From Dermatophagoides farinae (taxonomy: Eukaryota > Arthropoda > Arachnida > Sarcoptiformes > Pyroglyphidae): a DNA stretch of 64,000 nucleotides. Of this stretch, positions 1-64,000 are shown piece by piece. The stretch's first letter is position 1, and each line of letters begins with the position of its first letter. The position numbers and the translations under genes were made by a program. Below the pieces are notes generated by a model. It was not told where the DNA came from, searched no databases, and saw only the letters and a list, made by a program, of their open reading frames with translations. Where the stretch lies: the NCBI RefSeq assembly GCF_024713945.1, contig NC_134681.1:4193501-4257500 (forward strand). The letters are read 5' to 3'.

Positions 1-831
1 TGGAATAATGGATTTTTTTTTCATTGTTTGTGGATAGATTCTTTGTTGTATGTTCCATTTTACAGCTTGTACATTTGTATCGAATGATGTGGTCAATTGA
101 AATAAAATTTCCATGGATTTTATTTTCAATTTTTTTTTTCAATATATATCCAAATTAAGCGCGTTCACATATACAACCATTTCAACCTAAACGACCATTT
201 CGACCAGCAATGTCTTTGTGTGTGTTTTATACATGGTGTCTGTCTGTAAAGTCAGTGGCTGATTTCAATTACATCCTAATTTTAAATCAGCCAATGACTT
301 TACAGACACCCAGTATATGCCCAATGCATTCGATCACATTGAAATGACATCATCAACTCTGTTTATTATTATTTTGTTTTTTTTTGTGACGAAAAAAAAG
401 TCAATTTTTTCTCCTTAAACTTAAATTATTAATCTTTACATTGTTTCAATTACAATTTTAGCCATTGTTTTCATTGTCAATATAAATCTTTACCATCATT
501 ATTTGTTGTGTGTGTAACCATTTTTTTCTCATTCTCATTACGAAATAAAAGGTATATATCCTATCACGCAAAAAAAAAACTTGTTTGTCTCCATACACAA
601 ACAAGTTTAATCAATTAAAAAAAATTATTATCGAATCAATTTGACATTGAAATACATTTTTTTTTCTTTATTTGTTCTTGATAGCAATTTGGATAAGATA
701 TATACTGTATTATTGACGCTTTGCCGCTACCGGTGTTTTTTTTCTTTCTTTCTTTCTTTGACTGGCATTCACTTTCTTTCTTGAAGAAATATTTTGTTCA
801 TTTTCTAATCGTTAATAATCACCAAAAAAAA
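1..831. other. Upstream region of fumarase gene, no gene seen
   Basis: A+T-rich sequence with homopolymer runs of A and T. No open frame resembling a protein was found. It holds the short inverted repeat listed separately (235-310). A TATA-like stretch ATATATA at 698-704 lies about 130 bases before the first plausible fumarase start and could be its core promoter, but this is weak evidence in such A+T-rich DNA. Confidence 0.5.
235..310. repeat. Short snap-back inverted repeat (hairpin)
   Basis: The arm at 235-265 (GGTGTCTG...GGCTGATTT) is matched in reverse complement by 284-310 (AAATCAGCC...CAGACACC). The arms pair over about 27 bases with one mismatch and a 4-base insertion (a duplicated TCTG) in the left arm. 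The loop is 18 bases. This could be a tiny palindromic MITE or a miRNA-like hairpin. No clear target-site duplication is visible. Confidence 0.7.
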
Positions 832-2497
832 ATGTTTCATCGTTCAAGTTCGATTTGTCATTCACTTTCGCTGATTGCTGTTCGTACGGCCAATAAAATT
901 GAACGACAACAATTACAACATCAGATTAGAAAATATTCTGCATGCAACAAAATATTCACGTTTCATCGAGAAAAACGTTTGGAACAAATTGATCAATTAC
1001 AAACAAGAAAAATGTCCGATTATCGTGAAGAAAAAGACACTATGGGAATTGTTCGTGTGCCCGCTGATCGTTTGTATGGTGCACAAACACAACGTTCTCG
1101 TGATAATTTTCGTATTGGTGCCGGACAAAATTGGGATGTAGAACAAATGCCCAAACAAATTATTCATGCATTTGCTGTACTTAAGAAAGCTTGTGCACGT
1201 GTAAATCAATCATATGGTGAATTGGATGAAAAACTAGCTAAAGCCATTCAACAGGCTTGTGATGATGTTATTGATGAACGATTGTCAATCAAAGATGAAT
1301 TTCCATTAGTTATCTGGCAAACTGGTAGCGGTACTCAATCAAATATGAATTGCAATGAAGTTATTGCTAATCGTGCTTCTGAAATTCTTGGTAAGTTTGT
1401 ATTCATCAAAAACTTAGCTGTTAATATTAATAAAAAATTTTTTGTTTTTTTCAGGTGGTAAACGTGGTGCCGAACGTTTGGTACATCCAAATGATCATGT
1501 TAATAAATCACAATCATCAAACGATACTTATCCAACCGCTATGCATATTGCTGCCGCTGTTGAAGTCAATAAGGTATTGTTGCCTGCTTTGGAAAAATTA
1601 CATCAATCATTGATGGCCAAACAAAATGAGTTTGCTAAAATTATTAAAATTGGACGAACTCATTTGCAAGATGCTACACCATTAACACTTGGCCAAGAAT
1701 TTTCTGGTTATTCTGCTCAAGTTCAATTTGGTATCGATCGTGTTAAAGCTGCTTTAGAACCACGTGTCTATTATTTGGCTATCGGTGGTACCGCCGTAGG
1801 AACTGGATTAAATACTCGTGAAAGCTGGGATCGTGATGTTTGCAAACAAATTTCGGAAATTACTGGATTGAATTTCCGTCCAGCACCGAATAAATTTGAA
1901 GCTTTAGCATCTCATGATGCTATGGTTGAATTATCTGGTTCTTTAAATGTTTTGGCTTGTAGTTTGAACAAGATTGCCAATGATATTCGTTTGTTGGCCA
2001 GTGGACCACGATCTGGTATTGGTGAATTATTATTGCCCGAATTGGAACCCGGTTCGTCTATCATGCCAGGCAAAGTAAATCCAACACAATGTGAAGCAAT
2101 GACAATGGTTTGTGCTCAGGTTCAAGGTAATCATGTAGCCACAACTATTGGCGGTACACAAGGTCATTTTGAATTGAACGTATTCAAACCAATGATGGCC
2201 GCTAATGTATTGCGTTCATCTCGATTATTGGCCGATGCATCTGTTTCGTTTACGAAAAATTGTGTCGATGGTATACAGGCAAATGAAAAACGTATTGAAC
2301 AATTAATGCGTGATAGTTTAATGTTGGTCACTGCATTGAATCCACATATTGGTTATGATAATGCTGCTAAAATAGCTAAAACAGCACATAAAGAAGGTGG
2401 CAATCTTAAAGATACGGCAATCAAATTAGGATTATTGACCGCTGAACAATTTGATCAATGGGTACGGCCAGAGAATATGATTGGACCAAAGAAATAA
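832..2497 (+). CDS. FH: Fumarate hydratase, class II, mitochondrial
   Basis: Converts fumarate to L-malate in the TCA cycle. There are two exons, 832-1390 and 1455-2497, separated by a 64-base GT..AG intron (phase 1), giving 533 residues, close to the usual animal length. Class II fumarase/aspartase motifs are present: [10 protein letters not shown] before the intron, [19 protein letters not shown] with the catalytic-region His, and the family signature [11 protein letters not shown] at about residues 386-396. Residues 1-60 are rich in Ser, Arg, Lys and Gln and poor in acidic residues, as expected of a mitochondrial presequence. A second in-frame Met at 1012 ([12 protein letters not shown]) would give a form without the presequence. 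I chose 832 because it is the first Met in the open frame. AATAAA signals follow at 2624 and 2646. Function is near certain; the exact start is less so. Confidence 0.96.
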
Positions 2498-3980
2498 TGA
2501 AAACACACTATGTTGTTGTTTCATTGATTTTTTTTTGTTTGTTTGTTTGTTTTTGGATTGAAATGAAAAGAAAAATTGTCTGAGTTTATTCATACATATA
2601 TTAGATATATATATTGATGAGAAAATAAATTTGATTGAAGTGACAAATAAAAACAAAAAAAAAACAAAAATACCAATTACAACATTTGAATTTTGTTTGT
2701 TTTTTTTGTATCAACAGAATAAGTAACAACAGAATTTTTTTTTTGTTTTCGTTTGTTTGTAGAATCAAAGTGCATTTGATGAATGAATGAATGAATGAAT
2801 GAATGATGAAATGAATGATATTGATTTGTCACTGTATTTGTGTGTTTTGATGTGAAAATTGATTGGTTTTTTTTTCGTTGAATTGAATGAATTGAAACTT
2901 TTTTTTCTCACTAAAAACAAAACAAAACGAAAAAAAAATCAAATTTAATTCACTCATCTAATTGATTGAATGAATCTATGAAATGAGAAAAATTTGCTAA
3001 CTCTTTTTTTTTTTGTTTAATATGAATACTAACAAACATGAATCCATAAAGAATTCATTGCAAAAACCAAAAAAAAAAAAAAAAAAATTTGAAATGAAAT
3101 TTTTAGAAATGAACAAGATTTCCTATATATATATCAGATTAATGTTTGTTGTTGTTCATTATTGTTGTTGTTGTTGTTGTTGTTAATGTTAGTATTAAGC
3201 GATATTGAATCAATCAATCGGTTATTTATGGATGATCAATAATCAATAATAAAGCAGAATATATAATGAATTAGAATGATAAATTCTTCATAAATTTTTT
3301 TTATGGGCAAAAAGAAAACAGAATTTCTCTATTATTCAATTCGATATAATAATAATGTAATGTAATGCAATGTAATGCGTTTGTTGATTTCGTTGTTTGG
3401 TGGGCGTCGGTACACGTGCACATGATGAATGACTGAGACAATTCGATTGTTTGATTTTTGACAAATTTCCAATTTCCATGAAAAAAAATGACGAATCGCT
3501 CATTTTTTTTTCGCAAGAAAAATAAAGTATAGGATAATTATAGGAGAGAGAGAGAGTAAAGCGAAAAATGGGGAAAAAAAAGTGAAGCCATTCCATTTGA
3601 AAGGAAACAAAAAAAAACAATTTTCATTTTCGCCACCACATAAATTTGATTTGAAAGCAATTGTTGTTTGTTTGATCGTTTCGATTTGAATGAATCAAAT
3701 CCATTTTAAAGAATCATCATACACAGACAGAGAGAGAGAGAGGGAGAGAGACAAGCCGTTCATGTAATATAATAATAAGCCTGTAGCGTAAATGTTTGAT
3801 TGTTTTCAAGCTGTTTTTTTTTTTTTTGTATGGAGAAAAAGAGAAAAAAAAATTAAATTTAGTTAAACACATTTTAACATGCAAACAAACAATCAAAAAA
3901 AAATGATGATAATTAGATCAAATGAGAAAAAAAATCAAGTTAAAATAAAATTGAAATGGTCAAGATTCTCAAATCAATAA
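2498..3980. other. Convergent intergenic region
   Basis: 3' flanks of the fumarase gene (+) and the SH3BGR-like gene (-). It contains a (GAAT)n tract near 2780-2806, (TTG)n near 3150-3183, poly-A/poly-T runs and short (GA)n tracts at about 3544-3557 and 3728-3751. No coding exon or RNA gene recognised. Confidence 0.6.
2624..2651 (+). terminator. Polyadenylation signals of the fumarase gene
   Basis: Two AATAAA hexamers at 2624-2629 and 2646-2651 lie 127-154 bases after the stop codon, on the coding strand. The position is typical for a 3' end signal, but AATAAA is frequent by chance in this A+T-rich DNA. Confidence 0.5.
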
Positions 3981-4840
3981 TCACTCTTTTTCATCTTCAT
4001 CCTCTTCGTCTTCATCATCATCATCATCTTTTTCATCATTTTCATCAGTTTTGTTTAAAATACCATCTTTTAAATTATCATCAACATCATCTAATTCAAT
4101 TTCATCACCTTCTTCTTTCATTAATTCATCTACATCAATTATACGACCACCGATATTAATCTTACGATCAGGTGGTATTTCATAAACAACACCATTAATA
4201 GTAACTTGTTCACGAACTTCCATTTTAACATCTTCATCATCATCTTCATTTTCATCATCATTATTATTATTATTATTATTATTATCATCATGTCCATTTT
4301 CTTTTGGTTTATCATTATCATTTTCATCACCTTTGGTCGCCGTTTCACCGGTTGGATTAAACAAATCATTTTCATCACCATCACCATTTTCTATGGTAAT
4401 ATCTTCTTCAAGTTTTAAGAATTGAAATAATTGATCATTATCGTTGGCATTTTCCAGATCTTCATAATCCTAATGATAGAAATAATAATGGTTGAAAAAA
4501 AAAATTATTGATAAAAAAATTCAAAATGTTTTACACATACACCACAATATTGATCATCATTGAAAAATTGTGGAGGCTGTGGTGGCATTGATTCATTACG
4601 CCGTTTAGCTGCCTGTAACATAATCTCTTTTTGTGATTCCAACAATGGATCGGCAATATCGATCAATTCATATTTTATTTTATATGAATCCAATAGAAAT
4701 TGTGCACGAAGTTGATGTTTTTTAACCTAGATTGCAACAACAAAAAAAAATTAACAAATGTTCAACGACATCATTTAGTTATAAAAAAAACTTACTTCTT
4801 TTGAAGCCGAAATACCCGAAATGAACACTTTGACAACCAT
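3981..4840 (-). CDS. SH3BGRL: SH3 domain-binding glutamic acid-rich (SH3BGR-like) protein
   Basis: Three exons on the minus strand: 4840-4796, 4726-4541 and 4469-3981. All are joined in phase 0 by GT..AG introns of 69 and 71 bases, giving 239 residues. Residues 1 to about 100 match the thioredoxin-like SH3BGR fold: start MVVKVFISGISASKEVKKHQ, then the IDIADP segment, then the hallmark proline motif PPQPPQFFNDDQYCGDYEDL. As in this family there is no CXXC redox motif. The rest is a long acidic tail rich in Asp, Glu and Asn, with an embedded less acidic segment around VTINGVVYEIPPDRKINIG. Vertebrate SH3BGR also has an acidic C-terminus, while SH3BGRL-1/2/3 do not, so the exact paralogue name is uncertain. 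It is probably a cytosolic adaptor or redox-fold protein; the biochemical role of the family is poorly defined. Confidence 0.9.
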
Positions 4841-6789
4841 TATTGTTTTTATGTTTGAATTTTATTAATTGATTATTACAATTTCAATATTCAATTTTAC
4901 CGGCGTGAGATAAAATTTTCAATTGACAATATTTAAAATATTTTTTACGACAAGCCAAAACCGGGATTCGTTACACGTTGTTTTTGTTGTTGTTGTTGTT
5001 GTTTTGAATTTTCAATAAAATTAAATCTATAGATATAAACGAAATATACAAACATTGAATGAACAATTTATTATTCAAACGATTAAACTTTTATTATTTT
5101 ATAACCAAAGAGATGCCATGCAGACACAAGTCCTCTCTTTTTCTATCGCCTGGTTATAATATATATAGATCATCATCATGTGTGTGTGTATGTATATGTC
5201 TGTGTACCGTATTTGGGATTCAATTATGGATGTTTAGTAGTGATATTTTTTTTTTCTTAAAACTAATCCACATTTTTTTTTGGCTTTTAAAATCAAATAC
5301 TACTACTACTACTACTATTACTACTTCTATTTTTTTCACTATAGAAATTTTCTTACATGTCAGCGTTTCTCGAACTTTTTTTTTGGCTGCAGATCTGTAT
5401 TTTTTTTTTATATTTTTTTGATTGGCTCATGGACCACAGTTTGGGAATAGGCTGTAATTATAAATCATAATCATCGTTTTTTTTTTTGTTTGTTTGTTTG
5501 TTTGTTAAATGCCGACCTGTTTAATAGCAAATAACATCAACATTATCATCATATGAAAATGATTGATTGATATGTCGTCATATGCAGGCCTGTGTGTGTG
5601 TGTGTGTGTGTGTATGTGTGTGGCATTATAAAATTTTTATAACAGGAAAACATAGGGTGTGTTTGTGAATATATATGAAATACTAGCAGTTAAAGAATTT
5701 AATAGCACCATGATCATGATCATGATGATGATGATGATGATGAGAAATCAAATATAACAAGAATATGTATGTGTTGTAAAAATTGAAATATAGGAAGAGA
5801 AAAAAAATAAATGTGACTATTATTGCATAAATTAGTGGCTGTTTTTTTTTCTTGATGGTGGTTATGAAAACTAACAACCATGAAGTGGAAAAAAAACCAG
5901 CCAACGAAAAAAAGAAACATGACCATAATTATTCAGAATCGAAAAAAGAGAATCGATTTTTTTTGTTCTCCGTTCTCCATTATATGTTTGCCATGTTGAC
6001 AACTTACCTTATTTTTTTTTGATGTTTGAAAAAAAATTAAGATAATCCAATTCTAATTATTTCACGAAAATGACGAATCAATACGATGGCTGATGAAAAT
6101 CGATAATAGTGAATAACGAATCATCAAAGTTATATATGAAAAGAGAAAAAAAAATCACTAAATTAGTATAATTTGTTGATTAATGTTTTTGTTTTGTAAT
6201 TATTAAGATTTATATATGAATCAGAAAACAAACAAACAGAGAAAATCATTTTCTAGAATTTGATTCGTTATAAAATCATCATGGATTATCATTCGAATGA
6301 ATTTTTGTTTTTTTTTGGGGTGATTTTATAAAAAAAAACGTAAATAAATTTTTTGTGTTTTCACATATTTTTTTGTTTTTGTTTTTGTGAGCTCACGTAA
6401 TTGTAGAACCAAACAACAACAACAACAACAACCACTACTACCGCCATCATTTTTGATATATAATTCTGTATTGATACATGTGTACACCGATGGATGAGGC
6501 CACTACCAAAATATACAAAAAAAAAAAAAATACCGCACCCATTATGTATACATACCACCACATTGGAGAGGAAAGAAAAAAAAATTCTGGTTAAACAACA
6601 ACCACTACTACTACTACTACTACTAGTATGATACAGTGACACTACCATTTTTTTTGTTGCGTTAGAATCATTCAGAATTCGATTCGATTTAAGAATTTTG
6701 TTTTATTTTGAAATTTAAAAAAATTAATAAAATAAAATTTTCTATATTCATGGAATGTTGTAAATAAAAATTTAAAATTATCATAAGTT
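4841..6789. other. Intergenic region, repeat-rich
   Basis: Lies between the 5' end of the SH3BGR-like gene and the 3' end of phosphomevalonate kinase (both minus strand). It contains (TTG)n at about 4981-5003, (TAC/TAT)n near 5300, (GT)n at about 5589-5615, (ATG)n at about 5714-5741 and (CTA)n near 6605-6625. A reverse-complement AATAAA near 6702 could be the kinase poly-A signal. No protein-coding exon recognised. Confidence 0.55.
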
Positions 6790-7467
6790 TTATGATGATA
6801 TGACCATATCAATTTCTGATAAAATTGGTGACAATTCTTTCAATAATTCATCTTTGCCACCATTATTATCGATACGATAATTCCATTGTTGATATTCATC
6901 AAGACCACATTCAGTTGTTTGATCATCAATACCAATGGTGAATTTCCATCCACGATCTATTCGTATTGAATCATCGGATCGTATACGAATGGTTAATTGT
7001 TTACAATTGTTGTCTAAATTAATTTCATTTTCATCTGATTGAAAATAACGTAAATCTGTTGGACGACGTGCATCATTCAATATCCAAATCGGTTTTTTAT
7101 GGCCATTATTTTGTCGATATGAATCCAATATTGCAATACGTAAAAAATGATGTGGATCATATTGTCGTACAGATTCACTCCATTCAACCATTTGTTTACG
7201 AAACGATTCTTTATATTGTGATGATGTTAATAATTCTTCATAATTCAAACCATTACGACGTGCATATTCACATTTGATTGGTGCCGATATACGAAATGAA
7301 AGTATCTGATCGGGATATCGTTCAATTAATAATTGTTCAACATAATCTTTGCCAGATTTTCGTTTTCCACTTAATATTAGAACAAGTTTAGGTTTTTTCA
7401 ATTCTTTGATTGCATGAATAGATTCCATACGAATCGTATCTAAATCCAATTCAAATGATGATGACAT
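6790..7467 (-). CDS. PMVK: Phosphomevalonate kinase (animal type)
   Basis: Phosphorylates mevalonate 5-phosphate to the 5-diphosphate in the mevalonate pathway, which supplies isoprenoids and, in arthropods, sesquiterpenoid precursors. A single exon encodes 225 residues, slightly longer than the roughly 190 of vertebrate enzymes. The P-loop-like motif SGKRKSGKD lies at residues 33-41. It is followed by FRISAPIKCEYARRNGLNYEELLTSS-type sequence, the KESFRKQMVEWSESVRQYDP block and the WILNDARRPTDLRYF block, all characteristic of the animal PMVK family and unlike the GHMP-type fungal/plant enzyme. I chose the Met at 7467 (MSSSFELDL). An in-frame Met at 7497 would add ten Lys/Thr-rich residues. 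No targeting signal is obvious. The CPED1-like gene lies upstream on the same strand, 407 bases away. Confidence 0.93.
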   Translation of the reverse strand: MSSSFELDLDTIRMESIHAIKELKKPKLVLILSGKRKSGKDYVEQLLIERYPDQILSFRISAPIKCEYARRNGLNYEELLTSSQYKESFRKQMVEWSESVRQYDPHHFLRIAILDSYRQNNGHKKPIWILNDARRPTDLRYFQSDENEINLDNNCKQLTIRIRSDDSIRIDRGWKFTIGIDDQTTECGLDEYQQWNYRIDNNGGKDELLKELSPILSEIDMVISS

Positions 7468-7874
7468 TTTTGTTTTGTTTTGTTTTGTTTTAATCACTGA
7501 AAGAATTGTGTTCGTTTAGCCAAAGATGTTTATGATGGATGAATGAAGAGAAACAAAAAAAAAACTGTTTCGATTATTCAACGTTAATAAATTGAAACCG
7601 CATTTTATTTGATTGCTGAGCACACAAACACACACACACATACACCTGTAATATGTGTGAATCTTAACCGAATAAATGAATTTTTATTTATTTTATCATT
7701 TGAAATCGATTGCCAGCTGGCTGGCCAAAACACCACAATTAACAGCACAATTATGTTACGTATCTTTTGAACAGGTAGAATTAAGAATTAAATTTTTTAT
7801 TCATTGAAAATTATTGATAACAATCAAACAAAGAAAAAAAAAATTTTTTTTTGTATCATCAATCATCAATTTGA
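7468..7874. other. Spacer between PMVK and CPED1-like gene
   Basis: This 407-base gap must hold the 3' end of the CPED1-like gene and the promoter of PMVK, both on the minus strand. A reverse-strand AATAAA occurs at 7801-7796, 74 bases after the CPED1-like stop codon. A short (CA)n tract lies at about 7623-7640. No open frame of interest. Confidence 0.5.
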
Positions 7875-10800
7875 TTAAGATTCTGTATCGCAAATTCGGG
7901 ACAACAAAATTTCCGAATATAAACGATTCAATTTGCCTTCCACATGATAACGAATACTAGTTCCATCTGGTGTTTTTTCCTTTATAATCTATTTATATAT
8001 ATACAAAAATAGAATACAGAACGATTTGATGTTTAAAAATTATAGAATATTCAAAAAAAAAAAAAAACACCATAGAAACTTACCCGATGAAAATGGCAAG
8101 CACATTTACCGGGATAGAAATCCTTATACATGGCAATGGTTTTATTGAATGTATCGATCACTTCAAAATTCAATCGTAATGCTTCATCAATGAGCAATTG
8201 ATTTTGTAAGGCCAATTTAATTTGTTCACTCTATAATTTTGATCATCATATGATTTTTGTGAAAAGAAAAACAAACACAAGCATGTAATAAACAAATAAT
8301 ATATTTACCACAGGCATATAATGTACACCAATAACCGATTGATGAAATCCTGATCCAAGTGTTTTCACAACCAAACGAATTTGATCATCAGAATCATTTG
8401 GTAAATCCAAGCCTAAATCACATGATGATGAAAGGTGGATTAATTTTTTTTTGTTATTTTCAACAACAAACAATTTCTGCTTACGATCGTAATTCTTGTC
8501 TAGCTATATGAAGATGTTGTCGTGATATCCATTGTACACCGCCAATGATGATAATATTTTTAATCGGTTCAATCATTTTATCATCAAGGAATCTGGAATT
8601 GAAATCATGTGAATATTGTGTCCAAACAAACAAAAACAACTTACGTTTGATGTAATGAATCATGAAAAACTTGAGCAAATGATGGCCGTTGATTAGGTGG
8701 TAACCAAAATTTTGGATAATAAGCAAAACTAATGGTTGTATCCAGATCGATTAAACGATAGGATTTATGATCATGTGTTTTATCCGCTTCGGTTAATGTT
8801 CTATTTAAACGTTCCATTATATAATGCATTATTCCACGATTGGTTGAATCACCGATCAAAAGAATCTAGAATTTAAGGGAAATTAAATTTAAAAAATTAA
8901 AATTTTTTTTTGTTTCATTTGTATAACCAATTACATTTTTATTGGATAAACATTTTCGTAAATGTTCTGGTTCCACTGGTATTCGATAACGACAACGATA
9001 TGGTAACCATTGTAATTCTGACCAAATACAGCCATTTAGCTTCGTACAATTAATACATGGTAATAGCCATCGACCATTTTCAGCTCCATGTTGACAGATT
9101 TTTTTCGTTTCTATTTGATCAATTTGTTTCAAACAATCATTATTATTATTCAATATTGTTGTCTTTGTACAAGTTTGATTTGTTGATTGCCAACCACATG
9201 ATTCATTTGGATATACACGTAGATCACAGTCTTGTATAAGATTACATATTTGATATTGTTGTTGTTGTTGTTTTTGTTGTTGTTGTTGCTGTTGTTGTTG
9301 TTGTTCATAATCAATAAATTGTGTTGATGATGATGATGATGATTCTAAAAGTGTTTGTCTATGTATCACAATCGTATAAATAGCAAGCACCATATTACTA
9401 TCGGATAATTTTCTATTCACTAATGTTAATCTTATTGAATTTTCACCAATACCAAGTGAAAAATTCAAACGTCCTGATTGTATATTATAATAATGATTAT
9501 CTAATCGTATCCATGTATCACAATGTGCTACTTCTGTATCAATTTGTATCAACATATTATCATATGATATTGGTTGATTTAGGTTATAATGTTTTTGATA
9601 TGGTTGAAATTTTGGTCGAAGTTCCAGATCATTTGGATAAAGAATTTTTAAATGTTTTAATTGTGATAAACTATATGGATCATTTGTACATTCTATTTTA
9701 TGGTTAATGATTTCATCATCAATATCAATATTATGATTATCACCGGTTATTGTTGCCATTGTTGTCCAATTTAAATTTGTTAAATCATGATGTACATCAA
9801 AATGTTGTACATCATTCAAAGGCAATGAAGATTTATTATCTTCCACTATTTGAGCAAACATTGCTTCAACAACTGGATGTAATCTTTCTGTTTGATATTC
9901 AAAATGTTTGTATTTATCCATTACCATTTCCTTGGTTTGACTTGATATCTGATTATCATTATTATTGTTATTTTCACTGTTACTAGTAGTAGTAGTAGTA
10001 TCAATTTGGAGCAAAATTTGTTCAAATAAAGCTCGTATATTTGAATATTCAGTCATATTCTGCCATCGATATGGATAAATTGATTCAAAATTTACGTCCC
10101 TCATTTGATCCATTTGATTCCAGCTATTAATCAAATATTCTAAATCCTGTTGGCTAAGGCAAACATTATGTGAAATATGACAATTAATGCCAAGAAGGCC
10201 AAAATGATCGCCATCAATCAATTCACGAAGTTTAATTGAAAATTTATCAAAATTTTTATCATTCAAATTTTGTGTTGATTTGGCCAACAATCGATATGTA
10301 TCCAATTGAAATTGATTCAATAATTTTTTCGATAATTTATCTTCATGTTGTCCAAGTTCGAGTTGTTCAAGTTGATCGATTGATAAAAGATTAACAATGA
10401 ATGCCTGATAGTTTTCCGTATGTCGAATAACAATATCAAATATTAAACATTGAAATGATTGTATTGCCGATGGATAGATGGCATCTGGTGATGATTGTAA
10501 ATTCAATAAACGATCATTAACTTCCATTAGAATCAATGAATATAATATAACACGATGTACTGATTGACGTGCCATTTTCATATCATTATTCGACGATGAT
10601 TGTTGTAGATGATTCCAAAAATTTTCCAAATTATCCAATGGATCATCATCATCATCATCATTATTATTATTATTTGATGATGGTGATTTATTATTATTCT
10701 GTTTATATGGTAATATTAATCCATATTGATATTGAAAAACACGTAATGGATTCAATGATGTGATCAATACAAATATTCGTAATTTAATCGGTTGGCTATG

Positions 10801-12091
10801 ATAATGGACTACTTGTTGAATAAAATGTTGTCGTATTATTATTGGACCTAATAATGGTGTCGATATCATAATCGTATGTAACGATGATGATTGTGATTGT
10901 TGTCGTAACGCTAAACGATTGATCTGTATTAATCGTGATCGATCTGTTTGTGAAAATATCTGTAATGGTTCACTTATTGATGATAGTTGATTATTATTAT
11001 GATAATGGCCATATTCTAATGTCCAATTTGTTGAATAACCTAAGGCATCGGAAACATCAAGAAATTTTTGTAAATTTTGTGGCAACGTAAAACAAAGCGG
11101 CGATAAGGGCTGTTGCCGTAATGCTGGATATTTTCTAACCAAATCAAATAAATTACATCGAATATCTGGCATTTTAATTAAAAGGGTTAATTGTTCAATA
11201 TTTTGGCGATATAATTGTCGACTATTTAAATGGGTGTTTGTCATCATCATTGTTTGATCATTATTGATTGTCGTTGTTGTTGTTTTTATTAATTGATGAT
11301 AATCAATTGTATCATCAATCACAATGATATCACATTGATTCATATTCATAAGGGTTATATTTAGATTGTTCCACAAATGAAACATTTCATTATTATTATT
11401 CATCAAACGATATAAAGATGATGGTAAATATATTCGGCCCTTTTGTTGTTGTTGTTGTGGACATTCCAAAATTGTTGCCTTTTTGATCTACGAAACGAGA
11501 AAAAAAATCAAATTTCCGATTAAATTACAATGATAAACAAAATGTTTCATTCACCTTGTTCAACATTGAATCCAGACGTTTATGTATGAAACGAAAACGT
11601 TTCTTTTGACGTATTGCCATCATTGCATCCACTTGTTTGGCCATAATTGTATAACGAGAATCGATTGTAATTTCGTTATTATTATCATCACCACCACCAC
11701 CACCACCACCACCATCATCATCATCAGTAGCAAAATATATGGATTGATTTGTTTGCTGTGATAATGGCTGTTGTTGTTGATCATTGTCGCTGAGTTTTGG
11801 ACAAAACCATTGCCACCATGGATCATCTTCTTGTTCTTGTTGTTGTTGTTGTTGTTCAACAGAATTGTCAATAAAAGCCAATATAGAATGATGATCGGAT
11901 TCTGTCCGTATCGACGTTGATGACGATAAACCATTTGGATTGACGCCATAAATATTAATAAAATAAAGGCTTAAAAATAATAGACCAATTGTAATGGCCA
12001 ATAATAATGTGAATAAATGTCGTAATAGTAGCCAATGTCTTAGAATCATTTGTGTTGTTAACCGAATCGGTAAAATTAATTTCAATTTCAT
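7875..12091 (-). CDS. CPED1: CPED1-like protein (cadherin-like and PC-esterase domains)
   Basis: Seven minus-strand exons: 12091-11555, 11487-8935, 8865-8645, 8592-8485, 8412-8309, 8230-8084 and 7988-7875, about 1260 residues. Residues ~27-51 form one hydrophobic segment (type II membrane anchor or signal anchor). A large variable region follows with poly-Gln, poly-Asn and Gly/Asp tracts. Near the end of the big exon is a cadherin-like beta-sandwich (LKHLKILYPNDLELRP ... LGIGENSIRLTLVNRK). Then comes a Cys-rich segment ending CRYRIPVEPEHLRKCLSNKN. The PC-esterase domain starts in the third exon with the catalytic GDS motif (ILLIGDSTNRG) and continues with IIIIGGVQW, VVKTLGSGFHQSVIGVHYMP and FYPGKCACHFH. 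This domain order is that of CPED1, whose substrate is unknown; PC-esterases act on acylated glycans. The join of exons 4 and 5 (8485 to 8412) is out of phase by one base with the only visible GT..AG sites, so that boundary is provisional. Confidence 0.83.
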
Positions 12092-14677
12092 TGTAAATTA
12101 TTCAATAATAAAGAATAATATATATATCTATATTGGGTATAAATGGCCAAATATGGCCAACCCTTTTTTTTCTTTATGGAATTCTTTTCAATTTACGTAC
12201 AATTTTTTTTTTGATTTTCATTCATTTGATTGATCTGGTTTGTGTGATGAATAAAAACTGTTACGAAAAAAAAAGAAAGAAAGATAAAAAAAAGTTGAAT
12301 CAAAATGAATTTCAATTTCAAATTTTGTGTGTGTGTGTGTGAAAGAATAGGAAAAAAACGAAAGAAAATCCCAACAGAATCGATCATGATCACAATGAAA
12401 TTGACATATATACAAAATGAAATTCATCAAAGGCAAAAGAGAGAGAGAAAAAAAAATGCAAATTTTCCTTTTTTCGGTATTATAGAATAATATATAATAC
12501 GAATTCACTATATGCGATAATTTCCACCAAGGTGAACATGAACTTTATTTTCATTTGAATTTTGTTTTTTTTTTTTTTTTTGGTTTTTCGTTTCGTAAGA
12601 AAAAAGTTTCCCAATCGGCTTATCGGCGACAATAGTAATAGAGAGAAAGTAAGAGAAAAAATTTGCATATTTATTTAATTTTCTTATACCACCATAAAAA
12701 CAAACCATCATCAAGCTAGCCGTTTGAATCAAGATTTTATATGCAAGCAAAAAAAAAACATGTAAATTACATTGTCATGTTGATTGTTATATGTTGACAA
12801 AAATGTTTTGTCAATGATTGACATTTTCATTTGTTCGTTCGATTTGATTGATTTTTTTTCTTTGTTTAAAAAAAAAAATTTGAAACCGCAACAAAAAAAA
12901 ACATCATCAAATCTCTCTGCCGCTCTCAACTCATTCGGGATATATCCAATTCCAATTACAACAATATCATTCACATTTCATTTCTTTACACCATTTCTGA
13001 TTTCCAATTTTTTTTTCATCATCATCATCATTATCTGTTGTTTATGAACCATATGAACAAATCTTCTTCATTTTAATTAACTAATTAAATATTCAATTCT
13101 GATGTGTGTGTGGGTGCGTGAGTGCGTGAGTGCGTGATAAAAAGAATGTGAATGTTGTTATAATGATATTTGTGGAATGTATTCAAAAACAGCGAAAAAA
13201 ATTTCGATTTTCACCGACCAATCAAATGAATTTTGAATTTTTCTTTACCACTATATGTGTGTGGGTGTATGTGGGTGTATGAAAACACAGTGATCAAAGA
13301 TTTATTTCCCATTTTACATTCCATGAATACATATTTCGATTACATGGAAAAATATGTAAAATTGGTGCAAAAAAAATCCCAAGTGAATGGATATTTTTTT
13401 TCTGTGTTCCATGTACCCGAATAAAAAAAAACAGAAATTGTTTTTTTTTGTCTCCATGTTCGTGTGTTTGTGTGTGTTTCTGTATGCAAACATCAGTGGA
13501 AAACCAGAAATTCTAGTTCTGGTACCCAACATTGATGATGATGGTAATATTTCTAACTTTTATTTTATTTGGATCTGGTTTTTTTTTGTTCTGGAAATTG
13601 GCAGACCAAATGTATTAATAAAATCTGGTTATATTCATTCAATGTTCACAATGATGATATGATTAATGTCTATATACATTGTTGTGTAATACGAATGAAA
13701 TGTTTTTGTTTTTGTTTTGATAATGATTTTTTATATTTGGATGATCCTTCAAATTTGTTTTGGAAATTTTTCCAGTATTTTTTTCTGGTTGTAGTCTTTA
13801 TTTAATGATTTTGGAATCCCAGTGGATTTATGTCACAGATTTTTCTCCACACTCCCCTCTCCACCCTCTCTGTTTGTTTGTGGTCATTCTATATTTCTTT
13901 ACCAAAGCTTTCATATCATATTGTACGTTTTCTTGGATTAAATTACGATAAATCTTTTGTCGTAGTCGTAGTTTTTTGTTTCATTGACTATTTGACATTT
14001 TTTTTTGTGTTGGTTTATCTTTTACGGCTAGACTTTTCTTTTTGGAACCAATTGGCCGATTACTGTGTGTATGTGTGTGTGCGATTTGTGGTAGTTGAAA
14101 ATGCCAATTTTTTTTTCTCTTTTTGATGACCAAAAAAAAAAAATTGTGTACAATAAATATACTCTGTCCAATATGAGAATTTTTTTTCATTCGTAGAAAG
14201 AATTAAAAATTCTTGGTTACATGGCCAGTTCGTGTGCCAATGATGATGATGATGATGATGGATACCAGAATACAGGACACATGCTGTGTCACGGTTTTTT
14301 TTGTTCTAATATTCATGTGTGTGTGGATGGGTGGGTGGATGTTTTGTATCACATTGCATTCATTATCTATGGATGGACGAAAAAAAAATCGATGGATTTG
14401 ATTCAAATGAATAAGGATTCAATCAATATTTTTTTTTTTGCTGATTTTCTATTTGCTGAATCTCAGATTTTTTTTATTTCATCGTCGTTGTTGTTGTCGT
14501 TGTTGCTGTTGTTGTAGTCCTAATTCAATCGATCTATTTTTATTATTATTATTCATGTGTAATAATAAAATGAAAATGTGAAAATTATCATCAAAAAAAA
14601 ATGTTGTCAAAATATCGATAAATTGGCGGAAAATAAAAAAAAAATCTTTTACAGTTAATTAATATTAACATATATAA
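12092..14677. other. Intergenic region, no gene seen
   Basis: 5' flank of the CPED1-like gene up to the transposon. A+T-rich, with (GT)n near 12327-12342, a degenerate GTGAGTGC repeat near 13100-13140, (GAT)n near 14240-14260 and a (TTG/TCG)n tract near 14482-14515. Open frames here are low-complexity, and none resembles a known protein. Confidence 0.55.
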
Positions 14678-14679
14678 TA

Positions 14680-15057
14680 CACACGGTACCAGTAAGTAAT
14701 TGGGCACTTTCGAAAAAAGCATTACGGCCTATGGGAGAGAGGGTTTTTTCAAAGCTTCTAAAACCATGTTTTTTGTCGGAATCAAGCGAAAATATTTTAC
14801 CAGTGCATAGTGAAAGAGTTGCTCTTTGAACAGTCTGAGTTTCAACTTCCGGCTACCATTTTCGAGAGTAGATGTGGGGTGTCAAAGTTTATGTAGGGGA
14901 AATTTTCGCCCTCTCGACTGTACTGCCATCTTGCAGATTAATAAATCCCTGAGATTAGCAAAAATGTATAGACACCAATTTTCGAATGTCGTGCAATCAT
15001 ACTTGGTTTATTTTGTGCCATTTTTTGTTGTAAAGTAAGAATTCAAAATTCAAAATC
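14680..15057 (+). repeat. Left outer inverted arm of the transposon
   Basis: Begins at the TA duplication and matches the reverse complement of 18188-18630. Over the outer ~325 bases I see one single-base indel (CCC versus CCCC near 14911 / 18400). One substitution occurs nearer the array, in GCCATTTTTTG/ATTG. This arm lacks a 64-base segment that is present in the right arm. Confidence 0.9.
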
Positions 15058-15519
15058 GAGAAAATGACCAATATCCAACCTAACACGACCAGATCAGAAT
15101 GGAGAAAATGGCCAATATCCAACCTAACACGACCAGATCAGAATCGAGAAAATGGCAAATTTCAAAACTAACACGACCAGATCAGAATCGAGAAAATGGC
15201 AAATTCCAACCTAACACGACCAGATCAGAATGGAGAAAATGGCCAATATCCAACCTAACACGACCAGTTCAGAATCGAGAAAATGACCAATATCCAACCT
15301 AACACGACCAGTTCAGAATTCAAAATTCAAAATCGAGAAAATGGCAAATTTCAAAACTAACACGACCAGATCAGAATCGAGAAAATGGCCAATTTCAAAA
15401 CTAACACGACCAGTTCAGAATTCAAAATTCAAAATCGAGAAAAGACCAAATCCAACCTAACACGACCAGATCAGAATCGAGAAAATGGCAAATTTCAAAA
15501 CTAAAACGACCAGTTCAGA
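15058..15519 (+). repeat. Left subterminal tandem array, ~44-bp units
   Basis: About ten units of 44 bases starting GAGAAAATGG. The unit carries CCTAACACGACCAG followed by ATCAGAAT or TTCAGAAT. Unit starts at 15058, 15102 and 15146 confirm the period. Some units are extended by AATTCAAAATTCAAAATC. The units resemble each other but show variants (CCAATATCCAACC versus CAAATTTCAAAAC). Short open frames through the array are artefacts of the period. Confidence 0.9.
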
Positions 15520-15520
15520 A

Positions 15521-15764
15521 TTGGTTGGCGATGCTTTATTGATTACTTTTCCAATATGTAGTGGTTTCTATTTGCTCATCGCTGTCTACAGTGATATTAA
15601 AATTCATCTTGATCGTTTAGGACTGCTGCTGGACATTTGTCATTTTCTCGATTTTGAATTTTGAATTCTGAACTGGTCAGAATCGAGAAAATGATTTTGA
15701 ATTTGATTTTAATGATCGACAATCATTAGAATCATCAATACAAAGTTATTCAAAATTCAATTTA
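15521..15764 (+). other. Non-repetitive segment inside the transposon, coding-like
   Basis: Between the left array and the transposase lies sequence unrelated to the 44-bp units. From 15521 one frame reads GDALLITFPICSGFYLLIAV and continues YSDIKIHLDRLGLLLD, a plausible membrane segment with flanking charged residues. It then runs into a copy of the array motif. From 15693 a different frame reads DFEFDFNDRQSLESSIQSYS and ends in a stop at 15762-15764. These could be captured exon pieces or chance open frames. I do not recognise the protein. Confidence 0.35.
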
Positions 15765-15890
15765 TAATTTTAAAACGACCAAATCAAGATACCAGAAAAG
15801 ATCGTTTAGGAAAAAGAAGAGATTTAAAAAAATAAATAAGAATAAAAAAAAAATCTCTCTAGTATGTAATGATGATGATAAATAGAAAAA

Positions 15891-15974
15891 TTAATCTTCC
15901 AACTGTCGATTCCATGAATTGATAACGATTAGATCCTCCAGTGCTGACGATTCCGGTAATTTGGACCACATCAT
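15891..15974 (-). other. Possible small exon downstream of the transposase
   Basis: On the minus strand, after the transposase stop, a good acceptor (GGTTTCAG, ending at 15975) precedes an open stretch of 27 codons starting MMWSKLPESSALEDLIVINS and ending in TAA at 15893-15891. A donor-like GAG|GTTAGT lies just after the transposase stop at about 16045. Splicing between them would not extend the transposase, because its TGA lies upstream of that donor. It may be a UTR exon, a remnant or chance. Confidence 0.25.
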
Positions 15975-16046
15975 CTGAAACCAACGGAAACAACGATTTT
16001 TTTGAATTCAAATTTTCAAATTTTCATGATTTATATTTAACTAACC

Positions 16047-17122
16047 TCAGTACCTCGTTGATCCGCCACGTGCCTTCTTCAAAGCTCGAAATCGGCTTGG
16101 CACGCTATCAATCAGCCGATCTATCAAACTCTGCGGCAATTCAGCCCATAACTTCACCAGGAGCTCGAATAAACCAGCAGAAGTCGACGGATGAAGCTTC
16201 GTTTGCTTCAATCGGCGCTTCAACGAGTACCATAGGTGCTCGATCGGATTCATATCCGGACTCTGAGCGACCCATTCCAGTTTTTTTATATTGGATTTTT
16301 TGATAAAATCCTGTGATCGCTTCGACATATGGCATGGTGCCCCATCTTCCTGGAAAAGGTAGTTCCTTTTCGTTACTTTATTTCTTCTATTACGGAAGAT
16401 GGGGAATAGCGTCGTTTCCAATGTATTAATATATTCTTCGCTATTCATGCTATTGGAGCAGAGTCTCAGCTCTGATCTCCCACCATGCCTATTTTCAAGG
16501 AATAATGATGATTATTATTATTATTAAATCAGGTCGAAAAAATCTTACCATATAGCCCCCCAAACCATCACGCTGAAACCATTGTGTTTCACAGTGGCTT
16601 GTAGCCTCTTGGTTTGGTAGGCTTGATTTTTCTTACGGTAAACGTAAGTTCGATAAGCGTCATTGAATTGCGAAAACCGGCACTCATCGGAGAAAATCAC
16701 TTTTCTCCAATAGTCCGTGGGCATCTTAACCATCTTATTTGCCCATAGCCGTCGTTTGTTTTTGTTTTTTTCGATAGCAGTGGCTTTCTTCGGGCAATTC
16801 TGGCCCCATATTCCAACATCGGAATGTATTTCCGAACGGTGTTTGCGGAAACATCCATGTGGCTCGCCAATTCTTCGCTTACTGTGGCTGGAGTTCTTTC
16901 GATTTGACGACCTAGTCGTCTCAGTGTCCGTTCTGACGGTCCAGGACGACCTGGTGGCTTGATCGCGTTTATTTGGTTATTTTGATGGTATGTTTTAATG
17001 ATATGATGAACGTTTGATTTGCTGGTGTTAATTTTTTTTGCTATGTTTCGATTGCTTAACCCGTCTTTATAATATTGTAGGACAATTCTGCGCAAAACTG
17101 TTTTTTCAATTTGTTTATTCAT
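16047..17122 (-). CDS. Tc1-family transposase (DD34E), probably spliced, one frame disruption
   Basis: Best model: exon 17122-16549, a 60-base GT..AG intron, exon 16488-16047, about 338 residues, normal for Tc1. The N-terminus carries a helix-turn-helix (LSNRNIAKKINTSKSNVHHI), a GRPG linker and a second HTH (TVSEELASHMDVSANTVRKY). The catalytic triad is visible: first Asp in VIFSDECRF, second in FQEDGAPCH, and Glu in NPIEHLW exactly 34 residues after the second Asp. The protein ends RGGSTRY, as Tc1 transposases typically do. The reading frame shifts at 16765-16771, where a run of seven A (minus strand) would need eight. The intron sits after VMVWGAI and restores the expected WHGGRSEL continuation. 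It would act on the element's ends by cut-and-paste. Activity is uncertain because of the frame break. Confidence 0.88.
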
Positions 17123-17369
17123 GATTTTTTAATATCAAAATTGCAATGGATCAATCAATGAATAAACGATAGTAAATAATAATGATGATAATGGTAATGG
17201 ATGAATAAATTAATCAAAGAAAAAGTTTTTAAAATGTTTAATCACGCTTAACAATATCAACACGACAACTAACATTCGATGGCTAAACCATCAAATTTTT
17301 CAAATAGAATGTTGAAAACAAATTTACCATTCAATTCGAAAATAGAATTACTAACCGAATTTCGAACAG

Positions 17370-18187
17370 GTCGCGTTAGTTTTTCGATTGTGAATTTTGA
17401 ATTCTAAACTGATCGTGTTAGTTTGGACTTGTTATTTTCTGGATTTTGAATTTTGAATTGATTGTGTTAGGTTGGATATTGGTCATTTTCTCGATTCTGA
17501 TCTGGTCGTGTTAGTTTTGAAATTTGCCATTTTCTCGATTCTGATCTGGTCGTGTTAGGTTGGATTTGGTGTTTTCTCGATTTTGAATTTTGAATTCTGA
17601 ACTGGTCGTGTTAGTTTTGAAATTGGCCATTTTCTCGATTCTGATCTGGTCGTGTTAGTTTTGAAATTTGCCATTTTCTCGATTCTGATCTGGTCGTGTT
17701 AGTTTTGAAATTTGCCATTTTCTCGATTTTGAATTTTGAATTCTGAACTGGTCGTGTTAGGTTGGATATTGGTCATTTTCTCGATTCTGAACTGGTCGTG
17801 TTAGGTTGGATATTGGCCATTTTCTCCATTCTGATCTGGTCGTGTTAGTTTTGAAATTTGCCATTTTCTCGATTCTGATCTGGTCGTGTTAGGTTGGATT
17901 TGATCTTTTCTCGATTTTGAATTTTGAATTCTGAACTGGTAGTGTTAGGTTGGATATTGGTCATTTTCTCGATTCTGAACTGGTCGTGTTAGGTTGGATA
18001 TTGGCCATTTTCTCCATTCTGATCTGGTCGTGTTAGGTTGGAATTTGCCATTTTCTCGATTCTGATCTGGTCGTGTTAGTTTTGAAATTTGCCATTTTCT
18101 CGATTCTGATCTGGTCGTGTTAGGTTGGATTTGATCTTTTCTCCATTCTGATCTGGTCGTGTTAGGTTGGATATTGGTCATTTTCTC
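17370..18187 (-). repeat. Right subterminal tandem array, ~44-bp units
   Basis: The same family of ~44-base units as on the left, in reverse orientation (CTGATCTGGTCGTGTTAGG ... GCCATTTTCTC). It has about 18 units, so it is longer than the left array. The innermost copies (17370-17460) are diverged, for example GATCGTGTTAG. Several units carry the GATTTTGAATTTTGAATTC extension also found on the left. Confidence 0.9.
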
Positions 18188-18630
18188 GATTTTGAATTTT
18201 GAATTCTTACTTTACAATAAAAAATGGCACAAAATAAACCATATTTTTTATTTATGTCTTAAAACAAGATTTAAAACAAATGCAAAATTGTCAAAATTGA
18301 TGTTAAGTATGATTGCACGACATTCGAAAATTGGTGTCTATACATTTTTGCTAATCTCAGGGATTTATTAATCTGCAAGATGGCAGTACAGTCGAGAGGG
18401 GCGAAAATTTCCCCTACATAAACTTTGACACCCCACATCTACTCTCGAAAATGGTAGCCGGAAGTTGAAACTCAGACTGTTCAAAGAGCAACTCTTTCAC
18501 TATGCACTGGTAAAATATTTTCGCTTGATTCCGACAAAAAACATGGTTTTAGAAGCTTTGAAAAAACCCTCTCTCCCATAGGCCGTAATGCTTTTTTCGA
18601 AAGTGCCCAATTACTTACTGGTACCGTGTG
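18188..18630 (-). repeat. Right outer inverted arm of the transposon
   Basis: Inverted match to 14680-15057, ending CTTACTGGTACCGTGTG next to TA. It contains 64 bases at 18241-18304 that are absent from the left arm. The sequence on both sides of that segment matches the left arm without a break. Confidence 0.9.
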
Positions 18631-19244
18631 TACGTGTGTGTATATCGAATTGGTGGAAATATGAAATAAAATTGATCGATAAATAATATTCTTTGAATTG
18701 AATCATTTAAGAAAAAAAAAATTTGAGAATCCAGTAAAAGAAAAGCCTGAAGAATAGAATCTTAGAATCTATATAATGGTGATTGCCACAATCATTGATC
18801 AATACACCATGATATATTTATATTGGCATTTATAATCGAATATTTTGTATCAAAATGTCAAAATTATTTCCATCATCATCAATATCAACATGGGGCCAAT
18901 ATATATAATTATGGTTTAATGAAATGATTTTTTTTTCACTCTCACTCTCTTGCTCTTCATTCAATTTTTATTATTCAACTTTATATTGACCACTGGACAA
19001 CTGGACAATATCATTCATATGTGTGACAATTTTTTTCTCCCATAATCACATTGGAGATGATCAGAATTCATTTAGAAAAAAATTCATTTTATTCTCATTT
19101 TTTCCTACGTTTTTGTTTTATGATTATTCCATCAAGTTATTTTCGATTTTTTTTTTTCGTTTTATTTCCATATAATAAAAAGTTTGAATGCAATAAAAAT
19201 TTATTATGGATAAAATGTTTTAACACTTTCCTTCTCTTTCTCTT

Positions 19245-19248
<4 letters not shown>

Positions 19249-19299
<51 letters not shown>
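19249..19299. repeat. (CT)n microsatellite, ~51 bp
   Basis: Uninterrupted CT dinucleotides preceded by a degenerate CTTT-rich tract. Confidence 0.97.
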
Positions 19300-19301
<2 letters not shown>

Positions 19302-20896
19302 AAAGAATATAACCCATTTATAACTCATCATCTTGAAAATCCTAAATATTTCATTTTTTTCCATTCTTTTCCATATTCTTAATAACAATTATATGGTAAC
19401 ACATTGATGATGATGACAATCATCATCATCATCATCATCATCATTGTCGTTGTGAGAAAGTTGAAAAAGAAAATGAAAATGGAATTTTCATTTTTTTTCA
19501 ATCCAAAATAAAATGAATGAATCGTATGTATGTATGTTTCATCATAATCATCATCATTACTGTTGTTGTTGATGTGTTACCTCTCACTCTCTCTTTTTGT
19601 AGCCATCGTTTCAGAATTCAGGAATCATTGTCGTCTGAATGGGAAAAGATTCCGTATGATGATGATGATGGTGATGGTAGAAAAAACATTATGTTCAGTT
19701 CGGTTATTGGTTGTTCTTTTACATTAACACTTTTCTATCTCGTTCACACATTTGCTTTCATTGATGTTTCATGTTTTTTTTACGTTACAATCTGATGTTT
19801 CTTTTTTTCTTTTTTTTTGCTTTCTTCATCTTTGATGTAAAGTGGATAATATACACTTTTTTGTCATAAATTGAAACCAAAAAAAAAAAAAGAAAAAAAT
19901 GGCACTTTACTTGTAACAAAATTTTTCAGTTTTTTTTCTCCACAGCTTTCACTTACTTTCTTGTTTTTAGGTTAGTAAAAAAAAAGAAAGCAAAAAAAGT
20001 GAGAAAAGAGAAAGAGAAAAAAATTTTCAATTTACCAATACAGAATTATATGTTGTTTTGTTGCTAATAATGTTGCACACACACACACACACATTGAAGA
20101 AAAATTTTGTCATTATTATTGTAGATGAAAATTTGATTTACCTGAGATTTCAGAAAAAGTATATTTTTGTGTTGCACTTGTCATCCTTATTGTACCAGTG
20201 TGAAAAATTTTTAAAAATTTTTCAATTGATAACTAATATATAACCTATATGGCGATGGCTTAATGGAACAACAACAAAAATAAGCCCGAAAAGATGATGA
20301 AAAATTCATAAATAATGTGCATATGAAAAAAAAAATACTGAAACATTATGGACAAACATAATCATTATATTGTCAACATTATCATCATTGATTTGGGTGC
20401 CAAACAAAAAAAAAGAAAGAAAATTCCATGAATGATTTCTATTTATGTTTTTTTGGTGTCTGTATGATCAAAAATAAAAATCCGATTTTACGCTAAGCTG
20501 ATCATACAAACACACACGGATATGACAAAACATCAATAGAAATCGGATATAGTGCAAACGAAAATGAAAATTGGACAAAAACCAATTCATTTGACCAAAC
20601 ACAGACACATATAAAGTGCCAATATGAATCATATGTTTGTGTTTGTTTGTATATCAGTGATATTCACATCAGTAGTTGGTTTTGTTGCATTTTATTTTGA
20701 TTGAAATTCTGTTTTGTTTTGTTTTGTTTTTGTTCACGATATTGACCATTATACATTAACTAAATAACCTAACCAATAATGACTATCAATCTATCTGGCT
20801 ATTATGAGAAAGAAAAAGAAATAAAAAAAACAAACAGACAAACATAAGGACCTTGTTATGATGTTGATGATTGGTTTTGGTTAATGTGTTTGAATG

Positions 20897-20898
<2 letters not shown>

Positions 20899-20931
<33 letters not shown>
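20899..20931. repeat. (GT)n microsatellite, 33 bp
   Basis: Uninterrupted GT dinucleotides. Confidence 0.97.
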
Positions 20932-20934
<3 letters not shown>

Positions 20935-23534
20935 CAAGTTCTAGATTGATTGAACTTGAACACTCATACACACCTTTTCATCATTCAAGAATCAGAATCA
21001 GAATCAATGATAATGATAATGATGATGATGATGACAATTTTTTTTTCAAAAGAATTGAAAAAATTTTGTTGATTGTTATTAAAGAGAAATGTATTGAATA
21101 ATTGGAAATTGTAAATAAATTCAGGACCAGGAATTATTCTGTATTCTGCATGTTTTCTATACTTATATGCATTTCCAATTGTTATCATTAGTTCTATTAT
21201 GAGGTCAGCCAATAGAAAACGGACGGCTGATGAGTGAATGGTGAATGAGAATAAATTATTGATCACATTTATTTTCAACCAAACTTTTTTTTCGTTTTTT
21301 TTTTGTTTTGTCTCTTGTTCTAGGATTTTCCTATTAATGTAATATATATATATGTGACGACCATTCAAATACCGTAATTCTATCTATTGTTGATTTCCGG
21401 ATTTGCTTTCGGCCATACATTGTTGTTGTCGGTTGTTTATATCATGATGTTATTATTGCAGCATTATTTTTTTTTTCTTTTTATAATTCTCATTATCTAG
21501 TTGTGAATTTCGTATATATATTTGTATTATAATAACAACAACAACAACAACAACAACGACGACAACAACAAAAGTAAATTTATTTAAATGGAAACATTGT
21601 TTTAGCAGAACAGAAAAAAAACTTTTACACACACACACACACAAAAAACGGATGTTCAATTGTTCAACGCCGACAAAAACAACAACAACAACAACAACAA
21701 CGACAACAGCAGCTATATATTATTGTTATTAGAATAAATTTTTTTTTCTAATGAAACAAATAGTGAAAAAAAAAGTTTAATTAAGTTAAAATGTTTGTGA
21801 GTTGTTTCATCGAATAGTTGGGTTGAATGGTTCATTTTTTTTTGTTGTTGTTGTTACACTGTTTATTGTATAATGGATTCTACATTGTAGACTATACGAT
21901 ATATTCATTAAGTCAGTTTCGTTTGATTGTTGTTGTTGTTGTTGTTGTTATTGCACTTGTCAAAAAATTTTTATTTTCTTTTTTTTTTTAATTATCATCA
22001 TTATAGAAATGAAACATCAACATACCGGATATTGACAATGTGCTTGAATTTTTGACAATCAATTATATATCCAGGAAAATTTTATCATCATCATCACCAA
22101 CATCAAGAATTTATCAATTAAACCTAAAGAATCTAAAATTTTTGGCTAAAATCTAGATTAAAATTGAAAATGACAATCATTATGATTATGGCTATCATCA
22201 TCATCATCATCATTATAATTACCATAATCATCATCAAAGGTAATGGCTATCAAGATGATCATTTTGATTATGGCTACCAGTAATTTTTTTTTTTATTTGC
22301 TCGCTTCACTACATTACACAAATTTGATTGAACATTTAATGTTGATAATAATAATAATAATAATATATGGAATCAATTGAAATGACGAAAGAAAAAACAG
22401 AAGGAAAAAAAAGAGAAATTTGGACACAATAATCTTGTTTCACATTCTCTCTCTCTCCAGCACTCAGCAGAAGAAGAAGAAGAAAAATCCAATTTGATTT
22501 TCCTATTCTAGAATTTGGAATAGTGATGGAACCATTCGATTCTTTCAATTTTTCTATCATTATGATGATGATGATGAACATAATATTTGCACGAAACGTA
22601 TATGACGATTATGATTTTCTCTCCAAAAAAAAAATTCATCTCTATCCACCCGATAAACGAGATTAAGACCAATTGAAATTATGGTTGAATCATGAGCCAT
22701 TTTTTATTTAGCCAAAGAAAATTGAATTATCTTCTGAATGTCTCGTTCAATATAGGCAACATTATCATCGTGTAAACGAAAGATTCAATTCTATTATAGA
22801 TTTCAATGGAGAAAACGTTTTTTTTTGTTTTGTTTTTGTTTTCAATCATTATCATCAAACATTAAAAAAAACAAGAGAAAAAAAAATTCTTTGGCTGATT
22901 GGTCTAATTTTTTTTCTTCTTCGTCTTTTTCTTCTTTGATTCTTTATTGAGTAGCAAACATTGGTTTTTTTTACCCATTCTCTCTAGAGACTTTTGTCAT
23001 CATCATCATCATCATCATCAATATGTAGGTCTCGATAATTTTTTTTTTTCTTCTTCTTCCCGTACACACACAATCGTGATCAAATGTGAATGATACAGTG
23101 ATGGTGATGGTGGTGGTAACGAAACACAAAAGACCGAAAATGAATCCGAATGAATGAATGAATGAATAGTGAACTAAAAATAGAAGAACAAGAAGAAGAA
23201 AGAAAAAAACTTTCAATTCGATTCATTTTTCACAAGTGAAAAGTTTTTTCTTTTTCACTTTTGAAAAAAAATGATTTTATTTTTTTTTTCTATCTGGAAA
23301 TTGAAAACTTTATTTTCTCTCTTTCTCTCTCTCTCTTGCCATTCCAAAAATGAATGAATTGAATTGAATTGAATTCAATTGTATTGAATAGATGATGATG
23401 ACAAATGAAATATGTAACGATTTGAGGTTTCAATTTCAAATTGCAACAACAACAACAACAACAACAACAAAAAAACATATTTTTCAATTCAAAATTTTAC
23501 GACTTTATCAAATATTGAGGAGAAGGAAAAAAAT

Positions 23535-23719
<185 letters not shown>

Positions 23720-24593
23720 CTCTCCCCAAACGCAAAATGTTTCGACTTTCATATTCATTGATTCTCATCATTATCATTATCAACTGAAGAGAAACAAAAA
23801 AAAAATGAAATGAAATGAAAAACAAGGGTGAAAATAATAATAAAAAAACATTGGAAACCAAACAAACTCGATTCATTCATTTTGATTTTTACTTTTTATA
23901 GTTTCCAACAGAATTCATTCATTGAATGAAACATCAAACACAAACACCATTTTCATTTGTGTGCAAACACAAACATGCACACACACACACACATGACAAA
24001 TATAAGACAAAAGATTTTTTTTTTTGAACCTAAAATTTCTGTTTTCCCTAGAATTCTTTATGGAATTTTCTCTCGTTTTTTATTCATTTTTTTTGTTATA
24101 ATAGAATATTCTGTTCTACTAGTTTTGTCACACACACACACACACACACAAAAGCCTGTTGCCATAACCCGGCTTTATTGATGTCCACAATGACGATGAT
24201 GATGATGATTCTGGTATAAGCATCAAAATATAATGGAAAATGATAAAAAAAAAAATAACGAATATAAAAAAAAACTCACTATAGAAGTGGTGTGTGAAAA
24301 AACAAAACAAAACCAAACAAAAAATCATTCATTCAAATAGGCTCAATTGATTTGTTCTTTTGTCTTTTTTTTCCAGTTCGCTCACTCGTTATCCATTCAT
24401 CGTTGATGGGTAACATAATAGGAAAAAAAAGCTGTTTTTCATTAATGTTGATGATAGGAAAAAAAAATGAGCGCGCCTAAATCAATTAAACAAATGGCAA
24501 TGAATATATGAAAAAAAAGTGATTATACAAACAAAGTAAAATATTACTTGAAAAGATATGGAGAAACAACAACAACAACAACAACGATGAATC

Positions 24594-24616
24594 TTTTTTT
24601 TTTTTTTTTTTTTTTT
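24594..24616. repeat. Poly-T run, 23 bases
   Basis: A homopolymer directly after a (CAA)n tract. No adjoining retroposon body or target duplication was recognised. Confidence 0.9.
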
Positions 24617-25085
24617 GAAAATCGGATTCTACATATCAAAATCATTCATGGTTGAAATGTATGAGTGATTCTTGACAAAAAAAAATGTAAGCAAAACATC
24701 CATATGGAAAAAAAACCAGATTCTATTGTAATCACATGATAAACAAAACAAAACAAAACAGGCGGCACAATGAATTTTTTTTTTCATTCCTTATGGCTAT
24801 ACTAATATTTTCTTCTTTATAACAAGTGATGATTATAATACTGTTGTATAGAATATTCTGTTTTTTTTTTCGTACATAACAAACAAATAGAAAAAAAATA
24901 ACAATAGTTGTGTGTGTGTGTGTGTTCCAGAAACGAAAATGAATTGAATTGAATTAAATTTCCATGTGTTTGTGTGAGAGAGAAAGAAAGAAAGAAAAAA
25001 TACCCTCACTACAATTCAAGACATGATGCCCATTTATTTTCTTTTCGAAACAATTCACATTGTGAATTGTTGTTTGTAGTCGACA

Positions 25086-25148
25086 TTGTTGTTGTTGTTG
25101 TTGTTGTTGTTTCTGTTGTTGTTGTTGTTTCTGTTGTTGTTGCTGCTG
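25086..25148. repeat. (GTT)n trinucleotide tract
   Basis: About 63 bases of TTG/GTT units with occasional CTG and TTC variants. A related tract follows at about 25417-25449 and another at 25496-25521. Confidence 0.9.
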
Positions 25149-28100
25149 TATATGTCATTTAAATTAATCCAATCATCAAATCTCATTCATTTACTGTGTT
25201 AGTGAAAATAGTGTGAAAAAAAACCAGGTTTGATTCTCAATCATTGAATTCAATCTATTCATTTTCAAAACGATTTATTGAATGGATTCTACAACTGTAA
25301 CAAAAGTAGCAGCAGCAGCAACAGCAGCAATAACAAAAGAAAAAAATTTCACATTAATCGATCTTGATGAAAATGAAATGAATTTTTATTAACGCTGCCA
25401 TAGGGTTATATAAACATGTTGTTGTTGTTGTTGTTGTTGTTGCTGTTGTTCTTTTTTTTTCATTCGCCCTTTATTGGCACTAAATGTTTGTTCATTTTGT
25501 TGTTGTTGTTGTTGTTGTTGTTTAACGATTTTTTTTGTACTGGATAATGATGAAAAAAACACACGCACGCACACACACTTTTAATTTTGATTCCAACCAG
25601 AATATCGAATTTTTTTTGTTCTTTTCAAGTTTAATTATAATTGGAGGCATACGATTTTTATTTGTTGCACATCCCATCATCCATCCATCGTTCGATAATT
25701 GATTGATATTTTGTATTGTATTGGAAAATTATTGTTGTTACAAAAAAATAAAAATCAAAACAACAAACAGCAATGGCTCGATCGATTCTACGAATGTATA
25801 TATTGAATGGAATTGAACAAGAAAAAACAGAAAAAAGTTTTTCTTGTTTTTTTTTTGTTTGTTTGTCTGGACAATGAACCAACCATGTCAATGATCAATC
25901 GTCAAAAAGTGAAACAAAACAAAAAAAACATGACAAAATGGAAAAAAGAAAAAAAACAATTAACCAAATGGATTGTATGATGTCGGCGTCGTCACCGTTA
26001 TATTGTGACAGAAAATCGAAGATTTCAAATGAAAATTCTCTCTATTCATCCATTATATAATGATGATAATGACTACCTACTTGTATTTTGCATAATAAAA
26101 CCTCATATATACAATCTAAACGACAAACCAACCAACCGACCAGCCAGCCATATCAGCCAAAATGACAAAAAGAAAAAGAGAGATATGAATATGATTTGAA
26201 CAAATGCCAGATTCAAGAAGATCAGATCATCAAGATCCCCGAAAAAAAAATTCATCCTGGAACACCAAAAACCAGGAGGACCATTGTGAATGAATTCAAA
26301 CAACAACAACAACAACAACAATTGTGAATGATGACGATGAAGAAAAAAAAAATGTTGAATTAATATTTGACACGCAAACCAAATGTGGATATAGAAAATC
26401 AGAAATAGAATAGACGGGAATCGCTGTTGGATACTGTAAACTTTGATTTTTTTTGTTTTTTGTTTTTTTTTTGGTTCAATCATCTAATCAATTTTTTTTT
26501 GTTTTTTGTTTGACCTTTGACCTACTGTGAAATTTGATATGATTTTATCGGGTCATTTTTTTTGTTTTGTTTTTTTGTTTTAATGATAATCATGAATATT
26601 CTTTGCAAATAAAAGAAAAAAATCTAGACATATTGTCATCAAGTTTTTTTCCCAATTTTTGTTTGGTGTGATAATTGGGATTCTCATTCAAATTTTATTT
26701 TATTATTTTAGCCATAAAAATTTCACAATGATTGTGATGATGATTAAAATTTCTGTCAAAAAAAAAAAAAAATTCACGTAATGAGAGCGCTCGTTTTGTT
26801 TTCGGTCGGGTTTTATTTCTTCAACAACCAGGAATGATTCTGAAAATCAACCAGGAGAAGAAAACAAAAAAAAACATTTCTCTCTCTCTCTCTCTCTTTC
26901 ACTCTCGATTTCGTTTGAATAGGTAGTCCTAATAAATTATTCAGAAGATGAACCCACCACCACCACCAACAACAACAACAACACCGCCATTTGACGTTTC
27001 GTTTTGTTTATTTCATCAGGTTTTTTTTCTGATGACAATACCGTATAGTAGTATATTGTACGTACCTAGTATATTTATATTTAGTTCATAAAATGATAAT
27101 AGTTTTTTTTGTGAAAAAAAAGAAAAAAGAGAGAGAGAAAGAGAACCTTTTGGAAAATGATCCAGAAACATTTTTTTTAGCAAAACATTCATTAGGTACG
27201 TATGAATGAATGAATGAATGGAATAGAGAAAAAAAACACCGTTCCAGGATAGTATATCGGGTGTGTAGAATATAGAGACGAATTGAATAGAATTGAGAAG
27301 TGAATTGAAAAAAAAAACAAAATTTCGTATTTTTTTTCTCTAGAAATCCTAGGTTAAAACAGAATAATCAAATGTCGCTGAATTGAATGGAGATAAATTA
27401 CAATTTGAAAGAAATGAACAAGATTAAAATGAATGAATGAATTACTATGGGTTTTTGTTTGTGTGTGGGTGTGTATAATAACCAAACGGCTAACAGATTC
27501 AGAGTACTCGAATTAAAAAAAAAACAACAACAACAACAGAATTGGAACCTGAACCAATTTGATCATGTAACACAAACATCCACACACACACACACACACA
27601 CACCTAAAGGAAAAGAAAAAATTAGAAAATGCCTTCAAGCATTTATGAATGAATAAATAATGATGCTAATACGTATCATTATCATCATTATCATGATAAT
27701 GATGATTTTTTTTTTGTTTTGTTTTCCGTTTTTTTTTCATCATCATTTAATTCCTATTTGTACAACCATCTCACACCCCCGCCCCCACAACATACACACA
27801 TAGGAATTATTATTGAATGTATAAAATGAAATAGAGAATTGTCATTTATCAAGGGATAGAGAGAATCACGAGAACGAAACAAAAAAGGTCAGATGTTTTT
27901 AGACGAAAAAAAAAATTTTTTTTTTCACTGATTATCTTATCATTTTTTTGCCCGTGTATATGTGTGCGTGTGTGTGAGTGTTTGATGCTGGCGGCCAAAT
28001 TTATCTGCGATTCTGGTTCTGGCATTTTTTTTTGTATTTTCTCAGAGAACCAAGATGTAACCAAAAAAAAAAAGATGTGCCGTATGTTTTTTTTTTTTTG

Positions 28101-29498
28101 GTTGAATAATATGAACGTTGCTTTTATTTTGAGCAAATTAAAATTAATGTCAGTTTTTTTTCACTTTCTTTTCTTCTACTTTTTTATTCTTCGTTCATCG
28201 TTGTTGTTTCGTTTCAGTTTTTTTTTGCTATCCCCTTTCTAGGTTTGTAGATTTCTCTTCTTATCTATCTTTTTTTCCTTATTTCAATATAGATATCCTT
28301 TTTTTCTGATTTTCTAGAAGCTTCCTACCACATCATCATCATCATCATCATCAGAATCATTTCCCCTTTTAATACAAACGCATACACATTCAGTCCACAG
28401 AATCTGTATTCTTTATGAACCAAAGAAGCATATATTTATTTTTATATATAAATAAATCCCCAAAAGAATCGGTTAGAAGTCATATAAAAACATACACACA
28501 CACACACACACACACAGTGAATGTATGATGGTGTGTGTCGTTTTTATATTTTGACACCAAGGGATACGATTCATGTGTATACATACACACACACACACAC
28601 ACACCAAATACAAGATATAGTGATATTCTTCGTTTGTTGTTTTTTTTTGCATCACCACCACCATCACCACCACCACCACCGCATCCCCCACTTCTTACTT
28701 TGTTTCTTGAATGTATATTTATTTATTTGTTTTTTTTTCCATGATAAATAATTGAAACATCTTCCATTTTTCTATTTCTCTCTCTCTCTCTTTCTACTTG
28801 GTCCGTTTTTTTTCTTCCATGTATTATCTTAACCTAACCTAAATTATAGTGAAGAAAAAAAAATTAAATGGAAATAATTCTTTAAGGAATTCATGGTTGT
28901 TGTTAATGTTTTGATGGAGGGGAGTGGCATATGAGGTGTTTTTGATGTTTCAAATACTTTTTGTATCATCATTGCTGTCAATGTGTGTGTGTGTGTGTTG
29001 TTGTTGTTGTTGGATTATTATACATCAACGGGCCAATAGGATATCATTATGATGCATAATAAAAAATCACATTATTATCAGCATAGAAAAAATTTATTTA
29101 TAACCATAAAGTTTATATATTTGTTTGTTTTATTTTCTTTTGTTTCATTTTTTTTTCGTCCTGGTTCCAAAACAAAACAAAACAAAAAAAAACCTCTTGA
29201 CATTCATCTTTTATTTCACTTTCCACACATTTCTTTTTTTTGTTTTTTCCATTGTCAATATTGTTATAGTTGTTGCTGGTAAGTTATTGTTAAAAATTCT
29301 GAATGTATGAAAAAGTATGAGAAAAATTTGAAATTCAAATTTTTTTTTCCTGCCACTCTCACTTGCATTTTTTTGTTTGTTTGTTTGTTTGTTTCTCAGA
29401 ATCTTTTCCAGAAAATTTACTTGTTTTTTTTGTTTTGTTTGTTTTTCATATATATAAATTCACTATGTTTTCATTTCTCTTTACACTCTAATCATGGT

Positions 29499-29500
<2 letters not shown>

Positions 29501-29546
<46 letters not shown>
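29501..29546. repeat. (TG)n microsatellite, ~46 bp
   Basis: Uninterrupted TG dinucleotides ending in GTGCG, followed by a second short (GT)n tract near 29612-29628. Confidence 0.97.
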
Positions 29547-29549
<3 letters not shown>

Positions 29550-32500
29550 ATGCGGTAAGATAAATATAATACCCGGTTGTACAGTTTGTTTTATATATGA
29601 ATGCGTCTGTTTGTGTGTGTGTGTGTGACAAATAGTAATTCCCGAAAAAAAAGAAAAGGATTTTTTTTTGTTGGTTCATCTTCATTCATTTTCTATAGAA
29701 GATGAAAAAAAAATTTTCAACTTGATACCCATGACAATTTGATCAAGTGAAGAGAGAGCGAGAGAGCGAGAAAAATTAAGCCAATTCTCGTTTCCTCTTT
29801 CCCTCTCATTCTGTTCTCTTCCTGTTTTCAATGATGTCAAAAAATCATTTTTGATTTATATATATTCTCGTCATCATAATAATTTTTTTTTTATTGAAAG
29901 GAAGAATTTTTTTTGTGATTAAGAGGAAAATGTTCATTTTTATTATTATTCTTCTTCCTGTCCATTATCATGTGGCTAATTAATTATTAAAATTTTTAGC
30001 CAAAAATAACGACAAATAAATCGATATTGTTCGGTTGTTTAATAATTCCACACGACAACGACGACGACAACGACAACGATGATGATGATTGTATCACATT
30101 TATTGAATGAAATGGAGTAGAAACAAAAAATAGTATGAGTGACAAGAAACATCCGATTATCCGGTAGTATAGAATTTCTATTCATTCATGTAGCTTAAAT
30201 TTCATTACTCCCAGGTATATGAGAAAACAAAATGTAGCACTGCACATCAGCGTGGCACATAACATAACTTATCTAAACAGAATCAAATGTCATTGAAATA
30301 TATATACATACAATGAAAAGCTATTAAGTGATCAAAAAACAACAACAACAACAACAACAACAACGATGACAACAAACAAAAACGAAACGGAAAAAATAAA
30401 ATATAAAAAAAACGACCAATCAACTTTTACCGAAACAAATGAAATGAAATGAAAAGAAAAATGAACAAGCAATTGAACAATGAAAAAAAATGGACATACC
30501 GAATGGGACGATGAAAGAGAGGATCTGGATTTAGATCACTACGATGATGATGATGATGATCAAATTAGATCAAAAAAAAAAAAACTATACAAGAAAGATC
30601 AATGAAAAAAAAAACACCGATCGATCGATCGTTTCAAATGATCCAAAAGCGATTGTTTTCTTTTTTTTACATTTTTGATCAATATAAATCTCAATGTCAA
30701 TACAATTCAAACTTTTCATTTTCTTTTCAAATTAAATTAACTTTTGACCTTATTTGTATATTGACTTTTCATTTTCGATGCACTGTGTAAGTCATGGTGA
30801 TGACCATTACCACCACCACCACCACCACCACCGCTACTCATCAACCATCTGCGAATAAAGTTTGAACAAATTTTCTGTTTTCAAACCAAAAAATAAAAAT
30901 TTGATCAACAACAAAAACACAGATACTCGATGCTGATAATGTTACACCAAATTCTCTCTCTCTCTCTTTATGAATGTTGTGCATGTTCAATCGAATTTGT
31001 ATATATCTAAAAAAAATTTTTTTTTTTCCACAGAATTCAATTCGATTGAAAAGTTTATTTTCTAATATTGAAAATGCAAAAAAAAGGAACATTCGACTGA
31101 TTCACGAATAACGGAGAGGGAGGGAACTGGTGGTGAAACGTAGTGAGAAAAAAAAACAAAATTAGATGATGATGGTGGAAAACAAAACATTGAACAAACA
31201 ATTTTTTTTTTGGAATAAAATGAAATTGAATTGATTATTGCACAACAACAACAATAATAAACAACATTTTGGTACAAAAAAAAAAAAATATTGCCACCAG
31301 GCCACCAACACACCATGACGACCAATATCCGACCTATCATGATGATGATCATCATCATCATCATCATTCGGATCATCATTTGTCTAATATTATCCATTTG
31401 GGAATTCATTGTATTTGTATATATATATATACAGTGCATACACACACACACCCATTTTTGAACCACTAGAAAATGACTATTTTTTTCCGCTAACCAATTC
31501 TATCTCGCGTATATCCAAATTCATACTCAGTTCAATATATGTGTAGATAGAAAAGTTCAGCCAGTTTGTTTGGTTATTTTTATTTTTCTTTCATTAGTAA
31601 AAACTTGGAATTTTTTTTGTTGTTGTTGTTGTTCGACTCTCTACTTTTATTCATCCATTCATTCATTTGTTTGTTTGTTTATCCATTTGATTGGACGCTT
31701 GGTTGATTGACTATATGTGTGTTGGAGAAACAAAAAAAAAATCTACCAAACATGAAAAAAAATGTAAAAAGTCAATGTTGACGACTACGACAACGATGAT
31801 GTTGATGATGATCAACCACCAAATGAATATGGTGGCCACTAAAACAACAGAATTAGTACAGACAGTTATTGACATTGGAACAACAACAACAACAACAACA
31901 ACAAACGATGAATTCAATTTGTGTTTTATTGTTTTTTTGTTGTTGTTGTTGTCTTCATCATCTCTCTGTATGTGTGTTCATTTGTTTTATTTTAGATTCC
32001 TATTTTATTATTATTATTATTACTCCATGATGATGATCATCTAGTCTTTTATTTGATCTGATGATGATGATGATGATGATGATCAAGAAGAATCAAACAT
32101 AAAAATAAACAAACACACACACACACACACACGAAGAGATCATCATGGTTGAATTGTAACTTCGACACACACACACACACAAACATCTTTTCTCTTCTCT
32201 TTTTTTTCGCTGATTACAATGATGTTTGTTTGTTTGGTCCAGTTTTTTTTTATTTGTTTGGCATTTATATGTAGGTTTTTTTTCATTTGTCCCAAAATGT
32301 CCATTTCGATCCAAGAATATTTGTTTTTTTTTCTCTCTCTCTACCAGTACAGTGTATGTGTGTGTGTACAATTCTGGATTCTTTATTGCTGCTGCTGATG
32401 ATGATGATGATGATGTTTATTCGTTTAATTATAAGATTCAATTCTCCAATGTGTGTGTGTATGTTTGTTCATTTGGAACCAATTTCAAATGAAATGAAAT

Positions 32501-35005
32501 AAAATTTTCGTTTCTTTTCTTTTCTTTTTTGCACTAATTTCATTCATTCATTCATTCATTTAATTTATTCTAATGTCATTTTTTTTGGTCACAATGTTTC
32601 ATGTTGGAAGGAAAAAACTTTGTTTTCTTTTTTTTTTGGAACAAATCAAATTCATTTTCCAAAATGAAAAACAATACAAAATGGATGAAACAAAAAAAAA
32701 ATGACTGTCTCGTTCGTTTTTTACATAAAAACAGTGTGTGGTGTGAAACAAAACAAACAAACAAACAAAAATGTTATGTTTATCCACCATTGAAACAAAA
32801 AAAATAAAACAAGACCAAAAACAAAACAAAACAAAACACCCATATATGGAGAAAATAGACCAGTTTTAGTTGACAATTTAGCCAAAAAAAAAACAAGACA
32901 CACACACACACAAACTAAACAAACAAAACGACATGTTACAACTACCAACGACAACAGAATAAGAAAATTGTTTCCTTTTTTCATATAAAGCTTATTTCAC
33001 ATTCTCTCAATGTGTGTGTGTGTGTGTTTGTATCATGTACCCAGAAAACATGTCAAAGGTATCATCAACAATTTAGATTTAGATTGTTATATGGCTGTAA
33101 AACTTTAAGTCATTTATTCAAAATGAAATGAAAGAAGAAGAAGATGTGAAAAAAAGTTTACTTTTTTTTGATTTGTAAAATAAAAACAAACAAATATATC
33201 GTTTTCATAATCAGAATCAGAATCATCATCATTCTGATCATGATGATTGTCATTGTCACAATTGGATTGTTACATGTTTTATGATCATCCAGAATATTTT
33301 TTTGGGATTCGATTAGAAGTTTTATATGTGTATGTGATGATGATGATGATGATGATGATAATCATGGATCGATGATGGAAACAATGCACAACAACAACAA
33401 TAATCTCTGTTTAAATCTTAATCATAATACATCTGATGGAGTAGTAAAAAAAAACAAAAGTTAATTGAGCAAAATTGAAGCAAAAAAAAGAACCAAAAAA
33501 ATAGATGAAAATCATAATGATGATGATGATGATGATTAACGGAATCGGGAAAATTTTCTATCCAATAAATTGGTATTTCACATCCATCCATCCATTCGCC
33601 CACACACACACACATGAAAGTTTGAATGAATGTGAAATAACCAGAAGAACAAGAAGAAAATCTCATCTCATGTATTCAACCAACCAACCAAACCAGCCGA
33701 ATAATGTTATGAAAAAAAAGATCAAGTTGGATTAAAAGTTTTGACTAGCCAGAAAAGAAAAATCGCTATTCTGGTTTCGGGCCCGATGATGATATAACAC
33801 AACAATCAATGTAATAATGAAAATGATACAATTACGGATTTAAAGAATTATATATTTTCTGATTTTATAATACAGGTACCATCATCATCATCATCATCAT
33901 CATCATAGTTGCCGTTTATCAAACATGGAATTTGAATTCTGATTCTGATTCTGATTATTCATTCATTCATTTTATTCATTATAATTTAATTTAAATTAAT
34001 TCAATTATCATAGAATTCTGTTTCTGGCTCAATAATAATAATAATAATAATTGCTATCCATATATCTTGGTGATATCAGGCGCCAGGATTAAAATTCACA
34101 ATTTTTTTTCGGCTGCTGCTGCTGCTGTTGCTGTTGCTTTCATTATCATTTTTTTTTTGGTTGTTGCAGGAAAAAAAACGCCCATATCATACAAAAACAT
34201 GACATACAACATATTCTCCAGTTCGATGGTTCATCGAACCAAAAAAAAAACAAGAGAGAGAAATGGGGAAAAATTATTTGAATGAATGAATCGTGAACAA
34301 GAGAAATATTATGCCATATATGAAACTTGCGTAATAATAATCGATGACAATGATGATGATGATATGAGATCGTCATAGCAATAATTATCATCACGAAATG
34401 AATGAATTAATAATTTTTTTTTGTTTTATTCTTGTTTCTTTTCATTTCATTTTTTCCCTTTCTGGTTCTTTTTCTTCTTCTTCTGCTTCTTCTTCATATG
34501 GAATTCATTTGTTCGTGATATTCACATTTATATAATGGCGGCACTTTTATGCTGCTATAACTGCAACAAACTAACGGTTTTTTTCTCTTGATCTCTGGTT
34601 CATAGCTAGCTATCTGGCTGGTTGGCTGGCTGGCTGGCTGGGTTTGAATATCAATTTTTTTTATATATTTCTGTTCACCATGATTGTTAACCATGGTGAT
34701 TATTATTAACAGTACGATATGGTTTGGTTTTTGAATGACGAACAAAAAAAAAACCTGAATATATACATCACACACACACACACACACATACATATGATAA
34801 TAATAATTAACATCGATCATTGTCACTCGTTTTTCTGTTTCATTTTGTTTTCCACAAAGTGTTCCAATATATATCACACAGTAATATGTGACAAATTTTT
34901 CTCTCATTATTTGTGGACAATTATCAATGGAAATAATAGTTAATGGTGGTTTAAAGGTACAAAATTCATAATGGCCATTATTGTCAAATCCTTTTTTTTC
35001 AATTT

Positions 35006-35008
<3 letters not shown>

Positions 35009-35037
<29 letters not shown>
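35009..35037. repeat. (CA)n microsatellite, ~29 bp
   Basis: Uninterrupted CA dinucleotides. Confidence 0.95.
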
Positions 35038-35045
<8 letters not shown>

Positions 35046-35500
35046 ATTGATGTATCCTGTGGTTTTATATGATCGTCGTCGTCGTCATCGTTGTTGGTGA
35101 AAGTAATGGCTCTAAATTATCAAATAAAACAACGATGATGATTCTGACGGTAAACCAATTCAATGAATTTTCACTTTTACTTTTTCTTTTTGTTTGTGTG
35201 ACGTTACTTTATAGAACAAAACAACAAAAATAATCAAGACTAAAACATTATGAATGATTGAAATGATGGATGGATTATATGATGGACTGGATTTTTTTTT
35301 GTGTGTATGTGTGTATCATTCAATTCATTTATTCATTTTTGTTGTCAGTTTTTATGGATATACATTTACTTATCATCATCAGAATGATGATGATCATCAT
35401 TTTTATGTCATATAGTCATTTATTTTATTCGTATGAGTGAATGTGGGCGTACACAAAGAATTGGAAACAATCAACAAAATGTAGTGAAAATTTACAAACC

Positions 35501-35501
<1 letters not shown>

Positions 35502-35532
<31 letters not shown>
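35502..35532. repeat. (AC)n microsatellite, 31 bp
   Basis: Uninterrupted AC dinucleotides. Confidence 0.95.
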
Positions 35533-35535
<3 letters not shown>

Positions 35536-36566
35536 CGAACAAATGATTTGATCACGTAAAAATTCGATTTTAGATCAATTCACCAAGAAAAAAAATATGA
35601 CGAAAAATGGTTTGATGTGAAGTGGTATTAATTTGGCCAAGAATTTTTTTTTATCCATTCACATATCCATTTGTTGAAACAATGGAGAAAATTTTTTTTC
35701 ACAATTTTTTTTCTCTCTCTCTCTCTCTTGAATTGAATTAGAATTTGCTCGTTTTTTTGAATTTTTTTTCTGTTTTTTCTTTTTTTTCAAATGAACGATG
35801 AATTCCAAAAAAAAAAATTATCGATAATCATCATCCGATGGAATCGATTGATGATGTCCAATCGAATTTGAAAACTGGAAGAAAAAAAATTTTCCATTCT
35901 GCTATCCACCAAATATAAATTGACTTTTTATGAAAACACAAATGTAAGTTTTGATCATCATCATCATCGTCGTTATTGTCGTTGATGTCATCGTACAAAA
36001 AAAAAACATTGATAATGATGGCCACTATTGGTATGGCAAATGGTATTGGTTCAATCAACATGAAAAAAAAGTTGAATTCAAAAAAAAAAATAAAAATAAA
36101 ATGTGATCCATTTTCAATTGGAATCAGATTCAAGTAAAATTTTTCATGTTCAAAATGAATCGAATGTATCAGAATTTTTTTTTTCATTCTTTTATCTTAT
36201 CTTTGTAGTATTTACAAACGAAAACGAATTGAATTGAAAATGGACACACACACACACACAAAAAAAAACATTGAGAAAATTGGATTGGCACCCAAAAAAA
36301 ATATATACAAATACATCTTCTATCTATTCGGACTTAGATTATCTGATATAAATTGCGAATAACATTTTTTTTGTCGTCACTTGAATCTCAATGATTCTGT
36401 TTATTTATTTATTTTTTTTTTGTTGTGTCTTTAGCAGTCACTTGATTTTTTTTTTCACACACACACACACACAATTGTACAGTTTCTTTGAAATTTTAAA
36501 CGATGAAAATAAATTTATACTTGAAAAGAGAAAAGAAAAAAAGCGTGAAAACGTTTTTCAGTATTA

Positions 36567-36571
<5 letters not shown>

Positions 36572-36598
<27 letters not shown>
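36572..36598. repeat. (AC)n microsatellite, ~27 bp
   Basis: Uninterrupted AC dinucleotides. Confidence 0.95.
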
Positions 36599-36603
<5 letters not shown>

Positions 36604-39600
36604 AGAATGCATTGTGGATAAGAATTTTTCTCACCATTTCCAAGAATCATCTATTCAAAATAGAAAATAAAAAAAAAATTGAGCACTAAAATTGAATTAA
36701 ATTTTCATGCTGAGACGAACTAGATTTTGATTTTCATTTGAAACTTGATTTGAAAATAAGCTCACTGTTTGTCTTTCTGTCTGTGTGTGTGTGTGTGTGT
36801 AAATTGGCTTGTTCTGACAAAAGAAAAAAAAATCAATGGATTATATGAATAATAATAATAATAAAGAAAACCGGAAAGAAAATCCTTGAAAATCCTATGT
36901 TTAACATGAATGAGGTCGGAAAAAAAACTTGAATTAATAAGGTGTTTACGATATACGACCGGATTCTACGATTGAACGATCAATCGACCGGTTGAATATA
37001 TGGTTTCATCATCATCACCATTATGATGATGATGATGATGATGATAGTAATGTCAATAATAAAATGACAAAAAAAAAATTTCCAAAATCCGTTTTTAGCA
37101 TTAAAAACAATGGCAATAATAATATCCGAATAAACCAAATGACCGAATAAATGGTTGAAATATATATAAAAATAAAAATAAAAATAAAAATAGATCCAAT
37201 GAGAGGCAAGAATCTCAACAACATTAACGAATAAAAATAAAAATTCTTTCAGCGGGTGGTAGAGAATCAGAAGAAGAAGAAGAAGAACCAAAAAAAAAAA
37301 AATAAAAAAAAAATGAAAACAAAAGGGAATTCTAAAAAAAAAATTCTGAATTTGATATTCCTGAAATTTTTTCTTTTTCCTATTTGGATTGTAATACTGT
37401 AAATGAATTGTATGAATGAATAAATAAACTATATGAAAATTGAAATCAAGTGAACAACAGCAGCAGCAGTAACTATAAAGATGACGACAATAGCTTACGC
37501 AAGAATAGAAAGAGAGAAAGAAAAAAACCAAACTTAATCCTGGTTATAAGTTGGATCCATAATGATAAGTTATGATATGATGTGTGTGTGTGTGTGTGTG
37601 TATGTGCGGTAAACACTAACCTCACATTGTATCTATCACATATTCTGTCATAAAAAAAGAGAATGATGATAATGAATGAGTGAAAATAAAAAAAGAGGAG
37701 CAGTTTCAAGGCTTTGAATACATACATAGAATTTCATTATCATAATAGTCAAAATCAAATCGTAAATCTCACTAATCACATATACACAAATACAGTGCGT
37801 CTGTAAAAAAAAAATGGAAAAAGGCAATGGTAATAATTTCAAATTATAAATTTAAAGAGCCCAAAAAAATAAAATTAAATTTAAATTTGACGACAAAATG
37901 GAGAATTCCGTTGAGAATGGTTTGAAGAAAAACAATGTTTTTTTTCCCACTATCCATAATGATGATAATAATAATAATAATAATAAAAAAACCTGCTGAC
38001 TATGACCAAACATGATGATCATCATTATCAATGAGAATCTAGGGATTTCTTTGCACATCATGAATAATAATCGTTAAGAAAGAAAAATTTTTTTTTTTTT
38101 TTTTACTGGAACCAAAAACAAACCAAACACCACTTTTTTCACTGATATCTACATTTATTCATTTGGCCTTTTTATTTTGAGTTTATATAATTCAAAATCT
38201 TTGTCTATGAACAACAATATGGACCAATATATGTGTGTGAAACAATTGGAGAAATTTGACAAAATAAATAAATAACGTAAATGTATCTGTGGTCGGTCAT
38301 CATTAGTGATTCAAAAAACACACACACACACACATTGAATGAATATAATGTCATTGATGTATTGAAAAAGAAAAAAAAAACAATGATGATGATGATGATA
38401 ATCAACAATTCGTGAATCACAAAACAATGAAATATAGACTAAAAAGAATGAAAAAAAAAGTGAAACAAAGAAGAAAAAAAGATTTAGATTCTTTAAATCT
38501 TGGTTAAGAATTGTATTTCTGTGTGTGTGTGTGTGTGTGTGCATGTGTCTGAGACAACAACAACAACAACAACAAGAACTGAAGAAAAAAAAAAGCAAAG
38601 CAAGCAAGTTTGCGTATACAAGATTATCATCATTATCATTATTTCCATTTTCTCACCACCCTGCTTTGCGAATTTTTTTTTTTTTTTTTTTTGTTGCGTG
38701 AAAAAACGACAACCAAAATAATTTCATCGTGCTTAGAATCTATTAGCTTTTTGTTGTGTGTATGTGTGTGTCTGAATGCGTATTATGGTGGGTGGATGTT
38801 GTACATCGATTCAATTTGGTCGATCGGTGCAAATCCGTTTTGATCATCATCATCATTGATTCATTATTTTGATTTCTATAGATATAATATATATGAAAAC
38901 AAGTGAAAAAAAAATGAAATGAGAAAAAAAAACTTTAAATCCAATTTAATTCGGTTACAACGAAAAATATTATTATTTTTTTTATTGAAAAACTTTATTT
39001 CTACGTTGTTGTTGTTGCTATTGTTGTTGTTGTTGTTCTGGTTGTTTCATTTTTCTTTTTGATTCGATTTATGGTTGTTGGTTTGTTTGTTTGTTTTTGT
39101 TTGTTTTGGATGGCAATAATTTTCGCTTGGTTTTGTTGCCGTTGTTTTTTTTGTTGTTTTGTTTTGTTTTGTTTTGTTTTCAATTTCCAAAATTCAACCA
39201 CAGCAAATAGAAACATTTTTTTTCTTTCAATTTTTTTTTTGTTGTTACAATAAATTGATTTTATGAAACGCGAAAAAAAAGATGGACATTTTTGATACAC
39301 CATTATTGTGTGAAATTGAGAAATTTTTTTTTCCTGGATTCAAATCATAAAATTTTTCTGTTGTGTGTATGCATAGAGTTAACAGATCCATGTGAGCTAG
39401 TGTGTTTGTGTGTATGTGTGTGTGTGTGTGTGTGTGTACAATCATCAAATAAAATTTGTCAAGATTAAAATTGGAGAAAAAAAAATGCAAAGAATAAATT
39501 TTTAAAACATTGACATTGACTCAGAATTCATGGAGAAAATGATTCAGTAAATTCGTGATCATCATCATAATAATCAGGATCATCATCATCACATTATCAG

Positions 39601-40053
39601 AATAAAAAAAAAGTTTCATTATAGACATGTTTTAGACATTGTCAACGAAAGAATCATTAATGATGATGGAGAAAAAGAAATGGAAAGAAAGAAAAAAAGA
39701 AAGAAAGAAAGAAATGGAAACGCAAAAAAAATCACAATAAACGGTCGAATAGATTTATTTCCGATTGCCAAATACAAGTGCTGCTTAGAAGAAGAAAAAA
39801 AACTTTTTTTATTTTATGGATTAACAGATGATTTGATGAAATTTGTTTTTTGTTATTCTGTTTCTGCTGATGTGATTCCGGAATTTGCCGTGGAAAAAAA
39901 ATGTTAATTATCGACATTAGAATTTTACATTCATTTCATTCATTCCATCCATTGCATTCAATCATAAGTTTTTTTTCTGATTCATCTATGTTATGAATGA
40001 TGATGATGATGATAATAATTTTCAGTGCACACATACATCTGTTTGTCTGGTTG

Positions 40054-40085
40054 GTGGGTTGGTTGGTTGGTTGGTTGGTTGGTTG
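40054..40085. repeat. (GGTT)n tetranucleotide tract
   Basis: Seven to eight GGTT units after a GGTTGGTG variant. A related GGCT tetranucleotide tract occurs near 34620-34641. Confidence 0.9.
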
Positions 40086-40997
40086 TCCGAAAACAAAACA
40101 AAAAAAAATCGGTTTTCGGTTCAAAATAAAGTTTCTCATAAAGTTTTAATTTTCCTGATTTTTTTTCATCATCATCATTCTCTGTTGTTTGAATTGTGTT
40201 CATAAAATTCTTTGAACCGCAACACAAAAAAAAACCAGACAGACCAAACCAGAAAAAAAGACAATGTTATTCAGAACGTAATTAGCCGTAAATAGATAGA
40301 TCATCATCATCATCATCATCAAGATACATTTGTTCAATGGATTTTTTTTTATGTGTTTTGTTCCAATTTTCATCCATTCATGGTCTCATGATGATGATGA
40401 TGACGATGATGATGATGATAATGTGTAATCATTGGCCATAATCATCATTGTCATCGAATGTCTCTCTCTGTGTGTGTGTAATATGGATCATCATCATTAT
40501 TATATTGTGGTGAGTTGATGGTGGTTGAATACAATATGGATTTCAAGGATATGATCCATTTATATAAATATTTTTTTTCTCTGGTTTTTTTTTTGTTGGT
40601 TGTAAGTTTGAGTTTGCTTCCTGTGGTTCCAATTGTTTCATCATCATCATCATCATCATCATCGTCGTCGTCGTTTTTTTCTGTTCTTCGGCTCTTGATG
40701 ATGATTTTTTTTTCTTTTTTTTTCTCAATATTTCTATGTTTTCATCATCACTATCATGATATATACTATGTGATTCATTCAAGCACAACACAATGAACAA
40801 TGTCATTTTTTTTCCGGGAATCATCCTGGATTGTGTGTGTGTGTGTGTGCGTTTGTGTTTGTATGGATGTTACAACAGGCAATTACACACGGCGAACAAG
40901 AAAAAAAAAAGAAAAAAAAAACATGACCATGGTCATGTTTTGTGATGATAGAATGATAATATTTTTTAGTAGTGTAGTGTAGTGTAGTGTTTGGTTG

Positions 40998-41020
40998 TTT
41001 TTTTTTTTTTTTTTTTTTTT
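40998..41020. repeat. Poly-T run, 23 bases
   Basis: Follows a short (AGTGT)n pentanucleotide repeat at about 40971-40990. Confidence 0.9.
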
Positions 41021-41547
41021 GCTTTCATTATTCATTCATTATTTTATTCCATTTCGATATGATAAATATCTCTATTTTCTTTTTCTTTTTTGTTGTTGTT
41101 GTTGTTGTTGTTGTTCAAGTCCATTATAATAATAATAATAATGATGATATGTGTCAAAATCTTTGCTATACAAACAAACAAACAAACAAACAGAAAAAAA
41201 ATAACAACGTGCAAATAAAAAAACAAACACAGACACACATACACATATTGTCATCGTCATTATCATCATTGAATAATTGGCTTTTTTTTCATCTATCACA
41301 AAGTAAATCATCATCATCATCATCATCATCATTATCATGGTATTAATATTAATAAAGTCAATAATAATAATAAGATGAATCAAATAGGATTCTGTGTTGA
41401 TATTGGCCATGTGTGTGTGTGTGTGTGAGTGTGTGTGTTTGTATATATAAACAAATAGCCACAATGATCATCTAACGAATCATATTAATATGTTATTTTG
41501 TTACACATCACTTGAATGAGAATATTAGCGAGAAACAAGATTCTCTT

Positions 41548-41549
<2 letters not shown>

Positions 41550-41581
<32 letters not shown>
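41550..41581. repeat. (TG)n microsatellite, 32 bp
   Basis: Uninterrupted TG dinucleotides. Confidence 0.95.
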
Positions 41582-41582
<1 letters not shown>

Positions 41583-42117
41583 ATAATGAATCTGAATCAC
41601 ATGAAAATATGTTAATCATCTGCTAGCTTCTAAATTCATTCATTTATATTTATTCATCAATATTTGTAAATATTTTTGTTTTTTTTTCACTCACAAATAT
41701 CAATCGATGATGATGATGATGAATTGATTTGATATTTTCAAATTGTATCTTTCTCTAGATATTCATAGAATTTGTTCAATCATTTCAATAGACGAACGGA
41801 TTTGTTTTTTTTCTAATCATTGCTGATCATTATTCTTATGATTGACAATAAAATATTGATGATTTTTTTTTTGAATAGATTAATAGCAACAAAGAAATGT
41901 ATGAATGGTTGAACAGAATAAAAAGGTTAATTACAAATAATAAAAGCAGCAGCTGCTGCTGCTGCTGCTTGAAATTCATACTACACAACATGCCTCCACC
42001 CGTTTGTTTTGGATGATATTCTCATTCATCATAATATACAGCTCTATTTTAGAATTTTTTTTTTAGTGACCCAAACACGATATAAAAAAAGAATTCTACA
42101 AGATAGAAATAATGAAG

Positions 42118-42120
<3 letters not shown>

Positions 42121-42149
<29 letters not shown>
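42121..42149. repeat. (CA)n microsatellite, 29 bp
   Basis: Uninterrupted CA dinucleotides. Confidence 0.95.
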
Positions 42150-42152
<3 letters not shown>

Positions 42153-43507
42153 AAACCTTATAAAACCAATCTACCTACATATAGAGAGATTTTCTCTTTC
42201 ACTTTTTCTTTTGTGTTCCATTTGGAACCAGTTACACAATATGTTCAATAACATTTTATCGTCATCGTAGTGTTTTGTTTTTTTTTCCTTTTGCTAGAAA
42301 AATATTATGATCATCATCATCATATAACATTAATAATGTTCAATGTTCAAACAACTAGCTAACCAACCAAAACAATCGTTATAACCACATACAAACACAC
42401 ACACACAACCGAAGTAACCAATCAACCAACCAATCAATCCATCGGGTTTTCGTATATATATTATATATTATTAATTATTGATTACAAACAACAACGACAA
42501 CCACAATATTATCCAAAAAAAAAAAAATAACTAACTATACTTTGAATCATTATGATATAAAATTTGCAATTTAGTCATTTGATAGAAGAAAGGGACAGAG
42601 AAAAAAAAATGACAAAAACTTTGAAAAAACAACAACAACAACAACAACAAACTATTGGTCATTGGATAAATGATTGGATTCTCACTCAAATATTCGTGCG
42701 TTCACAATATTAATAATAAATTCAATATATATATAAAAAAAATGATTGAAATGAAATGAAAATATATCGATTATGACAATAGAGTGAATATATTTTTTCT
42801 TCATTTCTCTAGCTAATATAATGATCATGATGATAGTGAAAATGTTGATAGATTGGCTCAATTTTTTTTTCTTGAGAACCACTTACCTTTTTTTTATTAT
42901 TTTTTTTTGTTTCTTCTTCTTCTTGGGTTTTTCCTTCTTTTTTTATGATTTTTTTTATATTATACAAAATTCATCATTTTCATGTAATCGATGATGATAA
43001 TTTTCAATTTTATTTTTCTTGAATAATGAAATTTACAGCGGCATACAAATATCGATCCAATTATGATGATGATGATGATGATTATGATTTATTCGATTCG
43101 TGAATGAACAAAAAAAAAACAATAAAATTTGCGAATAAATGATGGATTGTGAATCCAAAATTCTGCAAAAAAAAAATATCCACGTGCAACAGTGTCATAG
43201 AGATTATTAGAATCGTTGAATGTAAAATTCGCAAAGGATGCACTGGAAACACCCACACACACACACACAAAAAAATTTTGAAATATACGGCTTCTAAAAA
43301 AAACAACAACAATGCATTGAAAAGAATCAAAATTCCAACATTCAATGTTTTATTTTATTTTATTTTTTTTCATCCAATTTCATTCATAGGTAGAGATATA
43401 ATAACGGCTTTCATAGCGATCGTCTCACTATCATCGTTGTCAAAAGACGAATAAAAATCCCAAGGCACTTGTGGGTCTTTTTTTTCTCTTTTTTTCTTTC
43501 TGGTTTC

Positions 43508-43538
<31 letters not shown>

Positions 43539-45781
43539 ACTGGGTAGGAGTATGAACACACACAGAATTTCTCAGTTTCATCAGGTTCACATTTCGATTT
43601 GATTCATTCTCTTATTCTCTCATTCTCTCTATTTATATACAATTCAATTTCTATTCTAAATTAGAATCCGATGATGATGATGTGTACGCATGCTCTGAAA
43701 ACGCATGTTTTTTCAAATATTTTTTTTTTTTGGGTAAAAAAAATATATAAACAAAACATGGCAATTCTGTTCCTATTTCTATGGTGAAAGAAAAACAAAA
43801 ATCTCTATGAATGGAATATACCATGTGTGATTATTTAATGGCAAAAAAAAATAAAATAAAAATAATATAATAACCGCACAGACACAATCAAACATTTAAA
43901 ATTCTTGTTGTTGTTGTTGTTGTTGTTGTTTAAACGAATAGATAAAATTCTCGTTTTTTTTGCGATTGTTGTTGTTGTTGTTGCTGCTGTTGCTGTTGTT
44001 TATATTTGAATCGATTGATGTATGGATAGAAAGTGAAAGAATAAGAGGAAAAAAAATTGATTGATGTTTGTTTATTACAATTACAACAACAACAACAACA
44101 ACAACATCAACTAAATTTATAAATCCAGATGTCGATTTTTTTTCTGCGGCTGTTGTTGTAGTTGTTGTTGTTTGAAAATCAACTTGATTAAGAAAACAAA
44201 ACAAAACAAAAAAAATGAAGAAGAAGACGAAGAAAACCATGATGTAAAGGATAAATGTTATGTTGATCAACAGCGAATGATAGTGGTAATAATAATAAAC
44301 AAAATAAACTTCTACTTTGAGCAATGAATTGAAGCTAAAAAAAAGAAAAGAAAAGAAACCTATTACAAACTAAAACTTGATCATTTCCGTTATTGTTCCG
44401 TTTCTTTTTTTTGGATTTTGATATTTTTTTTCCACCCACTTCTTATAGTGGATAATATTGGCATTTTTCCTACGGACACACATACACACACACACACAAA
44501 CAAACCATAAAATGTGATATATGGTACAAACATTTGTCATTGCTGTGTCAATTCACAGCAATCAATTTCATTTTGAATGTGTGTGTGTGTGTGTGTGTAT
44601 CGATTTGTTTTAAGTGTTCATTTGTCTGGGTTTTTTTTCGTTTGTTTGTCTACAAGAAAAAAAATGTGGTTAAATCGGTAAATGGATCGGATTTTTTTTT
44701 TGTTTTTTTTTTAGTTTGAAAAAAAATCGTTTTTTTTCTCTCCACTGTCATATTTGTTTGTTCATTTTTTTTTTGATGATTTTCTGATTGATAAAATCAA
44801 TGAATTGAACCACCATGATGGATAATCGTGGCAAAGAAAAAAAAACTAATCAAACAAATTGGTCTTTACTTCATTTTTTTTCATTGTTTCATTCTCAGTC
44901 TTATTTCTCTATCTCTTTTTACCTCTCAATTCAATTCAATGGTTGATTTTCCATTCGGCTACTGCTTCAATTCTGTATGGTTTTTTTTTGGATATTTTTT
45001 TTCGTGTGTGCGTATGTTTTGCAATACATGAATACGCCCAGAATCCTGTGTGGGTATGCGGTGATGGGGGAGAGAGAGAAAAGTTTTTTTTTTCATTCAT
45101 TCATTTTTACCATACATAATTGATTATCGTTCTAAAATATAATGAAAATGAATGAAAAAGATGAGAAAAATGAAGAAAAAAAACAATCGAATAATCGATT
45201 AATCAATCAATCAATCAATCATTTGAATCGATATCCATTTGAATGATTTGATCTATGATTAGTATAATTGTTTTTTTCATCATCATCATCATCATCATGA
45301 TTATGATGATGGTGAGCTGAGATGATGTATTTTTTGGTGACAAAACACCGATAATTCATCATTAAATCATTCAATCGAATCCATAATTTTCGCAATTATT
45401 TCAATGAATTATTGAAGAAAAAAAAATTGGGGAAAAAAACATAAATTTGGGTTAAATGAAAAAATCAATGATGATGATTTTTGATTGTTGTTGTTGTTGT
45501 TGTTGTTGCAAAATGACATTCGAAACCTATTGATGGCCATTATCAATACACACAAAAATGATCCATCATGTTGTTGATCGAAGGTTAAAACAAAAAAAAA
45601 ATAAAATATTGTGACCGGAAATTTAAACTATACTGTAATCAATGTTGAACAATGATGATGATGCTTTAAAATGGTAGTGATTTATAAAATATATAAAAAT
45701 GAAAAAAATTCATTCATTTCAAATCGATTGATGATCAATTACAATTTTTCATCATTGTGTGAGATTGTAAATTGATTAAAA

Positions 45782-47495
45782 ATGGAACCAATCAAATCAT
45801 TATTGGTTTTATCATTTTTGACAATGGTCACCTTGTCAATGTGCCATCCAACAGCAACAAATGGTCGTTTTTATCGTAATGATGATGCCATTATGGACTA
45901 TGATGGATATCAATTAATTCGTATTAAACCAATGAATATGGAACAGATTACAATTCTTAAACAATTGGAAAATGAATATGAGGTATTGTCAATACATTGT
46001 TTTAATTATTATTATCATTTTCATCATTCAAATAGATGGATTATTGGAATCCAATCGTTAATAATGTACATGATCAACAACCAATAATGACAATTATTGA
46101 TCCACAACGTTTAGAATTTCTATCACAATTAAATCAATCAAACATTGAATATGATATACTAAGCAATAATTATAAACAAATCATTGATCAAGAACGTTTG
46201 GAAATGTATACAGCAAAATTGTTACGATCAAATTATTATGGTGAAAATTTTGACTATGGAAATTATCATACATATGATGAATTGAATGAACAAATCAATT
46301 ATTTGGCCACTAAATGTAAGTGTTTGATGTTTGGATGCTACTAATATTAATCTATATATAACATTTATAATTCTTGTCCGTCCATCCATCCATTCATCAA
46401 TCAATCAATGAAACAAAAAATAGTTCCCGAAAATGCTGAAAAAATTTCCATCGGTTATTCATATGAACAACGAAATATTATGGGCATTAAAATTGTTAAT
46501 AATAAACAGAATAATAGTAGCCAGATAATTTTTGTTGAATGCGGTATACATGCACGTGAATGGATTTCACCAGCATACTGTATATGGTTAGCTGGACAAT
46601 TATTAACCAATAAAAGATTATCATCATTGAATGAACGTTATCAATTCATTATTATACCATCATTGAATGTTGATGGCTATGTATTCACACATACACATCA
46701 ACGATTATGGCGAAAAACACGATCACGACAATATGGAACAAATTGTATTGGTGCCGATCCAAATCGAAAGTGAGTATATATATATGCATATAAAATGATA
46801 AAAAAAAAACAAACTCTATAAAATCTGTTATTATTATCCATCTGAATAAAATAGCTGGGCTATTTCATGGTGTCAAAAAGGTTCATCATTAGATCCATGT
46901 CAAGATACTTATTGTGGTAGAGGTCCATTTTCTGAAATTGAAGTACGACAAATGGCAAATTTTGTACATAGATATGAGGGTAAAATTTTTGCCTATTTTG
47001 CCATCCATAGCTATAGTCAATTATGGATGTTTCCATATGGTTATACAGCCAAGACGAGTGGATAATTATAATCAATTGGTTAGTAATGTGCATTTTCAAT
47101 AGATTGATATTCATTACATTTTTATTATTTGTTGAAAAAAACAAGCGAATAGCTTCTTTAGCTGCTGTCCAATCAATCCGTTCATTGTTTGGTACCCAAT
47201 TTAAATTCGGATCAATTGCTGAAATTATTTGTAAGTACAATAATTTACAGTTAAATTTTCAATTTTGATTTTCATACCTTTTTTTTGGTTTGTTTTTTTC
47301 ATTAAAAAAGATTCAGCATCAGGTTCTAGTATCGATTATGTATACGATTCATTAAATGTTAAAAATACATTCGCACTTGAACTTCGTGATAAAGGTAGAT
47401 ATGGTTTTCAATTACCGAATTGGCAAATTATACCAACCTGTGTGGAAACATTGGCCGGAATGAGAACGGCAATCGATGTATTGGATGGATTCTAA
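45782..47495 (+). CDS. Zinc metallocarboxypeptidase, M14A, carboxypeptidase A type (zymogen)
   Basis: Six exons: 45782-45982, 46036-46315, 46424-46769, 46855-47078, 47146-47230 and 47311-47495, about 439 residues. An N-terminal hydrophobic signal peptide (SLLVLSFLTMVTLSM) is followed by an activation peptide (LIRIKPMNMEQI ... MDYWNP) and the catalytic domain from about residue 130. Active-site features seen: zinc HxxE in GIHAREW, the Arg region RLWRKTR, substrate-binding GADPNRNW, zinc His in AIHSYSQLW, the Tyr248 equivalent in YSASGSSID and the catalytic Glu in FALELRDKGRYGF. The residue equivalent to bovine 255 is Ile, which predicts A-type preference for hydrophobic C-terminal residues. 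It is a secreted, probably gut digestive protease. All exon phases agree except for one extra base in exon 4: after GYTAKTS at about 47060-47061 the frame hits a stop unless one G is skipped, after which DNYNQL and the rest continue. Either it is a pseudogene allele or an assembly error. Confidence 0.92.
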
Positions 47496-47659
47496 GAAAA
47501 AAAACAACAATTCATATGAATTCGTTAATGACATCTAGTGAGCGAAATAGCAATTAATTTCACTTTATGTTCTATTTACACATAAACGATCATTTTTGGT
47601 CATTATAATCAATATACAATATATAAATTCTCGATAAAATAATCATCTTTTTGAAAGTG

Positions 47660-47665
47660 AATAAA
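47660..47665 (+). terminator. Candidate poly-A signal of the carboxypeptidase gene
   Basis: AATAAA 165 bases after the stop codon on the coding strand. Plausible but unproven in A+T-rich DNA. Confidence 0.4.
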
Positions 47666-49731
47666 AAATTTAGGAAAAAAAAACATTGCCATTAATCGAC
47701 ATTGTTAATCTCTTAATCAGGAAAAAAAACCGAGAGAGAGAAAATGATTAGCCAGTCAATATATATTTTCAATGATGATAATCTAGCATCATGCGTGTAA
47801 TAATAAATATAAATATGGATTAAAAACAGCAGATTTTCGAATAGGTAGCCTGCCATATATATAAAAATGATAATTATATATGGACGCCTAGTTTGTTTTG
47901 TTTTTTTTTTGTTTTTTTTACCCAGCTCATCGAACATTATTTTTCCGATTCAATAAGTTTGAAGATGTTTTTTCGTTTGTTTGTTTGATGTGTGTGTGTG
48001 TGTGATTGTAATAAACACATTTAAGCCATGAAAAATTATTATTTTGAATCTTACAAACCAAAACAAAACAAACCAGATTTATGATGATGATAATTTCCAG
48101 AAAATGTAAACAAATGATGATGTGGCCAATTAATTGTGTGCATTTTCTCTGTTTTTTTTTTTTGCTCATTGTAAAAGAATAGAAAAATAAATCAATTATT
48201 AATCGATCATTTTCACATTGATCAATTACAATTTTTACTTTTCAATTTTTAACGTTGACATTTGAATTGAATTGACATGATTGATGAATATGTCAATCTC
48301 TATTATTAATATATTATTATAACTGACTTTTTGTTTGTTTTTTTTCCAATCAATCATTGATTTGATCGTTTTATTTTGATTATTATTGACCACCATTTGA
48401 TTATTAGCATAACAACAACAACAATAACAACAACAACAATGAAACAAAAAACCAGCCATAAATAATTCTTCAAATGTAAATTTTTAAGATAATCTTTCTT
48501 CATCTTCATCACTAAATATCATTCATCAATTCAGTTTGCATTTGTTTTTGTTTTTTGTTGCAAAAAAAGGAGAGAAATGGAAAATATTTTTATATGCTAA
48601 TCGAAATTGAAATTAAATCGAATTGAATTGCCAATCGATAATGATGTTGTTGTTGTTGTTGTTTATATTCAATCGGACAGTTATTATAATGATTATGATT
48701 GACGGCCAAACATATTTGTGCCGGTTATTTATCCTTTCCATCTCGTTCTATCAATGGATCACGTTTTTAAATTTTTTTCTCTCTATCTCTCTCTCTCCTT
48801 TCTCTTGATCATTGATTTTTTTTTCAACGAAAATTATGAATGTCCAGCAAGAAAAAGAAAACAAAAAACACCATAAAGATTATATTGAACAAGAGAGAGA
48901 GAAAAAAAAAATGATCATCTGACAGCTCAAATATAAAGAAAAAAAAAACACTAACACAGTTTGTTACCCGAAATTAGCAATGACCGCATTTTTTCGGGTC
49001 AAATCCCGTAAGGAAAAAAAAATTTCATTTCATTTCCAACATGATAAATACACCACACATATAGCAAAGTATGAAGAAAAAAAAGAAAAATCTATTAGCA
49101 TCAACAACAACAACAAATAAGATAAAATCAAAACAAAAAAAAACAAAAAACAAAATGACCATAAATCTATATCTAGCTAGTTTTTTAGTCAAGAAGAAAA
49201 AATAAAACACTCGGTGATTTACTCTTTTTAATATTCCACATATATCGTATATATAATCAACAAATCAAAAATCAAAAATCGAAATTCATTCAATCATCAT
49301 TAGGTCACAACAACAACAACAACAAAAACTAGCTATATATCATTATTAATCGGGCCAACATTTCACTCTTCATTCAACCGTGTAATAATAATAATAATAA
49401 TACCCGCAAAACTAAAAAACGGCAACACACACACACACAATATCAGGTGTATAATTGAATTTTAATTTAGATTTTTTTTTGTTTTGTTTTGTTTCGTTTC
49501 TTTATTCCACTCTTCACATTATCTATGATCATCATCATCATCATCATTTGGCTGAAAAAAAATTCAATTGAATCGAAAAAAAACAATGAATGAATGAATG
49601 AATGAATTCGGTGTGATTGAATTGAAATTCGATATTGGATGATGATCAGTTACAGTTATTATTATATTATTATTATTATAGACAATTGAATGAAATGAAA
49701 CAAAATATTTTTCATTTTCTAATCTGATTGT

Positions 49732-49732
<1 letters not shown>

Positions 49733-49767
<35 letters not shown>
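49733..49767. repeat. Poly-T run, 35 bases
   Basis: The longest homopolymer in the window. No adjoining retroposon body was recognised. Its exact length in an assembly is unreliable. Confidence 0.9.
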
Positions 49768-49768
<1 letters not shown>

Positions 49769-52700
49769 GTTTGAAAACATCATAATTCATCGTATTTATA
49801 TCATATCATTATTAATTATTTTTTTTGACTTGTACAGAAGTCCAAAAATATATAAATTTATGACGACGATGATGATGATTGAACGAATGATTGGTGGTGG
49901 TGGTGGTGGTGGAAATAATAAATAGATATAGATAGAAAAATCGACAAGTAAAAAAAAAAAACTTCAATGGGCAAAAAAATCGACAAAACGTCGTCTATTA
50001 ATAGACAACGTTGCCAATAAACACTTGTTGATCGATTTTAGTATTGAACTATAAGAAGAATAAAAAAAAATAATAAAATAAAATAACCGAAATCGACCAA
50101 TTGAAGATAAAGTAACGAAGAAATTTTTACACTGCTTCCAAGTCAATTAATATACGACCTTTATGTATTATTGTTGTTGTAGTTGTTGTTGTTGACATTT
50201 AAAGGTTACTGGTTTGTTTTGTTTATTTTTTTTATTTTCTTTTTTTTCAAGAAAAAAAAATGACAAATGACGATGCATCTTGTATTTACTGAATACAAAT
50301 TGATTGTCATCATCATCATCATCATCATTATTATTGTCTACGGTCACGCTATGTTGATTATTGATTCGTTTCATACATTATATATCATTCATTTTATGTA
50401 CATTGCACGTGCACATGTTGATGACAATCATGATAAAAGTTAAGATCCGAATGAAACTGGTTTTTCCGGTATCATTTAATGGTGATGGTGGTGGTGGTGG
50501 TGGTAGCAGTTAGTGGATGTCAACTTGTTGTTTTCATTCATCCATTCATTCATTCATTCATTCAAAGGGAAAAAAAACAATTTTTTTTTCACCATCTCAA
50601 TTTGACCATTTAGTTTGACAGTTTAGTTTGATTGTACTGTTTATATTGAATTGAATTTGTTTTTATCATTGTTATTGTCATCATTTGCATATTTTTTTTT
50701 AATTCTGTTAATTCTACCACTACAGTATACGCAGTGTTGAAAGAATATATAATTGTTGTCGATTTCTCAATGGTTGATGATTTTTTTCTTTTTCTTAGTG
50801 AAATCTTCCATATTTTAACAATGTGTGTGTGTGCGTTCAATCTAGCTATTTTTGGTCATTTTCACCTTGATTATGAACTAATTTTTTTTTTGGCTATTTA
50901 ATTGGTTGAAAGCAAAGACGACGACGATCATCATCATCATCATCAGCATACCATCAATGGCCATTTTACGTGCTGTGTAAAGGTTGTAAAAAAAAGTAGA
51001 AAAAAAAATTCAAATTTTCAAATCATAAACAATATCATCAGGTAAATATTTGTTATTTTGGAAAAAAAAATTCACCCAAAATGTCCATCATCCGTTGACA
51101 TTTTTGTCATATTAATAACTTTTTGTTGTTGTTGTTGTTGTTGTTTTTTCACTTCGTTATCTAGTTATAATTATAGAAGATCGTATTTTATTAATAATTA
51201 ATATTTCATTTTCTTGTTCAACGATATCCATTTTTAAACTTTCAAAGTTTTTTTTCTGAGTCTGAATCACACCCACTCCTGTATCATGCTATGTTCTGAT
51301 GCACGTAATGTGTGTGTGTGTGTGTGTGTGGGTGGATGTATAGATTTTTTTTGTTTTCGTTTGTTTGTTTGTGTTTGGTCATCATTTGGTACGTGTTTAT
51401 CATTCATACAAAAAATATGACTGTGTGTGTGGGTGTTAATCTAGGTTATTATATTATTTTGTTATGTTTTTTTTTTGGAACATTTCATCAGTTGCTGTTG
51501 TTGTTGTTGTTTTTTTTTCCACTATCCGTATCATCCATACGGATGATGATGGTCGATAAAAAAAAAAAAAAATACAAATCTTCATGCATGTCATCTATGA
51601 TTGCTAAATCATTCATTTTGACATGATAAATATTATATTATATATTAAGATCATCATCATCATCATATTATATACATTAAGAATCCATCATTGTCATCCA
51701 CATTAAATGATTGAAATGCATTCAAATGGTTTTTTTCTAGGACAAACTCACACACACACACACACACGTCAGCACAAACACAATTAGTCATCATCATCAT
51801 CATCATTTTCAACTTGAATATTGTACATCATCATCACTAAAAAAAAAATTTCATTCAATTGAATTTTTCTACATATATGTCAAAAGTAGAACAAAAAAAA
51901 AATCAATTGAATAAACACGGATTTAAATAATAATAATCAATTGATGATGTTAATATATGTATATACTACTATATATTTGCATAAAGATTTTGTTTCAAAT
52001 GAAAAAAAAACATCCATCCATCCATCCATCCACTTTACTTGACATTCATTTGATGAGGATTTTCCTTGTTGTGTCCATCTTGATTATCATCATCATCATA
52101 TTGTTTTTTCATACATGAAAAAGATTATGGCCAATTTATGAATGAAGAACAGCAAAAAAAAAAATGAAAAATTTTGTTTTTTGTTTTTTTTCTTTTTTTT
52201 TTTGGTTTTAAATTTTCAAAACGATTATCATCATCAACGTCAAAGTTTTGGTTGACGTAAATTCATAATTTTGTTATTCATCAATAAAGATGATGATGAT
52301 GATTTGAGGGTCAACAAGCACATCAACAACAACAACAATAACAACAACAATGACCGGGAATTTTTTTTTTTTTTACAATCATCAATCCTTGAATCAAAAT
52401 TTTTTTCTGTTGCTGTTTTGATGCCAAAAATATGGTAGTCGAAATTTTTTTTTTTTTTTTTTTTTGCTAGTTGATTCATTTTCCCATCCCGTTATCTAAT
52501 CATGATAATCTTGTTGTTGCCCGTCTGATGATAATATAATCGTAGATTACTATGATATGTACTGATGAAATGAAATATGATCATCATTTGATAATAATTT
52601 GACAGGAAAAGCAAAAAAAAAAAGAGAAGAACTTTTTTTGTATTTTCTAGAAATTTGAAACTTGTTAAAAATAATAATTTTCTCTTACACACACACACAC

Positions 52701-54155
52701 ACACACACAGACGGATGCACATTTATATATTACATGATGATGATGATGATGAAAATATTTATGTTTAAATCAATTTGATTCAATTTATTGTGATCAAATT
52801 GAATTGAATGTAGAAATATAATGCGATAATAATCAACAATGATAATCAGGAAACATGATGATTATGATCAATCAATCAATCAAGTAATCAATCCTGTTTT
52901 TTTTTCGCTCTCAAAACGTTTAAAAAAAATGCAAAAAAAAAAAACAAAATTGAAGAAGCTCCTCGAGGTTATTTGATGGTTGATCATCATTGATATCATA
53001 TAGCCGCCAGTGGATTGAACAAAAATTGATTTTTTTTTTCTTTGCCAAAAAAAAGAGTTGCCCAAATCAAAAAAACAACAACAGAAAAATTTCATTTTCA
53101 ACGATCAATTAACTCGCTTACAGTTCGTGTTTGATTGTGTGTGTGTGATGTTTATCATCCTTTCTCTCTTTCCATCGTTTGTGTGTAATTAGTGTTTTAG
53201 CAAAAAAAAAAAAAAATTTTTTTTTCCTTGTTTTCATTTATTTTTTCTTCTTCTTCACAACATTTCAAATGACTGACAAACGATGAAAATTTTTATTTTT
53301 TTTTTTGGTTTTCTTGAAAAAAAATAACTTGATACCTGTCATCATTGTGTTTGTATTTGTGTACGATTCATTCAAACATTTGAACAAATGAGAAAAATTT
53401 AAATTTTCTTGTCCGTTTTTTTTATATATATCATTTCTTTCTTTTTTTTTGTCCATCCATCCATTCATTCATTGATTACAAATCAACAGTTTTTTTTTAA
53501 AGAAATGAGGCGTGTTTCATCGTGTGTGCGTGCGTGCGTGCGTGTGGGTGATTTTGTTCCAACGAAAAAAAAAATCAACATAAAAACAAACAAACAACAG
53601 AATTTTATTTTTATTTTTTTTTTTATTGGATTGAAAAATAAATTATTATTACAAAATTATTACATTTGAATGTTGACAATGTTTTTAGTCTTTTTTTTTT
53701 TTTTTTTGTTCGCAAATACAATAAAAATACAATTAAATTTTCGAAGCACATTTTTTTCAGACAAAAATCTGTCGAATCACTGTTTGCTTCTACAAACTCG
53801 TAATCGGCCAATTCTTGTTCGTTTATGATGGTTCGTAAAGCAACGACTGAAAAACAGTAAAATTGATCATTGAACTACAGTTGAATTTATACTTGAACGC
53901 AACGTTCTTAATTAAACAATTCGAAATACATTGTTGTTAATGTTTAACAATCTCAACGTATTCATTACTAAATTATATCTATAAGAAGAAAAATGCAAAA
54001 ACACTTAGTAGTATGAAAGAATTAATTTCGCACAATCATTATATGTTTCAAATAATAAAAGAATTGTTTGTTATTTGTTGACCAAGTACAACAGAAATTT
54101 TATGTTGACTGGACGACCACGTGGAAAAGAATGAATCGAAAATCGAAAATCACAA

Positions 54156-54235
54156 TATATAAAGCGTGTGTGGACCATGTGCTTCGAATTCGAGAATAGA
54201 ACTTTTTTCATATTCACAAGTATCTATTCATACAG
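54156..54235 (+). promoter_or_regulatory. Candidate TATA promoter with non-coding first exon
   Basis: TATATAAAG at 54156-54164 is a strong TATA-box match, placed where transcription would start near 54185-54195. A good splice donor, ACAG|GTACAT, follows at 54235/54236. The surrounding 53690-54400 sequence is unusually free of microsatellites. If real, it could begin a transcript spliced to the synaptotagmin-like gene at 57989, 3.8 kb downstream on the same strand. There is no direct evidence of transcription. Confidence 0.25.
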
Positions 54236-57200
54236 GTACATTTTTTGCACACACACACAAACATCAAAGTAACGGATCACCATAAATGTAGCGTGCATTC
54301 ACAAAAGATGTAGCATGTGCATAATGGAGAGATGAAAAATTTTTTTTCACTCAAACACGGTCAAATTAACGTGTTTTCATCAAATCCGCACTAAACCTTT
54401 TATATTACATTAATCTCAGCACATTTTCATGACTCATTGATGATGATGATAACTTTGAAATTCGAAAGAATCGAAAGAAATGCTTTATTACAATAGTAAT
54501 AATAACAGAGAGAGAGAGAGAGATAAGATAAGATAAGATTTTTTTGTCGAACATTTCAAAATTTACCTTTATCTTTTGTTCATACAACAGTTTCTTTGTA
54601 AATTTTTTAATCATACTAATAATGATGATGAAGATGATAAGAAAAAGGAATCGGAATTCCTTTTCATTTCCTATTTACATTCAAGAGATGTCAGTTTTCT
54701 ACAAAACGTCATATTTGAACGTGAACTCATTGATTGTTTTTTTCGTCATTTAAGCAAATAAAAATGATTAGATAATAACACAGATAAATGATTTGAATAT
54801 TAACATAATTTGATAATCAATCAGTACATTTTTCTTGTTTTTTTCGCCTAATTGGTCACAATGGAAAAATAGATAATGATCATGAATCATGGATATCCCC
54901 CTTTACTGACAAAAACAAAAAAATCGATAAATTCGTTGATTATCATCATTATTTAATTCATTCATTTTGATAATTGTTTCATATCATACATTAATCAATC
55001 AATCAATCAATCAATATGATTATTGATTTCATAATCATTATCTGATTGTTTTCTTTTGTTTTTCATGATCATTCATTCATTATTTATTCATTAATGAAAA
55101 TTTTTTCTTTCCTTTCACACCTGGCTTGTTGTTCATGATGCATAAAACAACCAGAGAGAAAAAAAATGACGAATATTTTAAATCCGGTTTTCCAAGATTT
55201 TTCTTTGTTTCATATATGAAATGTATAATAATAAATAAAAGATAATTATTTCGACAATGACATTTCATGTTTAACAAAAAAAATTCTACTCATCATCATC
55301 ATCATCATCATTGTACACAGTAGGTCATCAGACAGACATTACCTTGATTTATTTATTCATTTTTAATCAAATTTTTCTCGGAAAATTTTTTTTTTTTTTT
55401 TTTTGGCGTTGATTTGCACATTGATCGATTATTGTTTGTCGAATGAACTATGTACACTATTCAGTTGACAAATATAGACTGTGTATATTGACGAGAAAAA
55501 AAAATTAAATTTTCAAATATAAAAATGGTCTATATATCTGGTTTATTTCTGGTGAAATAATCAAAGAAAAAAAAGTACCAGTGAATAAAAAGACAACCAG
55601 AAGGTGAACATCAAAGATTTTTTTTTTCTTTTCTTTTCTTTTTTTTCATGCTCAATGGAGCAATGAACATTTTTTTTTTGGTAGTTCAAAAATCGACCAA
55701 ATTGTCAAATTGTAGGTATTGCTGAAAACCAAAACGAAATAAATAAAGAGAGAGAGAGACTGGTGTCATATATGAACAACAACAATAACAACAACAACAA
55801 CAACAAAAAATCCAGTTAGATTCTCATTCCTTTCTCAATAATAATGATAAAAAAAAATGCTAGCTAGATTGGTTTGGATTTGCTTACTTGGGCGCCATTT
55901 GGATCTTAATTGTCTATACTAGGTTTCTCTCTCTCTCTCTCTTTCTTCATTTCTCACAAACTCTTAATAGCCATATATAATTTGCGAGGAAATAAAAAAA
56001 AAAGAAAAAGAAAATTAACCAAAGAGAAACAAATGGAAAGGTAATGGTAGCAAGTGGTAAAAGAAAAAAAAATTATCAAAAAATATGTTACGGATGATGA
56101 AAGACGATGGATAGGATTAAATATTGGTAGTTTTTAGTGGAAAAAAAACGAGAGAGAAAGAGATGGAAGCGTGGAAAAAACTAGCATAGCATACAACAGC
56201 AACAATACTTGTTTTGTGAGACATTTGAAAAAGGGAGGAATGAAAAGAAAAATCCATTTGCCGTTTCAATACACACACATCATGATGAAAAGATTCAAAA
56301 ATTCATTTTGCCTTTTCGTATTTTTTTTTTAGCGGGATTTCTAGCCTCAAGTCATTTCTCTTTGCTGTTTTTTTTTGTTAAAAATTTATGGAAAATCTTT
56401 TTCTCTCTCTCTCGGCATTTCTTTTTCTCATTGACAAAAGCGGCAGCATCGATAAGAAGAAGAAAAAAAAAACAGCAACAGCAAAAAAAAAGTCGATCGC
56501 AAATTCATGCTATTGTCGTGGTCTTCGTAGTCGTCGTTGTCGTTGACGTCGTTGTCGTTGTTATTAATGAATATACATCCAGTAACCATACAAACACACG
56601 TTATGTGCCACAGAAAAAAACTTCTTTTTTTCTGTTTTGTTTTATTCAAAAAAAAAAAATTTTTTTTTCTCCATTTGTCACCACCATCACTGACAACAAT
56701 AGTCCGAAAAAAAAACAGCAACAACAACAACAACAACTCTTGCCTATTCAAAAATATATGTCAATTTCATACTATTGTGTGACAAACAAACACACACATC
56801 ATAAAACGTAAAACTAATGCAAAATAATACTACTGCTACCACTGATACTTTTGTGTGTGTGTGTGTGATAGATATGGATTATTTTTTTTTTTTTTTTTGA
56901 TCAATTTTTGGATCATCTGTATCACAATCAACAACATCAAACAAACAAATAAAAAAAAATAAATCTGTAATGCACTACTAGGCATTATGTAAATTGTGAT
57001 AAAAAAAACCGATGAGAAATTTGATCACCATAGACACTGTGAAACCAAAAAAAAAATTTCTACCGGAAATTTTTTTTTCTGTGCATATATGCGTCTGTAG
57101 CTCATCGTCAATTATTTTGTTTTTGTTCATTTGATGCTTATTTGATCGTTGGCTGGTTTCATTTTTTGTTTGTAAAAAAAAATTTCACCACGTTTTTTTT

Positions 57201-57988
57201 CCTACCTGTTGATTGATAGTGAAGTGAATGAAATAAATACAAAAAAAACACGACAACAGAAAAAAAAGTGAGTGTTTGCCAATTTTTGAAAAAAAACCAA
57301 GCATTTTTTGGCTATTAATTAATTAATTAATCGGTTGACTGATGAATGTAATTTGTGTTGTTTCACATATATAATATATTTTCAGCTACGTGTTTTTTTT
57401 TCTCTGTTTTGTGTTTCAATTCATTTATGGTTTATTATTTGTCATTGTCGTCAGTCAGTCAGCCAGTCAGTCATTCATCCATTTCGCTTCCACGTGTCGT
57501 CAAATTCGATTTAAGCAAGTTATATATATAAAATTCATCGATTAGTTTTCAACAAAAGAAAATTCTTTTTTCAATTTTCCTATCTGTTTTGTTTTGTTGT
57601 TGTTGTTGTTGTTGTTTTTGTGTTTTTTTTCCCATTCGAAATGTTGCGAGAGAGAGAGATGGAGAGATGGAGAAAAGTTAAATTTAGTTTTTAAAGTTTT
57701 TTTGTTCTGTTGTTGCCTCTTGATGTATTTTTGTTGTTGTTTTTCTTTTCTTTTCTTTTCTTTTCAATTCCAAAATCATAAATAATTTTTCTTTTCTTTT
57801 TTTTTGTTTAGTTTTTTTTTTTCATCATCATCATCATCATCACCAGTGATATCCAATTGGTACAATCTGTCTGTGTGTGTGTATGATATTTCTATGAACA
57901 ATTTTTTGCTGTTGTTGTTGTTGAATGGTTACAAAAATATCTTTGAAAATAATGTCCAAAAATATTGCTATTGATCATCATCATCATC

Positions 57989-60900
57989 ATGTCATCAACA
58001 TCAACAACAACAACAACAAAAGCAGCAGCAGCAACAGCAGCTTCATCATCATCATCATCATCTGATAATGTTAACATACAAAATCAACCAGTTGATATAC
58101 CTGTTTTAAATCAACAACAATTGTTATTAAATAATGAAAATGATGACCATCATCTTATTGATTCTACTATAAATCAAAATGATGAAAATGATCAAGAATC
58201 AAATCCATTGAATAGACAATTGTTTCAACAACAGCTACAATATTTTCATCGCCACCATCAACATAAGAATGATGATGATGATGATGATGGAATCTATGCC
58301 AATTATAATGATGATTATGATGATGATTATGAACAATTCTATGACAAACATCAGCAACAATATTTAGTTGACCATTCAAATGACAATATGTATGGTGTTC
58401 CAGAAATGATGATTTTTGATAATCATCCACATCATCAACAACAACATTATAATCATATTGATTCAATTGTAGATGAAAATAATGATGATGATGGTGATCC
58501 ATATAATAATCGGATACAATATTTTTATGAAGATGATAACAATCATCAACAATCAATGGATGGTAATGGCATTTTACAGATAATAGATCCAACAACAATG
58601 ATTTATCAGAATGGTGAACATCAAACGGATATATTATCCGATGCACGTATATATGGATTACCAACATTTTTACCACAACAACAGCAACAAATACAACAAC
58701 ATATGTTAGCCATACCTGGTGGTCCAAATGGATCGATATATGGTAATCCATTAGTATATAGTTTACATACTATTTATGAAGAATCAGAAAATGAATCTTC
58801 ATTACAAACATTGTCATCATTAACATCGACATCGATGACTATACAAACCGATAGTGTTCAACACAACAACAACAACAACAACAATCATTAGATAGTTCAT
58901 TAGATAATAATGAAGATAAATTATCATCATCATCATCATCGAAATTCATTCATGATAATGATTCTCAGCAACAGGTTGCGCAGCAACAATTTTCAATTGT
59001 CATCACTACCAATGGTGATGGAGATAATCAAATTATGGAAAATGAATCGAAAAATTGTCAAACAAATGAAAATCATCATCATGTTTCTGATGGAAAAAAA
59101 TTTTCTAATTGTTGGAATAATAATAATCTAGATATAGACGATGATTATGTTGAAGATGAAATGGAAGAAGAATTAGATAATGTACCACCATTCAATGATT
59201 CAATCGCATTATCATCGAAATTGGAACGATATTTCACAAGTGGATTATTGGAAACGACAACAACAATTGTGGAAAAATCTCAGGTATCACTAAGTTTTGA
59301 TTATTTTCAAATGAATTTTTTTTCTAAATTTTTTTTTATTCAATAACATTAGGACCATCAACAAGTGAAATTATTGATGGACAACAAATCATTGTCATTG
59401 ATAAGTGGTAATGTTGACCATTTGAATAGTCGTGATCATAGTCATCAGCAGCAGCAACAACAACAGCAGCAGCATCCAATCAATAGACGAAAATTTGATA
59501 AAATCGGAAGCTTATGTAATTTACTCATCGAAATGATCTCATCAATAAAATATTCTAAAATAATGACAATTACCGATGATCAAACAGATGATGATGATGA
59601 TTTGTCAATAATTTTCAAACATCTTGACCAGCAAAGTTGTTTATATTGTTTAGATTTAAAAAGATTCATCATTAAAATGATTTTGATGTTAAGATTGTCG
59701 AATATTGACAACAACGGCAAAGATGACGACGACGATGACGACCATTGTTATTACAATAGTGGAAAACATTTGAAAGCCATTCATGATAACAACAACAACA
59801 ACAACAACGATAACAAAGCTGTTGATGATGATGACGATGATCGATTGTCGATTGTACGAATAATTGATCGACTATCACGACGGGAATATATCAATAATGA
59901 TGACGATGATGACAATCGTAAAACTTTATGTTGTTATTCACGTTTACAGCTTGAATATTTTTTAATAACATTTATGATTGAAAAGATTTATCGCTATACA
60001 CAGATCAATCATCTTTTATTTGATCATCATTTTTGGTCATATGAATTCAATCGTTTATATGGGCCAGCATCAATATTGAAAAATCAATCTTCATCATCAT
60101 CATCATCCGCATCATCATCGGGTAAAACGATCATTAAAGTTACTATCAATGGGAGATTAGTTCCAACTACTGTTGAAAATAGTTTCATTACCGGTATTTT
60201 ATCATCAACATCATCATCTACACAACAACAATCAAAAGTTTTGAAATCTTTACCGAAAAAATCAATTTTCAATCAACCAAAACGATTTTTATCAAATAAT
60301 GATTCATCAATACGTGTATTACAATCAAATATTGAACCAATCGATTTGTTTCGTCATCAATCAAAGAATCCTGAATATCGTACAATATTACATATAAATA
60401 ATCAACAACAACGACAACAATCAGGTGATTGGCATGGAAAAAAATCATCATTATCAATCACAGATGATGATGATGATGATGATGACGATGATATGGATGA
60501 TTATTGTGATGATAATGTGGATATTGAAACACGTTCTTCATCACAATCTTCATCATCAGCAACAACAATGATGAATAATTGTACAAATAAATTGAATAAA
60601 TTTCTTCGTGTTTCAAATCCATTGAATCGAAGTTTTTTGGCTAAAATTTCACCAATTCCTAAAGAATCGGAAAATAATATGAAAAAATCTTCAATTAACG
60701 GAGAAATAAGTGTTAGTAGTTGGGCAAATGAATCAATGATTGATAATGCTAATAATCACTCAATACATGGTGATGATACACATCAATCATTGATGAGTAA
60801 TGAAAATAATAAACAAAATGAACATTCCACTATACCAAAACGAAGCTGTTCACATGAACAGCTTCAAATGCAACAGAATTTACAACAAAAATCATCATCA

Positions 60901-63625
60901 TCATCATCATCTGATCATACTAGTCATAATGGATCGAAAAAAATCGATGAAACAAAATCATCTAAAGTGCCAACCAATAATTCATCCACGAATGGACATC
61001 GTAATAGTTTTAAAAATTTCAGTAATTCAACATTGGATCATATTTATGAAATGATCAGAAATCCATTTAAATCATCGAAAAAACGGAAAAAAATTTCCAT
61101 TGATACTAGACAAAATGATAAAAATGGATCCAAATCATTGAGTGAACCAAATCTGAATGGATCTTCTACTAATAAACGCCAGCAACGTAATACAGTATGT
61201 GATTCAATAAATAACGGTGATCATGTTTCAAGCAATGAAAATGATTCCATTGATGGTGGAAAAGTTTCGTATTCAAAATCAACACCACAATTAATGACGA
61301 ATAATAATAATAATGAAAATGGATCAAATCAATCTGAAAATCTTGAAACAATCAAATTGAATCAATTGCATACTAATGATGAATTGAATGGAAATAATTT
61401 CCGTCGAAATTCTGCAAGACAATTATCAGAAAAAAATCTAAATAGCGATCGAGAAAATGTTTGTGATTGTAATCATCATCCATTGATATCACGATTGAAT
61501 GGTAAAATGTTTAGATTTCCTTTTATTTTTTTTTTTTTGCTTCTGTTAAAATTATTAACATTTAAAATTTTTTTTTTTCACAAGGTCTATCACCAGCCGG
61601 ACGTATGAAAGGAAATCAACGACTACAGCGATCATTATCGGGATCACAAATCTCTTCATCAACATCATCATCAACAACAGCAACAAGTTCGATTGGATTT
61701 CAGCGTCCTAAATTATCGTGTATTATTTGTGAAAAAAATGTATATGTAATTTGTTTCATTTTTTTCCCCCTGAAAAGTAACGATAAAATATTTGTTTTTT
61801 TTTACAATCAATTCAGGTATCGACAATTGAAAATAGAACAAACGTTTTAGGTAATAATAATGAAATTAGAGCCAGTTATATTATTTCATCATCAAAATCG
61901 ACATCATTATCATCATCAGCGACATCGGCATCCACTCCCACTATAACAATACCGACATCATCGAAAACAGTCATACAACAATCATCATCATCATCATCAT
62001 CACCATCATCTTCTAGTCATACAACACAGTCGACATCCTCGACAACATTACGTAGTAGCATTAGTAGTCATTATATATTGGCCAAACCATTTGGTAATAA
62101 ATTTTCAAGTTTTCGTAATAATAATAATAATAATCTACAACAACAATCATCAACAAAAACATCGTTAATTAGTTCATATAATAATAAAGATTGTGATTTT
62201 AAAGAAAATTTACCTGTTGCTGATAACATTCAAAATGTAAGTATTTTTTTTTTTGTTTTGTTATCTTGATGATTGAATTGAATTGAATGATTGAATTGAT
62301 TCACAACATGTGTGTGTGTGTGTGTGCGTGCGCAATGCGCCATTCTCAAATTTCAAATTTTTTTTTTTGTTTTTGTTTTCATTCACTATAATTCCCAAAA
62401 AAAAATTGTAAAAAGCAATTGGAAGATTCATCAGAAAATTCTGACAATACAACAATGGCTATTATTGGAAAAATTTGTCTATCAATCTATTATGAAACGA
62501 AACTTAATTCACTTACGATTACCATTTTTCGTGGCCATTTGAATATGGTCAAGAAGAATAAAAATGATCTGTATGTGTATATATTATTATTTATTGATCA
62601 TTTATTGATTTTTTATTATTAATTATCAATTTATTATCATCATTTAGATACATTAAGGCTTACATTATTGTTGATCATCAACAGGAGAAAGCATTCAAAA
62701 AGAAGACAAAGATTAAAAAACCATTGAAAGTTGATACCAGTGCTGGATCATTGTATGAAGTTGAATATAATGAGATATTACGATTTCAAGGTAAATGGCG
62801 TGAATTTGCTTCCGGACAATTGAGTGTAAGTCTATGGAATAATGATACATTTGGCCGTAACACATTGCTTGGACAAACATTGATTCGTTTGAATGAATCA
62901 GTAATGCTTAATTCCATTCAGACACGAATCTGGCATGATCTTCATGTAAGTTGAACGTGATTTTGATTTTTAAAATCAGACCTTGTCATCAAGATAACCC
63001 ATATTTTTTTCCAGCAACCAACCAAAATCAAATGCCAATCAGTACATGTTAAAGGCAGTTTGTTTGTTGCAATCAAACATGAAGATGTAGCCATTTCATC
63101 CTCCGTTGATGGAACCGGCGTCGGTTCATTGCATGTTTTGATCAAAGAAGCTGATGATTTGAATCTTACACAATACAACATCAATGGCTATGCCTATTGC
63201 AAAGTGTATGTTTCTTATTTAAATGAAATTTTTTTCTCACACTAACAAATCATTCATTATTTATTGCCAAAAATAAAAGAATGCTGAAACCCGAACGTAA
63301 CAAAGATGATCGCCATAAAACTCGAACAGTAAAAATGGGCCAATGTCCACGTTGGAATGAAACAATTGTGTTCAACAATATAAACAGAAATGACATGAAT
63401 GTCAAAGAATTGGAAATCGCCATCATGTGGTTGGATAAATCATCGAAAACTTATTTGGGAAGCATTCGTTTGACTAATCATGAAGGTTTGTCTATTTTTG
63501 TCCAAATTTAATTTAAAAAAAATTCAATCATTTCAGGTGCAAGTAATGAAGAACGAAATCTTTGGCGACAATCAATTGAACGGCCAAATCTTTGGGCATA
63601 TGGAAAAATTCCATTACGACATTGA
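57989..63625 (+). CDS. btsz: Synaptotagmin-like protein, tandem C2 domains (bitesize type)
   Basis: Nine exons: 57989-59283, 59353-61501, 61585-61739, 61817-62236, 62416-62570, 62648-62945, 63015-63205, 63280-63485 and 63537-63625, about 1650 residues. The first ~1340 residues are low-complexity: poly-Ser, poly-Thr, poly-Gln, Asp/Asn runs and His-rich parts, with no recognisable domain. C2A spans about residues 1356-1495 (GKICLSIYYETKLNSLTITI ... NNDTFGRNTLLGQTLIRL). C2B covers about 1505-1640 (GSLHVLIKEADDLNL ... KTRTVKMGQCPRWNETIVFN). The end EERNLWRQSIERPNLWAYGK followed by IPLR matches the conserved C2B tail of Slp/bitesize proteins. These proteins act in vesicle docking and cortical actin/membrane organisation. 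No N-terminal Rab27-binding SHD is visible; it may be missing, on another exon or isoform-specific. The frame slips once in a CAA repeat at about 58862-58864, where one A appears to be missing. The first Met is chosen; upstream exons are possible. Confidence 0.82.
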
Positions 63626-64000
63626 AGAATCTACCATGTTCAACACGATAATCAATTCAATTTATTTCTATGAGAAATTCTACCTTGAGACTTATTCACC
63701 ATTCTACTGCTACTACCTTTTTCAGATTTTTTTTTTTCTTACATTACCGATAATTTTTTTCTTGCTTTTTAGCTTATTTGTTTTTTTCTAAAGTTGTCTT
63801 TTTTTCAAATCTCTTTATTCGGATTTGATCATCATGATGATCTTTTTTTTTGTGTCTTTGGAATTTTAATTATTATCATTCATCAAAGTCAGCTAATTTT
63901 TTTTTTTGAATTCTGTTTTTTATTTTATATTTTATATATATATATGTGTGTGTGTGTGTGTGCGAGAATCGAAATTAATGATGATTTTCAGTAATTTAAA
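63626..64000 (+). other. 3' flank of the synaptotagmin-like gene
   Basis: T-rich sequence with a (GT)n tract at about 63944-63961, probably 3' UTR. No AATAAA was seen before the window ends, so the transcript end may lie outside. Confidence 0.4.

Follow-up and report, generated by a model that had tools for sequence, protein, structure and literature searches.

Foldback arms built of tandem repeats are known in a few transposon superfamilies. The foldback architecture is represented by Tc4 of C. elegans, FB of Drosophila, and TU of sea urchin, of which Tc4 belongs to the wider Tc1/mariner group. To our knowledge, none of the three has a 44-bp array in common with hAT elements; we found no literature on Tc4 and foldback, and nothing useful on the mite group studied here. 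Among Tc1 elements, Sleeping Beauty and the Bari-like elements encode a DD34E Tc1 transposase, as does the mite element; their direct repeats are short and few in number, with no arrays of 10–20 units. According to the available text of PMC3688188, the secondary binding sites of these elements are repeats within the longer terminal repeats. Galileo, an element of the P superfamily in Drosophila, resembles the mite element in having foldback-like long terminal repeats, internal tandem repeats, and a transposase gene, and extra transposase-binding sites have been shown in its terminal repeats (PMC3688188; PMC3573991). Its transposase, however, is a P-superfamily THAP protein while that of the mite element is DD34E, and the available parts of these two papers contain no mention of repeats in common with another superfamily. 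Tetris of the Drosophila virilis group is likewise of the foldback type: its terminal repeats contain tandem repeats (TIR-220), and its ends are also carried by a related element (Tetris/DAIBAM). Unlike the mite element it is non-autonomous, with a suggested Mutator affiliation and a 220-bp unit, and the available text describes kb-size satellite-like arrays, of which none was found at the mite loci examined (PMC4079207). As far as these sources go, Galileo and Tetris are precedents for the arms, and the sharing of an array block across superfamilies is the unusual part of the present case. No description of such sharing was found in the literature covered, which lay mostly outside subscription journals.

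The window is the whole 64,000-nt stretch of Dermatophagoides farinae DNA that was analysed (GCF_024713945.1, NC_134681.1, positions 4,193,501–4,257,500, forward strand), and positions refer to it. An earlier note had proposed a 3.95-kb element with TA duplications in this stretch. The element was located at 14680–18630 (3,951 bp) with boundaries exact to the base, and the TA duplication test identified target-site duplications at 14678–14679 and 18631–18632. The left outer arm (14680–15049, plus strand), a unique terminal inverted repeat, starts with CACACGGTACCAGTAAG and is followed by the left tandem array (15050–15521, plus strand) of 10 unit cores facing '>'. On the other side, the right array (17394–18198, minus strand) contains 17 unit cores facing '<' and is followed by the right outer arm (18199–18630, minus strand), also a terminal inverted repeat, which has approximately 63 bp missing from the left arm. 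The outermost 234 bp, including the TA, are 100% complementary between the two ends, and the unique terminal inverted repeat extends over approximately 0.35 kb per side with the array next inward. The unit period is 44 bp according to TRF, with some units of 56–58 bp. Both arrays face inward and flank the transposase gene; TRF and the unit cores agree with the inverted arms and oppositely oriented ~44-bp arrays that had been described for the locus. At the inner edge of the left array lies the sA fragment (15519–15647, minus strand), which recurs in the spacer of repeat family G. In its long inverted arms and the tandem repeats inside them, the element is of the foldback type, and the TA duplication, the DD34E transposase with its helix-turn-helix (HTH) region, and the terminal inverted repeats are those of the Tc1 group of IS630-Tc1-mariner.

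The transposase gene apparently consists of two exons on the minus strand. Exon 1 (16549–17122) covers the HTH and the first D, and exon 2 (16047–16488) covers DDE_3 with the second D and the E; between them the reading frames point to a putative intron of 60 bp (16489–16548, GTAAG...AATAG). In the window copy the frame of exon 1 is disrupted near 16.76 kb, and the match of this broken frame to HTH_Tnp_Tc3_2 (31.0 bits) falls just below the cut-off of 31.5. A second copy of the element, in which the frame is open, scores 39.8 bits, above the same cut-off, and generic HTH models also match the exon-1 region. The exon-2 region matches DDE_3 (33.4 bits, cut-off 28.6) and the Sleeping Beauty transposase in the PDB (E-value 3.1e-19). 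The D-34-E spacing, counted by eye on the translation, is present. The DD34E Tc1-type transposase named in the earlier note is thus supported by the DDE_3, HTH_Tnp_Tc3_2, and Sleeping Beauty matches.

The second full copy (C5:121782-126072, 4,291 bp), which belongs with the window element to group A of the array carriers, has its own TA duplication. It differs from the window element by 7 substitutions, and in the length of its arrays by +492 and −146 bp. Segmental duplication as the source of the two copies was ruled out because their flanks are unrelated. Three short Tc1 copies holding the array block form group B, and TA duplications at both ends were perfect in all two-ended Tc1 copies (2/2 in A and 3/3 in B). 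Copies at different sites suggest that the Tc1 element would have moved by cut-and-paste transposition. Another three loci (L016, L017, and L026) have one element end each. That the arms and the transposase belong to one element, as first suggested, is in line with their joint occurrence in the second full copy and, partly, in L016 and L026. No TA-flanked inner terminal repeats were found around the transposase (the best candidate matched at 13/20 positions, and 171/200 shuffles were as good), which rules out the alternative of a transposon nested inside an unrelated foldback element. L026 is a divergent relative with 87% identity in the terminal repeat and 75% in the transposase DNA. Since it also carries an array unit behind the terminal repeat, the units are old in the Tc1 lineage. 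Arrays were absent from the transposase relatives L055, L056, and L057, which is uninformative, since all three are fragmentary and lack recognised ends.

A genome search with the 30-base unit core, allowing up to 3 mismatches, gave 269 + 218 = 487 matches, while the reversed control gave 0 + 0. This count, together with the second full copy at its own site, rules out a chance arrangement. The units of the 48 loci examined lie in dispersed blocks, most of which consist of two inward-facing arrays around a spacer. The suggestion that the arrays are a source of satellite DNA was not supported: no long transposon-free array was found at the 48 loci or among the matches listed (100 of 487), and the longest run in one orientation at the places examined was 33 units, at L036. 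Besides group B, four families whose elements have hAT-type ends (C, D, E, and F) carry the block. The surroundings of the blocks at L015, L020, L027, L028, L033, G, L071, and L072 could be assigned in part at most.

The elements of groups C–F have CAG ends and 8-bp target duplications, as do hAT-type MITEs, from which they differ by the palindromic tandem-array block in common with Tc1 elements. The duplications were perfect in 23 of the 25 two-ended hAT-type copies (C 6/7, D 8/8, E 2/2, and F 7/8; the exceptions are L062 in C and L041 in F). The genome contains 5 matches to the hAT dimerisation domain Dimer_Tnp_hAT, none of them within any C–F copy examined; one (C3:6741862-6742074) adjoins the block L015. 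L068 and L069 are short D-like hAT elements without an array.

The spacers are also found in unlike carriers. Spacer s1 occurs in B (Tc1) as well as in C and D (hAT-type), spacer s2 in C, L027, L033, L015, and L061 with a 70-bp piece in the D copy L067, and spacer sA in A, F, G, and L033, the F family having only a 37–39-bp part of the sA fragment. The 18 genome matches of this fragment lie in the A copy L011, in L033, or in copies of the F/G families (several of them, e.g., C5:5308750, outside the set of copies examined). A coding origin of the fragment was rejected, as no Pfam family matched at E-values up to 1. On the right side of F, a remnant of the Tc1 terminal repeat, oriented as expected, lies at a distance of 37 bp from the array (0/200 shuffles as good). 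The other eleven flanks tested (both sides of C, D, E, G, and L027, and the left side of F) showed no or weak similarity to it, the best being the left flank of L027 with 6/200 shuffles as good. How the block reached C, D, E, and G is consequently inferred, as among the flanks tested the clear Tc1 remnant is restricted to the right side of F. Pieces of F also occur in D (~150 bp, 94%) and in C (52 bp, 92%), each on the corresponding side of the array.

Array similarity was compared in sequence windows. Arm-to-arm similarity exceeded that to other groups in A (42/56 windows) and was not ahead in B (8/26), C (15/162), D (25/205), E (11/30), and F (0/54); the test is biased against the own arm, as one own arm faces many foreign arrays. 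The best match was within the own group for A (56/56), C (193/207), D (226/238), F (54/54), and G (6/6), and outside it in 10/26 windows of B and 15/45 of E. The groups B?, x15, x20, x27, and x33 (6, 3, 6, 25, and 15 windows) consist of one locus each, without a partner of the same group. Ongoing free exchange of arrays is not favoured, as the windows of A, C, D, F, and G mostly match their own group, with B and E as exceptions.

The best explanation, which we consider probable, is that the array block of this foldback-type Tc1 element entered hAT-type elements through nested insertion followed by replacement of the ends, and has since spread there as a passenger. The block would first have been resident in the Tc1 lineage and would have been carried into hAT-type elements by nested insertion, so that the direction of transfer, as we infer it, is from Tc1 to hAT. 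Deletion and the gain of new outer ends would then yield several hAT-type carriers with which the block could spread. The arrays themselves would gain and lose units through slippage or in-register unequal recombination, and arm-to-arm conversion may keep the arms of the Tc1 element alike. A stronger version, in which the palindromic block is a portable part handed from Tc1 to several hAT-type families with swapping of the cargo enclosed by the arrays and of the outer transposon ends, appears doubtful to us; its arrays would act as docking or recombination sequence linking unrelated transposons and be retained for helping their carriers through recombination, binding of transposase or host factors, or hairpin RNA.

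Amplification of secondary binding sites for the Tc1 transposase is a possible, though on balance unlikely, explanation of the units. Tandem repeats inside the long terminal repeats of Galileo bind its transposase, as far as the available text tells (PMC3688188), and the arrays of A, B, and L026 lie directly inside the terminal repeats and face inward, with the arms remaining alike in A. However, the unit number varies greatly among copies, and the arm contains no clear counterpart of the terminal 40 bp (14/100 shuffles as good). Derivation of the units from the terminal repeat is at best borderline (5/100 shuffles as good). This weak resemblance and the presence of the same arrays inside hAT-type elements make binding sites less likely as the sole explanation. 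Many carriers hold the same inward-facing block with spacers that travel with the arrays, as expected if the block were a mobile foldback element in its own right that had entered Tc1 and hAT elements independently, and a stand-alone block could hide among the loci with incompletely assigned surroundings. Yet, judged by eye, the block edges fall at differing unit phases between carriers and have no common end or target duplication, and the carriers hold pieces of one another, which fits patchwork assembly better; we regard separate insertion as quite improbable. Persistence through hairpin transcripts that would feed or dodge small-RNA silencing seems improbable as well. Long inward-facing arrays would give double-stranded RNA if transcribed, the genome has 6 matches to cellular RNA-dependent RNA polymerases, and piRNA loss has been reported in house dust mites (PMC5805368, available text), but the ability to form hairpins is common to every foldback element. 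Very improbable, finally, is a host satellite sampled by transposons, or an emerging one. The ~44-bp units do stand in tandem and assemblies can collapse satellites. The available account of Tetris also offers a precedent (PMC4079207), but at the places examined, and with 100 of 487 matches listed, the units form dispersed blocks of at most 33 units per orientation.

The block thus resembles a repeat block handed from one type of transposon to another more than it resembles satellite DNA. Since near-identical elements differ so strongly in array length, the growth of such arrays becomes testable. The presence of the block in Tc1 and hAT-type elements with clean target duplications likewise makes its role in transposition, and the passage of sequence between unrelated transposons, testable. 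Should the array prove to be under selection, it would represent a new kind of component shared by transposons.

The element at 14680-18630 of the window is of the Tc1 type, 3,951 bp long with TA on either side, and its arms are mutually inverted, the outermost 234 bp (TA included) being 100% complementary. The arms contain arrays of tandem units with a period of 44 bp by TRF, some units being 56-58 bp long. Unit cores number 10 in the left array and 17, oppositely oriented, in the right; in the array portions, complementarity is 98% over three stretches of 195-233 bp. The transposase lies between the two arrays on the minus strand, and its reading frames indicate two exons and a 60-bp intron (GTAAG...AATAG). 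The Pfam model DDE_3 matched it at 33.4 (cut-off 28.6), and several generic HTH models matched too; HTH_Tnp_Tc3_2 scored 31.0 bits in the window frame against a cut-off of 31.5, and 39.8 bits in the second full copy (L011). Sleeping Beauty was matched in PDB (E 3.1e-19), and by-eye counting on the translation gave 34 residues from the last D to E. The description in the earlier note of a Tc1-type element with TA duplications, opposed ~44-bp arrays and a DD34E transposase was thus borne out. Elsewhere in the window, open frames were seen at 1442-2497 (plus strand; fumarase-like, with Lyase_1 and FumaraseC_C matches), 8866-11469 (minus, 867 aa), 57965-58891 (plus, 308 aa) and 59365-61608 (plus, 747 aa), of which the last three matched nothing in Pfam at E 0.001; a (TC)n tract of ~95 copies occupies 23537-23724.

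The genome searched was the 62.4-Mb assembly of 22 contigs, in which the window is C5:4193501-4257500. L011 (C5:121782-126072; 4,291 bp) sits between flanks unlike those of the window copy and carries a TA duplication of its own. In a MAFFT alignment, 7 substitutions and seven indels of 1-14 bp separate the two copies, besides two large changes in the arrays: the left array of L011 is 492 bp longer and the right 146 bp shorter. Because the first 492 bp of the left array match the window copy at 98.8%, its change in length would fit an in-register deletion or expansion between similar units. The transposase frame is open across both exons in L011, and in the window copy it is interrupted near 16.76 kb. 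At L056 (C4:1717000-1722000) a transposase relic adjoins a gag-pol-like open frame, so named by eye.

According to the earlier note, its reading would fail if arms and transposase never occurred together elsewhere, or if the transposase had its own inner terminal repeats and TA duplication inside an unrelated foldback element. Between the arrays, the best TA-flanked inverted ends scored 13/20, a value equalled by 171 of 200 shuffles, and a nested inner transposon was rejected. Terminal repeat (97%), array unit and transposase are all present in L016, and the divergent L026 combines a terminal repeat (87%), transposase DNA (75%) and a unit. Since no nested ends were found and the parts co-occur, both objections fail.

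The 30-base unit core, with at most 3 mismatches, matched the genome at 487 sites, 269 forward and 218 reverse, against 0 for the reversed control. We examined 48 unit-bearing loci, some covered only in part. Counting runs of at least two units, 34 of the 48 have the plain order '>' then '<', and the remaining 14 lack a second arm or any such run, have split arms, or consist of two adjoining elements (L021). By the same count no single element among the 48 has '<' ahead of '>'; when single units are counted, the composite locus L033 does. At L021 (C5:2844500-2852500) the adjacent carriers, of the E and C families, each have their own 8-bp duplication. Satellite formation, a feature of Tetris (PMC4079207), is not supported by the loci observed, and the arrays did not emerge as a satellite source, as had been proposed, among the 48 loci and the first 100 of the 487 matches, whose places were listed.

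The block of two opposed arrays and a spacer was found in several shells. Three short Tc1 elements (shell B: L012, L013, L014; 1,492-1,940 bp) have TA duplications (3/3), and transposase searches gave no match in them. Over 325 bp their terminal repeat is 97-98% like that of the full elements (shell A), but among the outermost 24 bases 6 are changed; the B ends look as if altered relative to A. Families C, D, E and F are called hAT-type from their ends (CAGGGGTCGGCAACC in C, CAGTGATTCTCAACC/CAGTCATTCTCAACC in D, CAGGGCCGGCCC in F) and duplications; the five hAT dimerisation-domain matches in the genome all fall outside the C-F copies examined. Duplications of 8 bp flank 6/6 C and 7/8 F copies with two exact ends, 8/8 D copies (0.9-3.3 kb) with both ends covered, and 2/2 of E. 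The F exception is L041, without a matching duplication, and another F copy, L042, lacks one end; in the seventh C copy, L062, one end is altered and the flanks do not match, and L028, L061 and L070 (also C) each show one end. With the D inner flank as probe, 13 places matched it whole; units are present in each of the 12 examined, and at the thirteenth (C1:5620663) unit matches lie ~0.7-1 kb off. Since two short D-like hAT elements (164 and 162 bp) have no array, D-like ends can exist without one. The block also occurs in a larger repeat family, G (L059, L060 and two more places). Surroundings are at best partly assigned at L015, L020, L027, L028, L033, L071 and L072. At L015 (C3:6741500-6745600) a hAT dimerisation-domain match (C3:6741862-6742074) adjoins spacers s2 and s1, an array and a partial Tc1 terminal repeat.

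The spacers cross these boundaries. Spacer s1 is common to B and the hAT-type C and D, at ~92-98% between most carriers and lower in L062; s2 is carried by C, L027, L033, L015 and L061, with a 70-bp piece in the D copy L067, and sA by A, G, L033 and F (37-39 bp only). Within C, some copies have s1 and others s2. Pieces of F recur on the array's matching side in two other families, ~150 bp at 94% in D and 52 bp at 92% in C. F itself retains a remnant of the Tc1 terminal repeat: 39 bp, matching positions 113-151 at 87%, that lie 37 bp outside the array, oriented as expected, with a score that none of 200 shuffles reached. The same test on eleven other flanks gave no clear remnant; the left flank of L027 is weakly similar (6/200 shuffles as good) and the right flank of D less so (13/200). 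L033 (C2:3923000-3931500) unites s1, s2, sA and inner pieces of C, D and E, and might be either an intermediate or several elements nested in one another. Because of this patchwork, the sequences suggest that a Tc1 insertion may have brought the block into a hAT-type element, and that its carriers would then have shed parts and acquired new ends; we infer that transfer ran from Tc1 to hAT. Compared in windows of 176 bp, the arrays agree with those of other shells at median values of 0.70-0.93. The best match of a window usually comes from its own shell in A, C, D, F and G, and less often in B and E, so the transfer seems to predate the most recent spread of each shell and does not look like a free exchange that is still going on. 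In A, 42 of 56 windows are closer to the other arm of their copy than to other shells; B, C, D, E and F show the opposite, in a comparison biased by setting a single own arm against many foreign arrays.

The element is most safely read as a cut-and-paste Tc1 transposon that has foldback arms and dynamic arrays travelling as passengers. The units may instead be amplified candidate transposase-binding sites, as the earlier note proposed; such amplification is a feature of Galileo, a genuine precedent (PMC3688188). Similarity of unit to terminal repeat is borderline here (5/100 shuffles as good); no clear recurrence of the terminal 40 bp is seen in the arm (14/100). It is also possible that the block gives rise to a putative hairpin siRNA; cellular RdRP (PF05183) has six matches, on C2, C5 and C7. 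Some of these six are probably fragments of a single gene. The genome also has a homologue of the group-2 mite allergens at C1:5872227, with Der p 2/Der f 2 as best PDB match, which makes an astigmatid mite very probable as the host.

Long terminal repeats holding tandem repeats are an already known kind. In our literature search, with curated repeat libraries outside its scope, we found no description of a Tc1 DD34E element whose arms each hold 10-20 units, nor, above all, of one palindromic block with shared cargo across Tc1 and several hAT-type families of a single genome.
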